Position numbers and translations under genes: made by a program. A stretch of 64,000 nt of DNA from Bacteroidales bacterium (GTDB lineage: Bacteria; Bacteroidota; Bacteroidia; Bacteroidales; GCA-2748055). Positions 1 to 64,000 of the stretch are shown in pieces. The stretch lies in NCBI GenBank assembly GCA_023138875.1, contig JAGLOO010000004.1:62001-126000 (forward strand), read 5' to 3'. The notes beneath the pieces are model-generated. The model saw nothing but the letters and a program-made list of their open reading frames with translations. It was not told where the DNA came from and ran no database searches. Position 1 is the first letter of the stretch; the number at the start of each line of letters is the position of its first letter.

Positions 1-1
1 A

Positions 2-433
2 CTTGAAAATAGTCTCCAAAAATCACAACTCTTAGATAAATTTACTCTTATTAATTCAGATTTTTATCTTTTGAATAAGAAAGGAGATGTAGTAATGTTT
101 GAATTTTGTCTTCATGAAATGAAAAATCCTGAAGCAGCCATTAATCATGCTTTGACAATGGCTCCAAATATTCTTATAAATGACCATTGGCCTAGCTCAG
201 AATGGGCATACATTGTTGATGAAAAAGAAAAAGTAATAAACAGTTGGAAAGCCTTAAAGAGATTTGACTTCAAAAAAATCCAACGATACGATACCGTTCA
301 ATTTTTTCATGACTATGAAGAACTTTTTCAGAAAGTTAAAGTTCAAGGAGAAAATTCAATCAACAGAATAAGTCAATATAAAGACAAAAAAGATTTTACC
401 ATACCAATGTCTTATGGCTTTGCATTAATTTAA
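2..433 (+). CDS. Class I SAM-dependent methyltransferase, C-terminal part (cut by window edge)
   Basis: The reading frame is open from base 2 with no start codon in view, so the gene begins outside the window; the TTG at 71 is internal. About 143 residues are visible. The stretch DVVMFEFCLHEMKNPEAA resembles the post-motif-II strand and helix of UbiE/Methyltransf_11 proteins, and a later segment (NILINDHWPSSEWAYIVDE) fits the lid region. SAM-dependent methyl transfer is therefore likely, but the substrate cannot be inferred. The Gly-rich SAM-binding loop would lie upstream and is not visible. The gene is AT-rich compared with the sequence after 2.1 kb and belongs to the cassette-like segment. 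Confidence 0.6.
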   Translation, partial: LENSLQKSQLLDKFTLINSDFYLLNKKGDVVMFEFCLHEMKNPEAAINHALTMAPNILINDHWPSSEWAYIVDEKEKVINSWKALKRFDFKKIQRYDTVQFFHDYEELFQKVKVQGENSINRISQYKDKKDFTIPMSYGFALI

Positions 434-595
434 TTGAATTACTGAATATTGAAACAAATTAATTGCCAGCTGCCATGCTGTCAAAGAGCATTAAAACGCT
501 CTTTACAGCTAACCGTTGTAGGTAATTGCAGTGGTTCCACATATATAAAATAGTTTCCTAATAAGGAAATATTTATTATCTTTGTAAAAAGCTTA
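434..595. other. Palindromic spacer between methyltransferase and toxin genes
   Basis: This 162-base spacer holds a strong imperfect hairpin: GCTGT-c-AAAGAGC at 476-489 pairs with GCTCTTTACAGC at 498-509 around an 8-base loop. It is followed by GTTGTAGGTAA at 515-525, which occurs again at 1372-1382 and, with two changes, at 1412-1422. Structured spacers with a shared terminal motif after single-gene units are reminiscent of integron attC sites. The 7-mer GTTGTAG matches the GTTRRRY consensus only partly, so that identity is inference. Confidence 0.4.
554..584 (+). promoter_or_regulatory. Toxin-antitoxin promoter with palindromic operator
   Basis: TTTCCT-AATA-AGGAAA (554-569) is a perfect 6-base inverted repeat. 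It lies directly upstream of TATCTTTG (577-584), an exact match to the Bacteroidota -7 box TAnnTTTG. The toxin ATG is at 596. The palindrome sits between the expected -33 and -7 elements, where binding of the downstream XRE-type antitoxin would block transcription. No clear -33 TTG is present. Autoregulation is known for HigBA-type modules; here it is inferred from position. Confidence 0.5.
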
Positions 596-928
596 ATGAT
601 TAAATACGAAGTTCGATTTCTAAAATCCGCGAAAGATTTCCTCGATAATCTTGATAAGAAGTCGAGGGAAAAAATAATTTTCAATATTTGGAAATCGAGA
701 GAGATCAACGATCCGAGGTTGTTTAAAAAACTAACTGCAGAAATATGGGAGTTTCGGACAACCTTTAAAAGTAAACAATATCGACTTTTTGCTTTTTGGG
801 ACAAGCAAGGAGATCAGATGACATTAGTAATTGCAACACACGGCTTTATTAAGAAAACTCAAAGGACACCAAAAAAAGAAATTGAAAGGGCGGAGAAATT
901 ACGAAAAGATTATTTTGAAAACGATTAA
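596..928 (+). CDS. HigB/RelE-superfamily toxin (Gp49-like, DUF891 type)
   Basis: This 110-residue basic protein has the compact shape of Gp49-like/HigB mRNA interferases: an N-terminal helical half (KSAKDFLDNLDKKSREKIIFNI), a central EIWEFRTTFKSKQYRLFAFW sheet core, and a strand LVIATHGFIKKTQRTPKKEIERAEK. The pattern WEFR...YR.F.F and HGF.KK.QKTP is typical of the family. These toxins cleave ribosome-bound mRNA. The gene lies 11 bases upstream of an XRE-type antitoxin gene on the same strand; toxin-first order is characteristic of HigBA rather than RelBE. The ATG lies 12 bases after a -7 box, so the leader is very short. Confidence 0.82.
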   Translation: MIKYEVRFLKSAKDFLDNLDKKSREKIIFNIWKSREINDPRLFKKLTAEIWEFRTTFKSKQYRLFAFWDKQGDQMTLVIATHGFIKKTQRTPKKEIERAEKLRKDYFEND

Positions 929-939
929 AAATAAAAGAC

Positions 940-1269
940 ATGGCTAAAAAGAAAACTAAAACATACACCTTAGAGGAATTGACCGACAAATATATTGGAG
1001 AAAAAGGGACTTCAAAAAGAGAGCAATTCGAATTTGACCTAAAATTAGATGTACTTGGAGATATGATTAAACATGCCAGAAAAGAGCAGCATCTGACTCA
1101 AGATCAACTTGGACAACTAGTAGGAGTTCAAAAAGCACAGATATCAAAGATTGAGAATAATACTAAAGATGTAAGATTTTCGACAGTTTTAAGAGTTTTT
1201 GAAGCATTAAAAGTAAAAGTTAAAATGACTGTTGAGTTTGATCCGAAATCACATCTTGAAATAGCATAA
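940..1269 (+). CDS. XRE-family HTH antitoxin (HigA-like)
   Basis: 109 residues. Residues about 45-100 form a Cro/C1-type helix-turn-helix: MIKHARKEQHLTQDQLGQL, then VQKAQISKIENNTKDVRFST, then a FEALKVKVKM strand. The first 40 residues are a charged extension that probably contacts the toxin. Known HigA-like proteins neutralise the partner toxin and repress their shared promoter. The palindrome at 554-569 is the obvious operator candidate. The gene is cotranscribed with the toxin (11-base gap). It could be called a generic HTH regulator, but its position makes the antitoxin role likely. Confidence 0.82.
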   Translation: MAKKKTKTYTLEELTDKYIGEKGTSKREQFEFDLKLDVLGDMIKHARKEQHLTQDQLGQLVGVQKAQISKIENNTKDVRFSTVLRVFEALKVKVKMTVEFDPKSHLEIA

Positions 1270-1533
1270 AGAAAAAGCAACTACCTACAACAGCAAGTAA
1301 ATAACATTGGCGGTGAGGTAGTTAACTAAAAAGAAATTAGTAATTTTGGAATGTAATAATACTAATAAAATGTTGTAGGTAAATCCGCCAACGATTTTTT
1401 ACTTGCGAAACGTTGTAGCCAATGCTTGAGTAATACCCATTTCCAAATCATGGATCCCAGGAGCTTGGTGAAGGATTGGAAAATAAGATCAAGAAAGACG
1501 GAGGACTAAAATGAGGAGGTGGTTTTGAAAACA
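1270..1533. repeat. Long imperfect inverted repeat in gene-free spacer (attC-like?)
   Basis: No convincing gene lies here. Three blocks pair across the spacer: CTACAAC (1285-1291) with GTTGTAG (1412-1418), GCAAGTAA (1293-1300) with TTACTTGC (1399-1406), and TTGGCGG (1307-1313) with CCGCCAA (1385-1391). This gives an interrupted dyad about 135 bases long with asymmetric bulges. TACCTACAAC (1282-1291) can pair instead with GTTGTAGGTA (1372-1381). Length, bulged symmetry and position after a gene unit resemble attC recombination sites, but the end boxes deviate from the classical consensus and no integrase is in the window. From 1430 to 1533 I see only AT-rich sequence with no recognisable signal. 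Confidence 0.45.
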
Positions 1534-1632
1534 ATGAGAAAGAAAATATTAATGATTCTTGAAAAAACCGATACATCAGATAGGGCAAGAGTTATCGGAA
1601 ATAAACTTGATCCAAAGATAATAGCACTGTGA
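1534..1632 (+). CDS. Possible 32-residue upstream peptide, coupled to DUF3795 gene
   Basis: An ATG at 1534 opens a short frame (begins MRKKILMILEKTDTSDRA, ends KIIAL) whose TGA stop overlaps the GTG start of the next gene in the sequence GTGA. An AGGAGG lies about 16 bases upstream, rather far for a ribosome site. The 4-base overlap suggests translational coupling. The peptide could be a genuine small gene, a leader, or the remnant of a longer one. No family is recognised. Confidence 0.25.
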   Translation: MRKKILMILEKTDTSDRARVIGNKLDPKIIAL

Positions 1633-2075
1633 AAAAACTGGAAATACAGATTAGTCAAATAGCACCATGCGGTGGAAATTGTATAATTTGTATGAGCTAT
1701 CTTAAGAAAGAGAATGGTTGTCCAGGTTGTAGGGAAGGCAATGAAAATAAACCAAAGGCTTGTATCAGATGTCGAATAAAAAACTGTGATGAGCTTGTAA
1801 ATAATAATTTTGTTTATTGCTATGAGTGTAGCAAATTCCCATGTACAAGAATGAAGCAATTAGATAACCGTTATCAAAGGAATTATAACTTCAGTATGAT
1901 TGAAAATCTGATCAGTATTGAAAAGCACGGAATAGATAGTTTTATCCAAAATGAAACGAAAAGATGGATTTGCTCAAAATGTGGTGGAATAATAAGTGTG
2001 CACAGAGGATATTGTACTGATTGTGGGGAAATCAAATATAATCATACAGGAACAAAACGAGCCCCAATAAGATAA
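1629..2075 (+). CDS. DUF3795 cysteine-rich putative zinc-binding protein
   Basis: 148 residues from a GTG start. Its many cysteines fall in clusters: CGGNCIIC near residues 14-21, CPGC, CIRCRIKNC, CYECSKFPC in the middle, and a terminal CSKCGG...CTDCG ribbon. The N-terminal pattern APCGxxCxxC and the CxECxxFPC block are the signature of DUF3795, a family of unknown function that probably binds zinc. The extra C-terminal zinc-ribbon pair is visible here. It is the last gene of the AT-rich segment and faces the core gene lpd. No role can be assigned. The GTG start is chosen because an in-frame stop lies upstream. Confidence 0.78.
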   Translation: MKKLEIQISQIAPCGGNCIICMSYLKKENGCPGCREGNENKPKACIRCRIKNCDELVNNNFVYCYECSKFPCTRMKQLDNRYQRNYNFSMIENLISIEKHGIDSFIQNETKRWICSKCGGIISVHRGYCTDCGEIKYNHTGTKRAPIR

Positions 2076-2080
2076 TTTTA

Positions 2081-2115
2081 AGCACGAAAGCCTAACGTGC
2101 TAAACCGTTTAGCAC
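2081..2115. terminator. Two overlapping hairpins between convergent genes
   Basis: GTGCTAAAC-C-GTTTAGCAC (2097-2115) is a perfect 9-base inverted repeat. AGCACG (2081-2086) can alternatively pair with CGTGCT (2096-2101), so the two structures are mutually exclusive. They sit between the DUF3795 stop and the lpd stop and could act as a bidirectional terminator, although no long T-run follows on either strand. GCCTAAC at 2090-2096 matches the integron R'' consensus RYYYAAC, so this may also be the right edge of the acquired segment. Confidence 0.4.
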
Positions 2116-2125
2116 CCCATTAGCT

Positions 2126-3517
2126 CTAAATATGTATTACCTCGCCATACGCTGCTGCGGCGGCTTCCATAACTGCTTCCGACATGGTGGGATGTGGATG
2201 AACGGCCTTGATAATCTCTTCGCCTGTGGTTTCCAGCTTCCTGGCGACCACCAGTTCGGCGATCATCTCGGTCACATTGGCACCGATCAGATGGGCACCA
2301 AGTAATTCACCATATTTGGCATCAAACACCAGCTTGACAAATCCATCCTTCGCTCCTGCTGCCGAGGCCTTTCCTGAAGCAGTAAAAGGAAACTTGCCAA
2401 TCTTCAGTTCGTAGCCTGCTTCCCTGGCTGCCCTCTCAGTCATTCCCACAGAAGCTACCTCAGGATTTGTATAGGTACATCCCGGAATATTGCCATAATC
2501 AACCGGCTGTGGATCATGTCCTGATATCTTTTCTACGCAGGTAATCCCCTCTGCAGAGGCCACATGGGCCAGAGCGGGACCATCCACAATATCCCCTATG
2601 GCATAGACGCCCTTCACATTGGTCCTGTAAAAGGGATCCACTTTCACCTTTCCTGCTTCAACCTCAACGCCCAGTTCCTCCAGGCCGATATTCTCCAGGT
2701 TGGGATCAATTCCAACGGCAGAAAGAACGATTTCAGCCTCCACCTCTTTTTCACCCTTGGGTGTTTTGATCTTCACTTTACACATATTACCCGAAATATC
2801 CACCGACTCTACCGATGAAGATGTCATCACCTTCATTTTCGACTTCTTAAAAGAACGTTCGAGCTGTTTGGACACCTCCTCGTCTTCCAGTGGTACAACG
2901 TTGGGCAGGAACTCAACCAGTGTTACTTCCGTTCCCATGGTGTTATAGAAATTGGCAAACTCACTTCCTATGGCACCGGAACCGACAACCACCATTGATT
3001 TAGGAAGTTTCGGAAGGGTCAAGGCCTCCCTATATCCGATGATCTTTTTACCATCCTGTTTCAGGTTGGGAAGTTCCTTTGAACGGGCACCGGTGGCAAT
3101 GATGATATGGTCAGCTCTGACCTCGGTCACTTTTCCTTCGGTATCCGTCACTGCAACAATGCCGGGAGATTTGAGTTTCCCGGTGCCGTTGATCACCTCG
3201 ATCTTATTTTTCTTGAAAAGATACTGGATCCCGTTGCTCATTCCTTCTGCAACCGATCGGCTGCGACCAACCACTTTACTAAAATCGGGCTTTACCGACC
3301 CATCAATTTCAATTCCATAATCGGCCGCGTGAAGGAAATATTCATATACCTGCGCGCTTTTCAGTAGTGATTTAGTGGGAATGCATCCCCAGTTAAGACA
3401 GATCCCTCCAAGGGATTCCCGCTCAACAACTGCGGTTTTCAATCCAAGTTGTGATGCACGAATGGCAGCTACATAACCTCCGGGTCCGCTGCCAATAACT
3501 AAAAGATCAAAGTTCAT
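2126..3517 (-). CDS. lpdA: Dihydrolipoyl dehydrogenase (E3)
   Basis: 463 residues, the normal family length. It oxidises protein-bound dihydrolipoamide with FAD and NAD+ for 2-oxo-acid dehydrogenase complexes or glycine cleavage. Visible features: FAD-binding GSGPGG at residues 9-14, redox disulfide C40/C45 in GGICLNWGCIPTKS, an NAD-binding GSGAIGSEFA loop, GDIVDGPALAHVA for FAD, and the C-terminal HPHPTMSE with catalytic H442 and E447. The ATG gives the canonical N-terminus. No E1 or E2 gene is nearby, so the partner complex is not shown. It is the last of a run of minus-strand genes, 72 bases after the serine hydrolase. Confidence 0.96.
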   Translation of the reverse strand: MNFDLLVIGSGPGGYVAAIRASQLGLKTAVVERESLGGICLNWGCIPTKSLLKSAQVYEYFLHAADYGIEIDGSVKPDFSKVVGRSRSVAEGMSNGIQYLFKKNKIEVINGTGKLKSPGIVAVTDTEGKVTEVRADHIIIATGARSKELPNLKQDGKKIIGYREALTLPKLPKSMVVVGSGAIGSEFANFYNTMGTEVTLVEFLPNVVPLEDEEVSKQLERSFKKSKMKVMTSSSVESVDISGNMCKVKIKTPKGEKEVEAEIVLSAVGIDPNLENIGLEELGVEVEAGKVKVDPFYRTNVKGVYAIGDIVDGPALAHVASAEGITCVEKISGHDPQPVDYGNIPGCTYTNPEVASVGMTERAAREAGYELKIGKFPFTASGKASAAGAKDGFVKLVFDAKYGELLGAHLIGANVTEMIAELVVARKLETTGEEIIKAVHPHPTMSEAVMEAAAAAYGEVIHI

Positions 3518-3589
3518 TCTGGTTGTGTTTTTGTTTTATTCGTGAATTTACGAGAATATAACAACCAAAAAGAAATTGGGTTTAGATAT

Positions 3590-4831
3590 TTAATAATAAT
3601 CTGGCTTTTGAGCATCTTCGTGTTCAAAAAACAGATCGAAGAACGCAGGAACACTCTTTGAAGCGAGCCCGTTGGGGGAATTCTGAAGGAAAGCAATCCC
3701 CACCTTTTCCTCGGGGCAGTATCCAATTTCTGCCCTGTAACCGCGAATATATCCACCGTGATAAACAATCTCCCTTCCCTGGTACCTGTAAATCCTCCAG
3801 CCCAGGCTGTAGTATCTTTCCCGGAAAGGCTTCCAGTTTCTGGTGTATCTTGATTTGAGAGGAGTATAAATAACCGGTGTGGCAAGCATGCTGCATACCT
3901 CATCAGGCAATTTTCCGGGTCCGTTTCCCAGGAGAGCCAGGAGCCATTGTCCCATGTCTGCAATGCTGGCATTTACTCCGGCGGCTGGCATTACATTGTA
4001 ATAACCCTGGTGTGGCTTCAGCGGAACATATCCATCTTTTGTCTTCATGTGTGGGTAAGCCATATTGAGCTCCCGGTAACCTTTAACCGGACCGGCCGAT
4101 GCATCAACCATTCCCAGAGGTTCGAAGAGTTTTTCTTTTAAGAGCAACGGATAAGAAATACCCGTAGCCCCTGCCGCAATGGGATCCAGCATGCTGAAAA
4201 GAACATTCTGGTATCCGTACAGATCCCCGGGGGGAGCAGAGATATCCACTTCATGGAGACGGCTTATGATCGGGACCAACCCCTCATTCGCCTCAACGAG
4301 GTTATCAAATGCATATGGCACAAGCCCCGAAGTATGACTAAGAATATTTCGAATGGTCAGGTCAACTGTATTGATGGAATCCTTCAGCCTGAAACCCGGA
4401 TAGTGGTCAATGATCCTGTCGTCCAGTGAAAAAGCTCCTTCCTGTTCCAGCAGGCAGGCCAGGGCTCCTGCAAATCCTTTGGAAACAGAGGCAAGCCTGA
4501 AAATGGTATGTTCATTAATCTCAGAGATACCCCCTCTTCTTTTTACCCCGTAGGTACCTGTGTACACTATATCCCCGTCATAAACAATGGTGTAAGCTGC
4601 TCCCACAGTATGGCTGCTGTCCAGCTCCTGCGTCATAAACTCACTGAACTCCCTGACGGGTTGAAGGTCTGGAATTGTATCAGTTATTGCAGCGCCATGA
4701 TCCTGTTGAAGATCCGGCTGAACCTCAATTGATTTTGTTCCTCTGGTAAATAGAATGACGGCTGCTGCAACAACTATGGTGATAATAATTAAAGCAGGCA
4801 GCCTGTATTGATGACCTATAAAATACTTCAA
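3590..4831 (-). CDS. Serine hydrolase, class C beta-lactamase/DD-peptidase family
   Basis: 413 residues. An N-terminal membrane anchor (about 10-28, LPALIIITIVVAAAVILF) precedes a periplasmic domain with all three penicillin-recognising motifs: S115-V-S-K118, Y207-Q-N209 and H358-G-G360. The family includes D-aminopeptidases, esterases and class C-like hydrolases, so the substrate cannot be read from sequence; resistance function should not be assumed. The start is TTG: an in-frame TAG lies two codons upstream and the next Met is residue 66, so TTG is the only start that keeps the anchor. A GGGAG lies 9 bases before it. It follows the prolyl oligopeptidase gene by 42 bases, possibly cotranscribed. 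Confidence 0.88.
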   Translation of the reverse strand: MKYFIGHQYRLPALIIITIVVAAAVILFTRGTKSIEVQPDLQQDHGAAITDTIPDLQPVREFSEFMTQELDSSHTVGAAYTIVYDGDIVYTGTYGVKRRGGISEINEHTIFRLASVSKGFAGALACLLEQEGAFSLDDRIIDHYPGFRLKDSINTVDLTIRNILSHTSGLVPYAFDNLVEANEGLVPIISRLHEVDISAPPGDLYGYQNVLFSMLDPIAAGATGISYPLLLKEKLFEPLGMVDASAGPVKGYRELNMAYPHMKTKDGYVPLKPHQGYYNVMPAAGVNASIADMGQWLLALLGNGPGKLPDEVCSMLATPVIYTPLKSRYTRNWKPFRERYYSLGWRIYRYQGREIVYHGGYIRGYRAEIGYCPEEKVGIAFLQNSPNGLASKSVPAFFDLFFEHEDAQKPDYY

Positions 4832-4873
4832 CTCCTAAATCTCCCTTATAAAATTCAGGAAGCAAAAGTATAA

Positions 4874-7030
4874 TTATCTTTTATATTTTGGATGTCCGGT
4901 CTGCCAGAATGCAAAACTGAAATAGTCAGCCATATCCTCCCAATTTTTGGACTTTGTATTCCCAATTCCGTGACCTGCTTTGTAATCAACCAGGAATAAT
5001 ATAGGATTATCTGAAGCATTTGCGGCCTGTAGCCTGGCAGCAAATTTCCCTGGCTGCCATGCGATTACCCTTGGATCATTCATACCTGCTGTAACCAGTG
5101 TTGCTGGATATTCCACTCCATCCTCAAGGTGATGATAACTATCCATTTCAAGTAAGGCAAGGAACTCCAGTGAATCCTTCACAGTACCAAATTCGGGTAT
5201 ATTGATCGGGCCATTGGGACTCTCCTCCATGCGAACATTATTCATGGCCCCTACCATGGGAAGGACTACCTTGAACAGATCCGGACAGTCAGTCATTGCC
5301 CTGCCAACAAGTATACCACCTGCACTACCTCCCAGAATTGCAGTGTGTTCAGGGGATGAATATGATTCCCTGTGCAGGTATTCAGTCACTGCGATCAAAT
5401 CCTTCCAGGTGTTTGGTTTACTGGTTTTATATCCGGCCAGTCTCCACGATTCACCCAGGGCACCTCCTCCTCTTACATGGGCTACAGCCCAGATTCCTCC
5501 ATCGAAACACCACAGCATCCTGTTTGGGCTAAATCCCGGATCATTGGTAATCCCATAAGAACCATATCCGTAAACCATCAACGGTGCTGAACCATCCCTT
5601 TTCAGACCTTTTCTATAGATTAGCGAAAGAGGTACTTCCACTCCGTCGTGTGAGGGTACCATGATTTCTTCAACAACCATGTCAGCATATTCAGGATACT
5701 CAGCTGTCTTGGAGAGCTGTTCCACTGTAAATGTGCTGTCATCGGGATGATAACGATATCTTATTCCATCCAGGGTCCAGCCTGTTAACGATACCCAGAT
5801 ATCCTGGAATTTATGTCCTTTGGTCCGAACATATACTGAACCTGCAGCAACAGGTATTTCCACCTCACTGATACCGGCATCTTCTCTTTTATACAACTTG
5901 GTCTCGGTACCATTTACTTTCACCGTAAAATAGCATGCAGTGTTGGTAAAAACGAAGTCATTCAGAACTCCTTCTTCAGGTTCAGGGATGAAAACTTCAG
6001 CATTCTCAAATTCAGGCTTCGCCAGTGAAGTCTTCAATACCCTGAAGTTAGGAGCTCCTTTGGCAGTGTAGACGTATAACTCATCCTCCTTGGGATAAAA
6101 GTTTTGGATTTCATCCTTCATTGTGCATAATGATCTCCAGATTACCCGGTCCGTATGAACTTCTTTTCCATCAGTCACAAACAGAGTCATATACCGTTCA
6201 ACATTAAAAAAGCCCATGAAAACTTTATCTCCATAATGATCATAAATTGCAAATGGAAACTCCTGGGGCTTGATTCTTAGTTCCGGATATTTTTCACCGC
6301 TGAAAAATACCCTGTCCTCCTGCTGGAAAGAACCCAGTTTATGAAGATAGGATTTGGTATTCAAGTACCTGCCCGGATCATGTACATCTTCAGAATTCAC
6401 TTTAGTGTAGAAGAAATGTTCTCCATCCGCTAACCAGGAAGCCCCTCCTAAGGAAAGTGATATATCCTCGGGATAGAACTTTCCGGATTCCATATCCAGA
6501 ATCAACATTGTCGTATTTTCTGAACCATTGGGAGTTACCGTGAATGCTACCTTGTCTCCGGCAAAGGTGGGTGAGATACTTCCAATGACATAGTCCAGAG
6601 AATCATCACCATAGGTTTGCGGATCAAACAACAACTTCTCAGCTCCGTCGAAGCCGTCCCTGACAAATAACTTCCCGGTTTCATCCTCAGGAGTGGTTTT
6701 CAGATAAAAATAACGATCATTGTCCAGAATGGTCAAATTCGAAGTGCGGTCTGAAACCCGCTGATCGAATTCTTGCATCTTTTCTATCAGGGCATTCCTG
6801 CCTGAAATTCCATCAAGAATTGACCGCGCATAATCGGCATTAGCAATCATCCAGTTCTTTACAATGGTATCCTCCAAATTCTCCATGTATTGATAGGGAT
6901 CGGTTAAGCTAACACCCCAATATTCATTCTCAACAGGGTTAACTGTAGCCAGGGCGGGTTTTTCCAGTGGCTGTGTGCACTGGGTCATAAACATGGCCGT
7001 AAAAGCCAGTAGAAACAAAATTCTCTTCAT
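4874..7030 (-). CDS. Prolyl oligopeptidase family serine peptidase (S9A), lipoprotein
   Basis: 718 residues from ATG 7030; the frame is open further upstream, but this start gives a lipoprotein signal (MKRILFLLAFTAMFMTQC). The N-terminal S9 motif PYQYMENLED is followed by a seven-bladed propeller region (about 60-420) and a C-terminal alpha/beta hydrolase. Catalytic residues are S569 in GGSAGG, D652 in GMNDPR and H687 in AGHG. It would cleave short Pro-containing peptides on the periplasmic or outer face. The ATG follows the SPFH gene's TAA with one base between, so the two are surely cotranscribed. Confidence 0.93.
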   Translation of the reverse strand: MKRILFLLAFTAMFMTQCTQPLEKPALATVNPVENEYWGVSLTDPYQYMENLEDTIVKNWMIANADYARSILDGISGRNALIEKMQEFDQRVSDRTSNLTILDNDRYFYLKTTPEDETGKLFVRDGFDGAEKLLFDPQTYGDDSLDYVIGSISPTFAGDKVAFTVTPNGSENTTMLILDMESGKFYPEDISLSLGGASWLADGEHFFYTKVNSEDVHDPGRYLNTKSYLHKLGSFQQEDRVFFSGEKYPELRIKPQEFPFAIYDHYGDKVFMGFFNVERYMTLFVTDGKEVHTDRVIWRSLCTMKDEIQNFYPKEDELYVYTAKGAPNFRVLKTSLAKPEFENAEVFIPEPEEGVLNDFVFTNTACYFTVKVNGTETKLYKREDAGISEVEIPVAAGSVYVRTKGHKFQDIWVSLTGWTLDGIRYRYHPDDSTFTVEQLSKTAEYPEYADMVVEEIMVPSHDGVEVPLSLIYRKGLKRDGSAPLMVYGYGSYGITNDPGFSPNRMLWCFDGGIWAVAHVRGGGALGESWRLAGYKTSKPNTWKDLIAVTEYLHRESYSSPEHTAILGGSAGGILVGRAMTDCPDLFKVVLPMVGAMNNVRMEESPNGPINIPEFGTVKDSLEFLALLEMDSYHHLEDGVEYPATLVTAGMNDPRVIAWQPGKFAARLQAANASDNPILFLVDYKAGHGIGNTKSKNWEDMADYFSFAFWQTGHPKYKR

Positions 7031-7031
7031 G

Positions 7032-7961
7032 TTATGATTCTTTTGTGGTGTCAAATACCTTGGTTGCAGTTGCAATAATGCTGGAAATATCAGTCAGGTT
7101 TGCAGGCATGATCATGGTGTTGGATTCCTTGGCCAGTTTCCCGAATTCAAGGAGGTATTGTTCTGCAATCCTCAAATTCACTGCATCTTTTCCACCCTTC
7201 TCATTAATGGCCAGGGCAATGGCCCTGATACCATTGGCAGTGGCATTAGCGACCTGCTCAATCTCTGATGCCTTCCCGGTGGCTTCATTGATCCGTTTCT
7301 GCATTTCACCTTCGGATTCCTTGATCAACTCCTGTTTTGATCCTTCAGCTACGTTGATCTTGGCCTGCTTCTCCCCTTCCGACTCGGCGATCACGGCACG
7401 CTTTTCCCGCTCGGCGCGCATCTGCTTCTCCATGGCATCCTTGATGCTTTGTGGAGGAATGATATTCTTGACCTCATACCGGGTTACCTTTACCCCCCAG
7501 GGATCACTGGCCTTATCAACCGCTGAAACTATGCTGTTGTTAATGGTGTCCCTCTCCTCAAAAGTCTTATCCAGTTCGAGCCGCCCGATGATGCTACGCA
7601 TGGTGGTCTGTGCGATCTGGATGGAAGCAAACTGGTAGTGGTCAATCCCGTAAGAAGCTTTCATAGGGTCAATAACTTGCATATACAGGATCCCGTCCAC
7701 TTCTACCGAGATATTGTCCCTGGTGATGCAGATCTGAGAAGCCACATCGATGGCCTGTTCCTTCAGGGTATGCCTGTATCGCACCCTGTCGATGAAAGGT
7801 ACAAGAATATTAAAACCGGCCATCAGTGTGCTCCTGTACTTTCCCAGTCTTTCAACAATATAGGCATTTCGTTGGGGAACGACCTTGATAGAGGATAAAA
7901 GCAGGATCAACGCCAGGAGTATCAACCCGGCATACACGAGTGTTAAAGCATTCATGTCCAT
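7032..7961 (-). CDS. SPFH/band 7 membrane protein (stomatin-like, QmcA family)
   Basis: 309 residues from ATG 7961, five bases after the NfeD stop; ATG 7955 is equally possible. One N-terminal membrane helix (LVYAGLILLALILLLSS) is followed by the SPFH domain (VPQRNAYIVERLGKY...) and a long Ala/Glu/Lys-rich coiled coil (EKRAVIAESEGEKQAKINVAEG). These proteins oligomerise at the membrane as flotillin-like scaffolds and associate with proteases or NfeD partners. The adjacent nfeD gene is the classic partner. The C-terminus (NLTDISSIIATATKVF) is typical of the family. Confidence 0.93.
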   Translation of the reverse strand: MDMNALTLVYAGLILLALILLLSSIKVVPQRNAYIVERLGKYRSTLMAGFNILVPFIDRVRYRHTLKEQAIDVASQICITRDNISVEVDGILYMQVIDPMKASYGIDHYQFASIQIAQTTMRSIIGRLELDKTFEERDTINNSIVSAVDKASDPWGVKVTRYEVKNIIPPQSIKDAMEKQMRAEREKRAVIAESEGEKQAKINVAEGSKQELIKESEGEMQKRINEATGKASEIEQVANATANGIRAIALAINEKGGKDAVNLRIAEQYLLEFGKLAKESNTMIMPANLTDISSIIATATKVFDTTKES

Positions 7962-7966
7962 TACAA

Positions 7967-8425
7967 TTATTTTGGTTTTACATACAATGTGAGGCTTTCT
8001 TTGCTCTGAATAGTCACCCATTTACCCTTCGAAACAGCAGCATCGCTTCGTGCCGACCACCGGGTGCCTTTGAAATCCACCTTACCTGCACCATCCTTAA
8101 AATCCTCGATGGCCTTTGCCTTTCGACCAATAAACTCTTCCAGCTGGTCCTCGGTTTCTTTATCCTTTTTTCCGAAAAATCGTTTTTTCAGGTACCGGCG
8201 AAGCAACACAATCCCCAGCAACGAGGCAACTAGAAAGATCAGAATCTGCCAGTTCAGGTTGATATCAAGGAAAGCACATACAAGCGCAGTAATCCAGGCT
8301 CCTGCACCAAAAAACAGGATGACCAAACCGGGCAGGACAAGTTCCAGAAGCAGCAGTCCGAGTCCCACCAGGAACCAGATGACTGCAGGATCAGATAGTA
8401 TTTCCATGTTGGAGGTATTTTTCAT
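7967..8425 (-). CDS. NfeD family membrane protein
   Basis: 152 residues from ATG 8425 (ATG 8407 would give 146). Hydrophobic helices cover about residues 12-75 (VIWFLVGLGLLLLELVLPG, then two more), followed by a basic RRYLKKRFFGKK linker and a C-terminal OB fold (IGRKAKAIEDFKDGAGKVDFKGTRWSARS). The GxVxxxGxxWxA pattern is the NfeD OB-domain signature. This short form lacks the ClpP-like protease domain of long NfeD proteins. NfeD works with the SPFH protein encoded next in the operon. The frame is open further upstream but only into antisense of ppk. Confidence 0.9.
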   Translation of the reverse strand: MKNTSNMEILSDPAVIWFLVGLGLLLLELVLPGLVILFFGAGAWITALVCAFLDINLNWQILIFLVASLLGIVLLRRYLKKRFFGKKDKETEDQLEEFIGRKAKAIEDFKDGAGKVDFKGTRWSARSDAAVSKGKWVTIQSKESLTLYVKPK

Positions 8426-8520
8426 TAAAATTATAAAATCTACGGGCAATTGCAAAGAGGCATTTTTTATTATTGGACAGGTATCCAACTCCAAATTATA
8501 GTGGTTTCTTAAACTATCCT

Positions 8521-8528
8521 TACATTTG
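8521..8528 (+). promoter_or_regulatory. -7 box for ppk
   Basis: TACATTTG matches TAnnTTTG exactly and ends 17 bases before the ppk ATG, in the 120-base divergent gap with nfeD. No good -33 TTG is seen at the expected spacing; TTTC occurs there instead. Confidence 0.4.
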
Positions 8529-8545
8529 TAGTTGGAAAAGTACAA

Positions 8546-10618
8546 ATGGGGAAATACGAATACATCAACCGCGACATTAGCTGGCTCTCTTTTAACTTCC
8601 GGGTCCTTCAGGAAGCCATGGATAAAACCCTGCCCCTTTATGAGCGTATTAAATTCCTGGCCATCTATTCCAACAACACAGAAGAGTTCTACCAGGTCAG
8701 GGTGAGTTACTATAAGCAAATGCTTCGTCACGAAAGTGAATTTCCACGGCAACATTTCAGTGATGTGGATCCGGCCAGGATCATCCGGCAGATCAACGAA
8801 ATTGTCACCAACCAGCAGTCCATCTTCCACTTGATTTTCGAGGACGAGATTATTCCCGACCTCAGGAAGAACAACATTATCATGGTGAACGAAAACGATC
8901 GTTTGTCGGAAATGCAGCTGGACTACATCCGGGAGGTATTTTACTCGAATATTCTAACCTCCATTCAACCGGTATTGCTGGTCAACAAGAAAGTTCGTCC
9001 ATTTCTAAAAACCGGACATCCATACATTGCCATGGAAATGATGAGTCTGGACAGGAAGGGGATGAAACACCGGGACCGGTACGGTATAATTAAGATCCCC
9101 ACCGATCATAATATATCCAGGTTCCTGGAGCTTCCACGGGAGGACGAAAAGCATTATATCATGTTCCTGGAAGACGTAATTATGAGGCATATCGATGCCA
9201 TATTCCCCGGATACAGGGTGAAGAACTGGTATTCACTCAAACTTACCCGGGATGCGGATATGGAATATGATGATTATGAAGGCGAAGACCTGATTGATGC
9301 CATCGACAGGATCAGGTCGGTACGTTCGGTGGGTAAGCCCAACCGCTTCCAGTACGACAGGAAAATGCCTGACAAATTGCTGGATTACCTGAGAACCTCT
9401 TTTCACATTTCAAAAGATTTGCTGGTAATGGGGGGAAGCAGGCATAACTTCAGGGATTTTTTTAGCTTTCCCAATCCGGTTTTTCCCAATCTGGAGATAG
9501 AAAGCCTCCCTCCCGTGCCCATTCCTGCTCTTGCCAACCTGAAAAAAACCATTGCCTCTCTGATCGGGAAAAAAGATTATTTGCTCAGTGTACCTTACCA
9601 GCCTTTTGAGCATTACCTCAGGTTCTTAAGAGAGGCTGCTATGGATCCCACTGTGAAAGAGATCAAGACCACACAGTACAGGGTTTCAGACCACTCTGTG
9701 GTGGTGAATTCATTAATGGATGCAACTGAACATGGAAAGAAAGTAACGGTCTTTGTTGAACTGAAAGCCAGGTTTGACGAAGAAGCCAACCTGAAATGGG
9801 CCAATGAAATGACCAAAGCGGGGATTCGCATCATCTATAGCATACCCAAGCTGAAAGTACATGCGAAAATAGCACTGGTGATCAGAAAAAGAGGGTCCAA
9901 GCATGGTGACCAGGCATACCTGGGAACCGGAAACTTTAACGAAAAAACTGCACGTCTCTATTGTGACCATGGCCTCTTCACTTCAAATCCGGAAGTGGTC
10001 AAAGAGGTAAAAGACCTCTATAGGCACCTGGAAAACCAGAAATTACGGCCGAGATTCAAGCATATCCTCGTACCGGGTTTTAACATGATTCCTTTCTTTA
10101 TACAATTGATTGACCAGGAGATTGATATTGTAAAAAAAGGTGGCATCGGGTATATCCTGTTGAAGATGAACGGACTGCAGGATGGAGAAATGGTGAAACA
10201 CCTCTACAGGGCCAGTAAAACCGGCGTTAAGATCGACCTGATCATCCGGGGATTATGTACCCTGAAGACCGGTCAGCCATACAGCAAAAACATCAGGGTG
10301 ATCCGGATTGTGGACCGCTACCTGGAACATGCAAGGGTGTTTGTATTTCTCAACAATGGTGACCATCAGATCTATATTGGTTCGGCAGACTGGATGAAAC
10401 GAAATCTTCGGCGCAGGGTAGAATGTGTATTCCCTATATATGATCGGGATGCAAAGAAAGAACTGCTGACTATTTTGAATATACAGCTTTCCGATAATGT
10501 GAAAGCATGCGAGGTAGATGCACATTTGAACAATAACCGGATCGTGACCAAAGGTCCGGATATCAGGTCCCAGATTAGCACCTATGAGTATTTTAAAAAT
10601 AAATATACCATTCCTTAA
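8546..10618 (+). CDS. ppk1: Polyphosphate kinase 1
   Basis: 690 residues, full length. It polymerises the gamma-phosphate of ATP into inorganic polyphosphate. The N-terminus YINRDISWLSFNFRVLQEA is the signature of the PPK1 N domain. The two active-site histidines are in place: H439 (KVHAK, autophosphorylated) and H595 (LEHARVF), in the paired phospholipase D-like domains. GTGNFNEKTARLYCDHGL is strictly conserved in the family. It lies divergent from nfeD and 25 bases before meaB. No exopolyphosphatase gene is adjacent. Confidence 0.97.
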   Translation: MGKYEYINRDISWLSFNFRVLQEAMDKTLPLYERIKFLAIYSNNTEEFYQVRVSYYKQMLRHESEFPRQHFSDVDPARIIRQINEIVTNQQSIFHLIFEDEIIPDLRKNNIIMVNENDRLSEMQLDYIREVFYSNILTSIQPVLLVNKKVRPFLKTGHPYIAMEMMSLDRKGMKHRDRYGIIKIPTDHNISRFLELPREDEKHYIMFLEDVIMRHIDAIFPGYRVKNWYSLKLTRDADMEYDDYEGEDLIDAIDRIRSVRSVGKPNRFQYDRKMPDKLLDYLRTSFHISKDLLVMGGSRHNFRDFFSFPNPVFPNLEIESLPPVPIPALANLKKTIASLIGKKDYLLSVPYQPFEHYLRFLREAAMDPTVKEIKTTQYRVSDHSVVVNSLMDATEHGKKVTVFVELKARFDEEANLKWANEMTKAGIRIIYSIPKLKVHAKIALVIRKRGSKHGDQAYLGTGNFNEKTARLYCDHGLFTSNPEVVKEVKDLYRHLENQKLRPRFKHILVPGFNMIPFFIQLIDQEIDIVKKGGIGYILLKMNGLQDGEMVKHLYRASKTGVKIDLIIRGLCTLKTGQPYSKNIRVIRIVDRYLEHARVFVFLNNGDHQIYIGSADWMKRNLRRRVECVFPIYDRDAKKELLTILNIQLSDNVKACEVDAHLNNNRIVTKGPDIRSQISTYEYFKNKYTIP

Positions 10619-10643
10619 TCATTCAATAAGGTAATCTAAGAAA

Positions 10644-11750
10644 ATGAGAATGTCCGGGCAAAAAAAGAATAAATCTGCCCTGTCGGTCTCGGAGGGGGTT
10701 CCCCGACCCGATCCAATTAACAAGGAAGCCGTCAGCCGTCTGAAAAAGGCGAAAAAGAAGCATCACACCACCGTTGAATTGCTGGAAGGAATCCAAAACA
10801 GGGAAATCAGCATGCTCAGCCGGGCCATTACACTGGTGGAGAGCTCACTTCCTCAGCATCAGTCTGGAGCCCAGGAATTGATCGCAGCATGCCTTCCTCT
10901 TTCAGGAAATGCTTTTCGCCTGGGCATCACAGGTGTTCCCGGTGCAGGTAAAAGTACCTTTATCGAAGCCCTCGGGAAACAAATTATCGATGAAGGAGGC
11001 AGACTCGCGGTTCTGGCCATAGATCCCAGCAGTGAGCGGTCAAAAGGCAGCATCCTGGGTGACAAGACCCGCATGGAAGAACTGGCTGGCAGGCATGAAG
11101 CCTACATACGTCCCTCTCCCTCAAGTGGCACACTGGGGGGCGTAGCAAGAAAAACCAGGGAGACCATCATCCTTTGTGAGGCTGCTGGATTTGATAATAT
11201 ATTTGTGGAGACGGTGGGTGTAGGACAGTCGGAAACAGCCGTTCACTCCATGGTCGACTTTTTCCTGCTGATCATGCTTGCAGGAGCTGGTGATGAATTG
11301 CAGGGGATCAAACGGGGGATCATGGAAATGGCAGACGCCATTGTCATCAACAAGGCGGATGGAAACAACATTCAGAAAGCAAGGAGGGCCCAGGCTGAAT
11401 TTGCCAATGCACTGCATCTTTTCCCACCCGCCCTGTCCGGGTGGACCCCTCAGGTAAAAACCTGCTCATCGCTCTACAATACAGGAATTAATGAGACCTG
11501 GGAAATGGTAGGGGACTACAGGGAGCATGTTTCAAAAAGTGGATATCTTAAAAACAGACGACAGGAGCAATCCCGTTACTGGATGTATGAGACCATCCGT
11601 GAAGGGATCTACAACCAGGTATTCAATGATCCGGCCATGCAACATGAGCTTGCAAAATATGAAAAGGCCATTTCCGAAGGTCGCATGACCTCTTTTATGG
11701 CTGCAGCTTCTATTTTGAATAAATATAAATCTCCGGACAAAACCTCCTGA
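10644..11750 (+). CDS. meaB: Methylmalonyl-CoA mutase-associated GTPase MeaB
   Basis: 368 residues. A G3E-family P-loop GTPase that protects B12-dependent methylmalonyl-CoA mutase and gates cobalamin loading. The P-loop is GVPGAGKST at residues 97-105; DPSSERSKGSILGDKTRM is the family signature; VETVGVGQSE is the switch region and NKADG the base-recognition motif. The mutase genes are not in the window, but the carboxyltransferase at 39-41 kb belongs to the same propionate/methylmalonyl-CoA metabolism. Start ATG 10644. Confidence 0.95.
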   Translation: MRMSGQKKNKSALSVSEGVPRPDPINKEAVSRLKKAKKKHHTTVELLEGIQNREISMLSRAITLVESSLPQHQSGAQELIAACLPLSGNAFRLGITGVPGAGKSTFIEALGKQIIDEGGRLAVLAIDPSSERSKGSILGDKTRMEELAGRHEAYIRPSPSSGTLGGVARKTRETIILCEAAGFDNIFVETVGVGQSETAVHSMVDFFLLIMLAGAGDELQGIKRGIMEMADAIVINKADGNNIQKARRAQAEFANALHLFPPALSGWTPQVKTCSSLYNTGINETWEMVGDYREHVSKSGYLKNRRQEQSRYWMYETIREGIYNQVFNDPAMQHELAKYEKAISEGRMTSFMAAASILNKYKSPDKTS

Positions 11751-11810
11751 CTGGTATTTCATATAAATAATTAGTTGTATTATTGCGCTTTATTCATAAA
11801 TCACATTCAC

Positions 11811-12902
11811 ATGCGTCAGTTGATTTTTATACTGTTGGCCATAGTGGTCATTCATTCGTGCAATGAAACGAAGGAGAGTTATACCATCGAACTTAACCTG
11901 GAAGGAACCGAAGGGAAATGGTTGAAATTGATGGGACTGGAAGACAGGAATTATGTGGTCTTCGACTCGGTCCTTGTAAATACTGAAAACCCTGCGGTGA
12001 TGTCAAAAAACGTGGAAGGGGTAACCACCATGTACCTGACTGTTGAAGATGGACAGGGCTCCATTCAGATGTTCATTGAAAATGCTGACTATCACATCTC
12101 CGGAACCCTGGAAGATCCGGTCATCAAAACCGGTAGCAAAGCACAAAATGACATGAATGCTTACAACGATATACTTAAACCAATTACGGATAAAATGTCC
12201 GAACTGAGAACAGCCCTGCAAGCAGCATATGACGGTGATGATCAGGCCAGGAGTGACAGCCTGCGGGATGCGTATTATCAGTTGTACGAAGAACAAGGCG
12301 CCATTGATTCTGCATACATTGTTGAAAATCCAACATCATTTGCCTCTGTTCTGGCACTTAGAGGGACATTTTATATGCTTGATGAAGAACAACTGGAAGT
12401 ATTACTCACTTCCCTTGATCCATCCCTTCACCAGCTGGAAGAATATAGTTACATGAATGGTAAACTGGAACGCATGAAGGCTGTGGCCATTGGTCAGCGA
12501 TATACAGACTTCGGACTGGAAACACCGGAGGGTGAAATGTTAAAGGTCTCTGAAGTGCACAATGGAAATGTATTGCTTATCGATTTCTGGGCGAGCTGGT
12601 GCGGACCCTGCCGGAGGGCAAATCCTGAAGTGGTAGAGATCTACCAAGAATACCACGACAAAGGATTTGAGATCCTTGGCGTCTCTCTGGATCGTGACTC
12701 CGCCAGCTGGGTCAAAGCCATTGCTGACGACTTACTCACCTGGCACCAAATTTCAGACTTGCAGTACTGGAACAGCAAAGGAGCCGAACTTTACGGGGTA
12801 CCCTCCATTCCCCACACCGTCCTGATCAACCGGGAAGGCATCATCATTGATAAGAAGTTGCACGGAGATGATCTTCGCGCAGCAATCGAAGAACTGCTTT
12901 AG
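11811..12902 (+). CDS. TlpA/ResA-like thioredoxin lipoprotein with DUF4369-type N-domain
   Basis: 363 residues from ATG 11811, which gives a lipoprotein signal (MRQLIFILLAIVVIHSC). The N-terminal half (about 20-230) is a beta domain plus helical segment of the DUF4369 type common in Bacteroidota thiol-disulfide proteins. The C-terminal half is a thioredoxin fold with the redox site WASWCGPCRRANPE and cis-Pro in YGVPSIPHT. Probably a periplasmic disulfide reductase or isomerase. Its 3' end lies 10 bases from the stop of the convergent DUF1573 gene, with no clear terminator between. Confidence 0.9.
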   Translation: MRQLIFILLAIVVIHSCNETKESYTIELNLEGTEGKWLKLMGLEDRNYVVFDSVLVNTENPAVMSKNVEGVTTMYLTVEDGQGSIQMFIENADYHISGTLEDPVIKTGSKAQNDMNAYNDILKPITDKMSELRTALQAAYDGDDQARSDSLRDAYYQLYEEQGAIDSAYIVENPTSFASVLALRGTFYMLDEEQLEVLLTSLDPSLHQLEEYSYMNGKLERMKAVAIGQRYTDFGLETPEGEMLKVSEVHNGNVLLIDFWASWCGPCRRANPEVVEIYQEYHDKGFEILGVSLDRDSASWVKAIADDLLTWHQISDLQYWNSKGAELYGVPSIPHTVLINREGIIIDKKLHGDDLRAAIEELL

Positions 12903-12912
12903 TTTTTTGACT

Positions 12913-13995
12913 TTATGACTTAATGACCTCACCTTTTACCCACAGAATCATCTTACTTTTCTTTGGATCGTTGGTGATGATGGTAACTGTTTTGTTCTGG
13001 TTGCCCACTTTGCCGGCCGAATTGAACACCATTTTGATGTTTACAGATTCTCCGGGCGCGATCACCCTCTTTTCGGGCTGGACAGCTGTACATCCGCATG
13101 ACGCCTTTACCTTCCTGATATGCAGGTCGGATTTCCCCGAATTGGTCAGCACATATACATGCTCCACCTTTTCGCCCTGATTGATCCTGCCGAATTTGAA
13201 CTCGGGATGGTCCACGCTTAATACCGGGGCCCTGGTCAATTGCTCTGCTGTCATGACTGAGAAATCCTCCTCAATGTTGGCACTGATCACCAGGCTGTAA
13301 TTCCGCTCGGAAACACCGTTGATCTTTAATCCCATCCGGTCAATTACAAATCCCCAGTCGTTCCTCCCAGGTGTATTGTATGTGGCTACTAGGTATCCCT
13401 TTTGCTTTGGTTTGAGTGAGGATGGCTGGGCCTTGATTGTAATGTGTGCAGGCACCCTTTCAAATGCTATTTCAACAGGCTCATCTGAGTTGTTAATAAT
13501 CTCCAGTCGTTTTTCCGATGTTTTCGTATTCTTGATATTCCCGAAAGCCAGGTGGTTCGACTTCAGGCGTATGGGTCCCATCGCATACCGGTAATCGTCT
13601 TCAATGGTTTTGGGCTTGGGTGCCACCTCCCCGGTGATGGTGAGCCTCACGCTGCCCGGATTGGAATTGGAAATAACCGTTACATATTTCCTGAAAGAAC
13701 CGGGCCGGCCGGCCGGATTGTAAGTGGTTGCCACAAATCCTTTTCCTCCCGGAGGTACCGGTTCACGGGTCCAGCGAGGCGCGGTGCATCCGCAGGAAGC
13801 AGACACATTCTGAATAATAAGGTCACCTCCCCCCGTATTCACAAACTCAAATTTGTAGGTTACTTTTCCATCAGCCTCCTTGAATTTCCCGAAGTCATGA
13901 AGGTTTTTTTCAAAAGATATTTTTGGCTGTACCGTCTGTGACATCACGGGTACAAGGAAACCGGTCAAACAGATTATCAATAAAAGCCGTTTCAT
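12913..13995 (-). CDS. DUF1573 secreted protein, two tandem domains
   Basis: 360 residues from ATG 13995, which gives a signal peptide (MKRLLLIICLTGFLVPVMSQ); an upstream TTG at 14001 is less likely. Two Ig-like DUF1573 domains each carry the typical SCGCT motif: NVSASCGCTAPRW near residue 68 and KVKASCGCTAVQP near 305, after INFGxxxxG-type strands. A middle domain (about 130-240) is a further Ig-like module. The biochemical function of DUF1573 is unknown. On the minus strand TAATTTTG (14055-14048) could be its -7 box. Confidence 0.9.
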   Translation of the reverse strand: MKRLLLIICLTGFLVPVMSQTVQPKISFEKNLHDFGKFKEADGKVTYKFEFVNTGGGDLIIQNVSASCGCTAPRWTREPVPPGGKGFVATTYNPAGRPGSFRKYVTVISNSNPGSVRLTITGEVAPKPKTIEDDYRYAMGPIRLKSNHLAFGNIKNTKTSEKRLEIINNSDEPVEIAFERVPAHITIKAQPSSLKPKQKGYLVATYNTPGRNDWGFVIDRMGLKINGVSERNYSLVISANIEEDFSVMTAEQLTRAPVLSVDHPEFKFGRINQGEKVEHVYVLTNSGKSDLHIRKVKASCGCTAVQPEKRVIAPGESVNIKMVFNSAGKVGNQNKTVTIITNDPKKSKMILWVKGEVIKS

Positions 13996-14178
13996 TTTCA
14001 AGGTATTTTTTTTTATTCCGCAACTCGCTTAAAAAAACTTCACACTACAAAATTAACACAAATTAATCACAATTAGTTGCACAATTTTTGATGTATCACT
14101 GAGAATGCAAATTTCAGGCCGGAATTTTGAACTTACTTGTGGTGAATAATGTTTACTTTTAGGTCGACGTAGAAGGGT

Positions 14179-17100
14179 ATGAGAAGCATATCACGCATAG
14201 GGATTCTGTTGTTCCTGCTGCTCAGTTCAGCAGCGCTGTCTGCCCAGTTTTACAACGGGATGCAGATGAATTTCGGGAAAAACCGGGTACAGTACAACAA
14301 CCGCTACTGGAAGTTCTACCGTTTCGAGAGGTTTGATGTGTACTCTTATGAGAACGGCACCGATCTTTCACTCTACGTAGCTGACTTCGTAGAAAAGGAG
14401 CTGGAACTTATAGAACGCTTCTTCGACTATGAGATCGAGCGAAGGCTTATCTTCCTCACATACAATAAAATGTCAGATTACAGGCAGAGCAACATTGGCC
14501 TGGTATCCGAAAATGAGGAATATAACATCGGTGGTACCACACAGATCATTCAGAACAAGGTCTTCCTCTATTTTGACGGCGATCATGTAAATTTCGAAAG
14601 GCAGATCAGGGCCGCCATTGCTGAAGTGTTACTGACCGAAATGATGTTCGGGAATGGTTTGAGGGATAACCTGACCAACACCACCATCATCAACCTGCCC
14701 GAATGGTACCTTGAAGGCCTCATATCATTTGTGTCCAATCCCTGGGACTATGAGCTTGAGAACAGGGTTAAAGATGGCATTGTTTCAGGCAAGTACCGGA
14801 AATTTGTAATACTACAGGACGATGATGCCCGGTATGCCGGCCATTCATTCTGGAAGTATGTAGCCGATCTCTACGGGGCCTCCATTATTCCACAGATACT
14901 TTACATCACCAAGATCAATAAGAACGCAGAAAGTGGTTTTCTGTATGTCCTTGGCAGCAAATTAAAGGAGCTTTCCTTTGACTGGACTGCTTACTACCTG
15001 GGTCTTTACACTGCCCGTGAAGAAAGCGCCGGGCTTCCGGAGCAGGGAAAGATACTGAAACGGCCCCATAAAAGGAGGGTATATCAGAACATCAAGATCA
15101 GTCCCGACGGAGCCCATGTGGCCTATGTAACCAACCAAAAGAGCCAATATAAGATATGGATCCATCACGAAGGGTCTAAAAAGCAGGACCGGATCTATAA
15201 ACAGGGGCATAAGCTGGATCAGATCAATGATTATTCATTTCCGGAAATTGCGTGGCATCCCACATCCGAGATCCTGGGCTTTGTTACCGAGGAAAAGGGA
15301 ATGCTTAAGATCCATTTTTATAACCTTGAAACCCGTGAGATCACTACCCGGAACCTGCTCTATTTTGAGAAGATCCTGGACATGAGCTTCTCACACGATG
15401 CCAGAAAACTTGTTTTCTCGGCTGTTGCTGACGGACAAACCGATATCTGGGTATTTGATATTGCCTCCTCAACCAATGAGCGGATCACCAATGACCTGGC
15501 CGATGATTTTCATCCCCGCTTTATGAACAACATGAGCAACATATCCTTTACATCCAACAGGCGGCAGGATACCCTTTTCACCGAGAATGACCCGAAGAAC
15601 AATACCACCACTGCATTCGCAGTATATGTATACGATTATGCAGGGAAAGATCCTCATCTTCAGAAGATTTCCGAAGGAAATTACATCAACCATACCCAGC
15701 CCCTTTCCCCTGGCCGGAATGAATTCTTCTACCTGAGCGACAAAAACGGGATCGTGAACCGGTACTATGCAAAATATGACAGCCTCATTAGCCTGGTGGA
15801 TACAACCATCCACTTCAGGTATTTCGCAAATAGTTATCCACTTACCAACTACAAAAGGAACATCCTTTCACAGGATATCAACACCGAGACCGGCGAAGTT
15901 GCAGAGATCGTATACCACGATGGCAGGTATCCTATGTACAAGTATCCCATTGCATTTGAGCGGGAATACGGCGATGAGCTTGAACCCACCGAATACCGCA
16001 ACAGGCATGCAAACAGGCTGATGCGGGAGGACTCCATCCACCACGTTGAGAGAAAAGTGATCTCTATGAAAGATATTGCCGATAACCAGCTTGTCCTCGA
16101 TGGAGATACCATTGCATTGCAAAAGTTCAGGATCGACATCAACAATTACATTTTTGAGAGGGAGAAGCTAAACTACTATAACAACCAGCTTCGCAGCAGG
16201 AACCTGAACCTGGTCCTGGACTCAGCTCAGAACAACAGGATGATGTATATCGATTACCAGACCTCCTTCTATCCCAATCAGCTGGTCAACCAGATCGATT
16301 TTAGCTTCCTCAATGCATCTTACCAGGCATTTACCGGAGGAGCATTTTATTTCAATCCCGGACTCAACCTGCTTTTTAAAGTGGGAGCCAATGACCTTTT
16401 CGAGGACTACCGCCTGGTAGGGGGCGTCAGGTTTGCCACAGATTTTGACAGCAATGAATACTTGCTCAGTTTTGAAAATCTAAAACACCAGCTGGATAAG
16501 CAACTCCTGTTCCATCGCCAGGTTTTCAAAAACTATACCTATTCAGATAACGGATCGTTTGAATCATATATCAAGACGTTTACCCATGAGCTTCTGGGCT
16601 CGCTAAAATATCCCCTGAGCCAAACCCTGGCCGTTAAGGGTACAGCCTCATTCAGGCATGATAATACCGTATTCCTTTCCACAGATATCAACAACCTGAA
16701 TGAACACAATATTCTGAAAGTGTGGGGGGGACTAAAGGGGGAACTGATCTTTGACAATACGAGGGTACTGGGCACCAATCTTTACAGCGGGACGCGTTTC
16801 AAGGTATTTGGTGAAGCATACCGGCAGCTGAACAGGGCCAAATCCGATCTGTTTGTAGTGGGTGGAGATTTCCGCCATTACATCAGGATCCACCGGACAT
16901 TGATCTGGGCCAACAGGTTTGCAGCCAGTACTTCATTTGGCAGGAGCCCGCTGATCTATTACCTGGGAAGTGTAGACAACTGGATCAACCTTTCCCAGTC
17001 CCGCATACCCACCTTCGATCAATCAGTGGCCATCGACTATACAAAGAATTATGCCTACCAGGCCCTTGCCACCAACGTAAGGGGCTTTTCCCAGAACATC

Positions 17101-17469
17101 CGGAATGGTAACAATTTTGCCGTATTTAATACTGAACTCAGGTGGCCCATCTTCCGGTATCTGCTGGGACATCCATTAAGTTCGGGATTTCTTAACAATT
17201 TCCAGGTAGTGGGTTTTGCCGATGTGGGGAGCGCATGGACCGGATTGCATCCTTTCACCGACGAAAATGCGTGGGACACCGAGGTGATCACCAACGGACC
17301 CATGACCATTACCCTGGATGCCAACAGGAATCCCATCGTTGCCGGCTATGGTGTTGGAGTAAGAAGCCGGTTGCTGGGCTATTTTATTCGGCTTGACTGG
17401 GCATGGGGTGTGGAGAACCTGGAAGTGCAACCAAGGATGTTTTATTTATCACTCAGTCTAGATTTTTAA
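14179..17469 (+). CDS. Large secreted protein: peptidase-like domain, TolB-type propeller, C-terminal barrel
   Basis: 1096 residues with a signal peptide (IGILLFLLLSSAALSAQ). Three regions are visible. Residues about 25-280 resemble a gluzincin-like peptidase fold (LPEWYLEGLISFVSNPWDYELENR) but without a clear HExxH zinc site. Residues 290-530 contain TolB-like propeller repeats (ISPDGAHVAYVTNQKSQYKIW; SHDARKLVFSAVADGQTDIWVFD). Residues about 690-1096 consist of alternating amphipathic strands ending in SLSLDF, as expected for an outer membrane beta-barrel with a terminal Phe. No exact function is known to me. The M20 gene follows by 7 bases, so the two are probably cotranscribed. Confidence 0.75.
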   Translation: MRSISRIGILLFLLLSSAALSAQFYNGMQMNFGKNRVQYNNRYWKFYRFERFDVYSYENGTDLSLYVADFVEKELELIERFFDYEIERRLIFLTYNKMSDYRQSNIGLVSENEEYNIGGTTQIIQNKVFLYFDGDHVNFERQIRAAIAEVLLTEMMFGNGLRDNLTNTTIINLPEWYLEGLISFVSNPWDYELENRVKDGIVSGKYRKFVILQDDDARYAGHSFWKYVADLYGASIIPQILYITKINKNAESGFLYVLGSKLKELSFDWTAYYLGLYTAREESAGLPEQGKILKRPHKRRVYQNIKISPDGAHVAYVTNQKSQYKIWIHHEGSKKQDRIYKQGHKLDQINDYSFPEIAWHPTSEILGFVTEEKGMLKIHFYNLETREITTRNLLYFEKILDMSFSHDARKLVFSAVADGQTDIWVFDIASSTNERITNDLADDFHPRFMNNMSNISFTSNRRQDTLFTENDPKNNTTTAFAVYVYDYAGKDPHLQKISEGNYINHTQPLSPGRNEFFYLSDKNGIVNRYYAKYDSLISLVDTTIHFRYFANSYPLTNYKRNILSQDINTETGEVAEIVYHDGRYPMYKYPIAFEREYGDELEPTEYRNRHANRLMREDSIHHVERKVISMKDIADNQLVLDGDTIALQKFRIDINNYIFEREKLNYYNNQLRSRNLNLVLDSAQNNRMMYIDYQTSFYPNQLVNQIDFSFLNASYQAFTGGAFYFNPGLNLLFKVGANDLFEDYRLVGGVRFATDFDSNEYLLSFENLKHQLDKQLLFHRQVFKNYTYSDNGSFESYIKTFTHELLGSLKYPLSQTLAVKGTASFRHDNTVFLSTDINNLNEHNILKVWGGLKGELIFDNTRVLGTNLYSGTRFKVFGEAYRQLNRAKSDLFVVGGDFRHYIRIHRTLIWANRFAASTSFGRSPLIYYLGSVDNWINLSQSRIPTFDQSVAIDYTKNYAYQALATNVRGFSQNIRNGNNFAVFNTELRWPIFRYLLGHPLSSGFLNNFQVVGFADVGSAWTGLHPFTDENAWDTEVITNGPMTITLDANRNPIVAGYGVGVRSRLLGYFIRLDWAWGVENLEVQPRMFYLSLSLDF

Positions 17470-17476
17470 CAACCAG

Positions 17477-18676
17477 ATGCAGTCAAAAGGCCATATAGAA
17501 GCCCTGTTGACAGACCAGATGCTCGATGAGTTGATCAGGATCCGCCGACACCTTCATCAATTTCCTGAACCCTCTTTCGAAGAACACAACACCTCCGCAT
17601 ACATCAGGGGGATCCTGGATGAATGGGGAATTGCTTATAAATTTCCCATCGTGAATACAGGTATACTTGCCTGGATCAAAGGGAACAAACCCGGAAAACG
17701 CATTGCACTGCGATCCGACATGGATGCCCTCCCCATCAACGAACAAACTGGTCTGGACTACCAGTCAGAGAATCCGGGCGTAATGCATGCATGCGGCCAT
17801 GATATTCATATGGTGTCGCTCCTTGGAACCATACGTATTCTTGACCAGTTAAAAGATCACATTCACGGAGAAGTGTTGTTCATATTCCAGCCTGGTGAAG
17901 AAAAGGTTCCGGGTGGTGCAAAGTTGATGCTTGAAGCAGGGATTTTCGATGGGAAACTACCCGATATGATCATTGCGCAACATGTATTGCCGGACATGGA
18001 AGCCGGACATGTGGGTTTTAAACCCGGGATCTATATGGCCTCCAGCGATGAGATCTATATTACAGTAAACGGAAAAGGAGGTCACGGTGCACTTCCTGAG
18101 CACATCAACGATCCGGTCCTGATGGCATCTCATATCCTCATCACACTACAGCAGGAGATCAATCGAAAATCACCCGGCGGGGTGCCCACGGTCCTCTCAT
18201 TTGGAAAGGTATCTGCAGAAGGCGCTGTAAATGTGATCCCCAACCAGGTAAACCTGGAAGGTACCTTTCGGACCATGAATGAGGACTGGAGAAAAGAAGC
18301 GCACCGGCTCATTGACAAAATTGCTTCGGGCATTGCTTCCAGCATGGGCGGATCCTGCCTGGTGGAAATCCGTCATGGTTATCCCGTTCTTCACAACCAT
18401 GAACAAATTACTGAAGAAGCTAAAAAGAAGGCCATTCAGCTTATGGGACAGGACCATGTGGAGGATATGGACATTCGGATGACCGCAGAGGATTTTGCAT
18501 GGTTTGCACAGTCTGTGCCCGGGATGATGTACCGTCTGGGTGTCAGAAAACCGGGATCAGATAAGATATATCCGTTGCATACAACCGGATTCCGGGCAGA
18601 TGAATCGGCTTTAAAAACCGGCATATCCCTGCTCTCCTTCCTGGCGGTTGAATTACTAAAAACACCCCCTGTTTAA
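17477..18676 (+). CDS. M20 family amidohydrolase (N-acyl-amino acid/hippurate hydrolase type)
   Basis: 399 residues, family length. Zinc and catalytic motifs: RSDMDALPI (80-88), C106 and H108 in HACGHDIHM, E141-E142 in FQPGEEK, and H368 in HTTGF. The Cys in HACGH and the N-terminal RRHLHQFPEPSFEE mark the IAA-amino acid/hippurate hydrolase subgroup, which splits N-acyl amino acids. No signal peptide, so cytoplasmic. The exact substrate is unknown. It is seven bases after the large propeller/barrel gene. Confidence 0.93.
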   Translation: MQSKGHIEALLTDQMLDELIRIRRHLHQFPEPSFEEHNTSAYIRGILDEWGIAYKFPIVNTGILAWIKGNKPGKRIALRSDMDALPINEQTGLDYQSENPGVMHACGHDIHMVSLLGTIRILDQLKDHIHGEVLFIFQPGEEKVPGGAKLMLEAGIFDGKLPDMIIAQHVLPDMEAGHVGFKPGIYMASSDEIYITVNGKGGHGALPEHINDPVLMASHILITLQQEINRKSPGGVPTVLSFGKVSAEGAVNVIPNQVNLEGTFRTMNEDWRKEAHRLIDKIASGIASSMGGSCLVEIRHGYPVLHNHEQITEEAKKKAIQLMGQDHVEDMDIRMTAEDFAWFAQSVPGMMYRLGVRKPGSDKIYPLHTTGFRADESALKTGISLLSFLAVELLKTPPV

Positions 18677-18696
18677 AAATATTTGTTACATCCGGA

Positions 18697-18725
18697 TTGC
18701 ATTAAGAAATTTGCAATTAAATTTG
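18697..18725 (+). promoter_or_regulatory. Ferredoxin promoter (TTG-N18-TAAATTTG)
   Basis: TTG at 18697-18699, an 18-base spacer and TAAATTTG at 18718-18725 match the Bacteroidota housekeeping promoter (TTG, then TAnnTTTG). The ferredoxin ATG is 28 bases downstream. The same architecture occurs at rpmH. Confidence 0.65.
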
Positions 18726-18752
18726 TCGTGTTAGAATCAAAAACTTGAAGAA

Positions 18753-18920
18753 ATGGCTTACGTAATCTCAGATGAATGTACTGCATGCGGTTCCTGTATT
18801 GATGAATGCCCTGTGGAGGCTATTAGCGAAGGAGATATTTTTGTAATTGACCCTGAACTTTGTACCGACTGCGGCGCATGTGTCGATGTATGTCCCGTTG
18901 AAGCAATCAGCCCTGAATAG
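18753..18920 (+). CDS. 2[4Fe-4S] ferredoxin
   Basis: A 55-residue protein. Two complete CxxCxxCxxxCP motifs are present: C9, C12, C15, C19 and C37, C40, C43, C47, each followed by VEAIS, showing the internal duplication typical of clostridial-type ferredoxins. It carries low-potential electrons in the cytoplasm, for example to or from 2-oxoacid:ferredoxin oxidoreductases or hydrogenases, and hints at anaerobic or fermentative capacity. It has its own promoter and its own strong terminator, so it is a monocistronic gene. Confidence 0.96.
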   Translation: MAYVISDECTACGSCIDECPVEAISEGDIFVIDPELCTDCGACVDVCPVEAISPE

Positions 18921-18946
18921 GGTCGGGATTTTAAAATTGAACCAGG

Positions 18947-18976
18947 AGACCGCCTTCAAAGGGCGGTCTTTTTTCT
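18947..18976 (+). terminator. Rho-independent terminator after ferredoxin
   Basis: AGACCGCC (18947-18954) pairs perfectly with GGCGGTCT (18962-18969) around a 7-base loop and is followed by a T-rich run. It lies 27 bases after the ferredoxin stop. Confidence 0.9.
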
Positions 18977-19100
18977 TTCCCTTTTTTTCTATTCGGAAGA
19001 TTGTTTCACGAGTTGCCTAAGCAGATGCAAAGCATACGGTTCAGCAACGAATGAAATAACCTGGAGAATTGCAAGGTTTTCAGACATGCTACAAAAATCA

Positions 19101-19108
19101 TAACTTTG
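19101..19108 (+). promoter_or_regulatory. Possible -7 box for the K+ channel gene
   Basis: TAACTTTG matches TAnnTTTG. It ends 8 bases before GTG 19117, so the transcript would be nearly leaderless. No -33 TTG at standard spacing. Its position inside the longer open frame argues against the upstream TTG start at 19069. Confidence 0.35.
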
Positions 19109-19116
19109 GTTTCAGG

Positions 19117-19920
19117 GTGAAGCTCAGGAAAAAGATATTTACCATCATATTCGGAACTGAAACCCCGGCCGGGAAAACGTTCGATGTGACCCTGCTTACG
19201 CTGATCATACTCAGTGTTACCGTGGTGATCCTTGAAAGTGTCAGGCCCCTCAGGGAATCCTATCAGGAGCTGTTCACCAGTATGGAATGGGTCTTTACCA
19301 TTGTATTTACCCTGGAATACCTGTTGCGCATCTACAGTGCGCCGAATCCTAAAAAATACATCACCAGTTTTTTTGGAATTATCGATCTGCTTGCCATTCT
19401 TCCCACTTACATGGGACTCATTTTTGACCAGTCTACCTTCCTGTTAACCATCCGCGCACTACGGTTGCTCAGGATTTTCAGGGTATTTAAACTGGGAAGG
19501 TATGTAAAAGAGGCTGCAGTTTTGGTTAGCGCCCTGCAATCAAGTATTTATAAGATCGTGGTTTTCTTCGGGGCCGTACTGACCCTGGTGCTGATCCTCG
19601 GTTCTCTTCTATACCTGATCGAAGGAGAAGAAAACGGTTTCACATCCATTCCCCAGAGTATTTACTGGGCAATTGTGACCATTACCACCGTTGGATACGG
19701 TGACTTAGCTCCTGCAACGGTCCCAGGTAAAATACTGGCCTCCATTGCCATGCTCACTGGTTTTTCTATCATTGCCGTTCCCACCGGGATCATTTCTGTA
19801 GAGATTAGTAAAGCTGTAAAATCGGGCAATAAACCATCTGCAAAAGCATGTGCTAATTGCGGAAACAATGATCATGACAGCGATGCTGCCTACTGCAAGA
19901 TCTGTGGTAAAAAACTATAA
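19117..19920 (+). CDS. Voltage-gated potassium channel with C-terminal zinc ribbon
   Basis: About 267 residues from GTG 19117; the frame extends to a TTG at 19069 and no ATG is available. Six membrane helices are visible. S4 is IRALRLLRIFRVFKLGRY with regularly spaced Arg, the pore has the selectivity filter TTVGYGD, and S6 follows (ILASIAMLTGFSIIAVPTGII). This is a KvAP/Kv-type tetrameric channel subunit of the inner membrane. The cytoplasmic tail ends in a zinc-ribbon-like CANCG...YCKICGKKL of about 25 residues, unusual for this small channel type. The gene stands alone after the ferredoxin terminator. Confidence 0.9.
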   Translation: MKLRKKIFTIIFGTETPAGKTFDVTLLTLIILSVTVVILESVRPLRESYQELFTSMEWVFTIVFTLEYLLRIYSAPNPKKYITSFFGIIDLLAILPTYMGLIFDQSTFLLTIRALRLLRIFRVFKLGRYVKEAAVLVSALQSSIYKIVVFFGAVLTLVLILGSLLYLIEGEENGFTSIPQSIYWAIVTITTVGYGDLAPATVPGKILASIAMLTGFSIIAVPTGIISVEISKAVKSGNKPSAKACANCGNNDHDSDAAYCKICGKKL

Positions 19921-19977
19921 ACTTTTTTCAGGTTGCCTGTCTGTGCGAATCGGTATATCTTTATAAAAACAACAGCT

Positions 19978-22299
19978 ATGAAAAAGTTCAGATGTTTCTT
20001 CCTAATGTCCATCTGGGGCATCATGATCATCGCATCCGGCTGCGGCCCTAAGTATTCCGTAGAAGACCGGGGTGATTACTCTATTGTATATAACAACGGA
20101 GGTCAAATCCTTGGATACTCACCTGGTTCTGGAGTATCAATTGTTACTGACAACAGGCTGGCTTTTAAGGATCTGAACAGAAATGGGAAGCTGGATGGCT
20201 ATGAAGACTGGCGACTACCTGTGGAGGAACGCACAGCGGACCTGGTAGAGCAAATGACCGTAGAACAGATGGCTGGATTAATGCTCTACAGTGGCCACCA
20301 GGCCATTCCTGCCCAAGGGAGGGGTTACTTCGGGGGAACCTACAACGGAAAACAATTTGAGGAGAGTGGCGCAAATCCAGATGATCTGTCGGATCAACAG
20401 AAGAAGTTTCTTTCCGATGATCATCTGCGCCATGTTTTGATCACCTCTGTAGAAAGTCCCGCCGTTGCCGCCAGGTGGAACAATAATGTTCAGACTCTGG
20501 TGGAAGGCATCGGGCTGGGGATCCCGGTAAATACAAGTTCCGATCCCCGTCACAGAAGCAATTCCAATGCTGAATTCAATGCTGGTGCCGGTGGAAGGAT
20601 TTCCATGTGGCCGGGAAGCCTGGGCATCGCTGCTTCGTTTGATCCCAATCTTATGAAACAGTTTGGAGAGATTGCTTCGGTGGAATACCGGGCATTGGGT
20701 ATTGCGACTGCCCTTTCTCCGCAGATCGACCTGGCAACCGAGCCACGCTGGAGCCGTTTCGCAGGAACCATGGGTGAAGATCCCGATCTGGCAGCAGATA
20801 TGGCCAGGGCTTATGTGGATGGGTTCCAAACATCAGCCGGCACAGAGGAAATTAAAAATGGCTGGGGATTTCAGAGTGTCAATGCCATGGTAAAACACTG
20901 GCCAGGGGGAGGACCGGAAGAAGGAGGCCGCGATGCCCATTTCGGTTACGGCGCCTATGCCGTTTACCCGGGCAACAACCTGGAGGACCACCTGAAGCCA
21001 TTTACTGAAGGGGCATTAAAATTAAGCGGGGCGACCGGTACGGCTTCCGCCGTAATGCCCTACTACACCATTTCATATAACCAGGATTCCAAATACAATG
21101 AAAATGTTGGAAATGGATTCAGTAAATACATTATTTCGGACCTGCTTCGCGAGAAATACGGATACGACGGAGTGGTCTGTACCGACTGGTTGATAACAGG
21201 TGATGTACAGTCTGTGGACATGTTCATGGGTAAAAGCTGGGGTGTGGAAACCATGAGTGTAGCTGAACGTCACTACAAAGCCATTGAAGCAGGCATCGAT
21301 CAATTCGGTGGAAACAATGAAATGGGGCCGGTCATAGAGGCATATAAAATGGGAGTGGCCGAACATGGTGAAGATCTGATGCGAGAACGGTTTGAGCAAT
21401 CTGCTATTCGTTTATTGCGAAACATTTTCCGGGTGGGACTGTTTGAAAATCCCTACCTGGATCCTGCAGAAACAGAACAGACAGTAGGCAATCCCGATTT
21501 TATGAAAACAGGATATGAGGCCCAGTTGCGATCCATCATTATGCTGAAAAACAAGCAACAGGTCCTTCCCCAAATGGAACGGCTGAAAGTATATATCCCT
21601 CAGAAGTATGTACCTGCAGGAAGGAACTGGTTCGGAAGAGAAACTCCGGAAAGATGGGAAGATCCGTTCAACCTGAACATCGTAAAAAATTATTTCGACG
21701 TAGTTGAAACAACCGGGGAAGCCGATTTCGCACTGTTGGGAATCGAAAGTCCGGCCGGTGGAACTGGTTATAACCGGGCAGACCTTGAAGGGGGAGGGAA
21801 CGGTTATGTTCCAATCACACTTAAGTATGGAAAATATACAGCTGAAAATGCCCGTGAAACCAGCATCGCAGGGGGGAGCCCATTTGAAGATTTTACCAAC
21901 CGGAGCTACAAGGGCAAATCGGGTACAGCAAGCAATTCTTTCGACATGAAAATAGTGCATGAAGCCAGGAAAGGTATGGGAATTAAACCTGTGGTGGTTG
22001 TGATAAATGTGGCTAATCCAATGGTATTTGCCGAGATTGAACCCGTTGCTGACGCCATCCTGATCCATATGGGAGTGCAGGACCAGGCCCTTATGGATAT
22101 CATCTCTGGAGTGAGTGAACCCTCAGCCCTGTTGCCGTTTCAAATGCCGGCAGACATGACAACCGTGGAAGAACAGTATGAGGATGTTCCACGTGATATG
22201 ACATGTTATACAGATTCGGAAGGGAACACCTATGATTTTGCCTTCGGGTTGAACTGGAACGGGGTGATCAACGATTCTCGCGTTTCCAGCTACAAATAA
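19978..22299 (+). CDS. Glycoside hydrolase family 3 lipoprotein (beta-glucosidase/xylosidase type)
   Basis: 773 residues from ATG 19978, which gives a lipoprotein signal (FRCFFLMSIWGIMIIASGC). The N-terminal GH3 barrel contains VKHWPGGGPEEGGRDAHF (KHxxG-type substrate binding) and YDGVVCTDW, in which D403 is the predicted nucleophile. RLLRNIFRVGLFENPY leads to the alpha/beta C-terminal domain (about 520-760) with IKPVVVVINVANPM. The insert GYNRADLEGGGNGY is typical of one Bacteroidota GH3 subgroup. Likely an exo-acting beta-glycosidase on the periplasmic side; exact sugar unknown. No SusC/SusD pair is nearby, so this is not a standard PUL. Confidence 0.93.
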   Translation: MKKFRCFFLMSIWGIMIIASGCGPKYSVEDRGDYSIVYNNGGQILGYSPGSGVSIVTDNRLAFKDLNRNGKLDGYEDWRLPVEERTADLVEQMTVEQMAGLMLYSGHQAIPAQGRGYFGGTYNGKQFEESGANPDDLSDQQKKFLSDDHLRHVLITSVESPAVAARWNNNVQTLVEGIGLGIPVNTSSDPRHRSNSNAEFNAGAGGRISMWPGSLGIAASFDPNLMKQFGEIASVEYRALGIATALSPQIDLATEPRWSRFAGTMGEDPDLAADMARAYVDGFQTSAGTEEIKNGWGFQSVNAMVKHWPGGGPEEGGRDAHFGYGAYAVYPGNNLEDHLKPFTEGALKLSGATGTASAVMPYYTISYNQDSKYNENVGNGFSKYIISDLLREKYGYDGVVCTDWLITGDVQSVDMFMGKSWGVETMSVAERHYKAIEAGIDQFGGNNEMGPVIEAYKMGVAEHGEDLMRERFEQSAIRLLRNIFRVGLFENPYLDPAETEQTVGNPDFMKTGYEAQLRSIIMLKNKQQVLPQMERLKVYIPQKYVPAGRNWFGRETPERWEDPFNLNIVKNYFDVVETTGEADFALLGIESPAGGTGYNRADLEGGGNGYVPITLKYGKYTAENARETSIAGGSPFEDFTNRSYKGKSGTASNSFDMKIVHEARKGMGIKPVVVVINVANPMVFAEIEPVADAILIHMGVQDQALMDIISGVSEPSALLPFQMPADMTTVEEQYEDVPRDMTCYTDSEGNTYDFAFGLNWNGVINDSRVSSYK

Positions 22300-22303
22300 C
22301 AGG

Positions 22304-23704
22304 ATGACAGAGCAGAGCCAGACTCCCAGGAGGCTGATCCTTTTTTTGATCATCATCACCTCCTTTATCAATCCATTCCTGGGAGCAGCTATTAACATTG
22401 CCCTTCCAGCGATCAGTCAGGAATTTTCTATGAGTGCAGTGGGTATGAGCTGGGTGGCCATGGCATTCCTTCTCTCTTCTGCAGTCTTTCTGGTTCCACT
22501 TGGCAAGCTGGCTGATATAAAGGGAAGAAAGCTGGTATTTCTGACAGGAAATATGATCATCACTGTCACTTCCATCCTGTGTGCCCTGGCCCAATCGGGA
22601 ACCATGCTTATCACCCTTCGGGCAGTACAGGGCATTGGCAGCGCCATGGTTTTTGGAACAGGTGTGGCCATTATCACCTCAGTATATCCTCCCGGGGAAC
22701 GCGGCAAAGCCATCGGGATAACTGTTACATCGGTCTACATCGGTCTGTCCCTGGCCCCGTTCCTGGGCGGGATACTCACCCAGTACCTGGGTTGGCGGAG
22801 TATCTTTTACACCACCGTACCCTTTGGTTTAATAGTCATCTGGATCACTTTGAAATTTATTAAGGAAGAGTGGGCTGATGCACGGGGGGAGAAATTCGAT
22901 CTGCCTGGATCCATCATATATTTACTCTCCATGTCTGCATTCATGTTTGGCTTTTCGCGGCTTCCGGAGACATCAGCAATAATCCTTGCCGGATCCGGAC
23001 TCATTGGATTGGTCATTTTCATTGTGATGGAGCAGAAAATTAAGTATCCCGTTTTCAACATTAAGCTCTTTTCATCCAACAGGCTGTTCGCCTTTTCAAA
23101 CCTGGCTGCCCTGATCAATTATGCCACCACATTTGCCATTACCTTTCTTCTGAGTCTCTACCTTCAGTATATGTTGGGGCTGTCTCCCCGGGATGCGGGA
23201 ATTATCCTGATCACCCAACCGGTTACCATGGCTATGGTGGCTTCAATTTCGGGCAGACTTTCAGATAAATATGATCCAAGGATCCTCTCCTCAGCAGGAA
23301 TGGGGATCATTGTAGGAGGACTTGTTATGCTTACGCTTCTTACAGAACATTCATCCATCTCTTATCTGGTCATTAACCTGGCAATCGTCGGATTTGGTTT
23401 TGGCATGTTCTCATCTCCGAACACCAACGCCATCATGGGTTCCGTGGATAAGAAATACCTGGGGATCGCCTCAGCCACGGTGGGGACAATGCGGTTGACG
23501 GGTCAGATGATGAGCATGGGCATAGCCACCCTCATCCTGCAGTTGTTCATAGGGAACAGACCTCTCTCAGCTCAGTATTCAGCAGAATTCATGGCCAGTA
23601 TGAAAACCACATTTATGATATTTGTTATCCTTTGTCTGCTGGGAGTATTCGCTTCACTGGCCAGGGGAAAAACGCAATCAGGGATTGTATCTGGACATTC
23701 GTAA
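22304..23704 (+). CDS. MFS transporter, DHA2 (EmrB/QacA-like) drug:H+ antiporter family
   Basis: 466 residues with 12-14 hydrophobic helices. MFS motif A is GKLADIKGRK between helices 2 and 3; motif C-like SLAPFLGGILTQYLGWRSIF follows helix 5, characteristic of exporters. N-terminal INIALPAI (motif D1) is a DHA2 hallmark. Probably an exporter of small hydrophobic compounds; substrate unknown. It starts 4 bases after the GH3 stop, so the two are likely cotranscribed. Its last 27 bases overlap the 3' end of gldB on the other strand. Confidence 0.9.
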   Translation: MTEQSQTPRRLILFLIIITSFINPFLGAAINIALPAISQEFSMSAVGMSWVAMAFLLSSAVFLVPLGKLADIKGRKLVFLTGNMIITVTSILCALAQSGTMLITLRAVQGIGSAMVFGTGVAIITSVYPPGERGKAIGITVTSVYIGLSLAPFLGGILTQYLGWRSIFYTTVPFGLIVIWITLKFIKEEWADARGEKFDLPGSIIYLLSMSAFMFGFSRLPETSAIILAGSGLIGLVIFIVMEQKIKYPVFNIKLFSSNRLFAFSNLAALINYATTFAITFLLSLYLQYMLGLSPRDAGIILITQPVTMAMVASISGRLSDKYDPRILSSAGMGIIVGGLVMLTLLTEHSSISYLVINLAIVGFGFGMFSSPNTNAIMGSVDKKYLGIASATVGTMRLTGQMMSMGIATLILQLFIGNRPLSAQYSAEFMASMKTTFMIFVILCLLGVFASLARGKTQSGIVSGHS

Positions 23705-24694
23705 CACTTCCTGGTAATCCCGTTGGGACATTATTTCGTGAAGTGAGAGCTGTGGATGTTTCGAGGCGAAAGCCTTTACTATCTGCCACCCCTGCCAGAC
23801 CGCTGCCCTTCCGGGAGATTCATCAGTATAATACCGGGTATGGGGCGCATTCTCAACCAGTTTATGAATCACCAGGGGATCGGTTGAAAACAGCAGCTTC
23901 TCTTCCACAAGGTGGGTCCACATCTGCTTTTCGTTGTTCCTGCACCATGTGGTTTGTGCAGGAGTGAATCCCATTTTCAGGCTGTCCTCCAGTGCAGGGA
24001 ACATTGCATCCACAAAGTAGGTCAGCATGCCATGGCGGATCATCCTGGTGAGTACATTGTCCAGCGAATCGTTATATGGGTAGATCTGGGTGGCCCAGGC
24101 GTACATCACATCCACCGGGATCCTCTCCGTGATTTTATTCCTGATAAGATAACCGGGGATACCCATGAGTTTATAATACTTGCAATCGGCACCCAGGTAT
24201 TGGTCAAGTCCTACCCCCACGAAATGGTCCACCGTGAACAGACCCTGGTTAAACCTGCTCACATATCCCACTACTCTGGGCAAAACAGAGTCCGGATAAT
24301 GATAGAGATAGTGCCTGAACCCGTCGGTCAGTTGCATGTTGATTTCATCCATATCTGAAACAGTACGGTCCGTATATTCATACACCTCCCGGTTGGTGGG
24401 TTCGTTAATAAACATTGAAAGAAAGGAAGGATATCGCCTGGCAGATGCCTGTCCGATGTTGATGATATGCACGTTGAAAATATCAAAAAAGTCGCCATAG
24501 CATTCATAAAAAGAACCGATGGCGCTGTTGATTGTATCCGGATCCATTTCAAAAAGAGCACGGTCAAAGCGTTCAATCCGCACCTCTGCCTCGATCCCCG
24601 AAACATCCACATGAAGCGGATTATGCCTGCATCCTGATATCAGCACGGTCATACACATCAGAAAAAACAGGAACTGTTGAACAGGTCTCATCAT
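23678..24694 (-). CDS. gldB: Gliding motility lipoprotein GldB
   Basis: 338 residues from ATG 24694 (a second ATG is at 24691). The lipoprotein signal (FLFFLMCMTVLISGC) is followed by the family pattern EVRIERFDRALFEMDP and a helical body with HFVGVGLDQYLGADCKYY and PGRAAVWQGWQIVKAF near the C-terminus. GldB is a Bacteroidota lipoprotein first identified as needed for gliding, and is widely kept even in non-gliding members. It is divergent from the PorT-like gene. TACATTTG on the minus strand (24734-24727) is a good -7 box for it. Confidence 0.9.
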   Translation of the reverse strand: MMRPVQQFLFFLMCMTVLISGCRHNPLHVDVSGIEAEVRIERFDRALFEMDPDTINSAIGSFYECYGDFFDIFNVHIINIGQASARRYPSFLSMFINEPTNREVYEYTDRTVSDMDEINMQLTDGFRHYLYHYPDSVLPRVVGYVSRFNQGLFTVDHFVGVGLDQYLGADCKYYKLMGIPGYLIRNKITERIPVDVMYAWATQIYPYNDSLDNVLTRMIRHGMLTYFVDAMFPALEDSLKMGFTPAQTTWCRNNEKQMWTHLVEEKLLFSTDPLVIHKLVENAPHTRYYTDESPGRAAVWQGWQIVKAFASKHPQLSLHEIMSQRDYQEVLRMSRYNP

Positions 24695-24740
24695 AATATG
24701 TAAATTTGAATTACTGAACGGATAGACAAATGTAAAAAAT

Positions 24741-25397
24741 ATGAAGCGATTATTGGTTACGTCAATTATACTTTGCACACTCCTGTCGATGTACGGACAG
24801 CAGAAGATGAGATTCAGCGTTCATGCAGATCCGCAATTTGCGTGGTTCAGCTCTGATGAAAATAATATAACTCCCAACGGATCCGTATTATACTTTCAAA
24901 CAGGGCTGCAGATGGATCTGTTTTTCGCTGAGAACTATGCCTTTTCCCTGGGTTTTGGGATCAACACCATGGGCGGAAACCTGCTGTATTCCGATTCCAC
25001 CGAATTTATTTCCAGGGGAGATACACTCCTGGCCGTCCCCGGACAAATCATTAAGCATAAATTGCAATACCTTGACTTCCCCATTGGTCTCAAACTGAAA
25101 ACCGAAGAGCTGGGTTATGCCACCTTCTTTTTTCAGCTTGGTTTTAATCCCATGGTGAATATCAATGCATCTGCCACCTCCAAGGATGAAACATTTGATA
25201 AGGAGAACATCCAGGAAAGCACCAACCTTTTTAACCTCGGATACCATGTGGGCGCCGGAGTGGAATACCGTCTGGGAGGCAGCACATCAGCCATAGGCGG
25301 CATCCGCTGGTCGTCCGGGCTTACCGATGTTACATCGAACGACAAGGCAAACGTTACCCTGAATGCCATTTCCATTCATTTGGGAATTCTATTTTAG
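24741..25397 (+). CDS. PorT-like outer membrane beta-barrel protein
   Basis: 218 residues with a signal peptide (LLVTSIILCTLLSMYGQ). The mature part consists of alternating strands typical of an 8-stranded OmpA/PorT-like barrel (MRFSVHADPQFAWFSSD; YLDFPIGLKLKTEELGYATFFFQLGF; NAISIHLGILF) with a terminal Phe. PorT is part of the type IX secretion system; this family assignment is at the domain level (outer membrane protein beta-barrel) and other small porins look similar. It is divergent from gldB by 46 bases and 6 bases before nadE, so probably cotranscribed with it. Confidence 0.75.
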   Translation: MKRLLVTSIILCTLLSMYGQQKMRFSVHADPQFAWFSSDENNITPNGSVLYFQTGLQMDLFFAENYAFSLGFGINTMGGNLLYSDSTEFISRGDTLLAVPGQIIKHKLQYLDFPIGLKLKTEELGYATFFFQLGFNPMVNINASATSKDETFDKENIQESTNLFNLGYHVGAGVEYRLGGSTSAIGGIRWSSGLTDVTSNDKANVTLNAISIHLGILF

Positions 25398-25403
25398 CAG
25401 ACC

Positions 25404-27062
25404 ATGAAAATTGCTCTTGCACAGCTGAATTATTACATCGGAGATTTCGAGGGAAACCTGACCCGGATCCTGGATGCAGTTCACCAAGCCACAGAGAAGG
25501 AATCAGATCTGGTGGTCTTTTCGGAGCTTTCCATCTGTGGATATCCCCCCCTGGACCTGCTGGAACGGGAAGATTTTACTGCCACCTGTAACAGATATGT
25601 TGAGAAGCTTGCCGAAAGCATCGGAAAAGAGATCGGTGTACTGATCGGTGGTCCTGAATTCAATACCGGGAAGGAAGGTAAATTGCTTTTCAACTCGGTC
25701 TTCTTTCTTCAGGGCGGGAAAATTCAGCAGGTTTTCAGGAAGACACTTCTTCCTACCTATGATATTTTTGATGAATACAGGTACTTCGAACCGAACCACG
25801 AATTCAATATTCTCGAATTCAAAGGCAAACGATTGGCAGTAACCATTTGCGAGGACCTCTGGGATGAACAACCTTTTGAAAGTGAATTTTCAAGGAGCAG
25901 GTTATACACCACCAATCCCCTGGAGGAGTTGAACCGTTTCAAGCCTGATATGATCATCAACCTGGCTGCTTCACCCTTTTCACACAGGAAGCTTGATTTG
26001 AAACAATCCATATTCACAAATAAAGCGGCCAGGTATGGCCTTCCTGTGCTCTATTGCAACCAGGTGGGTGCCCATACTGAATTGATTTTTGAAGGGGGTT
26101 CTCTGGCCATCAACAACAACGGTGAGGTAGTCAGGAGGCTGGATTTTTTCCAGGAAGATTTTGATGTCATTGACCTGGAGATGCTGGTTGATGGCAAGCC
26201 TGTTTCATCGAAAGGCGAGATCCCTGACAGAATAGAGATGATCGCAGATGCGCTGGTGTGTGGCATCAGAGACTACTTTGGGAAAATGAATTTCAAAAGG
26301 GCCACCCTGGGATTATCGGGTGGCATCGATTCGGCCGTGACCCTTGTACTGGCAGCACAGGCACTGGGACCTGAAAACATGCATGTACTGTTGCTACCCT
26401 CGCAGTACTCCTCCGATCATAGCATTGATGATTCGGTGCTTTTGGCACAGAACCTCGGAGTACGTTATAGTATCCTTCCCATTGAAAAGGTATTTAATCA
26501 GTTCCGGGAAACACTGCAGCCGCTTTTTGGTAACCTTCCGGAAGACATTGCCGAAGAGAACATCCAGGCCAGGATCAGGAGTACACTGTTAATGGCACTT
26601 TCTAATAAATTCGAAAATATTCTTCTCAATACCAGCAATAAAAGTGAGACGGCAGTTGGATATGGCACCCTGTACGGGGACATGAGCGGGGGGCTCTCGG
26701 TTCTTGGTGATGTCTATAAGACCGATGTCTACAGCCTGGCACAGTATTTCAACAGGGACGGAAAGGTCATCCCCAACAACATCATTACCAAACCTCCATC
26801 TGCCGAGCTCAGACCCGGCCAGAAAGACACCGACTCTCTGCCACCTTATGATGTACTGGACAGGATCCTTGAAGACTATATTGAAAAACAACTGCAACCT
26901 GAAAAGGTAGCTGCCCTGGGATTCGACCTTGAACTGGTACGGAGGATTATCGGTATGGTCGATCAGAACGAGTATAAGCGTTACCAGTCCCCGCCCATAT
27001 TAAGGATCTCCTCCAAGGCTTTCGGTGTTGGCAGACGGCTGCCGCTGGTGGCCAAATATTAA
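25404..27062 (+). CDS. nadE: Glutamine-dependent NAD+ synthetase
   Basis: 552 residues: an N-terminal nitrilase-type glutaminase (about 1-260) and a C-terminal synthetase. The glutaminase triad is E41, K113 and C149 (ICEDLWD). The PP-loop of the synthetase is SGGIDS at 305-310. It amidates nicotinic acid adenine dinucleotide to NAD+ using glutamine-derived ammonia. YGTLYGDMSGGLSVLGDVYKTDVY and PPSAELRPGQKDTDSLPPYD are diagnostic of the family. Start ATG 25404. Confidence 0.97.
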   Translation: MKIALAQLNYYIGDFEGNLTRILDAVHQATEKESDLVVFSELSICGYPPLDLLEREDFTATCNRYVEKLAESIGKEIGVLIGGPEFNTGKEGKLLFNSVFFLQGGKIQQVFRKTLLPTYDIFDEYRYFEPNHEFNILEFKGKRLAVTICEDLWDEQPFESEFSRSRLYTTNPLEELNRFKPDMIINLAASPFSHRKLDLKQSIFTNKAARYGLPVLYCNQVGAHTELIFEGGSLAINNNGEVVRRLDFFQEDFDVIDLEMLVDGKPVSSKGEIPDRIEMIADALVCGIRDYFGKMNFKRATLGLSGGIDSAVTLVLAAQALGPENMHVLLLPSQYSSDHSIDDSVLLAQNLGVRYSILPIEKVFNQFRETLQPLFGNLPEDIAEENIQARIRSTLLMALSNKFENILLNTSNKSETAVGYGTLYGDMSGGLSVLGDVYKTDVYSLAQYFNRDGKVIPNNIITKPPSAELRPGQKDTDSLPPYDVLDRILEDYIEKQLQPEKVAALGFDLELVRRIIGMVDQNEYKRYQSPPILRISSKAFGVGRRLPLVAKY

Positions 27063-27084
27063 AAGGTATTTGATTATTTTTTCC

Positions 27085-27092
27085 TATTTTTG
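27085..27092 (+). promoter_or_regulatory. -7 box for the Crp-family gene
   Basis: TATTTTTG matches TAnnTTTG, 40 bases before the ATG at 27133 and 22 bases after the nadE stop. No -33 TTG at proper spacing. Confidence 0.4.
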
Positions 27093-27132
27093 TGTGTTAT
27101 TTAACATCGTACGACCAAATAACTAAACAATA

Positions 27133-27834
27133 ATGCTGGAAAGGAACTACAATGCAGATGACTGTATAGATAATCCGAAATCTGTATTTACAGTACTTAC
27201 CCCCAAAGAGAAAGAATTCCTGAAACAAAATTATACCTGTGCTTTTTATAAGAAAGGTGAGATCATTTTCAAAGAAGGCGACAAGCCCATAGGATTGATG
27301 ATCCTGGCAGAAGGAAAGGTAAAGATCTTTAAAGAGGGAGTTGGAGGAAGAGAACAGATCGTCAGGATGGCCAAGCCAGTAGGTTTCATTGGTTACAGGG
27401 CACTGTTCGCAGAAGAGAACCACACGGCCACCGCAGTGGCCATTGAGGATTGTGTATCCTGCATTGTGGATAAAGAGAGTGTATACAGGGTTATACGCAG
27501 CAATGCTGAACTGAGCATGAGCATTATACATTCCTTCGCTTCCGAGCTTGGTTTTTCACACGATCGAACGGTCACACTTACACAGAAACATATCCGCGGA
27601 AGACTTGCCGAATCCCTGATCTTTCTGAAAGATACCTATGGATACGAAGATGACAGCAAAACCATCAAGATCTATCTATCACGTGAGGATGTTGCCAACC
27701 TTTCCAACATGACCACATCCAATGCCATCCGTACCCTTTCCACCTTTGCCCAGGAGGGTGTGATTTCCATTGACGGCAGGAAAATCAGGATACTCGACCT
27801 GCCCAAATTGGAACGCATCAGTGAGCTGGGATAG
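27133..27834 (+). CDS. Crp/Fnr family transcriptional regulator
   Basis: 233 residues. A cyclic-nucleotide-binding-like beta-roll (about 20-140: GEIIFKEGDKPIGLMILAEGKVKIF) is joined by a dimer helix to a winged HTH (about 165-225: YLSREDVANLSNMTTSNAIRTLSTFAQEGVISIDGRKIRILD). There is no N-terminal Cys cluster like that of Fnr, so it does not look like an Fe-S oxygen sensor; the ligand is unknown. The lipid A acyltransferase gene begins 3 bases after its stop, which suggests cotranscription. Confidence 0.93.
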   Translation: MLERNYNADDCIDNPKSVFTVLTPKEKEFLKQNYTCAFYKKGEIIFKEGDKPIGLMILAEGKVKIFKEGVGGREQIVRMAKPVGFIGYRALFAEENHTATAVAIEDCVSCIVDKESVYRVIRSNAELSMSIIHSFASELGFSHDRTVTLTQKHIRGRLAESLIFLKDTYGYEDDSKTIKIYLSREDVANLSNMTTSNAIRTLSTFAQEGVISIDGRKIRILDLPKLERISELG

Positions 27835-27837
27835 AGA

Positions 27838-28737
27838 ATGGAATTTATCAGCTATATCCTTACACGCAGCCTCATCTGGTTGTTGCATTTATTACCCGAA
27901 CAGATGCTTTACTTTTTCTCAGACTGCTTGTATGTGATCAACTATTACCTGGTTGGTTACCGGAAAAAGGTAGTCTTTGACAACATTTCAAATGCATTTC
28001 CAGATTATAGCCAGCAGGAAGTGCGGCGGACTGCAAAGAGGTTCTATCACCATCTATGCGATTTGATCCTTGAATCGGCCATATCGCATTTCTATAGTGA
28101 ATCCCGGGCCATGAAAAGAATTAAATACACCAATCCGGAATTGCTGGATGACATCTACAGGAAGGGAAAACAGGTAATGGCTGTTACCGCACATTATGGC
28201 AACTGGGAGTACCTCTCCACAATGGGACTGACTACGAAATACACCATCATTGGGATTTACAAACCATTAAAAAACAAGTATTTTGACAGAATGGTGCAGA
28301 AAAACCGGCAACGATTTGGTGCTGTTACAGTTTCCATGAATGGGGTGGCGAGGAAACTGATCACTTTTCAACGGGAAAACAGACCTGCTCTGACCCTCTT
28401 TCTTTCGGACCAGCGTCCCGTGTGGGAACATATACAGTACTGGACAAAATTCATGGGACTCGATACACCGCTCTACCTCGGTACAGAAAAGCTTGCCAGG
28501 AAGCTGGATGCTGCGGTTGTTTTCCTAAAGATCAGGAAGGTGAGAAGGGGACGGTATGAGGTGGATATTGAACTGATCTGCGAGGATCCGAACAACCTTG
28601 AACCTTTTGAGATCACGGAGGCTCATGTAAAGATCCTTGAAAACCTCATCAGGGAAGCACCGGAGTACTGGCTCTGGTCACACCGCAGATGGAAGCATTC
28701 GTATGAAAGGTTCCTGGAAGAGCGCGGAGCGATCTAA
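27838..28737 (+). CDS. Lysophospholipid/lipid A acyltransferase (LpxL/HtrB family)
   Basis: 299 residues. An N-terminal membrane helix region is followed by the catalytic HX4E motif H119-YGNW-E124 and the conserved block LFLSDQRP. The family adds late acyl chains to lipid A at the inner membrane. The C-terminal PEYWLWSHRRWK is diagnostic. Bacteroidota lipid A is often under-acylated, so specificity is open. It shares a 4-base stop overlap (CTAA) with the convergent glycosyltransferase fusion gene, another envelope gene. Confidence 0.93.
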   Translation: MEFISYILTRSLIWLLHLLPEQMLYFFSDCLYVINYYLVGYRKKVVFDNISNAFPDYSQQEVRRTAKRFYHHLCDLILESAISHFYSESRAMKRIKYTNPELLDDIYRKGKQVMAVTAHYGNWEYLSTMGLTTKYTIIGIYKPLKNKYFDRMVQKNRQRFGAVTVSMNGVARKLITFQRENRPALTLFLSDQRPVWEHIQYWTKFMGLDTPLYLGTEKLARKLDAAVVFLKIRKVRRGRYEVDIELICEDPNNLEPFEITEAHVKILENLIREAPEYWLWSHRRWKHSYERFLEERGAI

Positions 28738-30596
28738 ATACCATTTGACGGGATAAATAAATCCTGGATTTTTCCCAGTAAATCCTCAAAAGAAAACAAT
28801 TCCTCAATTCGTTTTCTGCCATTGGTTCCCATCTGTTGACGCAGGGCTTTATTGCCGGCCAGTTCACACACCCTATCTGCCATTTCCCTCACATCTCCAT
28901 TCCGGGTAATGTAGCCGGAGGCCCCATGGGTGATCACTTCTGAAGAGGACTTGATGTCAAAGACAACAACCGGTAAACTGCATGCCATGGCCTCATTGAT
29001 CACATTGCTGAATCCCTCATAACGGGAGGTGAGCAGGAAAATATCAAGAGATCTATAAAATGCGGGCATATCCTCCACAAAGCCAACGAAATCAACCTGC
29101 TGGTCTACCTTCAGGTCCCTTGCCTTTTTCTTCAGAGCTGGTAACAGCCTGCCCTCCCCGGCTATCAATAGCCTGAACGGATAAGAGCTCTCCTTCAGCT
29201 CCTTTAACAACTCAAGAAGATACTTATGACCTTTCTCTTGTGATAACCTGCCGGCACATCCCAGTATAATTTCCCCGTCACGTGCACGATACAGCGGTTG
29301 AGTGTTCTGGTTGTATTTGTGTAAATAGACTCCGTTATAAATAATGCAGATCTTGTCCTCCGGTACCAGTGATTCATTATTGGCCAATATGGTGCGTTTA
29401 ACTTCTTTCGAGTTGGCCACGATCCTTGTAATCACCCGCCTGAAAAAGTACCTGTTAATGGGGGTGTTCCTGATCGGGATGGCACTCCCCCTGCGGTAAA
29501 TGATCCTCGGCACCCCTGCAATCTTCGCTGCAATGCTGGCAATTTTCATATCGCCCGACAGGCTTGTCACCAGGGCACCCACCTTTTCCCGCCTGAATAA
29601 CCTGACAATCCTGAAAACCTTCATAGGATTTAAAAAACTCAGGTTGGAGATGCGTATCCCATATCCGGGAATCCCGATCTCTCTCAGCCTGACAGAAAGC
29701 GGACTACCTGGAGAGGATACAATCAGTGCACGGTGGTGCTTCTTTGCAAGGAAAGAGGCCACGTCATAATGCCATTTCTCTCCCCCACCCCAGGTGTTCA
29801 TGCTGTTGAAGAAACAGATGGTCTGTTTCTGGATCAGTTTTTCATCCTTATAGATAATCCTGAGTTTGACATATTTCAGGAAAACCTCATGAGCCGAGTT
29901 TACACTCACAATAAAACCGTAGTATCCATCAAGGAATCCGGTCTTGAACAGGAAATCCTTGATAAATCGCCAGAGGGGATGGAGGAGGATGCTGGAGGAA
30001 TACACACGCCTGCCCCGTTCATAATAAGACCGTGCCAGGATGGTTGAAAATGCATTCATCTGCTCCAGGTGCTCGCTGACGGAATAATAGGAATAATGCA
30101 AAATGTCCCCTTTCAGAAAACGCCTGGAGGCACCTTTGTTAAGATAAAACCTGTCGTGTGGATTAAATCCTCCCCAGTTTCCTTTCCTGGCATCCCATAG
30201 CCTCAGTTTTTTTGATGGATACCAACTTGTATGGCGGATCCATTTGCCGCAATAGTTGGTCAGTCTGTTAAAATAGTAACCATAATGGGTCCAGTTCTCC
30301 TTCGCTTTCAGGATGGAAGCACGCAATTCATCAGAGAGCGCTTCATCCGCATCCAGTGAGAGAATGTACGGGGAACCGGCCTGCAGGATGGCCCAGTTTT
30401 TCTGTTCAATGTGCCCTGTGAATTTGTGCCGGATAAACCGCACATTAAAAGCCTTGCATATCTTCTCAGTCCTGTCGGTGGAATAGCTATCCACCACAAC
30501 TATTTCATCGGCTACACCTTTAAGTGATTCAAGGCAACGCTGGATATTTCGTTCCTCGTTTTTGGTGATGATTACTGCTGATATCCGGACTTTCAT
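28734..30596 (-). CDS. Bifunctional glycosyltransferase: GT2 (WaaE/KdtX-like) fused to GT4
   Basis: 620 residues. Residues 1-250 are a complete GT2 domain (ISAVIITKNEERNIQRCL, VVVDSYSTDRT, DADEAL at 82-87), closest in style to WaaE/KdtX enzymes that add a sugar to the LPS inner core. After a basic linker, residues 258-620 form a GT4 enzyme (FFNSMNTWGGGEKW acceptor loop; GCAGRLSQEKGHKYLLELL; RYEGFSNVINEAMACSLPVVV with the EX7E-like motif). Two successive glycosyl transfers on one LPS or glycan chain are likely, given the adjacent lipid A acyltransferase gene. Both domains look intact. Confidence 0.88.
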   Translation of the reverse strand: MKVRISAVIITKNEERNIQRCLESLKGVADEIVVVDSYSTDRTEKICKAFNVRFIRHKFTGHIEQKNWAILQAGSPYILSLDADEALSDELRASILKAKENWTHYGYYFNRLTNYCGKWIRHTSWYPSKKLRLWDARKGNWGGFNPHDRFYLNKGASRRFLKGDILHYSYYSVSEHLEQMNAFSTILARSYYERGRRVYSSSILLHPLWRFIKDFLFKTGFLDGYYGFIVSVNSAHEVFLKYVKLRIIYKDEKLIQKQTICFFNSMNTWGGGEKWHYDVASFLAKKHHRALIVSSPGSPLSVRLREIGIPGYGIRISNLSFLNPMKVFRIVRLFRREKVGALVTSLSGDMKIASIAAKIAGVPRIIYRRGSAIPIRNTPINRYFFRRVITRIVANSKEVKRTILANNESLVPEDKICIIYNGVYLHKYNQNTQPLYRARDGEIILGCAGRLSQEKGHKYLLELLKELKESSYPFRLLIAGEGRLLPALKKKARDLKVDQQVDFVGFVEDMPAFYRSLDIFLLTSRYEGFSNVINEAMACSLPVVVFDIKSSSEVITHGASGYITRNGDVREMADRVCELAGNKALRQQMGTNGRKRIEELFSFEDLLGKIQDLFIPSNGI

Positions 30597-30603
30597 GTGA
30601 CAA

Positions 30604-33060
30604 TTATTCCTGCAAATATACTCTTTTCACCCGCTCCGGGATAGCCGTCAGTATTTCATAGGGAATGGTTCCTGCCTGATTTGCCAGTTCTGTAACCAGT
30701 TGGTACTTCCCGAATATTTCTACCTCATCTCCTTCGGACACATCCAATCCGGTGACATCAATCATGGTCATATCCATGCAGATATTTCCTATAGTAGGTG
30801 CGTTTACTCCGTTGATCCATACCATTCCCACACCATTCCCCAATCTTCTGTTCATCCCGTCTGCGTACCCCACCGGAATGGTTGCAATCCTGCTGTCCTG
30901 ACTGGCTACTCCTGCCCTGGAATATCCGATGGTTTCCCCCTCTTTGACTGCCCTGACCTGCGAGATGGTGGTAATAAATGAGCTGGCAGGAATAAGGTTC
31001 TTTCCCAGCCCGATCCCATGAAGCCCGATCCCCAGCCTGACCATGTCATACTGAGCATCCCGGAACCTTTCGATGCCTGCCGAATTCAACAGATGTTTGT
31101 CAAAAGGTTCTTTGAGGGCATCGGATAATCTGGAAGTGATTCCTTCAAAATCCCGGATTTGCCTGTGCGTAAATGCATCATGTTCAGATTCATCACTGGC
31201 GGCCAGGTGAGAAAAAACAGAAGCCACTCTGAATTCTTCATGTTTCAGCCATGGAACAAGTGCATCCACCTCCTCGTCCTGGAATCCGAGCCGGTGCATT
31301 CCTGTATCAAGTTTAATATGTATCGGGTATTGTTTGATGCCCCGGTAATGAATGATCTCATATAACGCTTCAACTCCCTTAAAACTGTAGATTTCGGGTT
31401 CAAGCTGATAATCCAGCATCTGGCTGAATCCTGAAGGATCGGGATTTAATACCATGATGGGAAGGTAAATACCCGCCTTTCGCAGTTCAACTCCCTCATC
31501 AATAAAAGCAACGGCCAGGTAATCTACCTTATGGTATTGCAAGAAATTGGCTATCTCCAAATTCCCGCTTCCATAAGAAAGGGCCTTGACCATCACCATG
31601 ATTTTCACCCTATCCTTCAGTTGTGATCTGAAGTAATTGAGGTTATGGACCATTGCATTCAGGTCAATCTCAAGCAGGGTCTGATGGGTTTTCAGCTGCA
31701 ATTCCCCGGTGATTCTTTCGAATCCAAATTTCCTTGAACCTTTGATCAGTACGGTTCGGTCTTTGAACCAGGTCCGGTCCATTCTCCTGAGAAATTCTCC
31801 GGTATCATGAAAAAACAGGCTATCTCCTGAAAAGAGCGCCCTGTGCTGCATCATTGCAGGACCAATGCCTATGAATTGTTCGATCCCCTTCCGGTGGATC
31901 AGTGAAGCAATTTCAGCATACAAAACACGGTTCTCCAGGTCACTTTGCAACAAATCAGAAAGGATGATTAATTTGCCATCCCGGTGATCCTGCTGATTCA
32001 TCAGGTCAAGGGCAGCAGCCAGTCCGCCGATATCCGAATTGTATGCATCATTGATCAGAACACTTCCCTGGATTCCCTGGAGCATCTCCAGGCGCATGGA
32101 TACTGGTTCAATATTTCCGATGCGTTCCTCTGCTCTTTCAACAGGAAGACCCACCTCAATGGAAAATGTAAGGGCATGCAATGCATTCTCGATGGATGCA
32201 TCATCACTGAAAGGCAGGTTGAAACTGAACTGACCATTGGGTAAAACGGCAGTGACTTCGGTTCTTGACGATGTTTTTTTTCCGATCTGGTAGGTGTAGG
32301 CGGCTTTTCCACCGATGCTCCAGTCAATGATTTCAGCTTCAAGATCAGATAAATATGACTTCAGCGTCCTGGAGCCTGTACCAACGTCTGATCTGCAAAT
32401 GACTTTTTTGCAACCGCTGAAAAGCAAAAGCTTCTCCCCGAGCTTTTCCTCCAGACTTTTAAAGTTCTTCTGGTGCGCTGTTCCCAGGTTGGTAAACAAA
32501 CCTATTTCGGGCTGAATGATTGGTCTGAGTTTCTCCATCTCGCCCGGACGTGAAATACCGGCTTCAATGATGGCCAGTTCATGATGCTCGCCAATCATCC
32601 AAACAGAAAGCGGAACCCCCACCTGGCTGTTGTAACTTTTGGGACTTCGATGGACGCTGAATTGATCACTCAAACACTGATAGATCCACTCTTTCACAAT
32701 GGTCTTTCCATTGCTCCCGGTAATGGCAGCCACTGTACCTTCAAAGGTCTGCCGCCTGGCTGCCGCCATCTCCTGTAGCCCTGCCAGGGTATTCTCCACC
32801 AGGCAGAACCCGGCATCCACATAAGAAGATATATCAGGTAGCCGGGATACCAGAAAGGCCCGGATTCCTCTGCCATATAGCTCCTTAATGTAGTCGTGTC
32901 CATCATGCTGTTCCCCTACCAGGGCAACAAACATTGTGGCTTCGGAAGGTGCCAGCGTCCTGCTATCGATAGCAAGGGTGCTGACGGGGATGCTGGCATC
33001 ACCATGGATCGTACCATGAATATGAGATCCTATTTCATTCAGTGTCCATTCAAATCCCAT
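30604..33060 (-). CDS. murF-alr: MurF-Alr fusion: UDP-MurNAc-tripeptide:D-Ala-D-Ala ligase + alanine racemase
   Basis: 818 residues. The MurF half (1 to about 450) has the ATP loop GSNGKT (115-120), and AIIEAGISRPGEMEKL of Mur ligases. The racemase half (about 455-818) has the PLP lysine K492 in MVKALSYGSG, HIKLDTGMHRLGF and a C-terminal GNICMDMTMIDVTG. The protein makes D-Ala and attaches D-Ala-D-Ala to the peptidoglycan precursor. This fusion is known in Bacteroidota. With ddl at 54.3 kb the window encodes the whole D-Ala branch. It is 8 bases before the GT fusion gene. Confidence 0.95.
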   Translation of the reverse strand: MGFEWTLNEIGSHIHGTIHGDASIPVSTLAIDSRTLAPSEATMFVALVGEQHDGHDYIKELYGRGIRAFLVSRLPDISSYVDAGFCLVENTLAGLQEMAAARRQTFEGTVAAITGSNGKTIVKEWIYQCLSDQFSVHRSPKSYNSQVGVPLSVWMIGEHHELAIIEAGISRPGEMEKLRPIIQPEIGLFTNLGTAHQKNFKSLEEKLGEKLLLFSGCKKVICRSDVGTGSRTLKSYLSDLEAEIIDWSIGGKAAYTYQIGKKTSSRTEVTAVLPNGQFSFNLPFSDDASIENALHALTFSIEVGLPVERAEERIGNIEPVSMRLEMLQGIQGSVLINDAYNSDIGGLAAALDLMNQQDHRDGKLIILSDLLQSDLENRVLYAEIASLIHRKGIEQFIGIGPAMMQHRALFSGDSLFFHDTGEFLRRMDRTWFKDRTVLIKGSRKFGFERITGELQLKTHQTLLEIDLNAMVHNLNYFRSQLKDRVKIMVMVKALSYGSGNLEIANFLQYHKVDYLAVAFIDEGVELRKAGIYLPIMVLNPDPSGFSQMLDYQLEPEIYSFKGVEALYEIIHYRGIKQYPIHIKLDTGMHRLGFQDEEVDALVPWLKHEEFRVASVFSHLAASDESEHDAFTHRQIRDFEGITSRLSDALKEPFDKHLLNSAGIERFRDAQYDMVRLGIGLHGIGLGKNLIPASSFITTISQVRAVKEGETIGYSRAGVASQDSRIATIPVGYADGMNRRLGNGVGMVWINGVNAPTIGNICMDMTMIDVTGLDVSEGDEVEIFGKYQLVTELANQAGTIPYEILTAIPERVKRVYLQE

Positions 33061-33066
33061 AATCAG

Positions 33067-33648
33067 CTACCTCCTGGTATTGGCCTTTGAATAACACACC
33101 CTGCAAAGTGGTTCATAAATATCTGTTTCTCCCAGAACGATCAATTTATCGTCTTCCGACAACCGGTGGGTATAATGTGCCAGAGTCCCACACCTCATGC
33201 AGATGGCATGTACTTTGGTTACATATTCTGCAATGGATAACAGCTTTGGCATGGGTCCGAAAGGAATTCCCCGGTAATCCATATCCAGTCCGGCGACAAT
33301 AACACGTACACCGCTATATGCCAGTTGGTTGCAAACATCCACCAGCCCATCATCAAAGAACTGAGCTTCATCGATCCCCACAACCTCGACCTCACTGGCC
33401 AGCAGAATAATGTTTGTGGCAGAGTCGACCGGGGTACTGTGAATTGCATTGTCGTCATGGGACACCACTTCCTCAACCGAATACCTGATCTCGATCCTCG
33501 GTTTGAAGATCTCCACCTTCTGCCTGGCAAACCTGGCCCTTTTCAGCCGCCGTATCAATTCTTCTGTTTTCCCTGAAAACATGGACCCGGTTATCACTTC
33601 TATCCAACCCTGGCCACTGGATTTATCTACCGTGTTTTCAAGAAACAT
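33067..33648 (-). CDS. tdk: Thymidine kinase (type II)
   Basis: 193 residues. P-loop [24 protein letters not shown] lid/Asp motif, and four zinc cysteines in CMRCG and CRVC. It phosphorylates thymidine for salvage. The start ATG gives about 17 residues before the P-loop strand. It lies 6 bases upstream of murF-alr on the same strand and is divergent from the Pro-rich gene. Confidence 0.96.
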
Positions 33649-33675
33649 GATACAAGATTATATAAAGATTATCGT

Positions 33676-33683
33676 TAGTTTTG
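33676..33683 (+). promoter_or_regulatory. -7 box for the Pro-rich protein and rsmI
   Basis: TAGTTTTG fits TAnnTTTG, 34 bases before ATG 33718 in the 69-base divergent gap with tdk. A -33 element is not evident. Confidence 0.35.
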
Positions 33684-33717
33684 TAACGACCCCAAGACAC
33701 CAAAGTGTAGTAATATC

Positions 33718-34407
33718 ATGGAAATAAAACACACCATAGAAATTCTGACTAAAGATATACAAGATATAGAAAAATTGATCGGGAACCTTAATAATTCTCA
33801 GGAAGGATCGGCTATTGAACTGGACCTGGCACTTTCAAAACTGAGGAATGTATATGAAATACTCACCATGATCAAGGCTGATATGCTTTATGCCAGGACT
33901 CAACCAGTTCACCAAACCGGACAGACAGTACCCGCTGCGTCGGTTGTACCTCCACCCGCTCCTGAACCAATCCCTGTACCTGAACCTACACCTGAACCTG
34001 AACCGGTAGCCATGCCTCAATCAGTGGCAGAAGACACAACCACAACCGCAGAACCTGAGGCGACAGCCAATCAGCAAGCTGAGATCCTTGCTGAGAAATT
34101 CTCTACTGAATCCAGCATCAATGAAAACATGGCGGGTCAGCGCAAAACAGACATGGATTCAAAACTGATGGGGCAGCCCATTGATAACATCAGCAGGAAC
34201 ATCGGGATCAACGACCGGTTCCTCATTATCCGCGAGCTGTTTGGAGGAGATGCTGATAAATTCAAAAAGCTTATAGATAACCTGGATGGGGCAGGTAATT
34301 TCCAGGACGCAATCATTCTCATCGAGGATAGCTTTTCTGACAACATGGAACACGAGGGCAGAGGCATCCTGGTAGGCCTGGCCAAACGCAGGTTTATCCG
34401 GGATTAA
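33718..34407 (+). CDS. Conserved-looking protein with Pro/Glu-rich linker, function unknown
   Basis: 229 residues, no signal peptide or membrane helix. Residues 1-60 are an amphipathic helical region (KHTIEILTKDIQDIEKLIGNL). Residues about 65-115 are a low-complexity Pro/Glu linker (PVPEPTPEPEPV). Residues 145-229 form a compact acidic domain (IGINDRFLIIRELFGGDADKF; AGNFQDAIILIEDSF). I do not recognise a named family. It begins 69 bases after the divergent tdk and its stop abuts the rsmI start, so the two are cotranscribed. Confidence 0.7.
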   Translation: MEIKHTIEILTKDIQDIEKLIGNLNNSQEGSAIELDLALSKLRNVYEILTMIKADMLYARTQPVHQTGQTVPAASVVPPPAPEPIPVPEPTPEPEPVAMPQSVAEDTTTTAEPEATANQQAEILAEKFSTESSINENMAGQRKTDMDSKLMGQPIDNISRNIGINDRFLIIRELFGGDADKFKKLIDNLDGAGNFQDAIILIEDSFSDNMEHEGRGILVGLAKRRFIRD

Positions 34408-34408
34408 T

Positions 34409-35086
34409 ATGTCAAAACTATACCTGGTACCCACGCCCATCGGAAACCTCGGCGACATCACTTTCAGGGCCATAGAGGTACTGAAAGAAGTTGACCTGGT
34501 ACTGGCGGAAGATACACGGAAGTCAGGGATCCTGCTCAAGCATTTCCAGATCAGCAAACCGGTCCATTCACACCATAAATTCAACGAACACCGTACCCTG
34601 GAATCCCTGATCCGGCGATTACAGGGGGGCACTTCCATAGCACTGATTACCGATGCAGGCACACCGGGCATTTCTGATCCGGGATTCCTGCTTGTTAGGG
34701 CCTGTATTGAACAGGGAATTGAAGTTGAGACCCTGCCCGGCCCTACAGCCTTTGTACCTGCGCTGGTCAATTCTGGTCTTCCATGTGACAGGTTTGTATT
34801 TGAAGGATTTCTGCCTCAGAAGAAAGGAAGACAAAAAAGACTGTCTGAATTATCTACAGAGAAGCGTACACTCATATTATATGAGTCCCCTTTCCGACTA
34901 TGTAAAACCCTTCTCCAGATTGCAGAACATGTTGGCTCTGACAGAAAAGCATCGGTCTCCAGAGAACTGACGAAATTTCATGAGGAGACCGTAAGAGGAA
35001 CGTTGGAAGAAGTCATTCAGCACTTCAGCAGTGAAACTGTGAAGGGTGAAATTGTAATAATCCTTGAAGGATTCAGTGGTGATTAA
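34409..35086 (+). CDS. rsmI: 16S rRNA (cytidine1402-2'-O)-methyltransferase RsmI
   Basis: 225 residues, slightly shorter than the E. coli enzyme. The start LYLVPTPIGNLGDITFRAIEVL, then LAEDTRKSGILLKHF and ALITDAGTPGISDPGFLLVRACI, are the tetrapyrrole-methylase-like signature of RsmI. It 2'-O-methylates C1402 in the ribosomal P site. The ATG is one base after the upstream stop. Its stop interlocks with that of the head-GIN gene (TTAA, 4-base overlap). Confidence 0.96.
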   Translation: MSKLYLVPTPIGNLGDITFRAIEVLKEVDLVLAEDTRKSGILLKHFQISKPVHSHHKFNEHRTLESLIRRLQGGTSIALITDAGTPGISDPGFLLVRACIEQGIEVETLPGPTAFVPALVNSGLPCDRFVFEGFLPQKKGRQKRLSELSTEKRTLILYESPFRLCKTLLQIAEHVGSDRKASVSRELTKFHEETVRGTLEEVIQHFSSETVKGEIVIILEGFSGD

Positions 35087-35982
35087 TAAGGCCTCACACT
35101 TCCCGAACCTGTAATCCGGTAACTGATAGTGGGATTTCCACGATAAATGATATCTCCGGATCCGGTAATGGTTGCCTCCAGAAAATCGGTGGCATATACA
35201 TATATCTTTCCCGTTCCTGTGGAGGTAGCTACAACATCCGATGCCCTGAGCTCAAGTGCATCAATTCTTCCAGATGAATTCAGGGTAAAATTTGCTACAT
35301 CCACCACACCTGTCAGGTCTATCCGTCCGGATCCACTCAGCACAGCATCCACACGGATCCCATCAATGAGAGTGGATCTCACCTTGCCTGAGCTGCTATG
35401 GCGGATGCTCACCTCTGAAGCTCCATTTACAAATCCAGCGTCAATGGTACCCGATCCTGACTGGATCATGCTGATCTCATCCACATTAGATTCATCTACA
35501 AAGATGGCTCCGGAACCAGTATTTCCAAGAACCATAGTGGTTGCATAAACGGTATCAATGCCCAGGAATCCCGATCCTGTGTTTAAACATTCAAATACAT
35601 CACCGTCCGCCACATCTGCCATCAATTTCCCTGACCCGGTTAATTTCAATACTTCTATTTCGGGCAGAGAGACATGTACCAGCACCGGCGCTCCCGACCT
35701 AAAACATGTACCGTCTTTTGTCTTTATAATCAGGGTATACCCCGAAACATAGGTTTCGATGATGGGCAAAAGGTTCTCCTGTGCCTCAACCTCAACGTGA
35801 AAGCTGTCAGATTGAGTTACATAAACTTCAAATGAACCTGTATTGGTGACCGCATTAAATTCCGTTGCCGGGCGGTCCTCAGTTACCACCGGTCCGGATC
35901 CGTCAATACAGGGGCCATAATAATAACAACCCGTTAGGCCGAATATGGAAATTAATGCACTTATAATAAATAATCGCTTCAT
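35083..35982 (-). CDS. Head-GIN (DUF2807) lipoprotein
   Basis: 299 residues from ATG 35982; the frame also begins with GTG 35985. A lipoprotein signal (LFIISALISIFGLTGC) is followed by the start of a DUF2807 'head-GIN' beta-helix: EFNAVTNTGSFEVYVTQSD, then about eight repeats with a GSG or SSG turn (LTGSGKL, NTGSGFL, NTGSGAI, QSGSGTI, LSGSGRI, STGTGKI, ITGSGDI). This makes an adhesin-like parallel beta-solenoid of unknown role on the cell envelope. Confidence 0.9.
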   Translation of the reverse strand: MKRLFIISALISIFGLTGCYYYGPCIDGSGPVVTEDRPATEFNAVTNTGSFEVYVTQSDSFHVEVEAQENLLPIIETYVSGYTLIIKTKDGTCFRSGAPVLVHVSLPEIEVLKLTGSGKLMADVADGDVFECLNTGSGFLGIDTVYATTMVLGNTGSGAIFVDESNVDEISMIQSGSGTIDAGFVNGASEVSIRHSSSGKVRSTLIDGIRVDAVLSGSGRIDLTGVVDVANFTLNSSGRIDALELRASDVVATSTGTGKIYVYATDFLEATITGSGDIIYRGNPTISYRITGSGSVRPY

Positions 35983-35985
35983 CAC

Positions 35986-36276
35986 TTTGTCAATTTAATT
36001 TAAACCAATCTTAATTCGTACAATCTAAAAGACAACAACAACCAACAAAGGATGCATCTCAACATAAGATAATGATCAATAAAACCTGGATGAATTCACA
36101 AAAGACCCGGACCAGTGTACGATTCCGAACACTTCCGTCACGCTTTCGTTCAATATTTTTCTTTTTTAACAATTGTAATAATACGCTATATTCGTCTGTT
36201 CTTTAACTATTTACATAGTTTGGCACACATTATGAAAGCAGTGTAGTAAAACGCAAAATAAAAAAAACCTAGAGTC
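35986..36276. other. Divergent intergenic region, no gene found
   Basis: 291 bases between the head-GIN lipoprotein and the WMTAPF gene. A 45-codon frame beginning near 36071 has no supporting features. TTTGGCACACATTATG near 36220 resembles the -24 half of a sigma-54 site, but its -12 half is poor. The -7 box of either flanking gene is not obvious. Confidence 0.4.
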
Positions 36277-36624
36277 ATGAAAACAACAAAATTAATCCTC
36301 AGCATCACCCTGGTTGCACTGGTAACCACTTCTTTCGGACAGCTGGCATCCATAGATGGACACTCCAGGCTGAACGCATTAAAAAACAGAATATTCCCAA
36401 ACCGGAACACCGAGGTTGTATATTCTAAGGCTAACTATGAAGCTCCTGTTGTATCCAGGTCCATATTTATAGAGCAGGCTGAAATAATCTTTGAGGACGA
36501 TGTATTGATGGAAAACTGGATGACCGCTCCTTTCGAAAGCAGTGTTGCTGAGGAGGAAATAAGCATCGAGTCATGGATGACCGCTCCTTTTGAGGCCGGT
36601 GAAGTGGTTGAAATCGAAGAATGA
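36277..36624 (+). CDS. Small secreted protein with repeated WMTAPF motif, function unknown
   Basis: 115 residues. A clear signal peptide (LILSITLVALVTTSFGQ) is followed by a short region with RLNALKNRIFPN and a strongly acidic C-terminus. Two near-identical blocks, ENWMTAPFES and ESWMTAPFEA, are separated by an acidic spacer; their DNA is almost identical (TGGATGACCGCTCCTTT at both copies), showing a recent internal duplication. I recognise no family. Acidic Trp-Met-Pro-Phe repeats suggest a linear binding motif for another envelope protein. It is monocistronic, facing dnaB with a 13-base gap. Confidence 0.75.
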   Translation: MKTTKLILSITLVALVTTSFGQLASIDGHSRLNALKNRIFPNRNTEVVYSKANYEAPVVSRSIFIEQAEIIFEDDVLMENWMTAPFESSVAEEEISIESWMTAPFEAGEVVEIEE

Positions 36625-36637
36625 CCGCTTACTGGAT

Positions 36638-38158
36638 CTAAAAAGGTGCGGGTTTATCAAAACCATTGTTCATCCCAATATCATCATTCATAACCTTGCG
36701 TTCCCCTTCCTGATTCATCCTCGACTGATAAGTTGCCTGAGAGTTACCGTCCACCTCTTCCACCATTGCCAACGCATCATCCAGGTCCACAAACTTTGCA
36801 AACTCCCTCACAAATTTCAATTGAACATCCCCCACCGGTCCATTCCTGTGCTTGGATAGAATAATTTCTGCAATCCCTTTCAACGAATTCCCCTCCTCAT
36901 CTACATCAAGCCCGTAATACTCCGGACGGTGAATGAAAATAACCAGGTCAGCATCCTGTTCAATGGCACCAGATTCGCGCAGGTCTGACAATTGAGGCCG
37001 TTTGTTTCCGGAACGCATTTCCACACTTCTGTTCAACTGGGAAAGGGCAATGATGGGTATATCCAGCTCTTTGGCAATACTTTTCAACGATCTTGAAATG
37101 TTACTCACCTCCTGCTCGCGGCTACCGGAATCCTTCGAACCTGTCATCAGCTGCAAATAGTCAATGACTACGGTCTGGATATCATATTTCTGTTTCAACC
37201 GGCGACACTTTGCCCTTAATTCAAAAATGGATATGGCAGGGGTGTCATCAACATAGATGGGTGCCTTCTCCAGGTCCTTGATCTTGTATTCAAGCTGTTC
37301 CCATTCATAATTCTCCAGCCTTCCGGTCCTGATCTTATCTGATGAGAGCTGAGTTTCACCAATGATTAACCGGTTTACCAGCTGGATGGACGACATTTCA
37401 AGTGAAAAAAAGGCTACAGGTCGATTGTGCTCCACGGCCATGTTTCTTGCCATGGACAAAACAAAAGCGGTTTTTCCCATGGATGGACGGCCTGCAACGA
37501 TCACCAGGTCCGATTTTTGCCAGCCTGATGTAAGCCGGTCCAGCCTGGTAAATCCTGAAGGCACCCCGCTCAGATTATCGTCGCGTTTCCCCGCTTCCTC
37601 GATCTGTTCAATGGCTGTTTTGAGCAGGTTATTGAGCTTAACCGTTTCCTTCTTGATATGTCCTTCGGCAATATTAAGCAGCTCCCTTTCCGAATAATCA
37701 AGGAGGTCATCAACATCAGCACCTTCATCAAAAGCCCGTTCCTGTATATCAGATGATACCCTGATCAACTCCCGCTGGATATATTTCTGGGCAACAATTC
37801 TGGCATGGTAATCCAGGTGGGCTGCAGAACCAACGCGGGAGGTCAGCTGGGCAATGTAAACCGCACCCCCTACCGCTTCAAGCTTCTCAATTTTGCGAAG
37901 CTCCTCGGTTACTGTTAACAGGTCGATGGGTTTCTCCTGCATGGAAAGGGACTGGGCTACTTTGAAGATCTGCTGGTGTGCCTCCTTGTAGAAACTACCT
38001 GGTTCAAGGATATCCAGCACCGACAGGAGGGCATCTTTTTCGAGCATGATGGCTCCGAGAACTGCCTCTTCCAGATCCAGCGCCTGGGGTGGGATTTTAC
38101 CGTAATCAAGTGCTATAGCAGGGTTCTTCTTAGGGGTACTGACTTGTTGTTTTGCCAT
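36638..38158 (-). CDS. dnaB: Replicative DNA helicase DnaB
   Basis: 506 residues from ATG 38158 (ATG 38179 adds seven). An N-terminal helical domain (PPQALDLEEAVLGAIMLEKDALL) is joined by a linker to the RecA-like motor with Walker A GRPSMGKT (about 223-230), Walker B VVIDYLQLM and the conserved SRSLKSIAKELDIPIIALSQLNRSVE. It unwinds DNA ahead of the fork as a hexamer. No intein. It is divergent from ispE. Confidence 0.97.
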   Translation of the reverse strand: MAKQQVSTPKKNPAIALDYGKIPPQALDLEEAVLGAIMLEKDALLSVLDILEPGSFYKEAHQQIFKVAQSLSMQEKPIDLLTVTEELRKIEKLEAVGGAVYIAQLTSRVGSAAHLDYHARIVAQKYIQRELIRVSSDIQERAFDEGADVDDLLDYSERELLNIAEGHIKKETVKLNNLLKTAIEQIEEAGKRDDNLSGVPSGFTRLDRLTSGWQKSDLVIVAGRPSMGKTAFVLSMARNMAVEHNRPVAFFSLEMSSIQLVNRLIIGETQLSSDKIRTGRLENYEWEQLEYKIKDLEKAPIYVDDTPAISIFELRAKCRRLKQKYDIQTVVIDYLQLMTGSKDSGSREQEVSNISRSLKSIAKELDIPIIALSQLNRSVEMRSGNKRPQLSDLRESGAIEQDADLVIFIHRPEYYGLDVDEEGNSLKGIAEIILSKHRNGPVGDVQLKFVREFAKFVDLDDALAMVEEVDGNSQATYQSRMNQEGERKVMNDDIGMNNGFDKPAPF

Positions 38159-38289
38159 GTAGTTTCTTTTTGGGCTCATAAAGGTAAGAAACCACTCCCA
38201 TTATGGTTTTGAACCGCTCCCGTAATTTTAAACAGTGTCCTTAAAGTTTTAATTAACAAATGTTGAAAAATGCAATATCTTTATAATCC

Positions 38290-39129
38290 ATGATACACTT
38301 CTCACCAGCAAAGATCAACATCGGGCTTCAGATCACAGAACGTCGGGGTGATGGTTTTCACAACCTTCAATCGGTCATGTTGCCAGTTGGATTGTGCGAT
38401 ATTATTGAGATCAGAAGATCCACGGGACCGAATAACGGGATCCGTTTGAGCCAGTCGGGAATACAGCTGGAATCCGGAAATGAGAAGAACCTCTGTATCC
38501 GGGCCTATGAACTGCTTTCAGAGGAAACTCCCCTCCCCCCTGTTGAGCTGCATCTCCATAAACAGATTCCGGTGGGTGCCGGACTGGGCGGAGGATCATC
38601 CAACGCCAGTACCACATTGAAATGCCTGAATTTGCTTGCCCGGGATCCCCTGTCAGATGACAGGTTACTGGATCTGGCAGCAATACTGGGAAGTGATTGT
38701 CCCTTTTTTCTGTACAGGGGAGCCATGATGATGGAAGGGAGGGGCGAAATCCTGAACCCGATCCCCATCCACCTGGATCAGATGTACCTGGTACTGATAT
38801 TTCCTGAGATTCATGTTTCTACGGCAGCAGCCTATGCGGGCGCCACACCTTCCATACCGGCCGTGCATCTTGAAGACCTTGTCAGGGAACCGATAGATCG
38901 CTGGAAGGATTTGGTTGTGAATGATTTTGAGAACTCTGTGTTTGGAAATCATCCGGAACTTAAAATGCTTAAGGCTGGCCTGTACGATGCAGGTGCACTG
39001 TACGCTTCATTGAGTGGAAGCGGTTCCTCCATCTATGGAATATTTTCAAAACCCCCTGATCTTCCAGGTAGCCTTGAGCGGTATGTGATCTGGAAAGGTA
39101 ATGCAGACAGTGCCGCAGATACTATTTAA
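38290..39129 (+). CDS. ispE: 4-diphosphocytidyl-2-C-methyl-D-erythritol kinase
   Basis: 279 residues. GHMP-kinase fold: PAKINIGLQITERRGDGFHNLQSV at the N-terminus, ATP loop PVGAGLGGGSSNAS, and the C-terminal LSGSGSSIYGIF. It phosphorylates CDP-ME in the MEP (non-mevalonate) isoprenoid pathway, so this organism uses that route. Divergent from dnaB; its final 8 bases overlap the biotin-carrier gene on the other strand. Confidence 0.96.
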   Translation: MIHFSPAKINIGLQITERRGDGFHNLQSVMLPVGLCDIIEIRRSTGPNNGIRLSQSGIQLESGNEKNLCIRAYELLSEETPLPPVELHLHKQIPVGAGLGGGSSNASTTLKCLNLLARDPLSDDRLLDLAAILGSDCPFFLYRGAMMMEGRGEILNPIPIHLDQMYLVLIFPEIHVSTAAAYAGATPSIPAVHLEDLVREPIDRWKDLVVNDFENSVFGNHPELKMLKAGLYDAGALYASLSGSGSSIYGIFSKPPDLPGSLERYVIWKGNADSAADTI

Positions 39130-39472
39130 TCTCCAGCAACAGGCGCTCCTTCCGTACCTTCTCACCTTCTGCCACATGGATCTTCCTGATCACTCCCTGC
39201 ACAGGTGATAACACCTTGTTCCTCATTTTCATGGCCTCCAGGATAAGCAGTGGGGTTCCCAGGTTTACCTCCGCCCCTTCTTTTACCATGATCTTATGGA
39301 TGGTTCCCGGAATGACAGCCTGAACCATTCGCTCATCAGGACGCTGCCACGATTTCCTGTTGTTGAACTTGGTTGTAAGCCGGGTGAGATAGATGGCGCT
39401 TCCGATCTCAAGTTCCTCCAGGGGAGGATCCTGAGCTGGAGTTTTCTTTGTTGATTTTGCTGGTTTGCTCAT
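39122..39472 (-). CDS. Biotin carboxyl carrier protein of an acyl-CoA carboxylase/decarboxylase
   Basis: 116 residues from ATG 39472. An N-terminal Lys/Pro/Ala-rich linker precedes a biotinyl domain; the biotinylated lysine is in the motif EAMKM. It carries carboxylate between active sites of a biotin enzyme. It follows the carboxyltransferase gene by 9 bases on the same strand, so the two form one complex. No biotin carboxylase gene and no membrane decarboxylase subunit are adjacent. Confidence 0.92.
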   Translation of the reverse strand: MSKPAKSTKKTPAQDPPLEELEIGSAIYLTRLTTKFNNRKSWQRPDERMVQAVIPGTIHKIMVKEGAEVNLGTPLLILEAMKMRNKVLSPVQGVIRKIHVAEGEKVRKERLLLEIK

Positions 39473-39481
39473 GATTTGCAA

Positions 39482-41026
39482 TTAAAATGGTGGGATTCCA
39501 TGTTTTTTGGCGGGCATACCCACGCTCTTCTCGCCGGAAACCTCAAGAGCGTGTAACAGAGCCTTCCTGGTTTCCAAGGGTTCGATGACAGAATCTATGT
39601 AACCTTTTGCTGCAGCCACATAGGGATTGGCAAATTTTTCTTTATACTCCTGGACCTTCTGCTTGCGCACCTTATCAGGATCTGCCGCTGCGGCGATCTC
39701 CTTCCTGAAAATAATATTGGCGGCCCCTTCAGGTCCCATGACTGCTACCTCAGCATCGGGCCATGCTAATACAAAATCAGCCCTGAGGTGCCTGGAGTTC
39801 ATTGCGATATAGCCTCCTCCATAAGCCTTACGCAAAATCACAGTAAGTTTTGGTACTGTAGCTTCACTGTAAGCATAGAGTACCTTGGCCCCGTGCCTGA
39901 TCACCCCGGCGTGCTCCTGGTCGACACCGGGAAGGTATCCCGGAAGGTCCACAAAGGTGACAATGGGTATATTGAAAGCATCACAGTAGCGAATGAACCT
40001 GGCAGCCTTACAGGATGAATCCACATCCAGGACACCTGCGAGTACAAGGGGCTGATTAGCCACAAAACCAACCGTACGGCCATTCATGATTCCAAAACCG
40101 ATAATCATGTTTGCAGCCCATCTCTCCTGTATTTCAAAAAAGTCTGATCCGTCAGTTACTGCCCGGATTACATTACGTACATCATAGGGTTGCTTTTGCT
40201 CTGCCGGAACCATTTTTGAAATATCATATTTCTCCAGTGGAGTTTGCACCTCTTTTCTCGGTGGTATATCTGTATTGGACCACGGCAGGTAGCCGAGTAA
40301 AGATTTGATCTGCTCAAAGCACTCATCCTCTGTTTCTGAAAAGAAATGGGCATTCCCGGTTATTTCGCTGTGTACCTTTGCGCCACCGAGGTCCTCCATG
40401 GAGATGTCTTCACCCAGGACTGTTTTAATCACCTCCGGACCGGTGATGAACATCTTGGAGATGTTTTCCACCACAAATACAAAATCGGTCAGTGCGGGAG
40501 AGTATACTGCTCCTCCTGCACAGGGTCCCAGGATGACCGAGATCTGGGGGATCACTCCCGATGCCAGTGTATTCCTGAAAAAAATCTCACCATATCCTGC
40601 CAGAGAGTTTACCCCCTCCTGGATCCGTGCACCACCCGAATCATTGATCCCGATCAGCGGCATCCTCATCTTCAGTGAATGGTCCATAATCTTGGTAATC
40701 TTTCGGGCATGCATAAAACCGAGAGAACCACCGGCAACCGTAAAGTCCTGTGCAAAAATACATACCGGCCTGCCTCCAATGGAGCCGGTTCCGGTGATGA
40801 CCCCGTCGCCATGCAGCTTTTTCTGGTCCATGCCAAAATCACGTGCTTCATGTTCAACAAAGAGGTCGTATTCATTGAATGATCCTTCATCCAAAAGTTT
40901 TACTATACGTTCCCGGGCAGTCATCTTCCCCATGGCTACTTGCTTCTGGATGGCTTTCTCGCCGCCCCCCTTCAGCACTTCCTCCCGGCGTTTTTTTAAT
41001 TCCTGAATCTTTTTAGTAGAGGCCAT
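39482..41026 (-). CDS. Propionyl/methylmalonyl-CoA carboxyltransferase subunit (PccB/MmdA-like)
   Basis: 514 residues. Two crotonase-like halves: the N-half has GDGVITGTGSIGGRPVCIFAQDFTVAGGSLG and INDSGGARIQEGV, the C-half has VDLPGYLPGVDQEHAGVIRHGAK, the acyl-CoA site of the PccB/MmdA group. It moves carboxylate between biotin and propionyl-CoA/methylmalonyl-CoA. MmdA of Na+-pumping decarboxylases and PccB of carboxylases are hard to tell apart by sequence. MeaB at 10.6 kb belongs to the same pathway. Confidence 0.93.
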   Translation of the reverse strand: MASTKKIQELKKRREEVLKGGGEKAIQKQVAMGKMTARERIVKLLDEGSFNEYDLFVEHEARDFGMDQKKLHGDGVITGTGSIGGRPVCIFAQDFTVAGGSLGFMHARKITKIMDHSLKMRMPLIGINDSGGARIQEGVNSLAGYGEIFFRNTLASGVIPQISVILGPCAGGAVYSPALTDFVFVVENISKMFITGPEVIKTVLGEDISMEDLGGAKVHSEITGNAHFFSETEDECFEQIKSLLGYLPWSNTDIPPRKEVQTPLEKYDISKMVPAEQKQPYDVRNVIRAVTDGSDFFEIQERWAANMIIGFGIMNGRTVGFVANQPLVLAGVLDVDSSCKAARFIRYCDAFNIPIVTFVDLPGYLPGVDQEHAGVIRHGAKVLYAYSEATVPKLTVILRKAYGGGYIAMNSRHLRADFVLAWPDAEVAVMGPEGAANIIFRKEIAAAADPDKVRKQKVQEYKEKFANPYVAAAKGYIDSVIEPLETRKALLHALEVSGEKSVGMPAKKHGIPPF

Positions 41027-41089
41027 TGTGTCTGGTTTTAATTTGCGGATACAATCTTACAAAAAACAAAGCTGTTTAACAATATTATC

Positions 41090-42223
41090 CTACCTGGGAG
41101 CCAGGCGGAACATGTATATGGCAATAAACAGAAAGCAAACATTGGGCAGCCATACGGCAGCCATAACGGGCAACATTCCACCAATGGCGAACTGTTTGGA
41201 AAACTGGGTAAACAGGATATAGGTGAAACTGATTACCACTCCAATGGCAATCGGCATTCCGATCCCTCCTCTCATTTTCCTGGAGGATACCGCCACGCCG
41301 ATCAGGGTAAGAACAAAAGTGGAAAACGGAAAGGCTATGCGGTTTTGCCGCTCGATCTGGTAAGCGGTTACATTGGTCTCTCCTTGCATCAGCTGCTTTT
41401 TAATAAATTCATCCAGCTCTTTCAGGCTCATGGTTTCCACAATGTTTAACCGCATTTTAAAATCATCCGGGTGAATACTCAGTGCCGTATCGATCAGTTT
41501 TCCCTCTTCCAGCGTTTCATGCAAACCATCAATGGTCCGGATGTAATACCTCCTTGCCTGCCACTTATCCACCGCGGTATCCCACCTGATCTGGTCGGCA
41601 AACATCTTTGATACCAGCTGGCCATCCTCAAATTTCTCCATGGTGAAATTGTAGCCCACCTTGGAAACATTACTGTAGTTCTGAAGATAAACATAAACCC
41701 CGGGTTCGATCTGCCGGTGAAAATTCTTTGTTTTAAACCGGACCGGCCTTTTATGGATAAACTTCTCTTCAAAATCGAGCTTGACCTTGTTGGCTCCGGG
41801 AATTACCCTGTCGCTCAGGTAAAATGAAACAAGTGCAATAAAGGTAGCAGAGATCAGGTAAGGGACCAGGAAACGTCGAAAACTCATCCCGCTGTTCAGG
41901 ATGGCAATGATCTCGGTGTTGCTGGCCATACGGGAGGTAAAATAGATCACTGCAATAAAGGCAAACAGGGAACTGAAAAGTACTCCGAAGTAGGGTATGA
42001 AATTAAGGTAATAATCCACCAGGATTTCCTTGAGTTTTGCTCCGTGCTCGATAAAATCATCGATCTTTTCAGACAGGTCGAAGATGACCACTATCGAAAG
42101 GATCAATATAATGGCGAGAAAGAAAGAACCCAGGAACTTCCTGATCACGTAAAGGTCCAGTATCTTCAGGCCGAAAAACCTTACAATCTTGTACTTAAAG
42201 CTGGTATCATCTTTTCCTTCCAT
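41090..42223 (-). CDS. LptF/LptG family permease (YjgP/YjgQ), LPS export
   Basis: 377 residues. Membrane helices cover about 25-125 (FLGSFFLAIILILSIVVIFDLSEKIDDF) and 285-375, with a periplasmic beta-jellyroll between, as in LptF/LptG of the LptB2FG ABC exporter that extracts LPS from the inner membrane. RMASNTEIIAILNSGMSFRRFLVPY is the conserved coupling-helix region. Which of F or G cannot be said. The ATG lies inside the end of tgt (43-base overlap), with no other start nearby, so the two are translationally linked. Confidence 0.92.
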   Translation of the reverse strand: MEGKDDTSFKYKIVRFFGLKILDLYVIRKFLGSFFLAIILILSIVVIFDLSEKIDDFIEHGAKLKEILVDYYLNFIPYFGVLFSSLFAFIAVIYFTSRMASNTEIIAILNSGMSFRRFLVPYLISATFIALVSFYLSDRVIPGANKVKLDFEEKFIHKRPVRFKTKNFHRQIEPGVYVYLQNYSNVSKVGYNFTMEKFEDGQLVSKMFADQIRWDTAVDKWQARRYYIRTIDGLHETLEEGKLIDTALSIHPDDFKMRLNIVETMSLKELDEFIKKQLMQGETNVTAYQIERQNRIAFPFSTFVLTLIGVAVSSRKMRGGIGMPIAIGVVISFTYILFTQFSKQFAIGGMLPVMAAVWLPNVCFLFIAIYMFRLAPR

Positions 42224-43311
42224 GTACTGAATGTTCCACTTTTAATTTCTTCAAATGCTTTCCGAACCAGCCAGAGGTAGAAAGCAAGGTTGTGTAAACT
42301 GGCGATCTGGGCTCCCAGCATTTCCCCGGATATGATTAAATGACGCAAATAGGCCTTCGAATATTGTGTGTCCACAAAGCTATGGCCATCTGCATCAATT
42401 GGAGAGTAATCGTCCATCCATTTCCTGTTCCTGATATTGATGATCCCATCGCCACTAAACAACATGCCATTTCTTCCATTCCGGGTAGGCATTACACAGT
42501 CGAACATATCAACGCCCAGTGCTATGGCTTCCAGAATGTTTACAGGTGTTCCCACCCCCATGAGGTACCGGGGACTCTCTTCAGGCAGGATGCTGTTCAC
42601 AACCTCCAGCATGGCATACATTTCCTCGGCCGGTTCTCCCACAGAAAGTCCGCCAATGGCATTTCCCACCGCACCTTTCTCCGCAATATATTCGGCCGAC
42701 TCCTTCCTCAACTCACTGAACACACTTCCCTGTACGATTGGGAAAAAAGCCTGGCTGTGGCCATAAAGGGGCTCGGTTGCAGTAAATTGACCCAGTCCCC
42801 GGTCAAGCCAATGATGGGTGAGTTCAAGGGATTTCTTTGCATATTTCAAATCACAGGGCCAGGGCGTACACTCATCGAAAGCCATGATAATATCGGCGCC
42901 AATGATCCGTTGAGTATCCACAATATTTTCCGGCGTAAAGAGATGTTTGGAGCCGTCAATGTGGGATCTGAACCAGGCCCCTTCAGGCGTAAGCTTGCGA
43001 TTGGCTGCCAGTGAGAATACCTGATAACCGCCACTGTCAGTCAGGATGGACCGGTCCCAGTTCATAAACCTGTGCAATCCGCCGGCACCCCTGATGGTGT
43101 CCAGACCAGGCCGAAGGTAAAGGTGGTAGGTATTGCCCAGGATGACAGGAGTATCAATGTCGTTCAACAATTCTCGCTGATGAACCCCTTTCACGCTGCC
43201 TGCTGTTCCAACAGGCATAAAAACCGGCGTCTGGATCTCAGAATGATCCGTCCTGATCACACCAGCCCGAGCATGACTTGTCCTGTCCCTGTGTAGTAAT
43301 TCAAATTCCAT
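42181..43311 (-). CDS. tgt: Queuine tRNA-ribosyltransferase Tgt, without the zinc cysteines
   Basis: 376 residues, normal length. Swaps guanine 34 for preQ1 in GUN-anticodon tRNAs. Catalytic D92 (TDSGGYQVFSLA) and nucleophile D271 (DMFDCVMPTRNGRNG) are in place. In classical bacterial Tgt the C-terminal zinc site is CxCxxC...H after PID; here the equal-length segment reads G309, S311 and D314, with H340 kept. All three Cys are lost although the fold motifs YSKAYLRHL and LHNLAFY remain. It overlaps the lptF/G-like gene by 43 bases. Confidence 0.95.
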   Translation of the reverse strand: MEFELLHRDRTSHARAGVIRTDHSEIQTPVFMPVGTAGSVKGVHQRELLNDIDTPVILGNTYHLYLRPGLDTIRGAGGLHRFMNWDRSILTDSGGYQVFSLAANRKLTPEGAWFRSHIDGSKHLFTPENIVDTQRIIGADIIMAFDECTPWPCDLKYAKKSLELTHHWLDRGLGQFTATEPLYGHSQAFFPIVQGSVFSELRKESAEYIAEKGAVGNAIGGLSVGEPAEEMYAMLEVVNSILPEESPRYLMGVGTPVNILEAIALGVDMFDCVMPTRNGRNGMLFSGDGIINIRNRKWMDDYSPIDADGHSFVDTQYSKAYLRHLIISGEMLGAQIASLHNLAFYLWLVRKAFEEIKSGTFSTWKEKMIPALSTRL

Positions 43312-43388
43312 AAAAAAACATGATCAGCCAAAGATAAACAATTGTTGAAAACCTGCTTTTTTTTTCTATCATTGCGACACTAAATTTG

Positions 43389-44537
43389 ATGCGCATGGAC
43401 TTTCGAACACTTATAGGGAATACAGGGATACAGGAATGGATCCTGGTGGCACTGTTTCTGCTGGCATTTTTTATCCAACTGGGATACTATCTTCTTATCT
43501 ACCTGCAGCTGCCCTTGCACAGGCCCGGAAAGAAAAGAAAGACGAAGAAAGGTGTTTCGGTCATCATCTGCGCAAAAAACGAAGAGGAGAACCTGGAGCA
43601 GTTTCTTCCCATGGTTCTTGAACAGGACTATCCGGAATTCGAAGTGGTGGTGGTCAACGATTGCTCCACCGATGGAACAGAACAACTGCTCTCTCAGTTA
43701 TCGATCCGTTACAAACATCTCAGGTTTACCAACATCCCCGCCAATGAAAAATTTGAACATGGGAAAAAGCTGGCCCTGACCATTGGCCTGAAATCGGCCG
43801 GGTATGACCACGTGCTGCTCACTGACGCTGACTGTTATCCGGTAAGCGATCAATGGTTACAGAAAATGGCTTCAAACCTGTCCCGGGAAAAGAAGATTGT
43901 CCTTGGATACGGAGGGTATGAGAAAAGAAAGGGACTGCTCAATATATTGATTCGTTACGAAACCGTGTTTACAGCCATTCAATACCTTTCGTTTGCGATC
44001 AAAGGCCGGCCATATATGGGTGTAGGCAGGAACCTTGCTTATGAAAAAGCACTCTTTTTTAAGAACAGGGGGTTTGCCAGGCACTACCACATAGCTTCAG
44101 GTGACGATGACCTGTTTGTCAATGAAACTGCTGTTAAGAATAATACAACTGTTGAGATACACAGAGAAAGCCACACCCTTTCCATACCGAAAGCAACCTT
44201 GAGGGGTTGGATCAAACAGAAACAGCGGCACCTTTCAGCAGGGAATCATTATAACCGGGGTTCAAAAATCAGGCTTGCGGGGGAATTGATCAGTCGGTTG
44301 GTGCTTTACACGACCCTGATTCTTCTGTGCATAATATCGGAATGGATATGGCTGATATTGGCCATATTTGGGCTGCTTCTTGTAACCAGACTGGTTATAT
44401 TCAAATTGGGGATAATGCGTTTGGAAGAGAAAAATTTATTGCTACCTTCGCTCTTGCTTGACCCGATCATGCCACTGGTACTGGGCATTATGTGGTTAAG
44501 CAATATATTCGCAACAAGGTATCAGCCATGGAGATAA
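43389..44537 (+). CDS. Membrane-bound family 2 glycosyltransferase
   Basis: 382 residues from ATG 43389 (ATG 43395 also possible; an upstream TTG is unlikely). One N-terminal membrane helix (EWILVALFLLAFFIQLGYYLLIY) is followed by a GT-A fold (VSVIICAKNEEENLEQFL, VNDCSTDGT, LLTDADC, SGDDDLF) and QKQRHL as the QxxRW-like motif, then C-terminal helices. It resembles processive-type GT2 enzymes for envelope glycans; acceptor unknown. TAAATTTG sits directly before the ATG. Its stop overlaps the sigma-factor ATG (ATGGAGATAA). Confidence 0.85.
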   Translation: MRMDFRTLIGNTGIQEWILVALFLLAFFIQLGYYLLIYLQLPLHRPGKKRKTKKGVSVIICAKNEEENLEQFLPMVLEQDYPEFEVVVVNDCSTDGTEQLLSQLSIRYKHLRFTNIPANEKFEHGKKLALTIGLKSAGYDHVLLTDADCYPVSDQWLQKMASNLSREKKIVLGYGGYEKRKGLLNILIRYETVFTAIQYLSFAIKGRPYMGVGRNLAYEKALFFKNRGFARHYHIASGDDDLFVNETAVKNNTTVEIHRESHTLSIPKATLRGWIKQKQRHLSAGNHYNRGSKIRLAGELISRLVLYTTLILLCIISEWIWLILAIFGLLLVTRLVIFKLGIMRLEEKNLLLPSLLLDPIMPLVLGIMWLSNIFATRYQPWR

Positions 44538-45133
44538 AACCCAATCTTTCCCTGAAAGCCCAACAGGATATGGAACTGGTGGATAAAGCCAGGAAAGGTG
44601 ACCAGCTTGCTTATGGTGAGCTTCTGGGCAGATACCGTGATGCCATCTATTTCATGTTACTCAAAATGGTAAACAGTCCCATTGATGCGGAGGACTTAAC
44701 CATTGAAGCTTTTGGAAAAGCCTTCAAGAATATTGACCAGTATACTCCCAACTTTGCCTTCTCTACCTGGCTGTTTAAAATCGCTACCAACAACTGTATC
44801 GACTTTATCAGGAAAAAACGTGCCCTTCACATCTCCCTCGACCAGACTGTTGATGGAGAGGACTCCCTTTCTCCTTCTTCATTGATCCAGTCGGATTCTC
44901 TCGATCCGGAATCCAGCATGATCAACCAGCAGAAAATAAAGCACATGAGGAAGATTGTCTCTCGTTTGAAGCCCCGCTACAGGAAGCTTGTTGAGTTGCG
45001 GTATTTTAAAGAGTACTCCTATGATGAAATCGCAACGGAACTGGACATCCCCATCGGGACCGTTAAAGCACAACTTTTCAGGGCCCGTGAATTGCTGTTC
45101 AATATACTGAACCGCACCCAGGAGAAGCCATAA
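44528..45133 (+). CDS. RNA polymerase sigma-70 factor, ECF-like
   Basis: 201 residues from ATG 44528, which overlaps the GT2 stop by 10 bases. Region 2 is RYRDAIYFMLLKMVNSPIDAEDLTIEAFGKAF, with AFSTWLFKIATNNCIDFIRKKR; region 4 is LKPRYRKLVELRYFKEYSYDEIATELDIPIGTVKAQLFRAREL. Regions 1 and 3 are absent, as in ECF sigma factors. No anti-sigma gene follows, unlike many ECF loci; a 50-residue Ser-rich linker joins the two regions. Target promoters unknown. Confidence 0.92.
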   Translation: MEIKPNLSLKAQQDMELVDKARKGDQLAYGELLGRYRDAIYFMLLKMVNSPIDAEDLTIEAFGKAFKNIDQYTPNFAFSTWLFKIATNNCIDFIRKKRALHISLDQTVDGEDSLSPSSLIQSDSLDPESSMINQQKIKHMRKIVSRLKPRYRKLVELRYFKEYSYDEIATELDIPIGTVKAQLFRARELLFNILNRTQEKP

Positions 45134-45149
45134 TGCATGAGTATTACTG

Positions 45150-45770
45150 ATGAAACTGATCCGCAAATACTTTCCCGATCTTCATCCCAAACAGACCAGG
45201 CATTTTGAAAAACTCCTTGAGATCATGCCGCCACTCAATGATCAGGTAAATATCATTTCAAGAAAGGATATGGGTTACCTGGAAGAACGGCATGTCCTTC
45301 ATTCCCTTTCCATTGCGAAAAAATTTAGCTTTAACGGAAAGACTTCTGTCATCGATGTTGGGACCGGTGGGGGGTTTCCGGGAATTCCTCTGGCCATCAT
45401 GTTCCCTGATACACGCTTTGCACTGGTTGACTCCATCGGCAAAAAGATCCGGTTGGTTCAGGAGGTTATTGAAGTCCTTGAATTGAAGAATGTTACCACC
45501 ATTCGGAATAGAATTGAGAACCTTGAGCAAACCGCTGATTTTGTGGTTTCACGCGCGGTGACTTCATTTCCGCAACTTTACCGCTGGTGCAACAGGCTTA
45601 TCAGGCAAGGCAAGCGCAACCATATGCCCAATGGGATAATTGCCCTGAAGGGAGGAGCCCTGGATTCCGAGCTGGAGGTATTTAAAAAGAGGGTAGAATT
45701 ATTCTCAATCTCAGACTGGTTCGAGGAGTCTTTTTTTTGCACAAAAAAGATTGTTTATCTAAAAAAATGA
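45150..45770 (+). CDS. rsmG: 16S rRNA (guanine527-N7)-methyltransferase RsmG
   Basis: 206 residues. SAM motif I is VIDVGTGGGFPGIPLAI; DSIGKKIRLVQEVIEVL and VVSRAVTSFPQLYRW are the conserved RsmG blocks. It methylates G527 in the 530 loop of 16S rRNA; loss commonly gives low-level streptomycin resistance. ILE/NRQ-type N-terminus (NDQVNIISRKD...EERHVLHSLSI) matches. It is 16 bases after the sigma gene, and the rpmH promoter begins in its last codons. Confidence 0.96.
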   Translation: MKLIRKYFPDLHPKQTRHFEKLLEIMPPLNDQVNIISRKDMGYLEERHVLHSLSIAKKFSFNGKTSVIDVGTGGGFPGIPLAIMFPDTRFALVDSIGKKIRLVQEVIEVLELKNVTTIRNRIENLEQTADFVVSRAVTSFPQLYRWCNRLIRQGKRNHMPNGIIALKGGALDSELEVFKKRVELFSISDWFEESFFCTKKIVYLKK

Positions 45771-45779
45771 CTAATTTTG
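45751..45779 (+). promoter_or_regulatory. rpmH promoter (TTG-N18-TAATTTTG)
   Basis: TTG at 45751-45753, an 18-base spacer and TAATTTTG at 45772-45779 match the Bacteroidota consensus exactly and precede the rpmH ATG by 22 bases. The -33 element lies inside the end of rsmG. Confidence 0.7.
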
Positions 45780-45801
45780 CACCCTCAAAACAACAATTGT
45801 C

Positions 45802-45960
45802 ATGAAGCGAACATTTCAGCCATCCAATAGAAAAAGAAAGAACAAGCACGGCTTCAGAGAGCGGATGTCTTCAGCAAGCGGGCGCGGTATACTGACTGGC
45901 AGAAGGAAAAAAGGCCGCAAGAAATTATCAGTTTCGGACGAGCCGAGGCATAAGGTATAA
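45802..45960 (+). CDS. rpmH: 50S ribosomal protein L34
   Basis: 52 residues. [22 protein letters not shown] is followed by [21 protein letters not shown], the L34 sequence pattern with a short acidic C-terminal extension of the Bacteroidota type. Binds 23S rRNA. It has its own promoter and terminator, which isolates it from rsmG and the following membrane glycosyltransferase. The usual neighbours of rpmH in many phyla (rnpA, dnaA) are not here. Confidence 0.97.
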
Positions 45961-45983
45961 AGTAAGCATTTATTATTGTGCTT

Positions 45984-46019
45984 AAATAACTAATCGTAAT
46001 TCGGTTAGTTATTTTTTTT
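45984..46019 (+). terminator. Terminator after rpmH
   Basis: AATAACTAA (45985-45993) pairs with TTAGTTATT (46005-46013) around an 11-base loop and runs into eight or more Ts. It is AT-rich but perfectly paired, 24 bases after the rpmH stop. Confidence 0.8.
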
Positions 46020-46073
46020 GTCCTGATTATTGCTGAATATTTGTAATTTGACACACTCTTTTCCCCAAGTGCA

Positions 46074-48899
46074 ATGACGAAGAATGTTCCGTATAAAAAA
46101 AGAAAGCAAAAAGATCAGAATCCTGTAAAGGCCAGGTATACCATTAAATTCCTGTTTCCAGAACCCGAAGCGAACCTGGCCTCCCCGGCTTACCTTTCAG
46201 TATTTGCCGATAAAATCAAAAACGAGAATTCATCCCGCACCGGAATTTTTTGTCTCCGTAAAGAAGGTACTCTTCCTGAAATTGAACACCGAATGGTTCA
46301 GCAACTATCTCTGGATCAACCAGGACGCGAAGAGATGAATGACGCTTTTAAGGAAGGCTATGTGGTGATCCTTGAACCTCAGCCTATTGACAGACAGATC
46401 AACCCCAATGAGTTTTTCCGGTTGCCGCTTCCGGAAAACTCCCGGCAACGCATCTACTATGAAATCTCCTTTAAAGGAAAAAAAAGCATTGAACAGGCCG
46501 GATTGATTATCCCTTCAGATGCATTGCGGTATTTACTGACCATTTACGGTACCAGCGAATCCCTGAAGCCAGCCCTGATCAGGATGGTTCTTCAAAAACT
46601 TGGATTTGAAAGGAAGGAGGTCGTCATCCATCAAGATGCACCATTTGACCGGATTCAATCACAAGGTTCCAACCTGTTGGAAAAAATAAAGCTGAACCTG
46701 ACATGGAACACTACCCTTCCGGTGAAAGAATCGCGAGAATCTTCTTTGAGGAACCTGTTCTTCACCAGGGAACATCCTCTTTTCCGGCTGGCATTCTTGA
46801 TCACCGCCCTGGCCATATTTATTATCCTTCCCCTCCTGAGCCTTGACTCGGGTCTTTCAGGTGACGATGAAAAACATTATCAACACGCCGCCAAAGTATA
46901 TCGCTATTTTTCCGAAGATGATCCCTCGGCCCTGGATGATCCCAGGCATAAACTGAATTTTTACGGTCAATCCTTTGATTTCTTCACATACCTCCTTATT
47001 CGACTCTTTAACCTTGAAGAGAATCCCTATGAGGCGAGGCATGTCATGGTGGCCATAACGGGAGCGGCTGCCATACTTGTTACAGGATTGCTGGTAAAAC
47101 TATTTGCCGGGTATGCCGGAGGCTGGCTGGCCCTGGTCCTGATGTTTTTATCCCCGCGGTTCCTAGGACATTCATTCAATAATCCGATGGATGTTCCCTT
47201 TGCCTTTGGCTATATTTTTACCATTTATCACATCATCCTGTTCCTTAAAAAACTTCCCCGGATCAGTACCCGTTCTGCCATATGGATCGCATTAGGTATC
47301 GGTTGGACCAATGGAATCCGGATCGGAGGATTGGTCCTCATCCCCTACATGTTTATGTTCACCGGCCTCTATCTGCTTATACATAAATGGCCCTGGAAGT
47401 TCTTCTCCGCTGGCTGGTGGCGTTTTGCATTAAAAGGGGTGGTGACCCTGGTCCTGATCTCATTGGCCGGATACCTTTTAAGCCTGTTTACCTGGCCATA
47501 TGCACTGCAGGATATCATCAACCATCCCATCCAGTCATTCAAGGTTATGTCCAATATTCAGGTCTCCATCAGGGTGGTATATGATGGAATGGTGTACTGG
47601 TCAGACCACCTTCCCTGGCACTATATACCGAAAAATATATTGATCAGCGTACCGGTTATTATTCTGCTGGGCTGGATGGCCTCATCCATTACCTGGAGGA
47701 TTGACAGGAAGGATAATCAGGGATTCTGGTATTTTCTTTTATGGTTCACTGTCCTCTTCCCTGTGGTTTTCGTTATTTACAGGGAATCAAATGTGTATGG
47801 AGGTTGGAGGCACATAATGTTTATATATCCCTCCATGCTTGCTCTGGCTTCCATAGCCATTTCCCGCCTCATCAGGCTGGGAGGAAATGGGTGGATAAAA
47901 TACCCGGTGATCCTTGTTTTGGCAGCAGGATTGTTTCATCCCCTCAGGCACATCATCCGCAACCATCCCAACACATACATCTATTTCAACGAATGGTCGG
48001 GAGGTATCAATAAGACCTTCGGTACTTTTGAAACTGATTATTATACCAACAGCCTGAAGCCTGCTTCAGATTATTTCATTGATCATATCCTGCCGGAGAT
48101 CGATACGGCATCAGGACAGCCGGTTCGGATCGTCAGCAACGCCAGCATCAATTACTATTTCAAAAACTACAAGGATCAGATTGCGCCTTTTTACAGCCGG
48201 TATTATGACCGTGGAAAACGTGACTGGGAGTATGCAATCCTCTATTGTAATTACATCCACCCGTACCAGTTGAACAATGGATTATGGCCACCCAACAACA
48301 CCATCCATGAAATCAAAGTGGATGATGTGGTTGTAGCTGCCATTGTGGAACGAAAAAATAAAGACGACCACCATGGCGCGAAGCTCCTGAACGAAGGCAT
48401 CAGGGATAATGATTCTGCCAAAATCAGCGAAGCCCTGAAGTATCTTGAGAATGCGGTGGCCTTTGATCCAAACAACGAAGCGGCCTTCCTGGATCTTGGA
48501 AATGCCTACTCGGCCTTCCTCCGGTTTGAAGATGCAAGGTCAGCCATGGATCGTTTGCTGGAAATCTATCCGGGTTATGACAAAGCACTGAATTTAAAAG
48601 GTTATACCTATCTGGTCGAATCCGAGGTTAAGAGGGATGTGACACTGGTTGACGACGCCATCCGGATCATCAACCAGGCAGTTCAATCCAATTATAAGTT
48701 CTATTCGGGCTACTATAATCTTGGATTATGCTATGGATTGAAAAATGAAAAGGACAACGCCATATACAACTTCAAGCAGGCCATACGATACAACAGAAAA
48801 TTCATTGCCGCCTACGAAAAACTTGCCGAGCTCTATGAATTTTACGGTGACACCGAAATGGCCAGCAGAGTCAGGACACAATTAAGCAGGCTCCGGTAA
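46074..48899 (+). CDS. GT39-like membrane glycosyltransferase with cytosolic N-domain and C-terminal TPRs
   Basis: 941 residues in three parts. Residues 1-235 are soluble and of unknown type (KARYTIKFLFPEPEANLASP). Residues about 238-640 carry around ten membrane helices; SGDDEKHYQHA at 262-272 holds the acidic pair typical of PMT/ArnT-like GT-C enzymes, which use a polyprenyl-phosphate sugar. Residues 770-930 are TPR-like repeats (AVAFDPNNEAAFLDLGNAYSAF; YYNLGLCYGLKNEKDNAIYNF). It probably glycosylates an envelope protein or lipid. Acceptor unknown; no adjacent flippase. Confidence 0.78.
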   Translation: MTKNVPYKKRKQKDQNPVKARYTIKFLFPEPEANLASPAYLSVFADKIKNENSSRTGIFCLRKEGTLPEIEHRMVQQLSLDQPGREEMNDAFKEGYVVILEPQPIDRQINPNEFFRLPLPENSRQRIYYEISFKGKKSIEQAGLIIPSDALRYLLTIYGTSESLKPALIRMVLQKLGFERKEVVIHQDAPFDRIQSQGSNLLEKIKLNLTWNTTLPVKESRESSLRNLFFTREHPLFRLAFLITALAIFIILPLLSLDSGLSGDDEKHYQHAAKVYRYFSEDDPSALDDPRHKLNFYGQSFDFFTYLLIRLFNLEENPYEARHVMVAITGAAAILVTGLLVKLFAGYAGGWLALVLMFLSPRFLGHSFNNPMDVPFAFGYIFTIYHIILFLKKLPRISTRSAIWIALGIGWTNGIRIGGLVLIPYMFMFTGLYLLIHKWPWKFFSAGWWRFALKGVVTLVLISLAGYLLSLFTWPYALQDIINHPIQSFKVMSNIQVSIRVVYDGMVYWSDHLPWHYIPKNILISVPVIILLGWMASSITWRIDRKDNQGFWYFLLWFTVLFPVVFVIYRESNVYGGWRHIMFIYPSMLALASIAISRLIRLGGNGWIKYPVILVLAAGLFHPLRHIIRNHPNTYIYFNEWSGGINKTFGTFETDYYTNSLKPASDYFIDHILPEIDTASGQPVRIVSNASINYYFKNYKDQIAPFYSRYYDRGKRDWEYAILYCNYIHPYQLNNGLWPPNNTIHEIKVDDVVVAAIVERKNKDDHHGAKLLNEGIRDNDSAKISEALKYLENAVAFDPNNEAAFLDLGNAYSAFLRFEDARSAMDRLLEIYPGYDKALNLKGYTYLVESEVKRDVTLVDDAIRIINQAVQSNYKFYSGYYNLGLCYGLKNEKDNAIYNFKQAIRYNRKFIAAYEKLAELYEFYGDTEMASRVRTQLSRLR

Positions 48900-48939
48900 A
48901 GTTTTTTTTCTAATTTAAGCGTTTTTAAAGAAATCTACC

Positions 48940-50376
48940 ATGAAAATAGCGGTGATTGGGGCCGGGCCGGCGGGCATAACTGCAGCATATGAAATTTCCA
49001 AACTACTGGGTAAAAAGGTATCCATTCTTGATGTATTTGAGAAAAGCGACAGGGTTGGCGGATTCTCGAAATCCATCGAACTGTGGGAACAGCGGATTGA
49101 CCTGGGTCCCCACCGGTTCTTCAGCCACGATACAAAAATCAATGCACTCTGGCTTGAGGTAGTAAAAGACCGCTATGACATTATCAACCGCCAGACCAGG
49201 ATCTATTATAAAAAGCAGTTTTTCGATTATCCCATCCGGGCATTCAATGCCCTGAAAGGTCTTGGCATTTTTGAAGCCGCTCATTGTCTTCTGAGCTATA
49301 TGGTTGAACGCATGTTTCCCACCAGCGATACCTCCACCTTCGAAGGCTGGGTCACCAGCAGGTTTGGCAGAAGGCTATATACCATATTCTTTAAAACATA
49401 TTCAGAAAAGCTCTGGGGATTATCCTGTACCAAACTGGATTCAGATTTTGCTGCACAACGTATCAAAAAGCTTTCCCTGTTTGAAGCCATCAAAAACGCC
49501 CTGTTCCAGGGAAAAGGGAATAAGCATGCTACACTGGTGGATCAGTTTGCCTATCCCATCGGTGGTACCGGAGCCGTTTATGAAGCCATGCAGGAACTTA
49601 TTGAAACCAGGGGAGGAAATGTCCTGGTCAACTCCGGCGTGGAAAGGGTGATCACTTCTAACGGCGCCGTTCAGTCACTACAACTTGAAAATGGAGAGAT
49701 CAGGGAGTATGATCATATTATTTCCTCTATGCCCATATCACTGCTGGTGGAAAAATTACCTGAAGTCCCTGAACCGGTCATGGCACAATCGAAACAACTG
49801 GCATTCAGAAATACCATCCTGGTTTACCTCAAGGTGGACAGAACCGACCTTTTTACAGACCAGTGGCTGTATATCCATGAACCTTCAGTGGAGGTAGGCC
49901 GTGTAACCAACTTCAGAAACTGGGTTCCCTCGGTTTATGGAGAATCGGAATCCTCCATCCTGTGCCTAGAATACTGGTGCTACTTTGAAGATGAAATCTG
50001 GAATCTTGATCCGGAACAGCTCGTAGAAGTGGCAAGCCGTGAAATAGTACAGACCGGGCTTGTACAGGAGGGTGATGTTAAGGAGGGACATGTGGTTCAT
50101 CTTCCGCGGTGTTACCCTGTCTATTTCATCGGCTACAGGGAAGTTCTGAAGCCAGTGGAAGATTATCTGACTTCTGTTGAGGGATTGCATGTGATTGGCA
50201 GGTATGGCGCATATAAGTATAACAATCAGGATCACAGTATTTTAATGGGGATGCGCGTTTCGGAAAACATCCTGGATGAGGCGGGCCATGATCTATGGTC
50301 AATCAATACAGATTACGAGATTTACCAGGAATCATCTGTTATCACAAAAACAGGTCTTGTCGCCAATGTCCCATAG
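48940..50376 (+). CDS. FAD-dependent oxidoreductase, protoporphyrinogen oxidase/UDP-galactopyranose mutase-like
   Basis: 478 residues. The FAD-binding motif starts at residue 2: IAVIGAGPAGITAAYEIS with GxGxxG at 7-12, then DVFEKSDRVGGFSKSIE. The C-terminal GRYGAYKYNNQDHSILMGMRVSENIL is the flavin-binding end seen in NAD(P)-binding amine-oxidase-like proteins of envelope gene clusters. PHRFFSHD and the LWG...SEKLWGL motifs recall glycan-modifying members such as UDP-galactopyranose mutase. Substrate unknown. It lies 40 bases after the GT39-like gene. Confidence 0.82.
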   Translation: MKIAVIGAGPAGITAAYEISKLLGKKVSILDVFEKSDRVGGFSKSIELWEQRIDLGPHRFFSHDTKINALWLEVVKDRYDIINRQTRIYYKKQFFDYPIRAFNALKGLGIFEAAHCLLSYMVERMFPTSDTSTFEGWVTSRFGRRLYTIFFKTYSEKLWGLSCTKLDSDFAAQRIKKLSLFEAIKNALFQGKGNKHATLVDQFAYPIGGTGAVYEAMQELIETRGGNVLVNSGVERVITSNGAVQSLQLENGEIREYDHIISSMPISLLVEKLPEVPEPVMAQSKQLAFRNTILVYLKVDRTDLFTDQWLYIHEPSVEVGRVTNFRNWVPSVYGESESSILCLEYWCYFEDEIWNLDPEQLVEVASREIVQTGLVQEGDVKEGHVVHLPRCYPVYFIGYREVLKPVEDYLTSVEGLHVIGRYGAYKYNNQDHSILMGMRVSENILDEAGHDLWSINTDYEIYQESSVITKTGLVANVP

Positions 50377-50418
50377 AATTTATTGAATAAACCTTACATT
50401 TGATACAAAGCTCTTGAA

Positions 50419-51252
50419 ATGGATTTTTTTAAATTTCTCATCAGCAAGAAATTCTTTCGACACCTTGGGTTTGCCATCACTTTGACAGTCATTATCTTGC
50501 TTTCCATACTGGTCTGGCTCAAGGTCTATACCCACCACGGACAGGCCATATCTGTTCCCGACCTGACCGGACTAACTGTGAATGAGGTGGATGATGTTAC
50601 CTCGTCGCGAGATCTCCGGTTTGAAATCGTCGATTCCGTTTACTCGTCGGAAATGCCCCGTGGTACAGTACTGAAGCAGAATCCAGGAGCCAGTTCCAGG
50701 GTAAAGAAGAACCGGAAAATTTTCCTTACCATGAATGCAGTAAATCGGGAAATGGTTACAATGCCCCGGCTGGTTGGGCTTTCCATTAGGCAGGCCAGAC
50801 TAGCCCTGCAGAATGCAGGACTACCTCTGGGAGACATCGAGTACAGGCCCGATTATGCCATCAATAATGTACTACAACAAATGTACAACGACTCCGTTAT
50901 TAATGAGGGAACCGAAATAAACAAAGGGGCGGTTATTGATCTTGTGCTAGGCATGGGACTGAGCAAGGAAACCACCAGTGTGCCCGATCTGATGGGACTG
51001 GGAGTGGACATAACCAGGAAAATTATCGCCGATTTTTATTTAAATATCGGAGCCATTACCTATGATGAAAGCATGCTGGATGCTGAGGACAGTGCACAGG
51101 CTTTTGTCTGGCGGCAGTATCCCGAATACGATAAGTTCCGAAGGATGAATATGGGAATGGAAGTGGATATCTGGCTTACTGTGGATTCAACCCTTTTGCC
51201 TGTGCCCAACTCTACCCTGTTTGGTGAAGACACAGAAATCGTGCATGAATAG
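50419..51252 (+). CDS. PASTA domain-containing membrane protein
   Basis: 277 residues. A short cytosolic start and one membrane helix (about 15-33, LGFAITLTVIILLSILVWL) are followed by three PASTA domains (about 44-110, 112-180, 182-252): VPDLTGLTVNEVDDV, MPRLVGLSIRQARLALQNAGL, VPDLMGLGVDITRKIIADF. PASTA domains bind peptidoglycan or muropeptides. There is no kinase domain. Neighbouring ddl fits a cell-wall role. Its last 8 bases overlap the start of the T9SS cargo gene. Confidence 0.92.
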   Translation: MDFFKFLISKKFFRHLGFAITLTVIILLSILVWLKVYTHHGQAISVPDLTGLTVNEVDDVTSSRDLRFEIVDSVYSSEMPRGTVLKQNPGASSRVKKNRKIFLTMNAVNREMVTMPRLVGLSIRQARLALQNAGLPLGDIEYRPDYAINNVLQQMYNDSVINEGTEINKGAVIDLVLGMGLSKETTSVPDLMGLGVDITRKIIADFYLNIGAITYDESMLDAEDSAQAFVWRQYPEYDKFRRMNMGMEVDIWLTVDSTLLPVPNSTLFGEDTEIVHE

Positions 51253-53113
51253 ATCCTTAAAAAGTTTAACAGGATACATACTGGGTCTTGCATTGCTGCC
51301 TGGTCTGCATGCCCAGGAGGTAATAACACCCCTGTTCGGTAATCCACAGGCGTCGGAACACCATAAAGGAGGGCTGCATTTAAAAAAATCGACTGGCTCA
51401 ACACTTCTTGACCTGCCACTTTTTGATGACTTTTCCAATACATCTGTAGTTCCTGATACCGGAATATGGAGCGATGCCTATGCATTTATAAATAATAATT
51501 ATTGTGTCGATCCTGTCTCCAACGGCGTTGCCACGCTTGATGCACTTGATTATGATGGCAGCATCTATCCCCATGCGGTCCTGGATCCGTCCACATTTAT
51601 TGCAGACCATCTTACCAGTCATCCCATCCAGCTTGACGCTCCTGCATCCGACAGCATCTACCTCAGTTTCATGTACCAACCAAAGGGTCTTGGTAACAGA
51701 CCTGAAATTTATGACTCCCTCCTGGTTGATTTCTTTGATCCGGGATCGGGTGAATGGATCAATGTATGGGGCCTGCCGGGCGATACGCTTCACCCTTTCA
51801 TGCACGCCATGATCCCCGTCACCGATCCGCGCTTTTTAACCACCGGATTCAGGTTCAGGTTCAGGAACAGGGCCAGCCTCTCACGCAACAAGGATTACCC
51901 GGACAAAAGGGTCAATGCGGATCACTGGAATGTGGATTATGTTCGACTTGACCGCAACAGGTTTGCAGCAGACACAGTTCTCCGTGATGTGACTTTTATA
52001 ACTTCCATCCCTTCCATGTTAAAGGATCTTTCGTCTCTCCCCTGGGCACATTTCAACCAGGCATACAATATGGCACTCAATTCCCCCATTTCCATCCGGT
52101 ACAGGAATAACGACACAATCACCAGGAATGTAACAAGGTCGTGGACCATCCATGATCTGATCCATAATGAGACCAATGTGCCGGGAAGTCCTACTGCCCA
52201 AGACCTTCCGGCCATGACAGATACAGTTGTGGATTTCGACTTTTTTTTTCCTTTTGATTCTGAAAGGGGTGATTCGGCCATCATCAGGTTCAAGGCAGCC
52301 CTGCGTACCGATGAATTTGATCCCAAGCAAAATGACACAGTAGTCTATGACCAGGTATTTAAAGACTTTTATGCCTATGATGACGGTACTGCAGAAGCAG
52401 GGTATGGCTTGAGGGGACAGGGAACGCGCAATGGAAGTGTAGCCATGAAATACTACTCCTATGTGCCAGATCTGTTGGGAGGTGTAGATATATACTTTAA
52501 CCATGTGTATGATTCGATTAACCTGGATTACTATTTTAAACTGATGGTATGGGATGAATCGGAGGGCATCCCCGGATCGATCATCTGGGAAGACGAGAAT
52601 GACCATACCCCGGAATACACCTCGACCTATCCGGGATTCAAAAGATATCATTTCTCCTATCCGGTGCAGGTCAGCGAGACTTTTTACGTGGGCTGGAAAC
52701 AATACAATGAATACATGTTGAATGTGGGACTCGACCTCAACAATAAACCCGTTCCCTCTGTAATGTACTACAACTACCAGGGGATCTGGCAACCTTCCGA
52801 GGCTCCTGGGGTGATCCTGTTCAGGCCATTCCTTTATGATGAAACTACCGGTGAAAACCAAACTCCCAACACTGAAAATTCCCTTCACATATATCCCAAT
52901 CCTGCCTCGGACCGGATCTTCTTTACTCTTCCTGAAGTAGAAAATCCAACCGGGATCCAGGTGGAATTATTTGATGCCTCAGGTCGACTTGCCAACCGCA
53001 GTGTAATCCACTCCGGCAGCATGGATATCTCCTCTTTTCCTGCAGGGATCTATTACATCAGGGCACACCATGGTAAAACCATATACAATTCAAAACTTCT
53101 GATCAACCGATGA
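51245..53113 (+). CDS. T9SS type A sorting domain protein
   Basis: 622 residues from ATG 51245, which lies inside the last codons of the PASTA gene. Signal peptide (YILGLALLPGLHAQ). The body is beta-rich with repeats not assigned to a family. The last 75 residues are a type A T9SS C-terminal domain: LHIYPNPASDRIFF, VELFDASGRLANRS, FPAGIYYIRAHHG, KLLINR. The CTD directs export through the type IX system and then removal or surface attachment. Function of the body is unknown. Confidence 0.88.
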   Translation: MNRSLKSLTGYILGLALLPGLHAQEVITPLFGNPQASEHHKGGLHLKKSTGSTLLDLPLFDDFSNTSVVPDTGIWSDAYAFINNNYCVDPVSNGVATLDALDYDGSIYPHAVLDPSTFIADHLTSHPIQLDAPASDSIYLSFMYQPKGLGNRPEIYDSLLVDFFDPGSGEWINVWGLPGDTLHPFMHAMIPVTDPRFLTTGFRFRFRNRASLSRNKDYPDKRVNADHWNVDYVRLDRNRFAADTVLRDVTFITSIPSMLKDLSSLPWAHFNQAYNMALNSPISIRYRNNDTITRNVTRSWTIHDLIHNETNVPGSPTAQDLPAMTDTVVDFDFFFPFDSERGDSAIIRFKAALRTDEFDPKQNDTVVYDQVFKDFYAYDDGTAEAGYGLRGQGTRNGSVAMKYYSYVPDLLGGVDIYFNHVYDSINLDYYFKLMVWDESEGIPGSIIWEDENDHTPEYTSTYPGFKRYHFSYPVQVSETFYVGWKQYNEYMLNVGLDLNNKPVPSVMYYNYQGIWQPSEAPGVILFRPFLYDETTGENQTPNTENSLHIYPNPASDRIFFTLPEVENPTGIQVELFDASGRLANRSVIHSGSMDISSFPAGIYYIRAHHGKTIYNSKLLINR

Positions 53114-53116
53114 GGT

Positions 53117-54145
53117 ATGAACGGAGAACCTGCTGACAATAGCGACCTGTTTGAACACTTCCGTTTCTCGGCTGATCCGGGACAAACTCCTTTGAGGATT
53201 GACAAGTTCCTTTTCAATAAGATGGAAAGGACTTCCAGAAGCAGGATCCAGTCGGCTGCCAATGCCGGGAATATCCTGGTGAATGCATCTGCCGTAAAAC
53301 CCAACTACAGAGTGAAGCCCGGAGATTTGATCAGTATTGTACTGCCCCATCCGCCCAGGAAAATTGAACTGGTTCCGGAGGAGATACCCCTGGAAATCGT
53401 GCACGAAGACGAAGATGTGATCGTGGTAAACAAGAAAGCGGGAATGGTAGTTCATCCGGGATACGGTAATTATACAGGAACCCTGGTCAATGCGTTGATG
53501 TACCACCTCATGGACCATACCCTGTTCAGCAGCGGAGAAGAACGTCCCGGCCTGGCGCACCGGATCGATAAAAACACCTCCGGTTTACTTGTGGTAGCCA
53601 AAAATGAACTGGCATTAAACAAACTGGCAAGCCAGTTCTTTAACAAGACCTCCAAAAGAACATACACGGCACTGGTGTGGGGAGATATGAAGAAAGACGA
53701 GGGGACCATCGAAGGCCACATCGGCCGCAATCCAAAGGAGCGTAAACAGATGTATGTTTTCCCCGATGGAGAACAGGGAAAAACCGCTGTAACTCACTAC
53801 AGTGTTCTGGAACGACTCGGTTATGTAAACCTGGTGGAATGCAGACTGGAAACAGGACGGACGCACCAGATCAGGGTCCATTTCCAGTACCTGTCACATC
53901 CTGTGTTCAACGATCCCGAATATGGAGGTGACCGTATCCTCAGGGGAACGACCTTCACCAAATACAAACAATTCGTACAGAATTGCTTCGATCAGCTTCC
54001 TGGCCAGGCTTTACATGCCAGAACCCTCGGATTTGTCCACCCTTCTTCAGGAAAGGAGGTTCTGTTTGAGGCAGACCTTCCAACGGGCTTCAATACCGTA
54101 TTGCAGAAATGGCGCACCTACATCCAGGGACGCAGGGAAGAATAA
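53117..54145 (+). CDS. rluD: RluA/RluD family 23S rRNA pseudouridine synthase
   Basis: 342 residues. An S4 RNA-binding domain (about 20-90: LRIDKFLFNKMERTSRSRIQSAANAGNILVNA) precedes the synthase domain with catalytic D151 in AHRIDKNTSGLLVVAKN. GRTHQIRVHFQYLSHPVFNDPEYG is diagnostic. Likely isomerises uridines in 23S rRNA helix 69; which of RluA/C/D sites cannot be fixed. The ATG is 4 bases after the upstream stop. Confidence 0.94.
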   Translation: MNGEPADNSDLFEHFRFSADPGQTPLRIDKFLFNKMERTSRSRIQSAANAGNILVNASAVKPNYRVKPGDLISIVLPHPPRKIELVPEEIPLEIVHEDEDVIVVNKKAGMVVHPGYGNYTGTLVNALMYHLMDHTLFSSGEERPGLAHRIDKNTSGLLVVAKNELALNKLASQFFNKTSKRTYTALVWGDMKKDEGTIEGHIGRNPKERKQMYVFPDGEQGKTAVTHYSVLERLGYVNLVECRLETGRTHQIRVHFQYLSHPVFNDPEYGGDRILRGTTFTKYKQFVQNCFDQLPGQALHARTLGFVHPSSGKEVLFEADLPTGFNTVLQKWRTYIQGRREE

Positions 54146-54180
54146 ACACCAATAATCTAAATATTAGGTGCATTCATGGA

Positions 54181-54218
54181 GGTATGGTTGCGTTCATCAA
54201 AAATAGGATTGCCATACC
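54181..54218. repeat. Inverted repeat between rluD and ddl
   Basis: GGTATGG (54181-54187) pairs with CCATACC (54212-54218) around a 24-base loop. A second weak hairpin, CACCAATA with TATTAGGTG, lies just upstream (about 54148-54171). Role unknown: neither has a T-run. Confidence 0.3.
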
Positions 54219-54281
54219 CTTCCAGAATCGAATAAAAGATAGTAAATTTATAATACGACGGCAGATAAGCCGTTTGGAGCC

Positions 54282-55250
54282 ATGAACATTGCCATATTTA
54301 CAGGAGGAGATTCATCGGAATATGTGATCTCCTTGAAAAGCGCCGAACAGGTAAAAGGATGGCTTGAGAAAGCTGGCCATACCTGTTTTACAGTGGTGGT
54401 AACCGGTGCTGACTGGACCATCCACCATGGTAAAAGCAAGATACCCCTGGATAAGAACAGCTTTGGTTTTAAAAGCAAAAAGGGGCCCATTTCTTTCGAC
54501 TTTGCCTGGAACATGATCCATGGCACCCCCGGTGAAGATGGCAAACTGCAGGGCTACTTTGATATGATGAGGATCCCCTACAGCAGTTCCAACCATCTAT
54601 CTGCAGCCCTGACGTTTAATAAATATACCTGCAAGACCTTCCTGAAGCAGCACCAGGTCCTCACACCGGAATCCCGTCTGGTCCGGAAGGGCATGGAAAC
54701 AGACCTTGAAGCCATAGCAGACAGTGTAGGCTTTCCCTGTTTTGTTAAACCAAACAGCGGAGGATCCAGTTTCGGGATTGCTAAGGTAGTTAGGTTTGAA
54801 CAACTTCAGGCAGCCCTGGACGAAGCATTGAAAGAAGACAATGAGGCGATTATTGAAAGATATATCAAGGGTACCGAGGTAACGTGCGGATTGATGAAAA
54901 CCGGACAGGATTTTACTGTCTTCCCGGTAACAGAAATCGTTCCTAAGAATGAATTCTTTGACTACGAAGCAAAATATACAGAGGGTAAGGCAGAAGAGAT
55001 CACCCCTGCACGTATTGATAAGGACCTGGAACAAAAATGCCAGGAACTTGCCACCAGTATATACAATCTCACTAATTCATCAGGGATCATCAGGGTTGAC
55101 TTCATTATTAAAGGCAATCAGCTTTACTTCCTGGAATTGAATTCCATTCCGGGTATGTCCAGGGAAAGTATCATACCCAAGCAGGTAAGCAGCATGGGGC
55201 TGCATATGGAGGAGATACTCCAGAGGGTCATTGATGATGTCATGGAATAG
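54282..55250 (+). CDS. ddl: D-alanine--D-alanine ligase
   Basis: 322 residues, ATP-grasp fold. N-terminal IFTGGDSSEYVISLKSAEQV, central FVKPNSGGSSFGIAKV, and C-terminal GIIRVDFIIKGNQLYFLELNSIPGMSRESIIPKQV with the Mg-binding residues. Joins two D-Ala for MurF. Together with the murF-alr gene at 30.6 kb it completes the D-Ala branch. It is 136 bases after rluD, and convergent with trpA. Confidence 0.95.
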   Translation: MNIAIFTGGDSSEYVISLKSAEQVKGWLEKAGHTCFTVVVTGADWTIHHGKSKIPLDKNSFGFKSKKGPISFDFAWNMIHGTPGEDGKLQGYFDMMRIPYSSSNHLSAALTFNKYTCKTFLKQHQVLTPESRLVRKGMETDLEAIADSVGFPCFVKPNSGGSSFGIAKVVRFEQLQAALDEALKEDNEAIIERYIKGTEVTCGLMKTGQDFTVFPVTEIVPKNEFFDYEAKYTEGKAEEITPARIDKDLEQKCQELATSIYNLTNSSGIIRVDFIIKGNQLYFLELNSIPGMSRESIIPKQVSSMGLHMEEILQRVIDDVME

Positions 55251-55286
55251 CAAAACCTTTTTCTCCTGCAATTGCTGGTCTCACTT

Positions 55287-56063
55287 CTACCCGGTACGGA
55301 TCGATCGAATAAATGCTCCTATCTTCTCTTCCAGTGAACCTTCCTCTCCAAGCGTTTTTATAAACGCACTCCCGATGATGGCTCCCCTTGCATGCTTACA
55401 GGCAGTTGTAAAAGTTTCATGACTGGAGATGCCGAAACCAATGAGCCCTGGAACGGGTAGATTCATCTTTTCAATGCGCTTGAAATACTCAATCTGATGC
55501 AGTCCGATTGAAGCCTTTGCCCCGGTTGTGGAAGCGTCGGCTACCATATAGAGGAATCCGCCCGATAACCGGGCGATCCTGTTGATGCGATCGGCAGTCG
55601 CATGGGGTGTGATCAGTAACGAGAGATGGATCCCATGCTTTTTAAAGTGATCGCGGTATTCAGCCTCATACACATCGGGCGGAAGATCGGGTATAATAAC
55701 TCCATCCATTCCTGTTTCGCTGCAGTTTTCAAGGAAGGTCTCCATTCCCATCTGCAGCACCGGATTGAGGTAACCCATCAACACCAGAGGGATATGAATA
55801 TTGTTCCGGATTTCAGCCAGCTGGCTGAATAGCAGTTTCAGGGTCATTCCGTTGCCCAGTGCAACCTGGCTGCTCTGCTGGATGACCGGTCCATCGGCCA
55901 GGGGATCTGAAAAAGGTATTCCTATTTCAACCATATCCGCTCCATATTCCTGCAGTGCCCTTACAATGGCCGGCGTATCATTCAGTCCCGGGTATCCAGC
56001 TGTGATGTATACGGAAAGAATTTCTCCTTTCTTCTCATTAAATAACCGGTCGATTCTGTTCAT
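55287..56063 (-). CDS. trpA: Tryptophan synthase alpha subunit
   Basis: 258 residues. Cleaves indole-3-glycerol phosphate to indole. The catalytic Glu lies in MVEIGIPFSDPLADGPVIQQSS, with the catalytic Asp in DGVIIPDLPPDVYE; phosphate binding by GIGISSHE-type GFGISSHE. Last gene of the trp operon, 12 bases after trpB. Confidence 0.97.
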   Translation of the reverse strand: MNRIDRLFNEKKGEILSVYITAGYPGLNDTPAIVRALQEYGADMVEIGIPFSDPLADGPVIQQSSQVALGNGMTLKLLFSQLAEIRNNIHIPLVLMGYLNPVLQMGMETFLENCSETGMDGVIIPDLPPDVYEAEYRDHFKKHGIHLSLLITPHATADRINRIARLSGGFLYMVADASTTGAKASIGLHQIEYFKRIEKMNLPVPGLIGFGISSHETFTTACKHARGAIIGSAFIKTLGEEGSLEEKIGAFIRSIRTG

Positions 56064-56075
56064 TGCTGGTCCTTT

Positions 56076-57257
56076 TTAAAATCCAAGTTTATCGATATAA
56101 GTCTCCATATCTTTATCCCCCCGTCCGGACAGATTCACTACAACGGTATCATCCTGGCCGAATTTCAGTTTATCAAGCACCGCCAGGGCATGTGCTGTTT
56201 CCAGTGCAGGGATAATCCCCTCTTTTCTGGCACACATCAGGGCTGCCTGCAGGGCCTCCTCATCGGTAACTGCAAACACCGTTGCCCTGCCCGATTGGGC
56301 AAGCCAGGCATGCAGCGGTCCGACCCCGGGATAATCCAACCCGGCCGACAGGGAGTAAGGCTCTTTAATCTGTCCGTCCCCATCCTGTAAAAGCAGGGTC
56401 TTGCTGCCATGAATGATCCCTGTGCTTCCAAGCAGGGAAGTGGCTGCTGTAAGACCACTGTTTACACCCATTCCCGCTGCTTCGACTGATATTAGTTTTA
56501 CACGTTCATCATTCAGGAAATGATAATAGGCTCCTGCCGCATTGCTTCCTCCCCCCACACATGCCACCAGGTAGTCCGGGTAATGTCGGCCTGTTTTTTC
56601 AGCCAGCTGGACTTTGATCTCCTTGGAGATTACCGACTGAAAACGGGTAACCATATCGGGATAGGGATGCGGTCCCACTACCGAACCGATGATATAGTGG
56701 GTGTCGACAGGATGATTGATCCAATCCCTGATGGCCTCATTGGTGGCATCCTTCAGGGTTTTATTGCCACTGTGCACTGGCACAACCTCCGCTCCCAACA
56801 TTTTCATTTTCTTTACATTGGGTGCCTGCCGCTCCACATCCAGGGCACCCATGTACACAATGCAATGCATGCCGGAAAGCGCACATACCGTGGCTGTAGC
56901 CACCCCGTGCTGTCCTGCCCCGGTCTCGGCAATGATGCGCTCCTTTCCAAGGTGCCTGGCCAGCAGGATCTGTCCAATGGTGTTGTTTATCTTATGGGCT
57001 CCTGTATGGTTGAGATCTTCCCGCTTGAGGTAAATGTGGGTGCCATAATGTTCTGACAATCGGCCAGCCCTGAAAAGGGGGGTGGGCCGCCCGGCATAAT
57101 CCCGTAACAATTGCCCAAATTCGTCCCTGAATTGATCTGACTCAATGATTTTCAAATAATTGTCTTCCAGCTCCCTGATATTGGGATAAAGCATCTCGGG
57201 AATATAGGCTCCACCGAAATCCCCGTAAAATCCTCTTTGATCAACTTCAAAATTCAT
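56076..57257 (-). CDS. trpB: Tryptophan synthase beta subunit
   Basis: 393 residues. PLP-dependent condensation of indole with serine. The PLP lysine is K89 in [17 protein letters not shown] binds the phosphate. The N-terminus [15 protein letters not shown] is canonical TrpB1. Indole channels from TrpA. 6 bases after trpF. Confidence 0.98.
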
Positions 57258-57263
57258 GCTTAT

Positions 57264-57899
57264 CTATTTTCTGATTTCTTTGATAAATCCTTCAAGCTGC
57301 TTCACATCTTTCATCCCGGGGGACAACTCAAATCTGCTATTCACATCAATACCGAATAACCATTCATGCCCGATTTTCCCGATCGCATCACCATCCCCCG
57401 GACCTATTCCCCCGCTGAGTAAAAATGGAAAAGGGATTGAAAACCGGTCCAGCAGATCCCAGTTAAACTGCCGTCCTGTACCACCGTATCCTTCCCCCTG
57501 TGTATCAAAAAGAAAGTAACGTACCAGTTCCACATAATCAGCAATGTTTCCTTTGCTGGTCACAGATCCCGGATCGATTGCCTTAATCACCGGAATTCCG
57601 GATTCCACAAGCGACATACAGTACTCAGGCGACTCGTTTCCGTGCAGTTGCGCCAGGTCCAGCTGGCATGATTCAAAGATCCGCCTCACCACAGAAATCT
57701 TCTCATTCACAAATACTCCTACTTTTCCAGTCCCCTGCGGCGGTATCCTGAAAATGGCTGGATCGGGCTCCTTCCCCACATACCGTTTGGATTCCCGGTA
57801 AAAGATATAACCCACAAAATCAGGTTCCAGGCTGCACACCTGTTCGATATTCTCAGGATGGAGCAAACCGCATACCTTTATTTTCAATGGACGGAACAT
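57264..57899 (-). CDS. trpF: Phosphoribosylanthranilate isomerase
   Basis: 211 residues. KVCGLLHPENIEQV carries the catalytic Cys near residue 10; LAQLHGNESPEYC, and LSGGIGPGD for the phosphate. A stand-alone TrpF, not fused to TrpC. Four bases after the trpC stop. Confidence 0.96.
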   Translation of the reverse strand: MFRPLKIKVCGLLHPENIEQVCSLEPDFVGYIFYRESKRYVGKEPDPAIFRIPPQGTGKVGVFVNEKISVVRRIFESCQLDLAQLHGNESPEYCMSLVESGIPVIKAIDPGSVTSKGNIADYVELVRYFLFDTQGEGYGGTGRQFNWDLLDRFSIPFPFLLSGGIGPGDGDAIGKIGHEWLFGIDVNSRFELSPGMKDVKQLEGFIKEIRK

Positions 57900-57903
57900 G
57901 AAC

Positions 57904-58683
57904 CTATAATTTCGCTATAAATGATTTGCAAGCCCTGCCCGGATCGGGCTGTTTCATAAAGGTCTCGCCTATTAAAAACAGTTGATAACCAACCTCTCTG
58001 AGTTTTTCAATCTCGCCTTTGCTGCTGATACCGCTCTCTGACACCTTCAATACCCCCTCCGGCATATGTCTGATCAGTTCAAGACTCCTGTTTGTATTCA
58101 CCTTGAAAGTTTTCAGGTCACGGTTATTCACACCAACATAACCGATGGAGGGATGGTATTTTTCCAGCTCATCCACCCCATGCACTTCAAAAAGCACGTT
58201 CAGCCCAAGGGATCGGGCTTCAAGGGCAAGATCAGCCACTTCATTCTTATCCAGGATCGCAGCAATCAGCAATATAATATCAGCCCCATAGGCACTTGCC
58301 TCGTGCAGCTGGTAGGGATCGATAATGAAGTCTTTTCTTAACAGCGTCAGGTTGGGCAAAGAGGTTCGTACCTGGAGCAGGTCTCTGAAAGATCCGCCAA
58401 AAAAAATGCGATCGGTAAGGATACTCATGGCAACAGCTCCGGCGGACAGGTATCCGACGGCAACCTTCACAGGATCCGCTTCCGTGTTGATGGGGCCCTT
58501 TGAAGGAGACATTCGCTTAAATTCAGCAATGATCCCTGGCCTGTTCCCCAGCTTTCCCGGATCAATGAAGTTGGTTTTCCTCCTGTAAAAAGGGAATGTA
58601 TTCAGGTTAGAGAGGGGCCTTTTCTTCTTCCGTTTCAGGACCTCAATCCGCTTATGTTCAACAATAGTATCCAGTATATTCAT
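57904..58683 (-). CDS. trpC: Indole-3-glycerol phosphate synthase
   Basis: 259 residues from ATG 58683, four bases after the trpD stop; an upstream TTG is not needed. MNILDTIVEHKRIEVLKRKK start, IAEFKRMSPSKGPIN and LLRKDFIIDPYQLHEA catalytic strands, GVNNRDLKTFKVN and SESGIS. Closes the indole ring in the fourth step of the pathway. Confidence 0.97.
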   Translation of the reverse strand: MNILDTIVEHKRIEVLKRKKKRPLSNLNTFPFYRRKTNFIDPGKLGNRPGIIAEFKRMSPSKGPINTEADPVKVAVGYLSAGAVAMSILTDRIFFGGSFRDLLQVRTSLPNLTLLRKDFIIDPYQLHEASAYGADIILLIAAILDKNEVADLALEARSLGLNVLFEVHGVDELEKYHPSIGYVGVNNRDLKTFKVNTNRSLELIRHMPEGVLKVSESGISSKGEIEKLREVGYQLFLIGETFMKQPDPGRACKSFIAKL

Positions 58684-58687
58684 GCGA

Positions 58688-59677
58688 TTAACCTTCCACA
58701 AGGTTCTTAAATGTATTCAGTGCGGAGCCCGATTCAAGTGAATGCCTGGCACGCTCAATACTCCTATCGATTCCCCGGGTTTCATCCATGCAGTACAATG
58801 CAAAGGCTGAGTTGGCAACAACCACATCATTCTGGGCAGGGCTCCCCTTTCCTTCCAGTATCTTCAGAAACACAGAAGCAGCCTCCTCCACGGTACTCCC
58901 ACCGTAGATGTCGGAAGGAGTGACCTGTTGAAGTCCCAGGTCGGCCGGAGAGAACGTGCGCTCAGTCTGGAGTGTAAGCGCTTTAAATTCTCCCGTTAAC
59001 GAAATCTCATCATAACCATCCAGTGAGTGTACAATACAATGCTGTTTCCCCGATTCCTGGTAGAGATAGTTGTAGAGTCTTGCCACATTCAGGCTGTACA
59101 CACCCACAAGCTGGTTCTCCGGGAAGGCCGGATTCACCATGGGACCCAGCATGTTGAAGAAGGTTTTAATCCGAAGGCTCCTGCGCACCGGCGCTACATT
59201 CTTCATGGCAGGGTTGAAAAGTGGTGCATGCAGGAAACAGATATTGAATTGATCCATCTCCCGTTTCAGCCGATCAGTATCATTGGTGAATTTATACCCG
59301 AAAAACTCCAGCACATTGGACGAGCCGCAAGCCGAAGAAACACTGTAATTCCCATGCTTCGCAACCTTTTCACCGGCTCCCGCAACCACAAAGGAAGTCA
59401 GCGTCGAGATATTGAAGGTGTTTTTCTCATCTCCTCCGGTACCACATACATCGATGGTATTGAATTCTGACAGGTCCACAGGTGTGCAGAGTTCCAGCAA
59501 GGCATCACGAAAACCCGACAACTCCTCCACGGTAATGCTGCGCATCAGGTATACCGAAATAAATGCAGCAATCTCAGCATCATTGTACTTTCCTTCCGCC
59601 ATGTTCCTAAGGATCAGCTTCGCATCCTCCTTCCCCAGGGTCTTATGATCAAACAAATATTGTAACGTATCCTTCAT
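58688..59677 (-). CDS. trpD: Anthranilate phosphoribosyltransferase
   Basis: 329 residues from ATG 59677. A GTG at 59686 overlaps the trpG stop in GTGA and could be used instead by translational coupling. VCGTGGDEKNTFNIST is the PRPP/phosphate site; KHGNYSVSSACGSSNVLE binds anthranilate. Separate from trpG, unlike the enterobacterial TrpGD fusion. Confidence 0.97.
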   Translation of the reverse strand: MKDTLQYLFDHKTLGKEDAKLILRNMAEGKYNDAEIAAFISVYLMRSITVEELSGFRDALLELCTPVDLSEFNTIDVCGTGGDEKNTFNISTLTSFVVAGAGEKVAKHGNYSVSSACGSSNVLEFFGYKFTNDTDRLKREMDQFNICFLHAPLFNPAMKNVAPVRRSLRIKTFFNMLGPMVNPAFPENQLVGVYSLNVARLYNYLYQESGKQHCIVHSLDGYDEISLTGEFKALTLQTERTFSPADLGLQQVTPSDIYGGSTVEEAASVFLKILEGKGSPAQNDVVVANSAFALYCMDETRGIDRSIERARHSLESGSALNTFKNLVEG

Positions 59678-59682
59678 AGCTT

Positions 59683-60267
59683 TCACTTTTGTTTTTCTGA
59701 CTCTTTCAGCCAGTTGAGAATGATTCTTCCACCATATTCGGTCAGGACCGATTCAGGATGAAACTGCACCCCGCGCACATCATAATCCCGGTGCCTGATG
59801 GCCATGATATATCCTTCATCATTCTCTACTGTAACTTCAAGCTCGTCGGGCAATGTTTCCTTTTTCACTACCCAGGAATGATAGCGTCCCGCATCAAAGT
59901 CCACCGGAACACCCTCCAGAAGGTAGTCTCCCGGGATGATCTGTTTCATTTGTCCCACCACACCATGATATACCCGGTCAAGATTGTAAATGGCACCACC
60001 ATAAGCCTCTGCAATAGCCTGGTGTCCCAGGCATACACCCAGTATACTTTTTGTGGCACCGTATTCCCTGATCAGATCCAGCGCAATACCAGCCTCTTCC
60101 GGAATGCCTGGACCGGGACTGATAAGGATCTTATCGTATGGAGCAAGCTCTTCCAGAGAAATCTGGTCATTTCGCCTTACATCCACCGGTTCCTTCAAAA
60201 CCCGCTCTATATACTGTACCAGGTTGTAGGTGAAGGAATCGTAATTATCCAGAACAAGAATCTTCAT
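59683..60267 (-). CDS. trpG: Anthranilate synthase component II (glutamine amidotransferase)
   Basis: 194 residues from ATG 60267 (canonical MKILVLDNYDSFTYNLVQ); an upstream ATG at 60285 would overlap trpE. Catalytic triad C79 (GVCLGHQ), H170 and E172 (FHPES). Supplies ammonia to TrpE. It may also serve in folate synthesis (PabA), as often in bacteria. Confidence 0.96.
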   Translation of the reverse strand: MKILVLDNYDSFTYNLVQYIERVLKEPVDVRRNDQISLEELAPYDKILISPGPGIPEEAGIALDLIREYGATKSILGVCLGHQAIAEAYGGAIYNLDRVYHGVVGQMKQIIPGDYLLEGVPVDFDAGRYHSWVVKKETLPDELEVTVENDEGYIMAIRHRDYDVRGVQFHPESVLTEYGGRIILNWLKESEKQK

Positions 60268-60274
60268 GTTCGAT

Positions 60275-61696
60275 CTATTTGTCATTGTTCATATTCCGGG
60301 CCATCTCAATGGCCGATTTCAATGCTGCCAGTTTGTTGTTCACTTCCTGCAACTCTCCCTCTTCCGTCGATTCAGATACGACACCGGCCCCGGCCTGGTA
60401 ATAAAGCATATGATCGCGCGAAAGGAAAGACCGTATCATGATGGCATGGTTGATGTCACCATTAAAACGGATGAATCCGATGGTTCCTCCATAGTATCCC
60501 CTCCGCTTTCCTTCATACAAATCGATAAGTTCCATGGCCCTGTATTTAGGTGCTCCGGACAGTGTTCCCGCCGGAAACGACTCCGCCATGATCCTGATGG
60601 TATTTGCATTCTCAGGCAAAATCCCGGATACCTTAGAAACCATGTGGATCACATGGGAATAAAACTGGATCTCCCGGTAATCTTCCACGGTCACCTTTTC
60701 AGTGGTTCGACTCAGGTCATTCCTTGCCAGGTCCACCAGCATGATATGTTCTGCGTTCTCCTTTTCATCTTTTGCCAGTCGTTTGGCCAGCTCCTGGTCC
60801 TCACGGTCGTTCCCGGTTCGCCTGAAAGTACCGGCGATGGGATTGATGTATGCCTTGCCGCCCTTCACCTCGATCTGTGCTTCCGGCGATGAACCAAACA
60901 GTTTATAGCTTCCGTAATCAAAATAAAAGAGGTAAGGAGAAGGATTGATGGATCGCAGCGCACGGTATACATTGAATTCATCCCCTGTAAATGACTGGTA
61001 AAACTGCCGTGATAAAACGATCTGGAAAACATCTCCCCTGAAACAGTGTTCCTTGCCTTTTGATACCATCAGTCGATAATCCTCATCCGAAAGATTGGAT
61101 GATTCTTCATCCGACACATCGAATCCGTAAGTGGCAATGTTCCGGTTGTGAAGCAGCGCTGTCACGCTGTCAATCTCACTCTCCCCCCCATTGACAATAT
61201 TCTCGACCAGGATCAATTCATTGGTCAGGTGATTGATGGCCAGGATAAACCTGAAGAAATTATAACGAACGTCAGGAATATCTTCTTTCTCCGGTATTTG
61301 AGATTGAAACCGGATGTCTTCGAAATATTGAACAGCATCGTAAGTAGAATAACCGAACACACCGTCGGCAAGCATTTCCTCCCGGCAAGCGCCTATCTCA
61401 AATGAAGAAATAAAGCTGTTCAAATGGTCCACCACACTGTTTTGATCATTAACCTCTGTTTGAAATGTATCATTACCGGGCAGACTGGTTATGATAACAC
61501 CATTGTTTACCTGGAACTCAGCAACCGGATCCATGCATATAAATGAAAAGGAATTCTCTTTGCTGTGATAATCAGAACTTTCAAGAAGCAGAGAATTGGG
61601 ATATATGTCTCTTACTTTCAGGTAGATACTTACAGGGGTTATGATATCTGCCAGTATTTTTCTGTATTCAATCCTTACCGGGATTTTTTTCATCAT
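60275..61696 (-). CDS. trpE: Anthranilate synthase component I
   Basis: 473 residues from ATG 61696 (ATG 61693 next). The frame is open to 61759, but that part contains the terminator hairpin. Makes anthranilate from chorismate. LLLESSD near residues 36-42 is the known Trp feedback site (LLES). The chorismate-binding core has SPEAQIEVKGGKAYINPIAGT and TLSGAPKYRAMELI. First gene of trpEGDCFBA, transcribed through an attenuator. Confidence 0.97.
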   Translation of the reverse strand: MMKKIPVRIEYRKILADIITPVSIYLKVRDIYPNSLLLESSDYHSKENSFSFICMDPVAEFQVNNGVIITSLPGNDTFQTEVNDQNSVVDHLNSFISSFEIGACREEMLADGVFGYSTYDAVQYFEDIRFQSQIPEKEDIPDVRYNFFRFILAINHLTNELILVENIVNGGESEIDSVTALLHNRNIATYGFDVSDEESSNLSDEDYRLMVSKGKEHCFRGDVFQIVLSRQFYQSFTGDEFNVYRALRSINPSPYLFYFDYGSYKLFGSSPEAQIEVKGGKAYINPIAGTFRRTGNDREDQELAKRLAKDEKENAEHIMLVDLARNDLSRTTEKVTVEDYREIQFYSHVIHMVSKVSGILPENANTIRIMAESFPAGTLSGAPKYRAMELIDLYEGKRRGYYGGTIGFIRFNGDINHAIMIRSFLSRDHMLYYQAGAGVVSESTEEGELQEVNNKLAALKSAIEMARNMNNDK

Positions 61697-61713
61697 GTCC
61701 AATTTTTTACCAT

Positions 61714-61744
61714 AAAAAAAGGCCTCCGCCGAAGCGGAAGCCTT
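61714..61744 (-). terminator. trp attenuator terminator
   Basis: On the minus strand AAGGCTTCCGC pairs with GCGGAGGCCTT (one C-A mismatch) around a TTCG tetraloop (61744-61734 with 61729-61719), followed by a seven-base T-run (61720-61714). It ends 18 bases before the trpE start codon, so it would stop transcription ahead of the structural genes. CGGAGC at 61783-61778, near the leader stop codon, can pair with GCTTCCG of the 5' arm (61741-61735, one bulge) as an antiterminator. Confidence 0.85.
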
Positions 61745-61773
61745 AATATTGTATTGCACAATGAGCGGCTAAC

Positions 61774-61833
61774 CTATGCTCCGGTTTGTCGGGAATAGTG
61801 ATGCCACCACCAATTTGTGCGAATTTCTGTCAT
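61774..61833 (-). CDS. trpL: trp leader peptide (three consecutive Trp codons)
   Basis: A 19-codon frame, MTEIRTNWWWHHYSRQTGA, on the minus strand, stop TAG at 61776-61774. Three adjacent TGG codons occupy 61812-61804. Its stop lies 29 bases before the terminator stem. This is the layout of ribosome-mediated attenuation: a ribosome stalled at Trp codons for lack of charged tRNA(Trp) leaves the antiterminator segment free; a ribosome reaching the stop codon would cover it and the terminator forms. The sequence is too short for domain evidence, but the position and Trp run are very unlikely by chance. Confidence 0.9.
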   Translation of the reverse strand: MTEIRTNWWWHHYSRQTGA

Positions 61834-61853
61834 TTTGATCTCTTTCTTGAGGT

Positions 61854-61885
61854 CAAATTAAATGAAAGATTTCTATTAATCCAAA
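61854..61885 (-). promoter_or_regulatory. Putative trp operon promoter
   Basis: On the minus strand TTTG (61885-61882), a 20-base spacer and TTAATTTG (61861-61854) fit the Bacteroidota promoter with one mismatch in the -7 box. It is 20 bases before the leader peptide ATG. It lies in the divergent gap with the LspA-like gene. Confidence 0.45.
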
Positions 61886-61920
61886 TTTCATTAATTTCGC
61901 CCATCAAAATTCATCATTCT

Positions 61921-62670
61921 ATGGCCAAGAAGTATATTAGGAACCTCTCCATCTTTGTTTTGATCTGGCTGGCTGTAATGGTCATCTATTCTGTGGCCAG
62001 TAAGGTAACAGACCTGGATTACCTGTGGAAGTTCTTCCTGCTTCCTGCCATTTTCCTGGCTGCCATTGCTGCACTGGCGACAACACTGGAGTACCTTTTC
62101 AGGGTGAATAAAGGGATCAACTGGATCTTCCTGCTGGTGGTGGTGGGGATCGACCAGGGGATCAAAGCCTGGCTCTTCTCCCTGGACTGGGAGTCCATTT
62201 CCATTCCCCTCATCGAACCGGTATTCTATATTGAACCTACCCATAACACCCTGGGGTCCTATCTGTGGGTGTTGCTGGGATTGAAACAGGGATCCCATGT
62301 GTTAAACATCATCTTATTCAGCCTTATCGGGATTGTTTTCATCGAGGTATGGCGTTTTTACGTCCACAGGAAAAGAAACAGTTTCTGGATCAACGGATTT
62401 ATCCACCTATTCCTGGCAGGACTCGCAGCCAACCTGATCGACAATGCATTCTGGGGAGGATCACTGGATTATGTGACCATTAAGCCTTTTTACACCTTTG
62501 ATCTGAAAGACCTCTACATTACCCTTTGTGAACTGTTCCTGATTACCGAACTCATCGACAACAGGCTGCTGAAACGTTTCCTGAGCATGCCCAAAGAGGA
62601 CAGCAAACGGTTAAACAGGGAGTTTTTCCAGTTTGTGAAACGTGATTTCCGGGTTGGCAAAAAAAACTAA
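61921..62670 (+). CDS. lspA: Divergent signal peptidase II (LspA) family protein
   Basis: 249 residues from ATG 61921, longer than the usual 150-170 because of about 65 extra N-terminal residues with two membrane helices. LspA motifs are recognisable but altered: DQGIKAW, HNTLGSYLW, NLIDN and TFDLKD, in which D174 and D197 match the catalytic aspartates; the usual GNxxDR Arg is Asn and FNxAD reads FDLKD. It probably removes lipoprotein signal peptides, but could be a paralogue with another role. Its stop interlocks with the next gene (CTAA). Confidence 0.75.
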   Translation: MAKKYIRNLSIFVLIWLAVMVIYSVASKVTDLDYLWKFFLLPAIFLAAIAALATTLEYLFRVNKGINWIFLLVVVGIDQGIKAWLFSLDWESISIPLIEPVFYIEPTHNTLGSYLWVLLGLKQGSHVLNIILFSLIGIVFIEVWRFYVHRKRNSFWINGFIHLFLAGLAANLIDNAFWGGSLDYVTIKPFYTFDLKDLYITLCELFLITELIDNRLLKRFLSMPKEDSKRLNREFFQFVKRDFRVGKKN

Positions 62671-64000
62671 TTGTTGTTATCCAGGTTAAACTGGAACAAC
62701 TGTTCCTCACCATTGAACTGGATAGCCCGCCTGCGTTCAATGAATTTGAAATCCAGATAGATCGTCTTATTCTCAGTGAATTGCACTTTGTAGGATCCCC
62801 TTTTAAGCCAGAAGTTCTCACCGAAAACGTTGTAAATATTGACACTGTATGAATTTGCTTTAGGCAGATCAAGAACGTATGTTCCAAAGCTATTGGAAAG
62901 GGTTGAATAAGTATTACCACTCTCACTGGTGGCTGTTACCCTGATCCCCTCAGCAGAGATGATCCCTTCGTTGGAGTTGGGATCCCGGTCAATAATGATT
63001 TTGCCACGGATCTTGTAACTCTCCACAAGTGGCAGGTAATAAACCTGGTCTGAATTAATTTCGATGGTCTGATTCTCTCCATGAAGGAAATAGAGGTTCT
63101 CTAGGTTTGAAAGTGGAGAAATGGCAAAATCATAGATCCCCTGGGGGATGTTTTTATAGAAGATCTCGCCCTGGGGGTCGGTGATCATGCTTATTTCGGC
63201 AAATCCCGTCCTGGTCTCCACATTCCTGACCGGATCCCTTGATATATTGATCAATACATTGGAGATAGGCTTTTCATTTTCATCCTTTATACCGTTCCCA
63301 TCCAGGTCATTGAATCCCACAATTGTCAGGTCATAATACGACAGTCGGGGTTGCTGTATATCGAAAGCCTTGCGGATACCCAACATCAGGTTCACATCCC
63401 TGCTGGTCACCCTCCCCACATTCACATCTTTCCTGCTTACCCGGTACACATTGAAACTGGCGTAGAAATTCCATGAATTGCGCACATAGAAATTGCTGGT
63501 CAGATTGATAAGCATATTCTCCCGCAATGAGGGCATGTAGTAGGAATAATTAAAAAAAACACTCAAACGAATGGTCTCTTTGTGGAAATACCTCTCATAA
63601 TAAGGTCTGATATGAAATGCCTGGTTGATCACCGGATCATCGCTAATGATAACGCTTCGATACAGATCCGTAGCCTCACCGGTGGTATAATAGGCATTCA
63701 ATTTGAAAGCCTGGTCGTAGTAATTGATACCCAGCGTATATGTCCAGCTGCTAGAAAGCTCTGATGGGTCCTCATCCGGGTCCCCGGTATCAAAACTATA
63801 ATACATGGTATTGAAAGAAAGATTTGGTGAAATGCTTCTCATGGAACCAAGTCTGAATGAAACTGACCCCATCATCCCTGGCTGATAATTTGCATACCGT
63901 GTACTGTAATCACCATTGGGATAGTAATAGTTCCGGACTGCCGCTAAATATTGAGGCCCACCCTGATAGGTAATATTCCCCTGGTTATAGGAAAGCAGCA
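62667..64000 (-). CDS. Large surface/outer membrane protein, C-terminal part (cut by window edge)
   Basis: The frame is open to base 64000, so the N-terminus is missing; about 443 residues are visible. The N-terminal half of this piece consists of short amphipathic strands rich in Tyr (SWTYTLGINYYDQAFKLNAYY; FHKETIRLSVFFNYSYYMP), suggesting an outer membrane barrel. Then VGFNDLDGNGIKDENEKPISNVLINI is an SdrD B-like calcium-binding/Cna-B domain, followed by carboxypeptidase-regulatory-like beta domains to the end. No T9SS CTD is seen. Identity unknown. Confidence 0.6.
   Translation of the reverse strand, partial: LLSYNQGNITYQGGPQYLAAVRNYYYPNGDYSTRYANYQPGMMGSVSFRLGSMRSISPNLSFNTMYYSFDTGDPDEDPSELSSSWTYTLGINYYDQAFKLNAYYTTGEATDLYRSVIISDDPVINQAFHIRPYYERYFHKETIRLSVFFNYSYYMPSLRENMLINLTSNFYVRNSWNFYASFNVYRVSRKDVNVGRVTSRDVNLMLGIRKAFDIQQPRLSYYDLTIVGFNDLDGNGIKDENEKPISNVLINISRDPVRNVETRTGFAEISMITDPQGEIFYKNIPQGIYDFAISPLSNLENLYFLHGENQTIEINSDQVYYLPLVESYKIRGKIIIDRDPNSNEGIISAEGIRVTATSESGNTYSTLSNSFGTYVLDLPKANSYSVNIYNVFGENFWLKRGSYKVQFTENKTIYLDFKFIERRRAIQFNGEEQLFQFNLDNNN

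Follow-up and report, generated by a model that had tools for sequence, protein, structure and literature searches.

The window, a stretch of 64,000 nucleotides from a contig of a Bacteroidales bacterium, carries on its minus strand a tryptophan operon in the order trpEGDCFBA, preceded by a short leader ORF. The trpE gene, for anthranilate synthase component I, spans 61696-60275 and has its best family match in TIGR00564 (E 4.5e-127, below the curated cut-off), with its start at ATG 61696 or 61693, and the rest of the operon (trpG, trpD, trpC, trpF, trpB and trpA) occupies 60285-55287. As the earlier note on this DNA had observed, the trpE translation contains LLES (within SLLLESSD), which we take to be the feedback site. 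The leader peptide ORF, MTEIRTNWWWHHYSRQTGA (61833-61774), runs for 19 codons from ATG 61833 to the stop codon TAG at 61776-61774, and includes three tandem TGG (Trp) codons at 61812-61804 that are the putative sensor and are invariant in an alignment of 17 family sequences; length, Trp run and stop codon are as first described. A promoter-like sequence is predicted upstream at 61885-61854, with TTTG at 61885-61882, a spacing of 20 nt and TTAATTTG at 61861-61854, and has one mismatch to the −33/−7 promoter consensus of Bacteroidota. Relatives of the same genus carry a T-rich ATTTTG or AATTTG block at the equivalent position. On the plus strand, the divergent gene at 61786-62670 is LspA-like, with an NCBIfam match below its cut-off, and its likely start is an ATG near 61921, so both promoters would share the short gap down to 61833.

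Between the leader and trpE lies a predicted intrinsic terminator (61744-61714, minus strand, −19.7 kcal/mol), with an 11-bp stem formed by 61744-61734 and 61729-61719, a TTCG loop at 61733-61730 and a run of seven T residues at 61720-61714. It is positioned 68 nt past the first Trp codon. The order of hairpin, T run and trpE agrees with the earlier note, and trpE does follow closely, with a spacing of 17 nt rather than the 18 given there; the leader stop codon is 77 nt from the trpE ATG. Upstream, a predicted 1:2 hairpin (61820-61756) holds the Trp codons and pairs with strand 2a, CCGGAGC (61784-61778); counted from the start of the first Trp codon, this strand begins 28 nt on. Strand 2a can also pair without a break with GCUUCGG (61735-61729), a segment that takes in the last two bases of the terminator 5′ arm, the whole loop and one base of the 3′ arm, its first. 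The earlier note had named CGGAGC (61783-61778) as the alternative partner of the 5′ arm; by eye, pairing with that arm requires a bulge. A possible second antiterminator helix involves strand 2b (61774-61767), where GG (61774-61773) and AGCC (61770-61767) have candidate partners in CC (61737-61736) and GGCU (61742-61739), although this helix is poorly kept in the family (64.1% of alignment cells paired). Folding of the 165-nt region 61860-61696, a check that the earlier note had suggested, gave −51 kcal/mol, whereas 200 shuffles averaged −35.3 (sd 4.0; z −3.9) and not one was as low.

To place the locus among its relatives, we collected 101 trp upstream regions, comprising 38 near-full-length TrpE matches among 61 relatives and 63 further regions from the order. 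The latter derive from 83 of 217 order genomes that match TrpE at E 1e-120, after removal of 19 already included and one partial match (G243); the remaining 134 genomes may be auxotrophs, have a divergent TrpE or contain assembly gaps. Four of the 101 regions (L008, L076, L078, L104) were shorter than 150 nt and were left out, giving 97 operon heads, 13 of which belong to the genus of the window. A leader was scored as a short ATG-start ORF containing WW and lying no more than 450 nt from the first gene, be it trpE or trpB. By this rule a WW leader stands at 91 of the 97 heads and a WWW leader at 75, compared with a mean of 1.0 (maximum 3) for WW and 0 for WWW in 30 rounds of dinucleotide shuffling of the same heads, and with no WW ORFs on their antisense strand. 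Of the six heads scored as lacking a leader, G017 carries a WWW leader whose GTG start the ATG rule overlooked; the other five lack a WW ORF under that rule. The WW leaders at the heads of trp operons are not due to chance, and a conserved Trp-rich leader upstream of trpE in related genomes, which the earlier note had looked to as a check, is borne out.

The arrangement around the leader is also retained. A T-tract hairpin occurs within 190 nt for 94 of 99 WW ORFs, at a median of 69 nt past the first Trp codon, and among the five for which the finder returned none, G050 has one by eye. In operons that begin with trpB, the Trp leader sits ahead of trpB and not of trpE; this part of the order includes G029, G037, G045, G049, G054, G056 and others. 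Beyond the order, the leader and hairpin are present in 22 of 23 loci titled Cytophagales, Flavobacteriales or their families or genera. The peptides are widely variable outside the W run. Translation initiation in Bacteroidota proceeds mostly without Shine-Dalgarno pairing. The window leader has no Shine-Dalgarno 4-mer, and such 4-mers precede 4 of 94 leaders, where composition alone predicts 7.8%.

If strand 2a and the terminator form an alternative helix, each leader should match its own terminator better than those of other leaders. We compared own and swapped pairings in 82 leaders, omitting 12 genus siblings, both for energies and for counts of unbroken runs. With a terminator segment made up of the 5′ arm, the loop and 3 nt, own pairing averaged −14.65 kcal/mol against −11.25 (sd 0.30) when swapped, and none of 5000 permutations was as low. 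For 70 of the 82 leaders the own terminator outdid the median of the swapped ones, but for only 29 was it in the best tenth. Unbroken runs of at least 7 pairs between leader positions +19 to +41 and the loop segment were found in 48/82 own combinations versus 26.5% of swapped ones. The test was also thinned to one leader per family (46 families), with the loop segment defined as the last 3 nt of the 5′ arm, the loop and the first 6 nt of the 3′ arm. Here leader positions +18 to +35 gave 6.67 versus 5.49 for swaps (z 7.5), and +24 to +41 gave 6.87 versus 5.69 (z 7.2), with 0/5000 for each. The signal spans several overlapping intervals, with z 3.0 (10/5000) for +30 to +47 and z 1.9 (213/5000) for +12 to +29, while the other eleven leader intervals had no excess against the loop segment. 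Pairing with the 5′ arm alone did not exceed swaps across the 46 families, a comparison of low power given that 5′ arms are alike. The 22 loci whose titles place them in other Bacteroidota orders, several being near relatives of each other, gave a longest run of 7.91 versus 6.15 (0/5000).

The letters of the paired strands differ between lineages, as in GCUAUGUUAAGC/GCUUAACAUAGC (G064), GACGUUGUG/CACAACGUC (G227), GUCGUGAG/CUCACGAC (G056) and CCGGAGC/GCUUCGG in the window, and the stop codon often lies inside the equivalent of strand 2a or a few nucleotides beyond it. Across families, the loop region of a terminator is matched by a strand of its own leader that lies about 26 nt downstream of the first Trp codon. 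The covarying part of the predicted antiterminator is this pairing with the terminator loop, and the best predicted duplex also uses the 5′ arm.

Within the family, the alignment of 17 sequences is informative for some helices. The terminator has 85.6% of cells paired, a value reached in 4 of 500 shuffles. The 1:2 hairpin has 82.1% of cells paired (1/500), with two-sided changes at 95/500 and pair types at 221/500; it is supported by the cells paired and not by the two-sided changes or pair types. The antiterminator had no covariation beyond shuffles in this alignment, with 76.4% of cells paired (114/500) and two-sided changes at 432/500, because the sequence hardly varies there. Within-family covariation was dropped as support for the antiterminator, and the claim is based on the cross-family swaps.

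Growing transcripts were folded in silico with 30 nt masked to represent the ribosome. In the window, when transcription has proceeded 3 nt past the loop, the predicted occupancy of the strand 2a-terminator helix is 1.00 with the ribosome on the first, second or third Trp codon, 0.00 with the ribosome at the stop codon and 0.51 with no ribosome. Three nucleotides later, the values are 0.64, 0.98 and 0.98 for the three stalled positions and 0.00 for both the stop codon and the ribosome-free transcript. Across the 94 leaders at 2 nt past the loop, the mean number of expected pairs is 11.6 with a stalled ribosome, 1.3 at the stop codon and 2.8 without a ribosome, and at least 5 expected leader-terminator pairs are predicted in 92, 8 and 21 of the 94, respectively. 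By 6 nt past the loop, at least 5 pairs are kept under stalling in only 79/94. Once the leader is complete, the terminator prevails in the window whatever the state of the ribosome. Under stalling it is ahead by 4.9 kcal/mol in the window; the average is 9.9, and Escherichia coli trpL comes to 10.2 by the same method. Since the terminator is the best full-length fold in all states, antitermination would have to be kinetic. Kinetic choice between folds is the textbook case for attenuation. In the comparison of terminator and antiterminator that the earlier note had proposed, the complete leader favours the terminator and the stalled growing transcripts favour the antiterminator. In this model, the dependence of folding on ribosome position is what classical attenuation demands.

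We consider it very probable, from the sequence comparisons and the folding model, that the element is a ribosome-mediated transcription attenuator of the trp operon, as the earlier note had read it. An ORF with regulatory codons precedes the operon, a terminator lies between the leader and the first gene, the putative antiterminator covaries across families, and the folding of growing transcripts depends in silico on ribosome position; these parts are conserved, in order and fold as expected. When charged tRNA-Trp is scarce, the ribosome would stall on the WWW codons, masking the 5′ side of the 1:2 hairpin and leaving strand 2a (61784-61778) free to capture 61735-61729 once this segment is transcribed. 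The resulting delay of the terminator would allow RNA polymerase to get to trpE. When Trp is plentiful, the ribosome would reach the stop codon (61776) and mask strand 2a, and the terminator would form. Should the leader be untranslated, about half of the predicted ensemble has strand 2a paired upstream, and the terminator would form anyway. We infer where transcription starts, that the leader is translated, that the element responds to Trp, that ribosome and polymerase are coupled and that the choice is kinetic.

Other explanations give the leader a lesser or different role. The stability of the full-length terminator in every state would also fit a terminator that is constitutive or controlled by a protein (TRAP-like) or by a T-box, with the WWW ORF being incidental. 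The recurrence of WW ORFs at nearly all heads and about one in shuffles speaks against an incidental ORF. TrpR and TRAP genes were each found in none of 8 genomes, that of the window included, while control genomes gave matches, and an Rfam scan of the window returned no family at its gathering score, T-box included. We regard this explanation as extremely improbable. Control could instead be translational, with translation of the leader chiefly permitting re-initiation at trpE. Leader genes near structural genes have been proposed to help in this way, and the spacing in Bacteroidetes has a peak at 11–14 bp (PMC4833913). The distance from the leader stop codon to trpE is far off that peak, and a T-tract terminator sits in between, making re-initiation as the main function very unlikely.

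The peptide itself could also act. It might be an arrest peptide, or work in trans in the manner reported for peTrpL of Sinorhizobium (PMC7298713), and some relatives do have a near-fixed IWLPWWGLL leader. The third codon positions of IWLPWWGLL are near-fixed too, pointing to RNA constraint or recent descent, and the variability of the leaders outside the W run argues against a conserved peptide function. An acting peptide seems to us a highly unlikely account of the element. A conserved arrest peptide IWLPWWGLL in the genomes with tandem leaders is left unproven because of those third codon positions.

Compared with E. coli trpL, the attenuator proposed here has the same elements, namely tandem Trp codons, a stop codon, an antiterminator and a terminator. 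The terminator lies 60 nt from the first Trp codon in trpL and 68 nt in the window, and trpL has two Trp codons, whereas the window has three and no Shine-Dalgarno sequence. The predicted partner in trpL lies upstream of the terminator and in the 5′ arm, with 0 loop pairs; if 6 nt of the 3′ arm are made available as well, 5 pairs fall there. The thr, leu, his, ilv and phe leaders of E. coli share the principle. By one method, loop pairs number 3 in the E. coli his and phe leaders, 1 in thr and leu, and 0 in trp and ilv, while the 94 Bacteroidota leaders have a mean of 3.85 loop pairs and 7.1 pairs in the 5′ arm. At least 3 loop pairs are predicted in 81 of the 94, compared with 2 of 6 in E. 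coli (his and phe). When the loop and 3′ arm are counted together, at least 4 pairs are predicted in 91/94 Bacteroidota leaders and 5/6 E. coli leaders, trp included. As these joint counts agree, we abandoned the idea that anchoring in the loop sets Bacteroidota sharply apart from E. coli. The difference is one of degree, and loop pairing is typical of Bacteroidota but known elsewhere.

A related element is already represented in Rfam as Bacteroid-trp (RF01692), which was reportedly described by Weinberg et al. in 2010. Like the window element, RF01692 is found upstream of trp genes in Bacteroidota and has Trp codons in a hairpin. The window gives a full-length collinear match to positions 1–131 of the model, with a score of 29.2 bits against a cut-off of 49 and an E value of 0.23 in a 401-base search, which is not significant alone. 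Matches above the cut-off overlay WWW leaders in L163, L166, L175 and L189. Among the 61 relatives, there were 4 matches at E 0.001 and 3 above the cut-off, with filters losing weak matches, and at 4/61 the model was rejected as a detector because it is too insensitive for counts. The model stops in the terminator 5′ arm and pairs the 1:2 hairpin only, whereas our analysis of the window adds the putative antiterminator. The window element reads as a divergent member of the described kind.

The earlier note had called such control little discussed in Bacteroidota; Trp attenuation there is already in print. RF01692 has been tabulated as a Bacteroidetes RNA with a probable cis-regulatory role (PMC2864571), Bacteroid-trp is tied to the Flavobacterium psychrophilum trp operon and Trp attenuation (PMC6414381), and clues for leader-peptide attenuation at amino-acid operons, with structured 5′ elements at pheA and hisG, are given for F. 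psychrophilum (PMC9723704). Small ORFs of Bacteroides thetaiotaomicron are also said to be reminiscent of leader peptides (PMC7366714). Among the titles and abstract openings examined, none describes pairing with the terminator loop, or Trp leaders in tandem, for Bacteroidota, and a 2010 survey of attenuation may cover Bacteroidetes. What is added here is the likely switching helix with its geometry, the tandem forms, and the his, ilv and phe leaders predicted in the same genome.

These further leaders precede hisG (MRFYSRHRVHHHHHHLSG, L195), ilvD (MTKSILHIILVVVVLVLIPGAT, L208) and pheA (MSYRSTVYYFYFFSSR, L223), with the runs HHHHHH, ILVVVVLVLI and YYFYFF, respectively, and a T-tract hairpin after each. 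Across 8 genomes, a leader ORF is present at hisG in 6 and at pheA in 8 (one with a GTG start); at ilvD it is present in 8/8 at one locus, and the second ilvD copy that two of the genomes carry lacks it. No Thr/Ile-rich leader ORF was found in the 6 thrA upstream regions examined (7 genomes have a match). In the ribosome model, all 8 phe leaders have fewer predicted pairs at the stop codon than when stalled, with two still keeping 3–4. The same is predicted for 6/6 ilv leaders for which a terminator was found, and in 5 of these stalling is close to the ribosome-free state. The his leaders are uneven: that of the window's own genome (L195) fits, L198 fits partly, L191 and L193 behave in the opposite way, L196 and L197 hardly differ between states, and L192 and L194 could not be located for the model.

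We see an even chance that trp across Bacteroidota, along with his, ilv and phe in this lineage, is under leader-peptide attenuators, with the trp elements sharing one geometry. A strand lying about 26 nt past the first sensor codon, which a stalled ribosome just fails to reach and a ribosome at the stop codon covers, would capture the terminator loop before the 3′ arm is made, and some lineages would stack two such gates in tandem. If true, this would imply tight transcription-translation coupling across the phylum. Leader attenuation requires a ribosome closely behind the polymerase, and trp, his, ilv and phe leaders that lack Shine-Dalgarno sequences and have a defined switching helix would lend themselves as reporters of whether, and how, the two processes are coupled in Bacteroidota. 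Judging from the survey, the public Rfam model seems to catch only a small part of such elements.

Tandem WW leaders, each with its own terminator, are found upstream of trpE in L021, L041, L059, L062, L084 and L093. A script counted 7 of 97 heads, and as L024 is doubtful, the number is about 6. Further tandem WW ORFs occur in Prolixibacteraceae-type loci. An upstream leader with a near-fixed IWLPWWGL-like peptide, 314–572 nt before trpE and with third codon positions near-fixed too, is seen in L041, L125, L135-L138, L140, L142, L144, L145, L147, L148 and L154.
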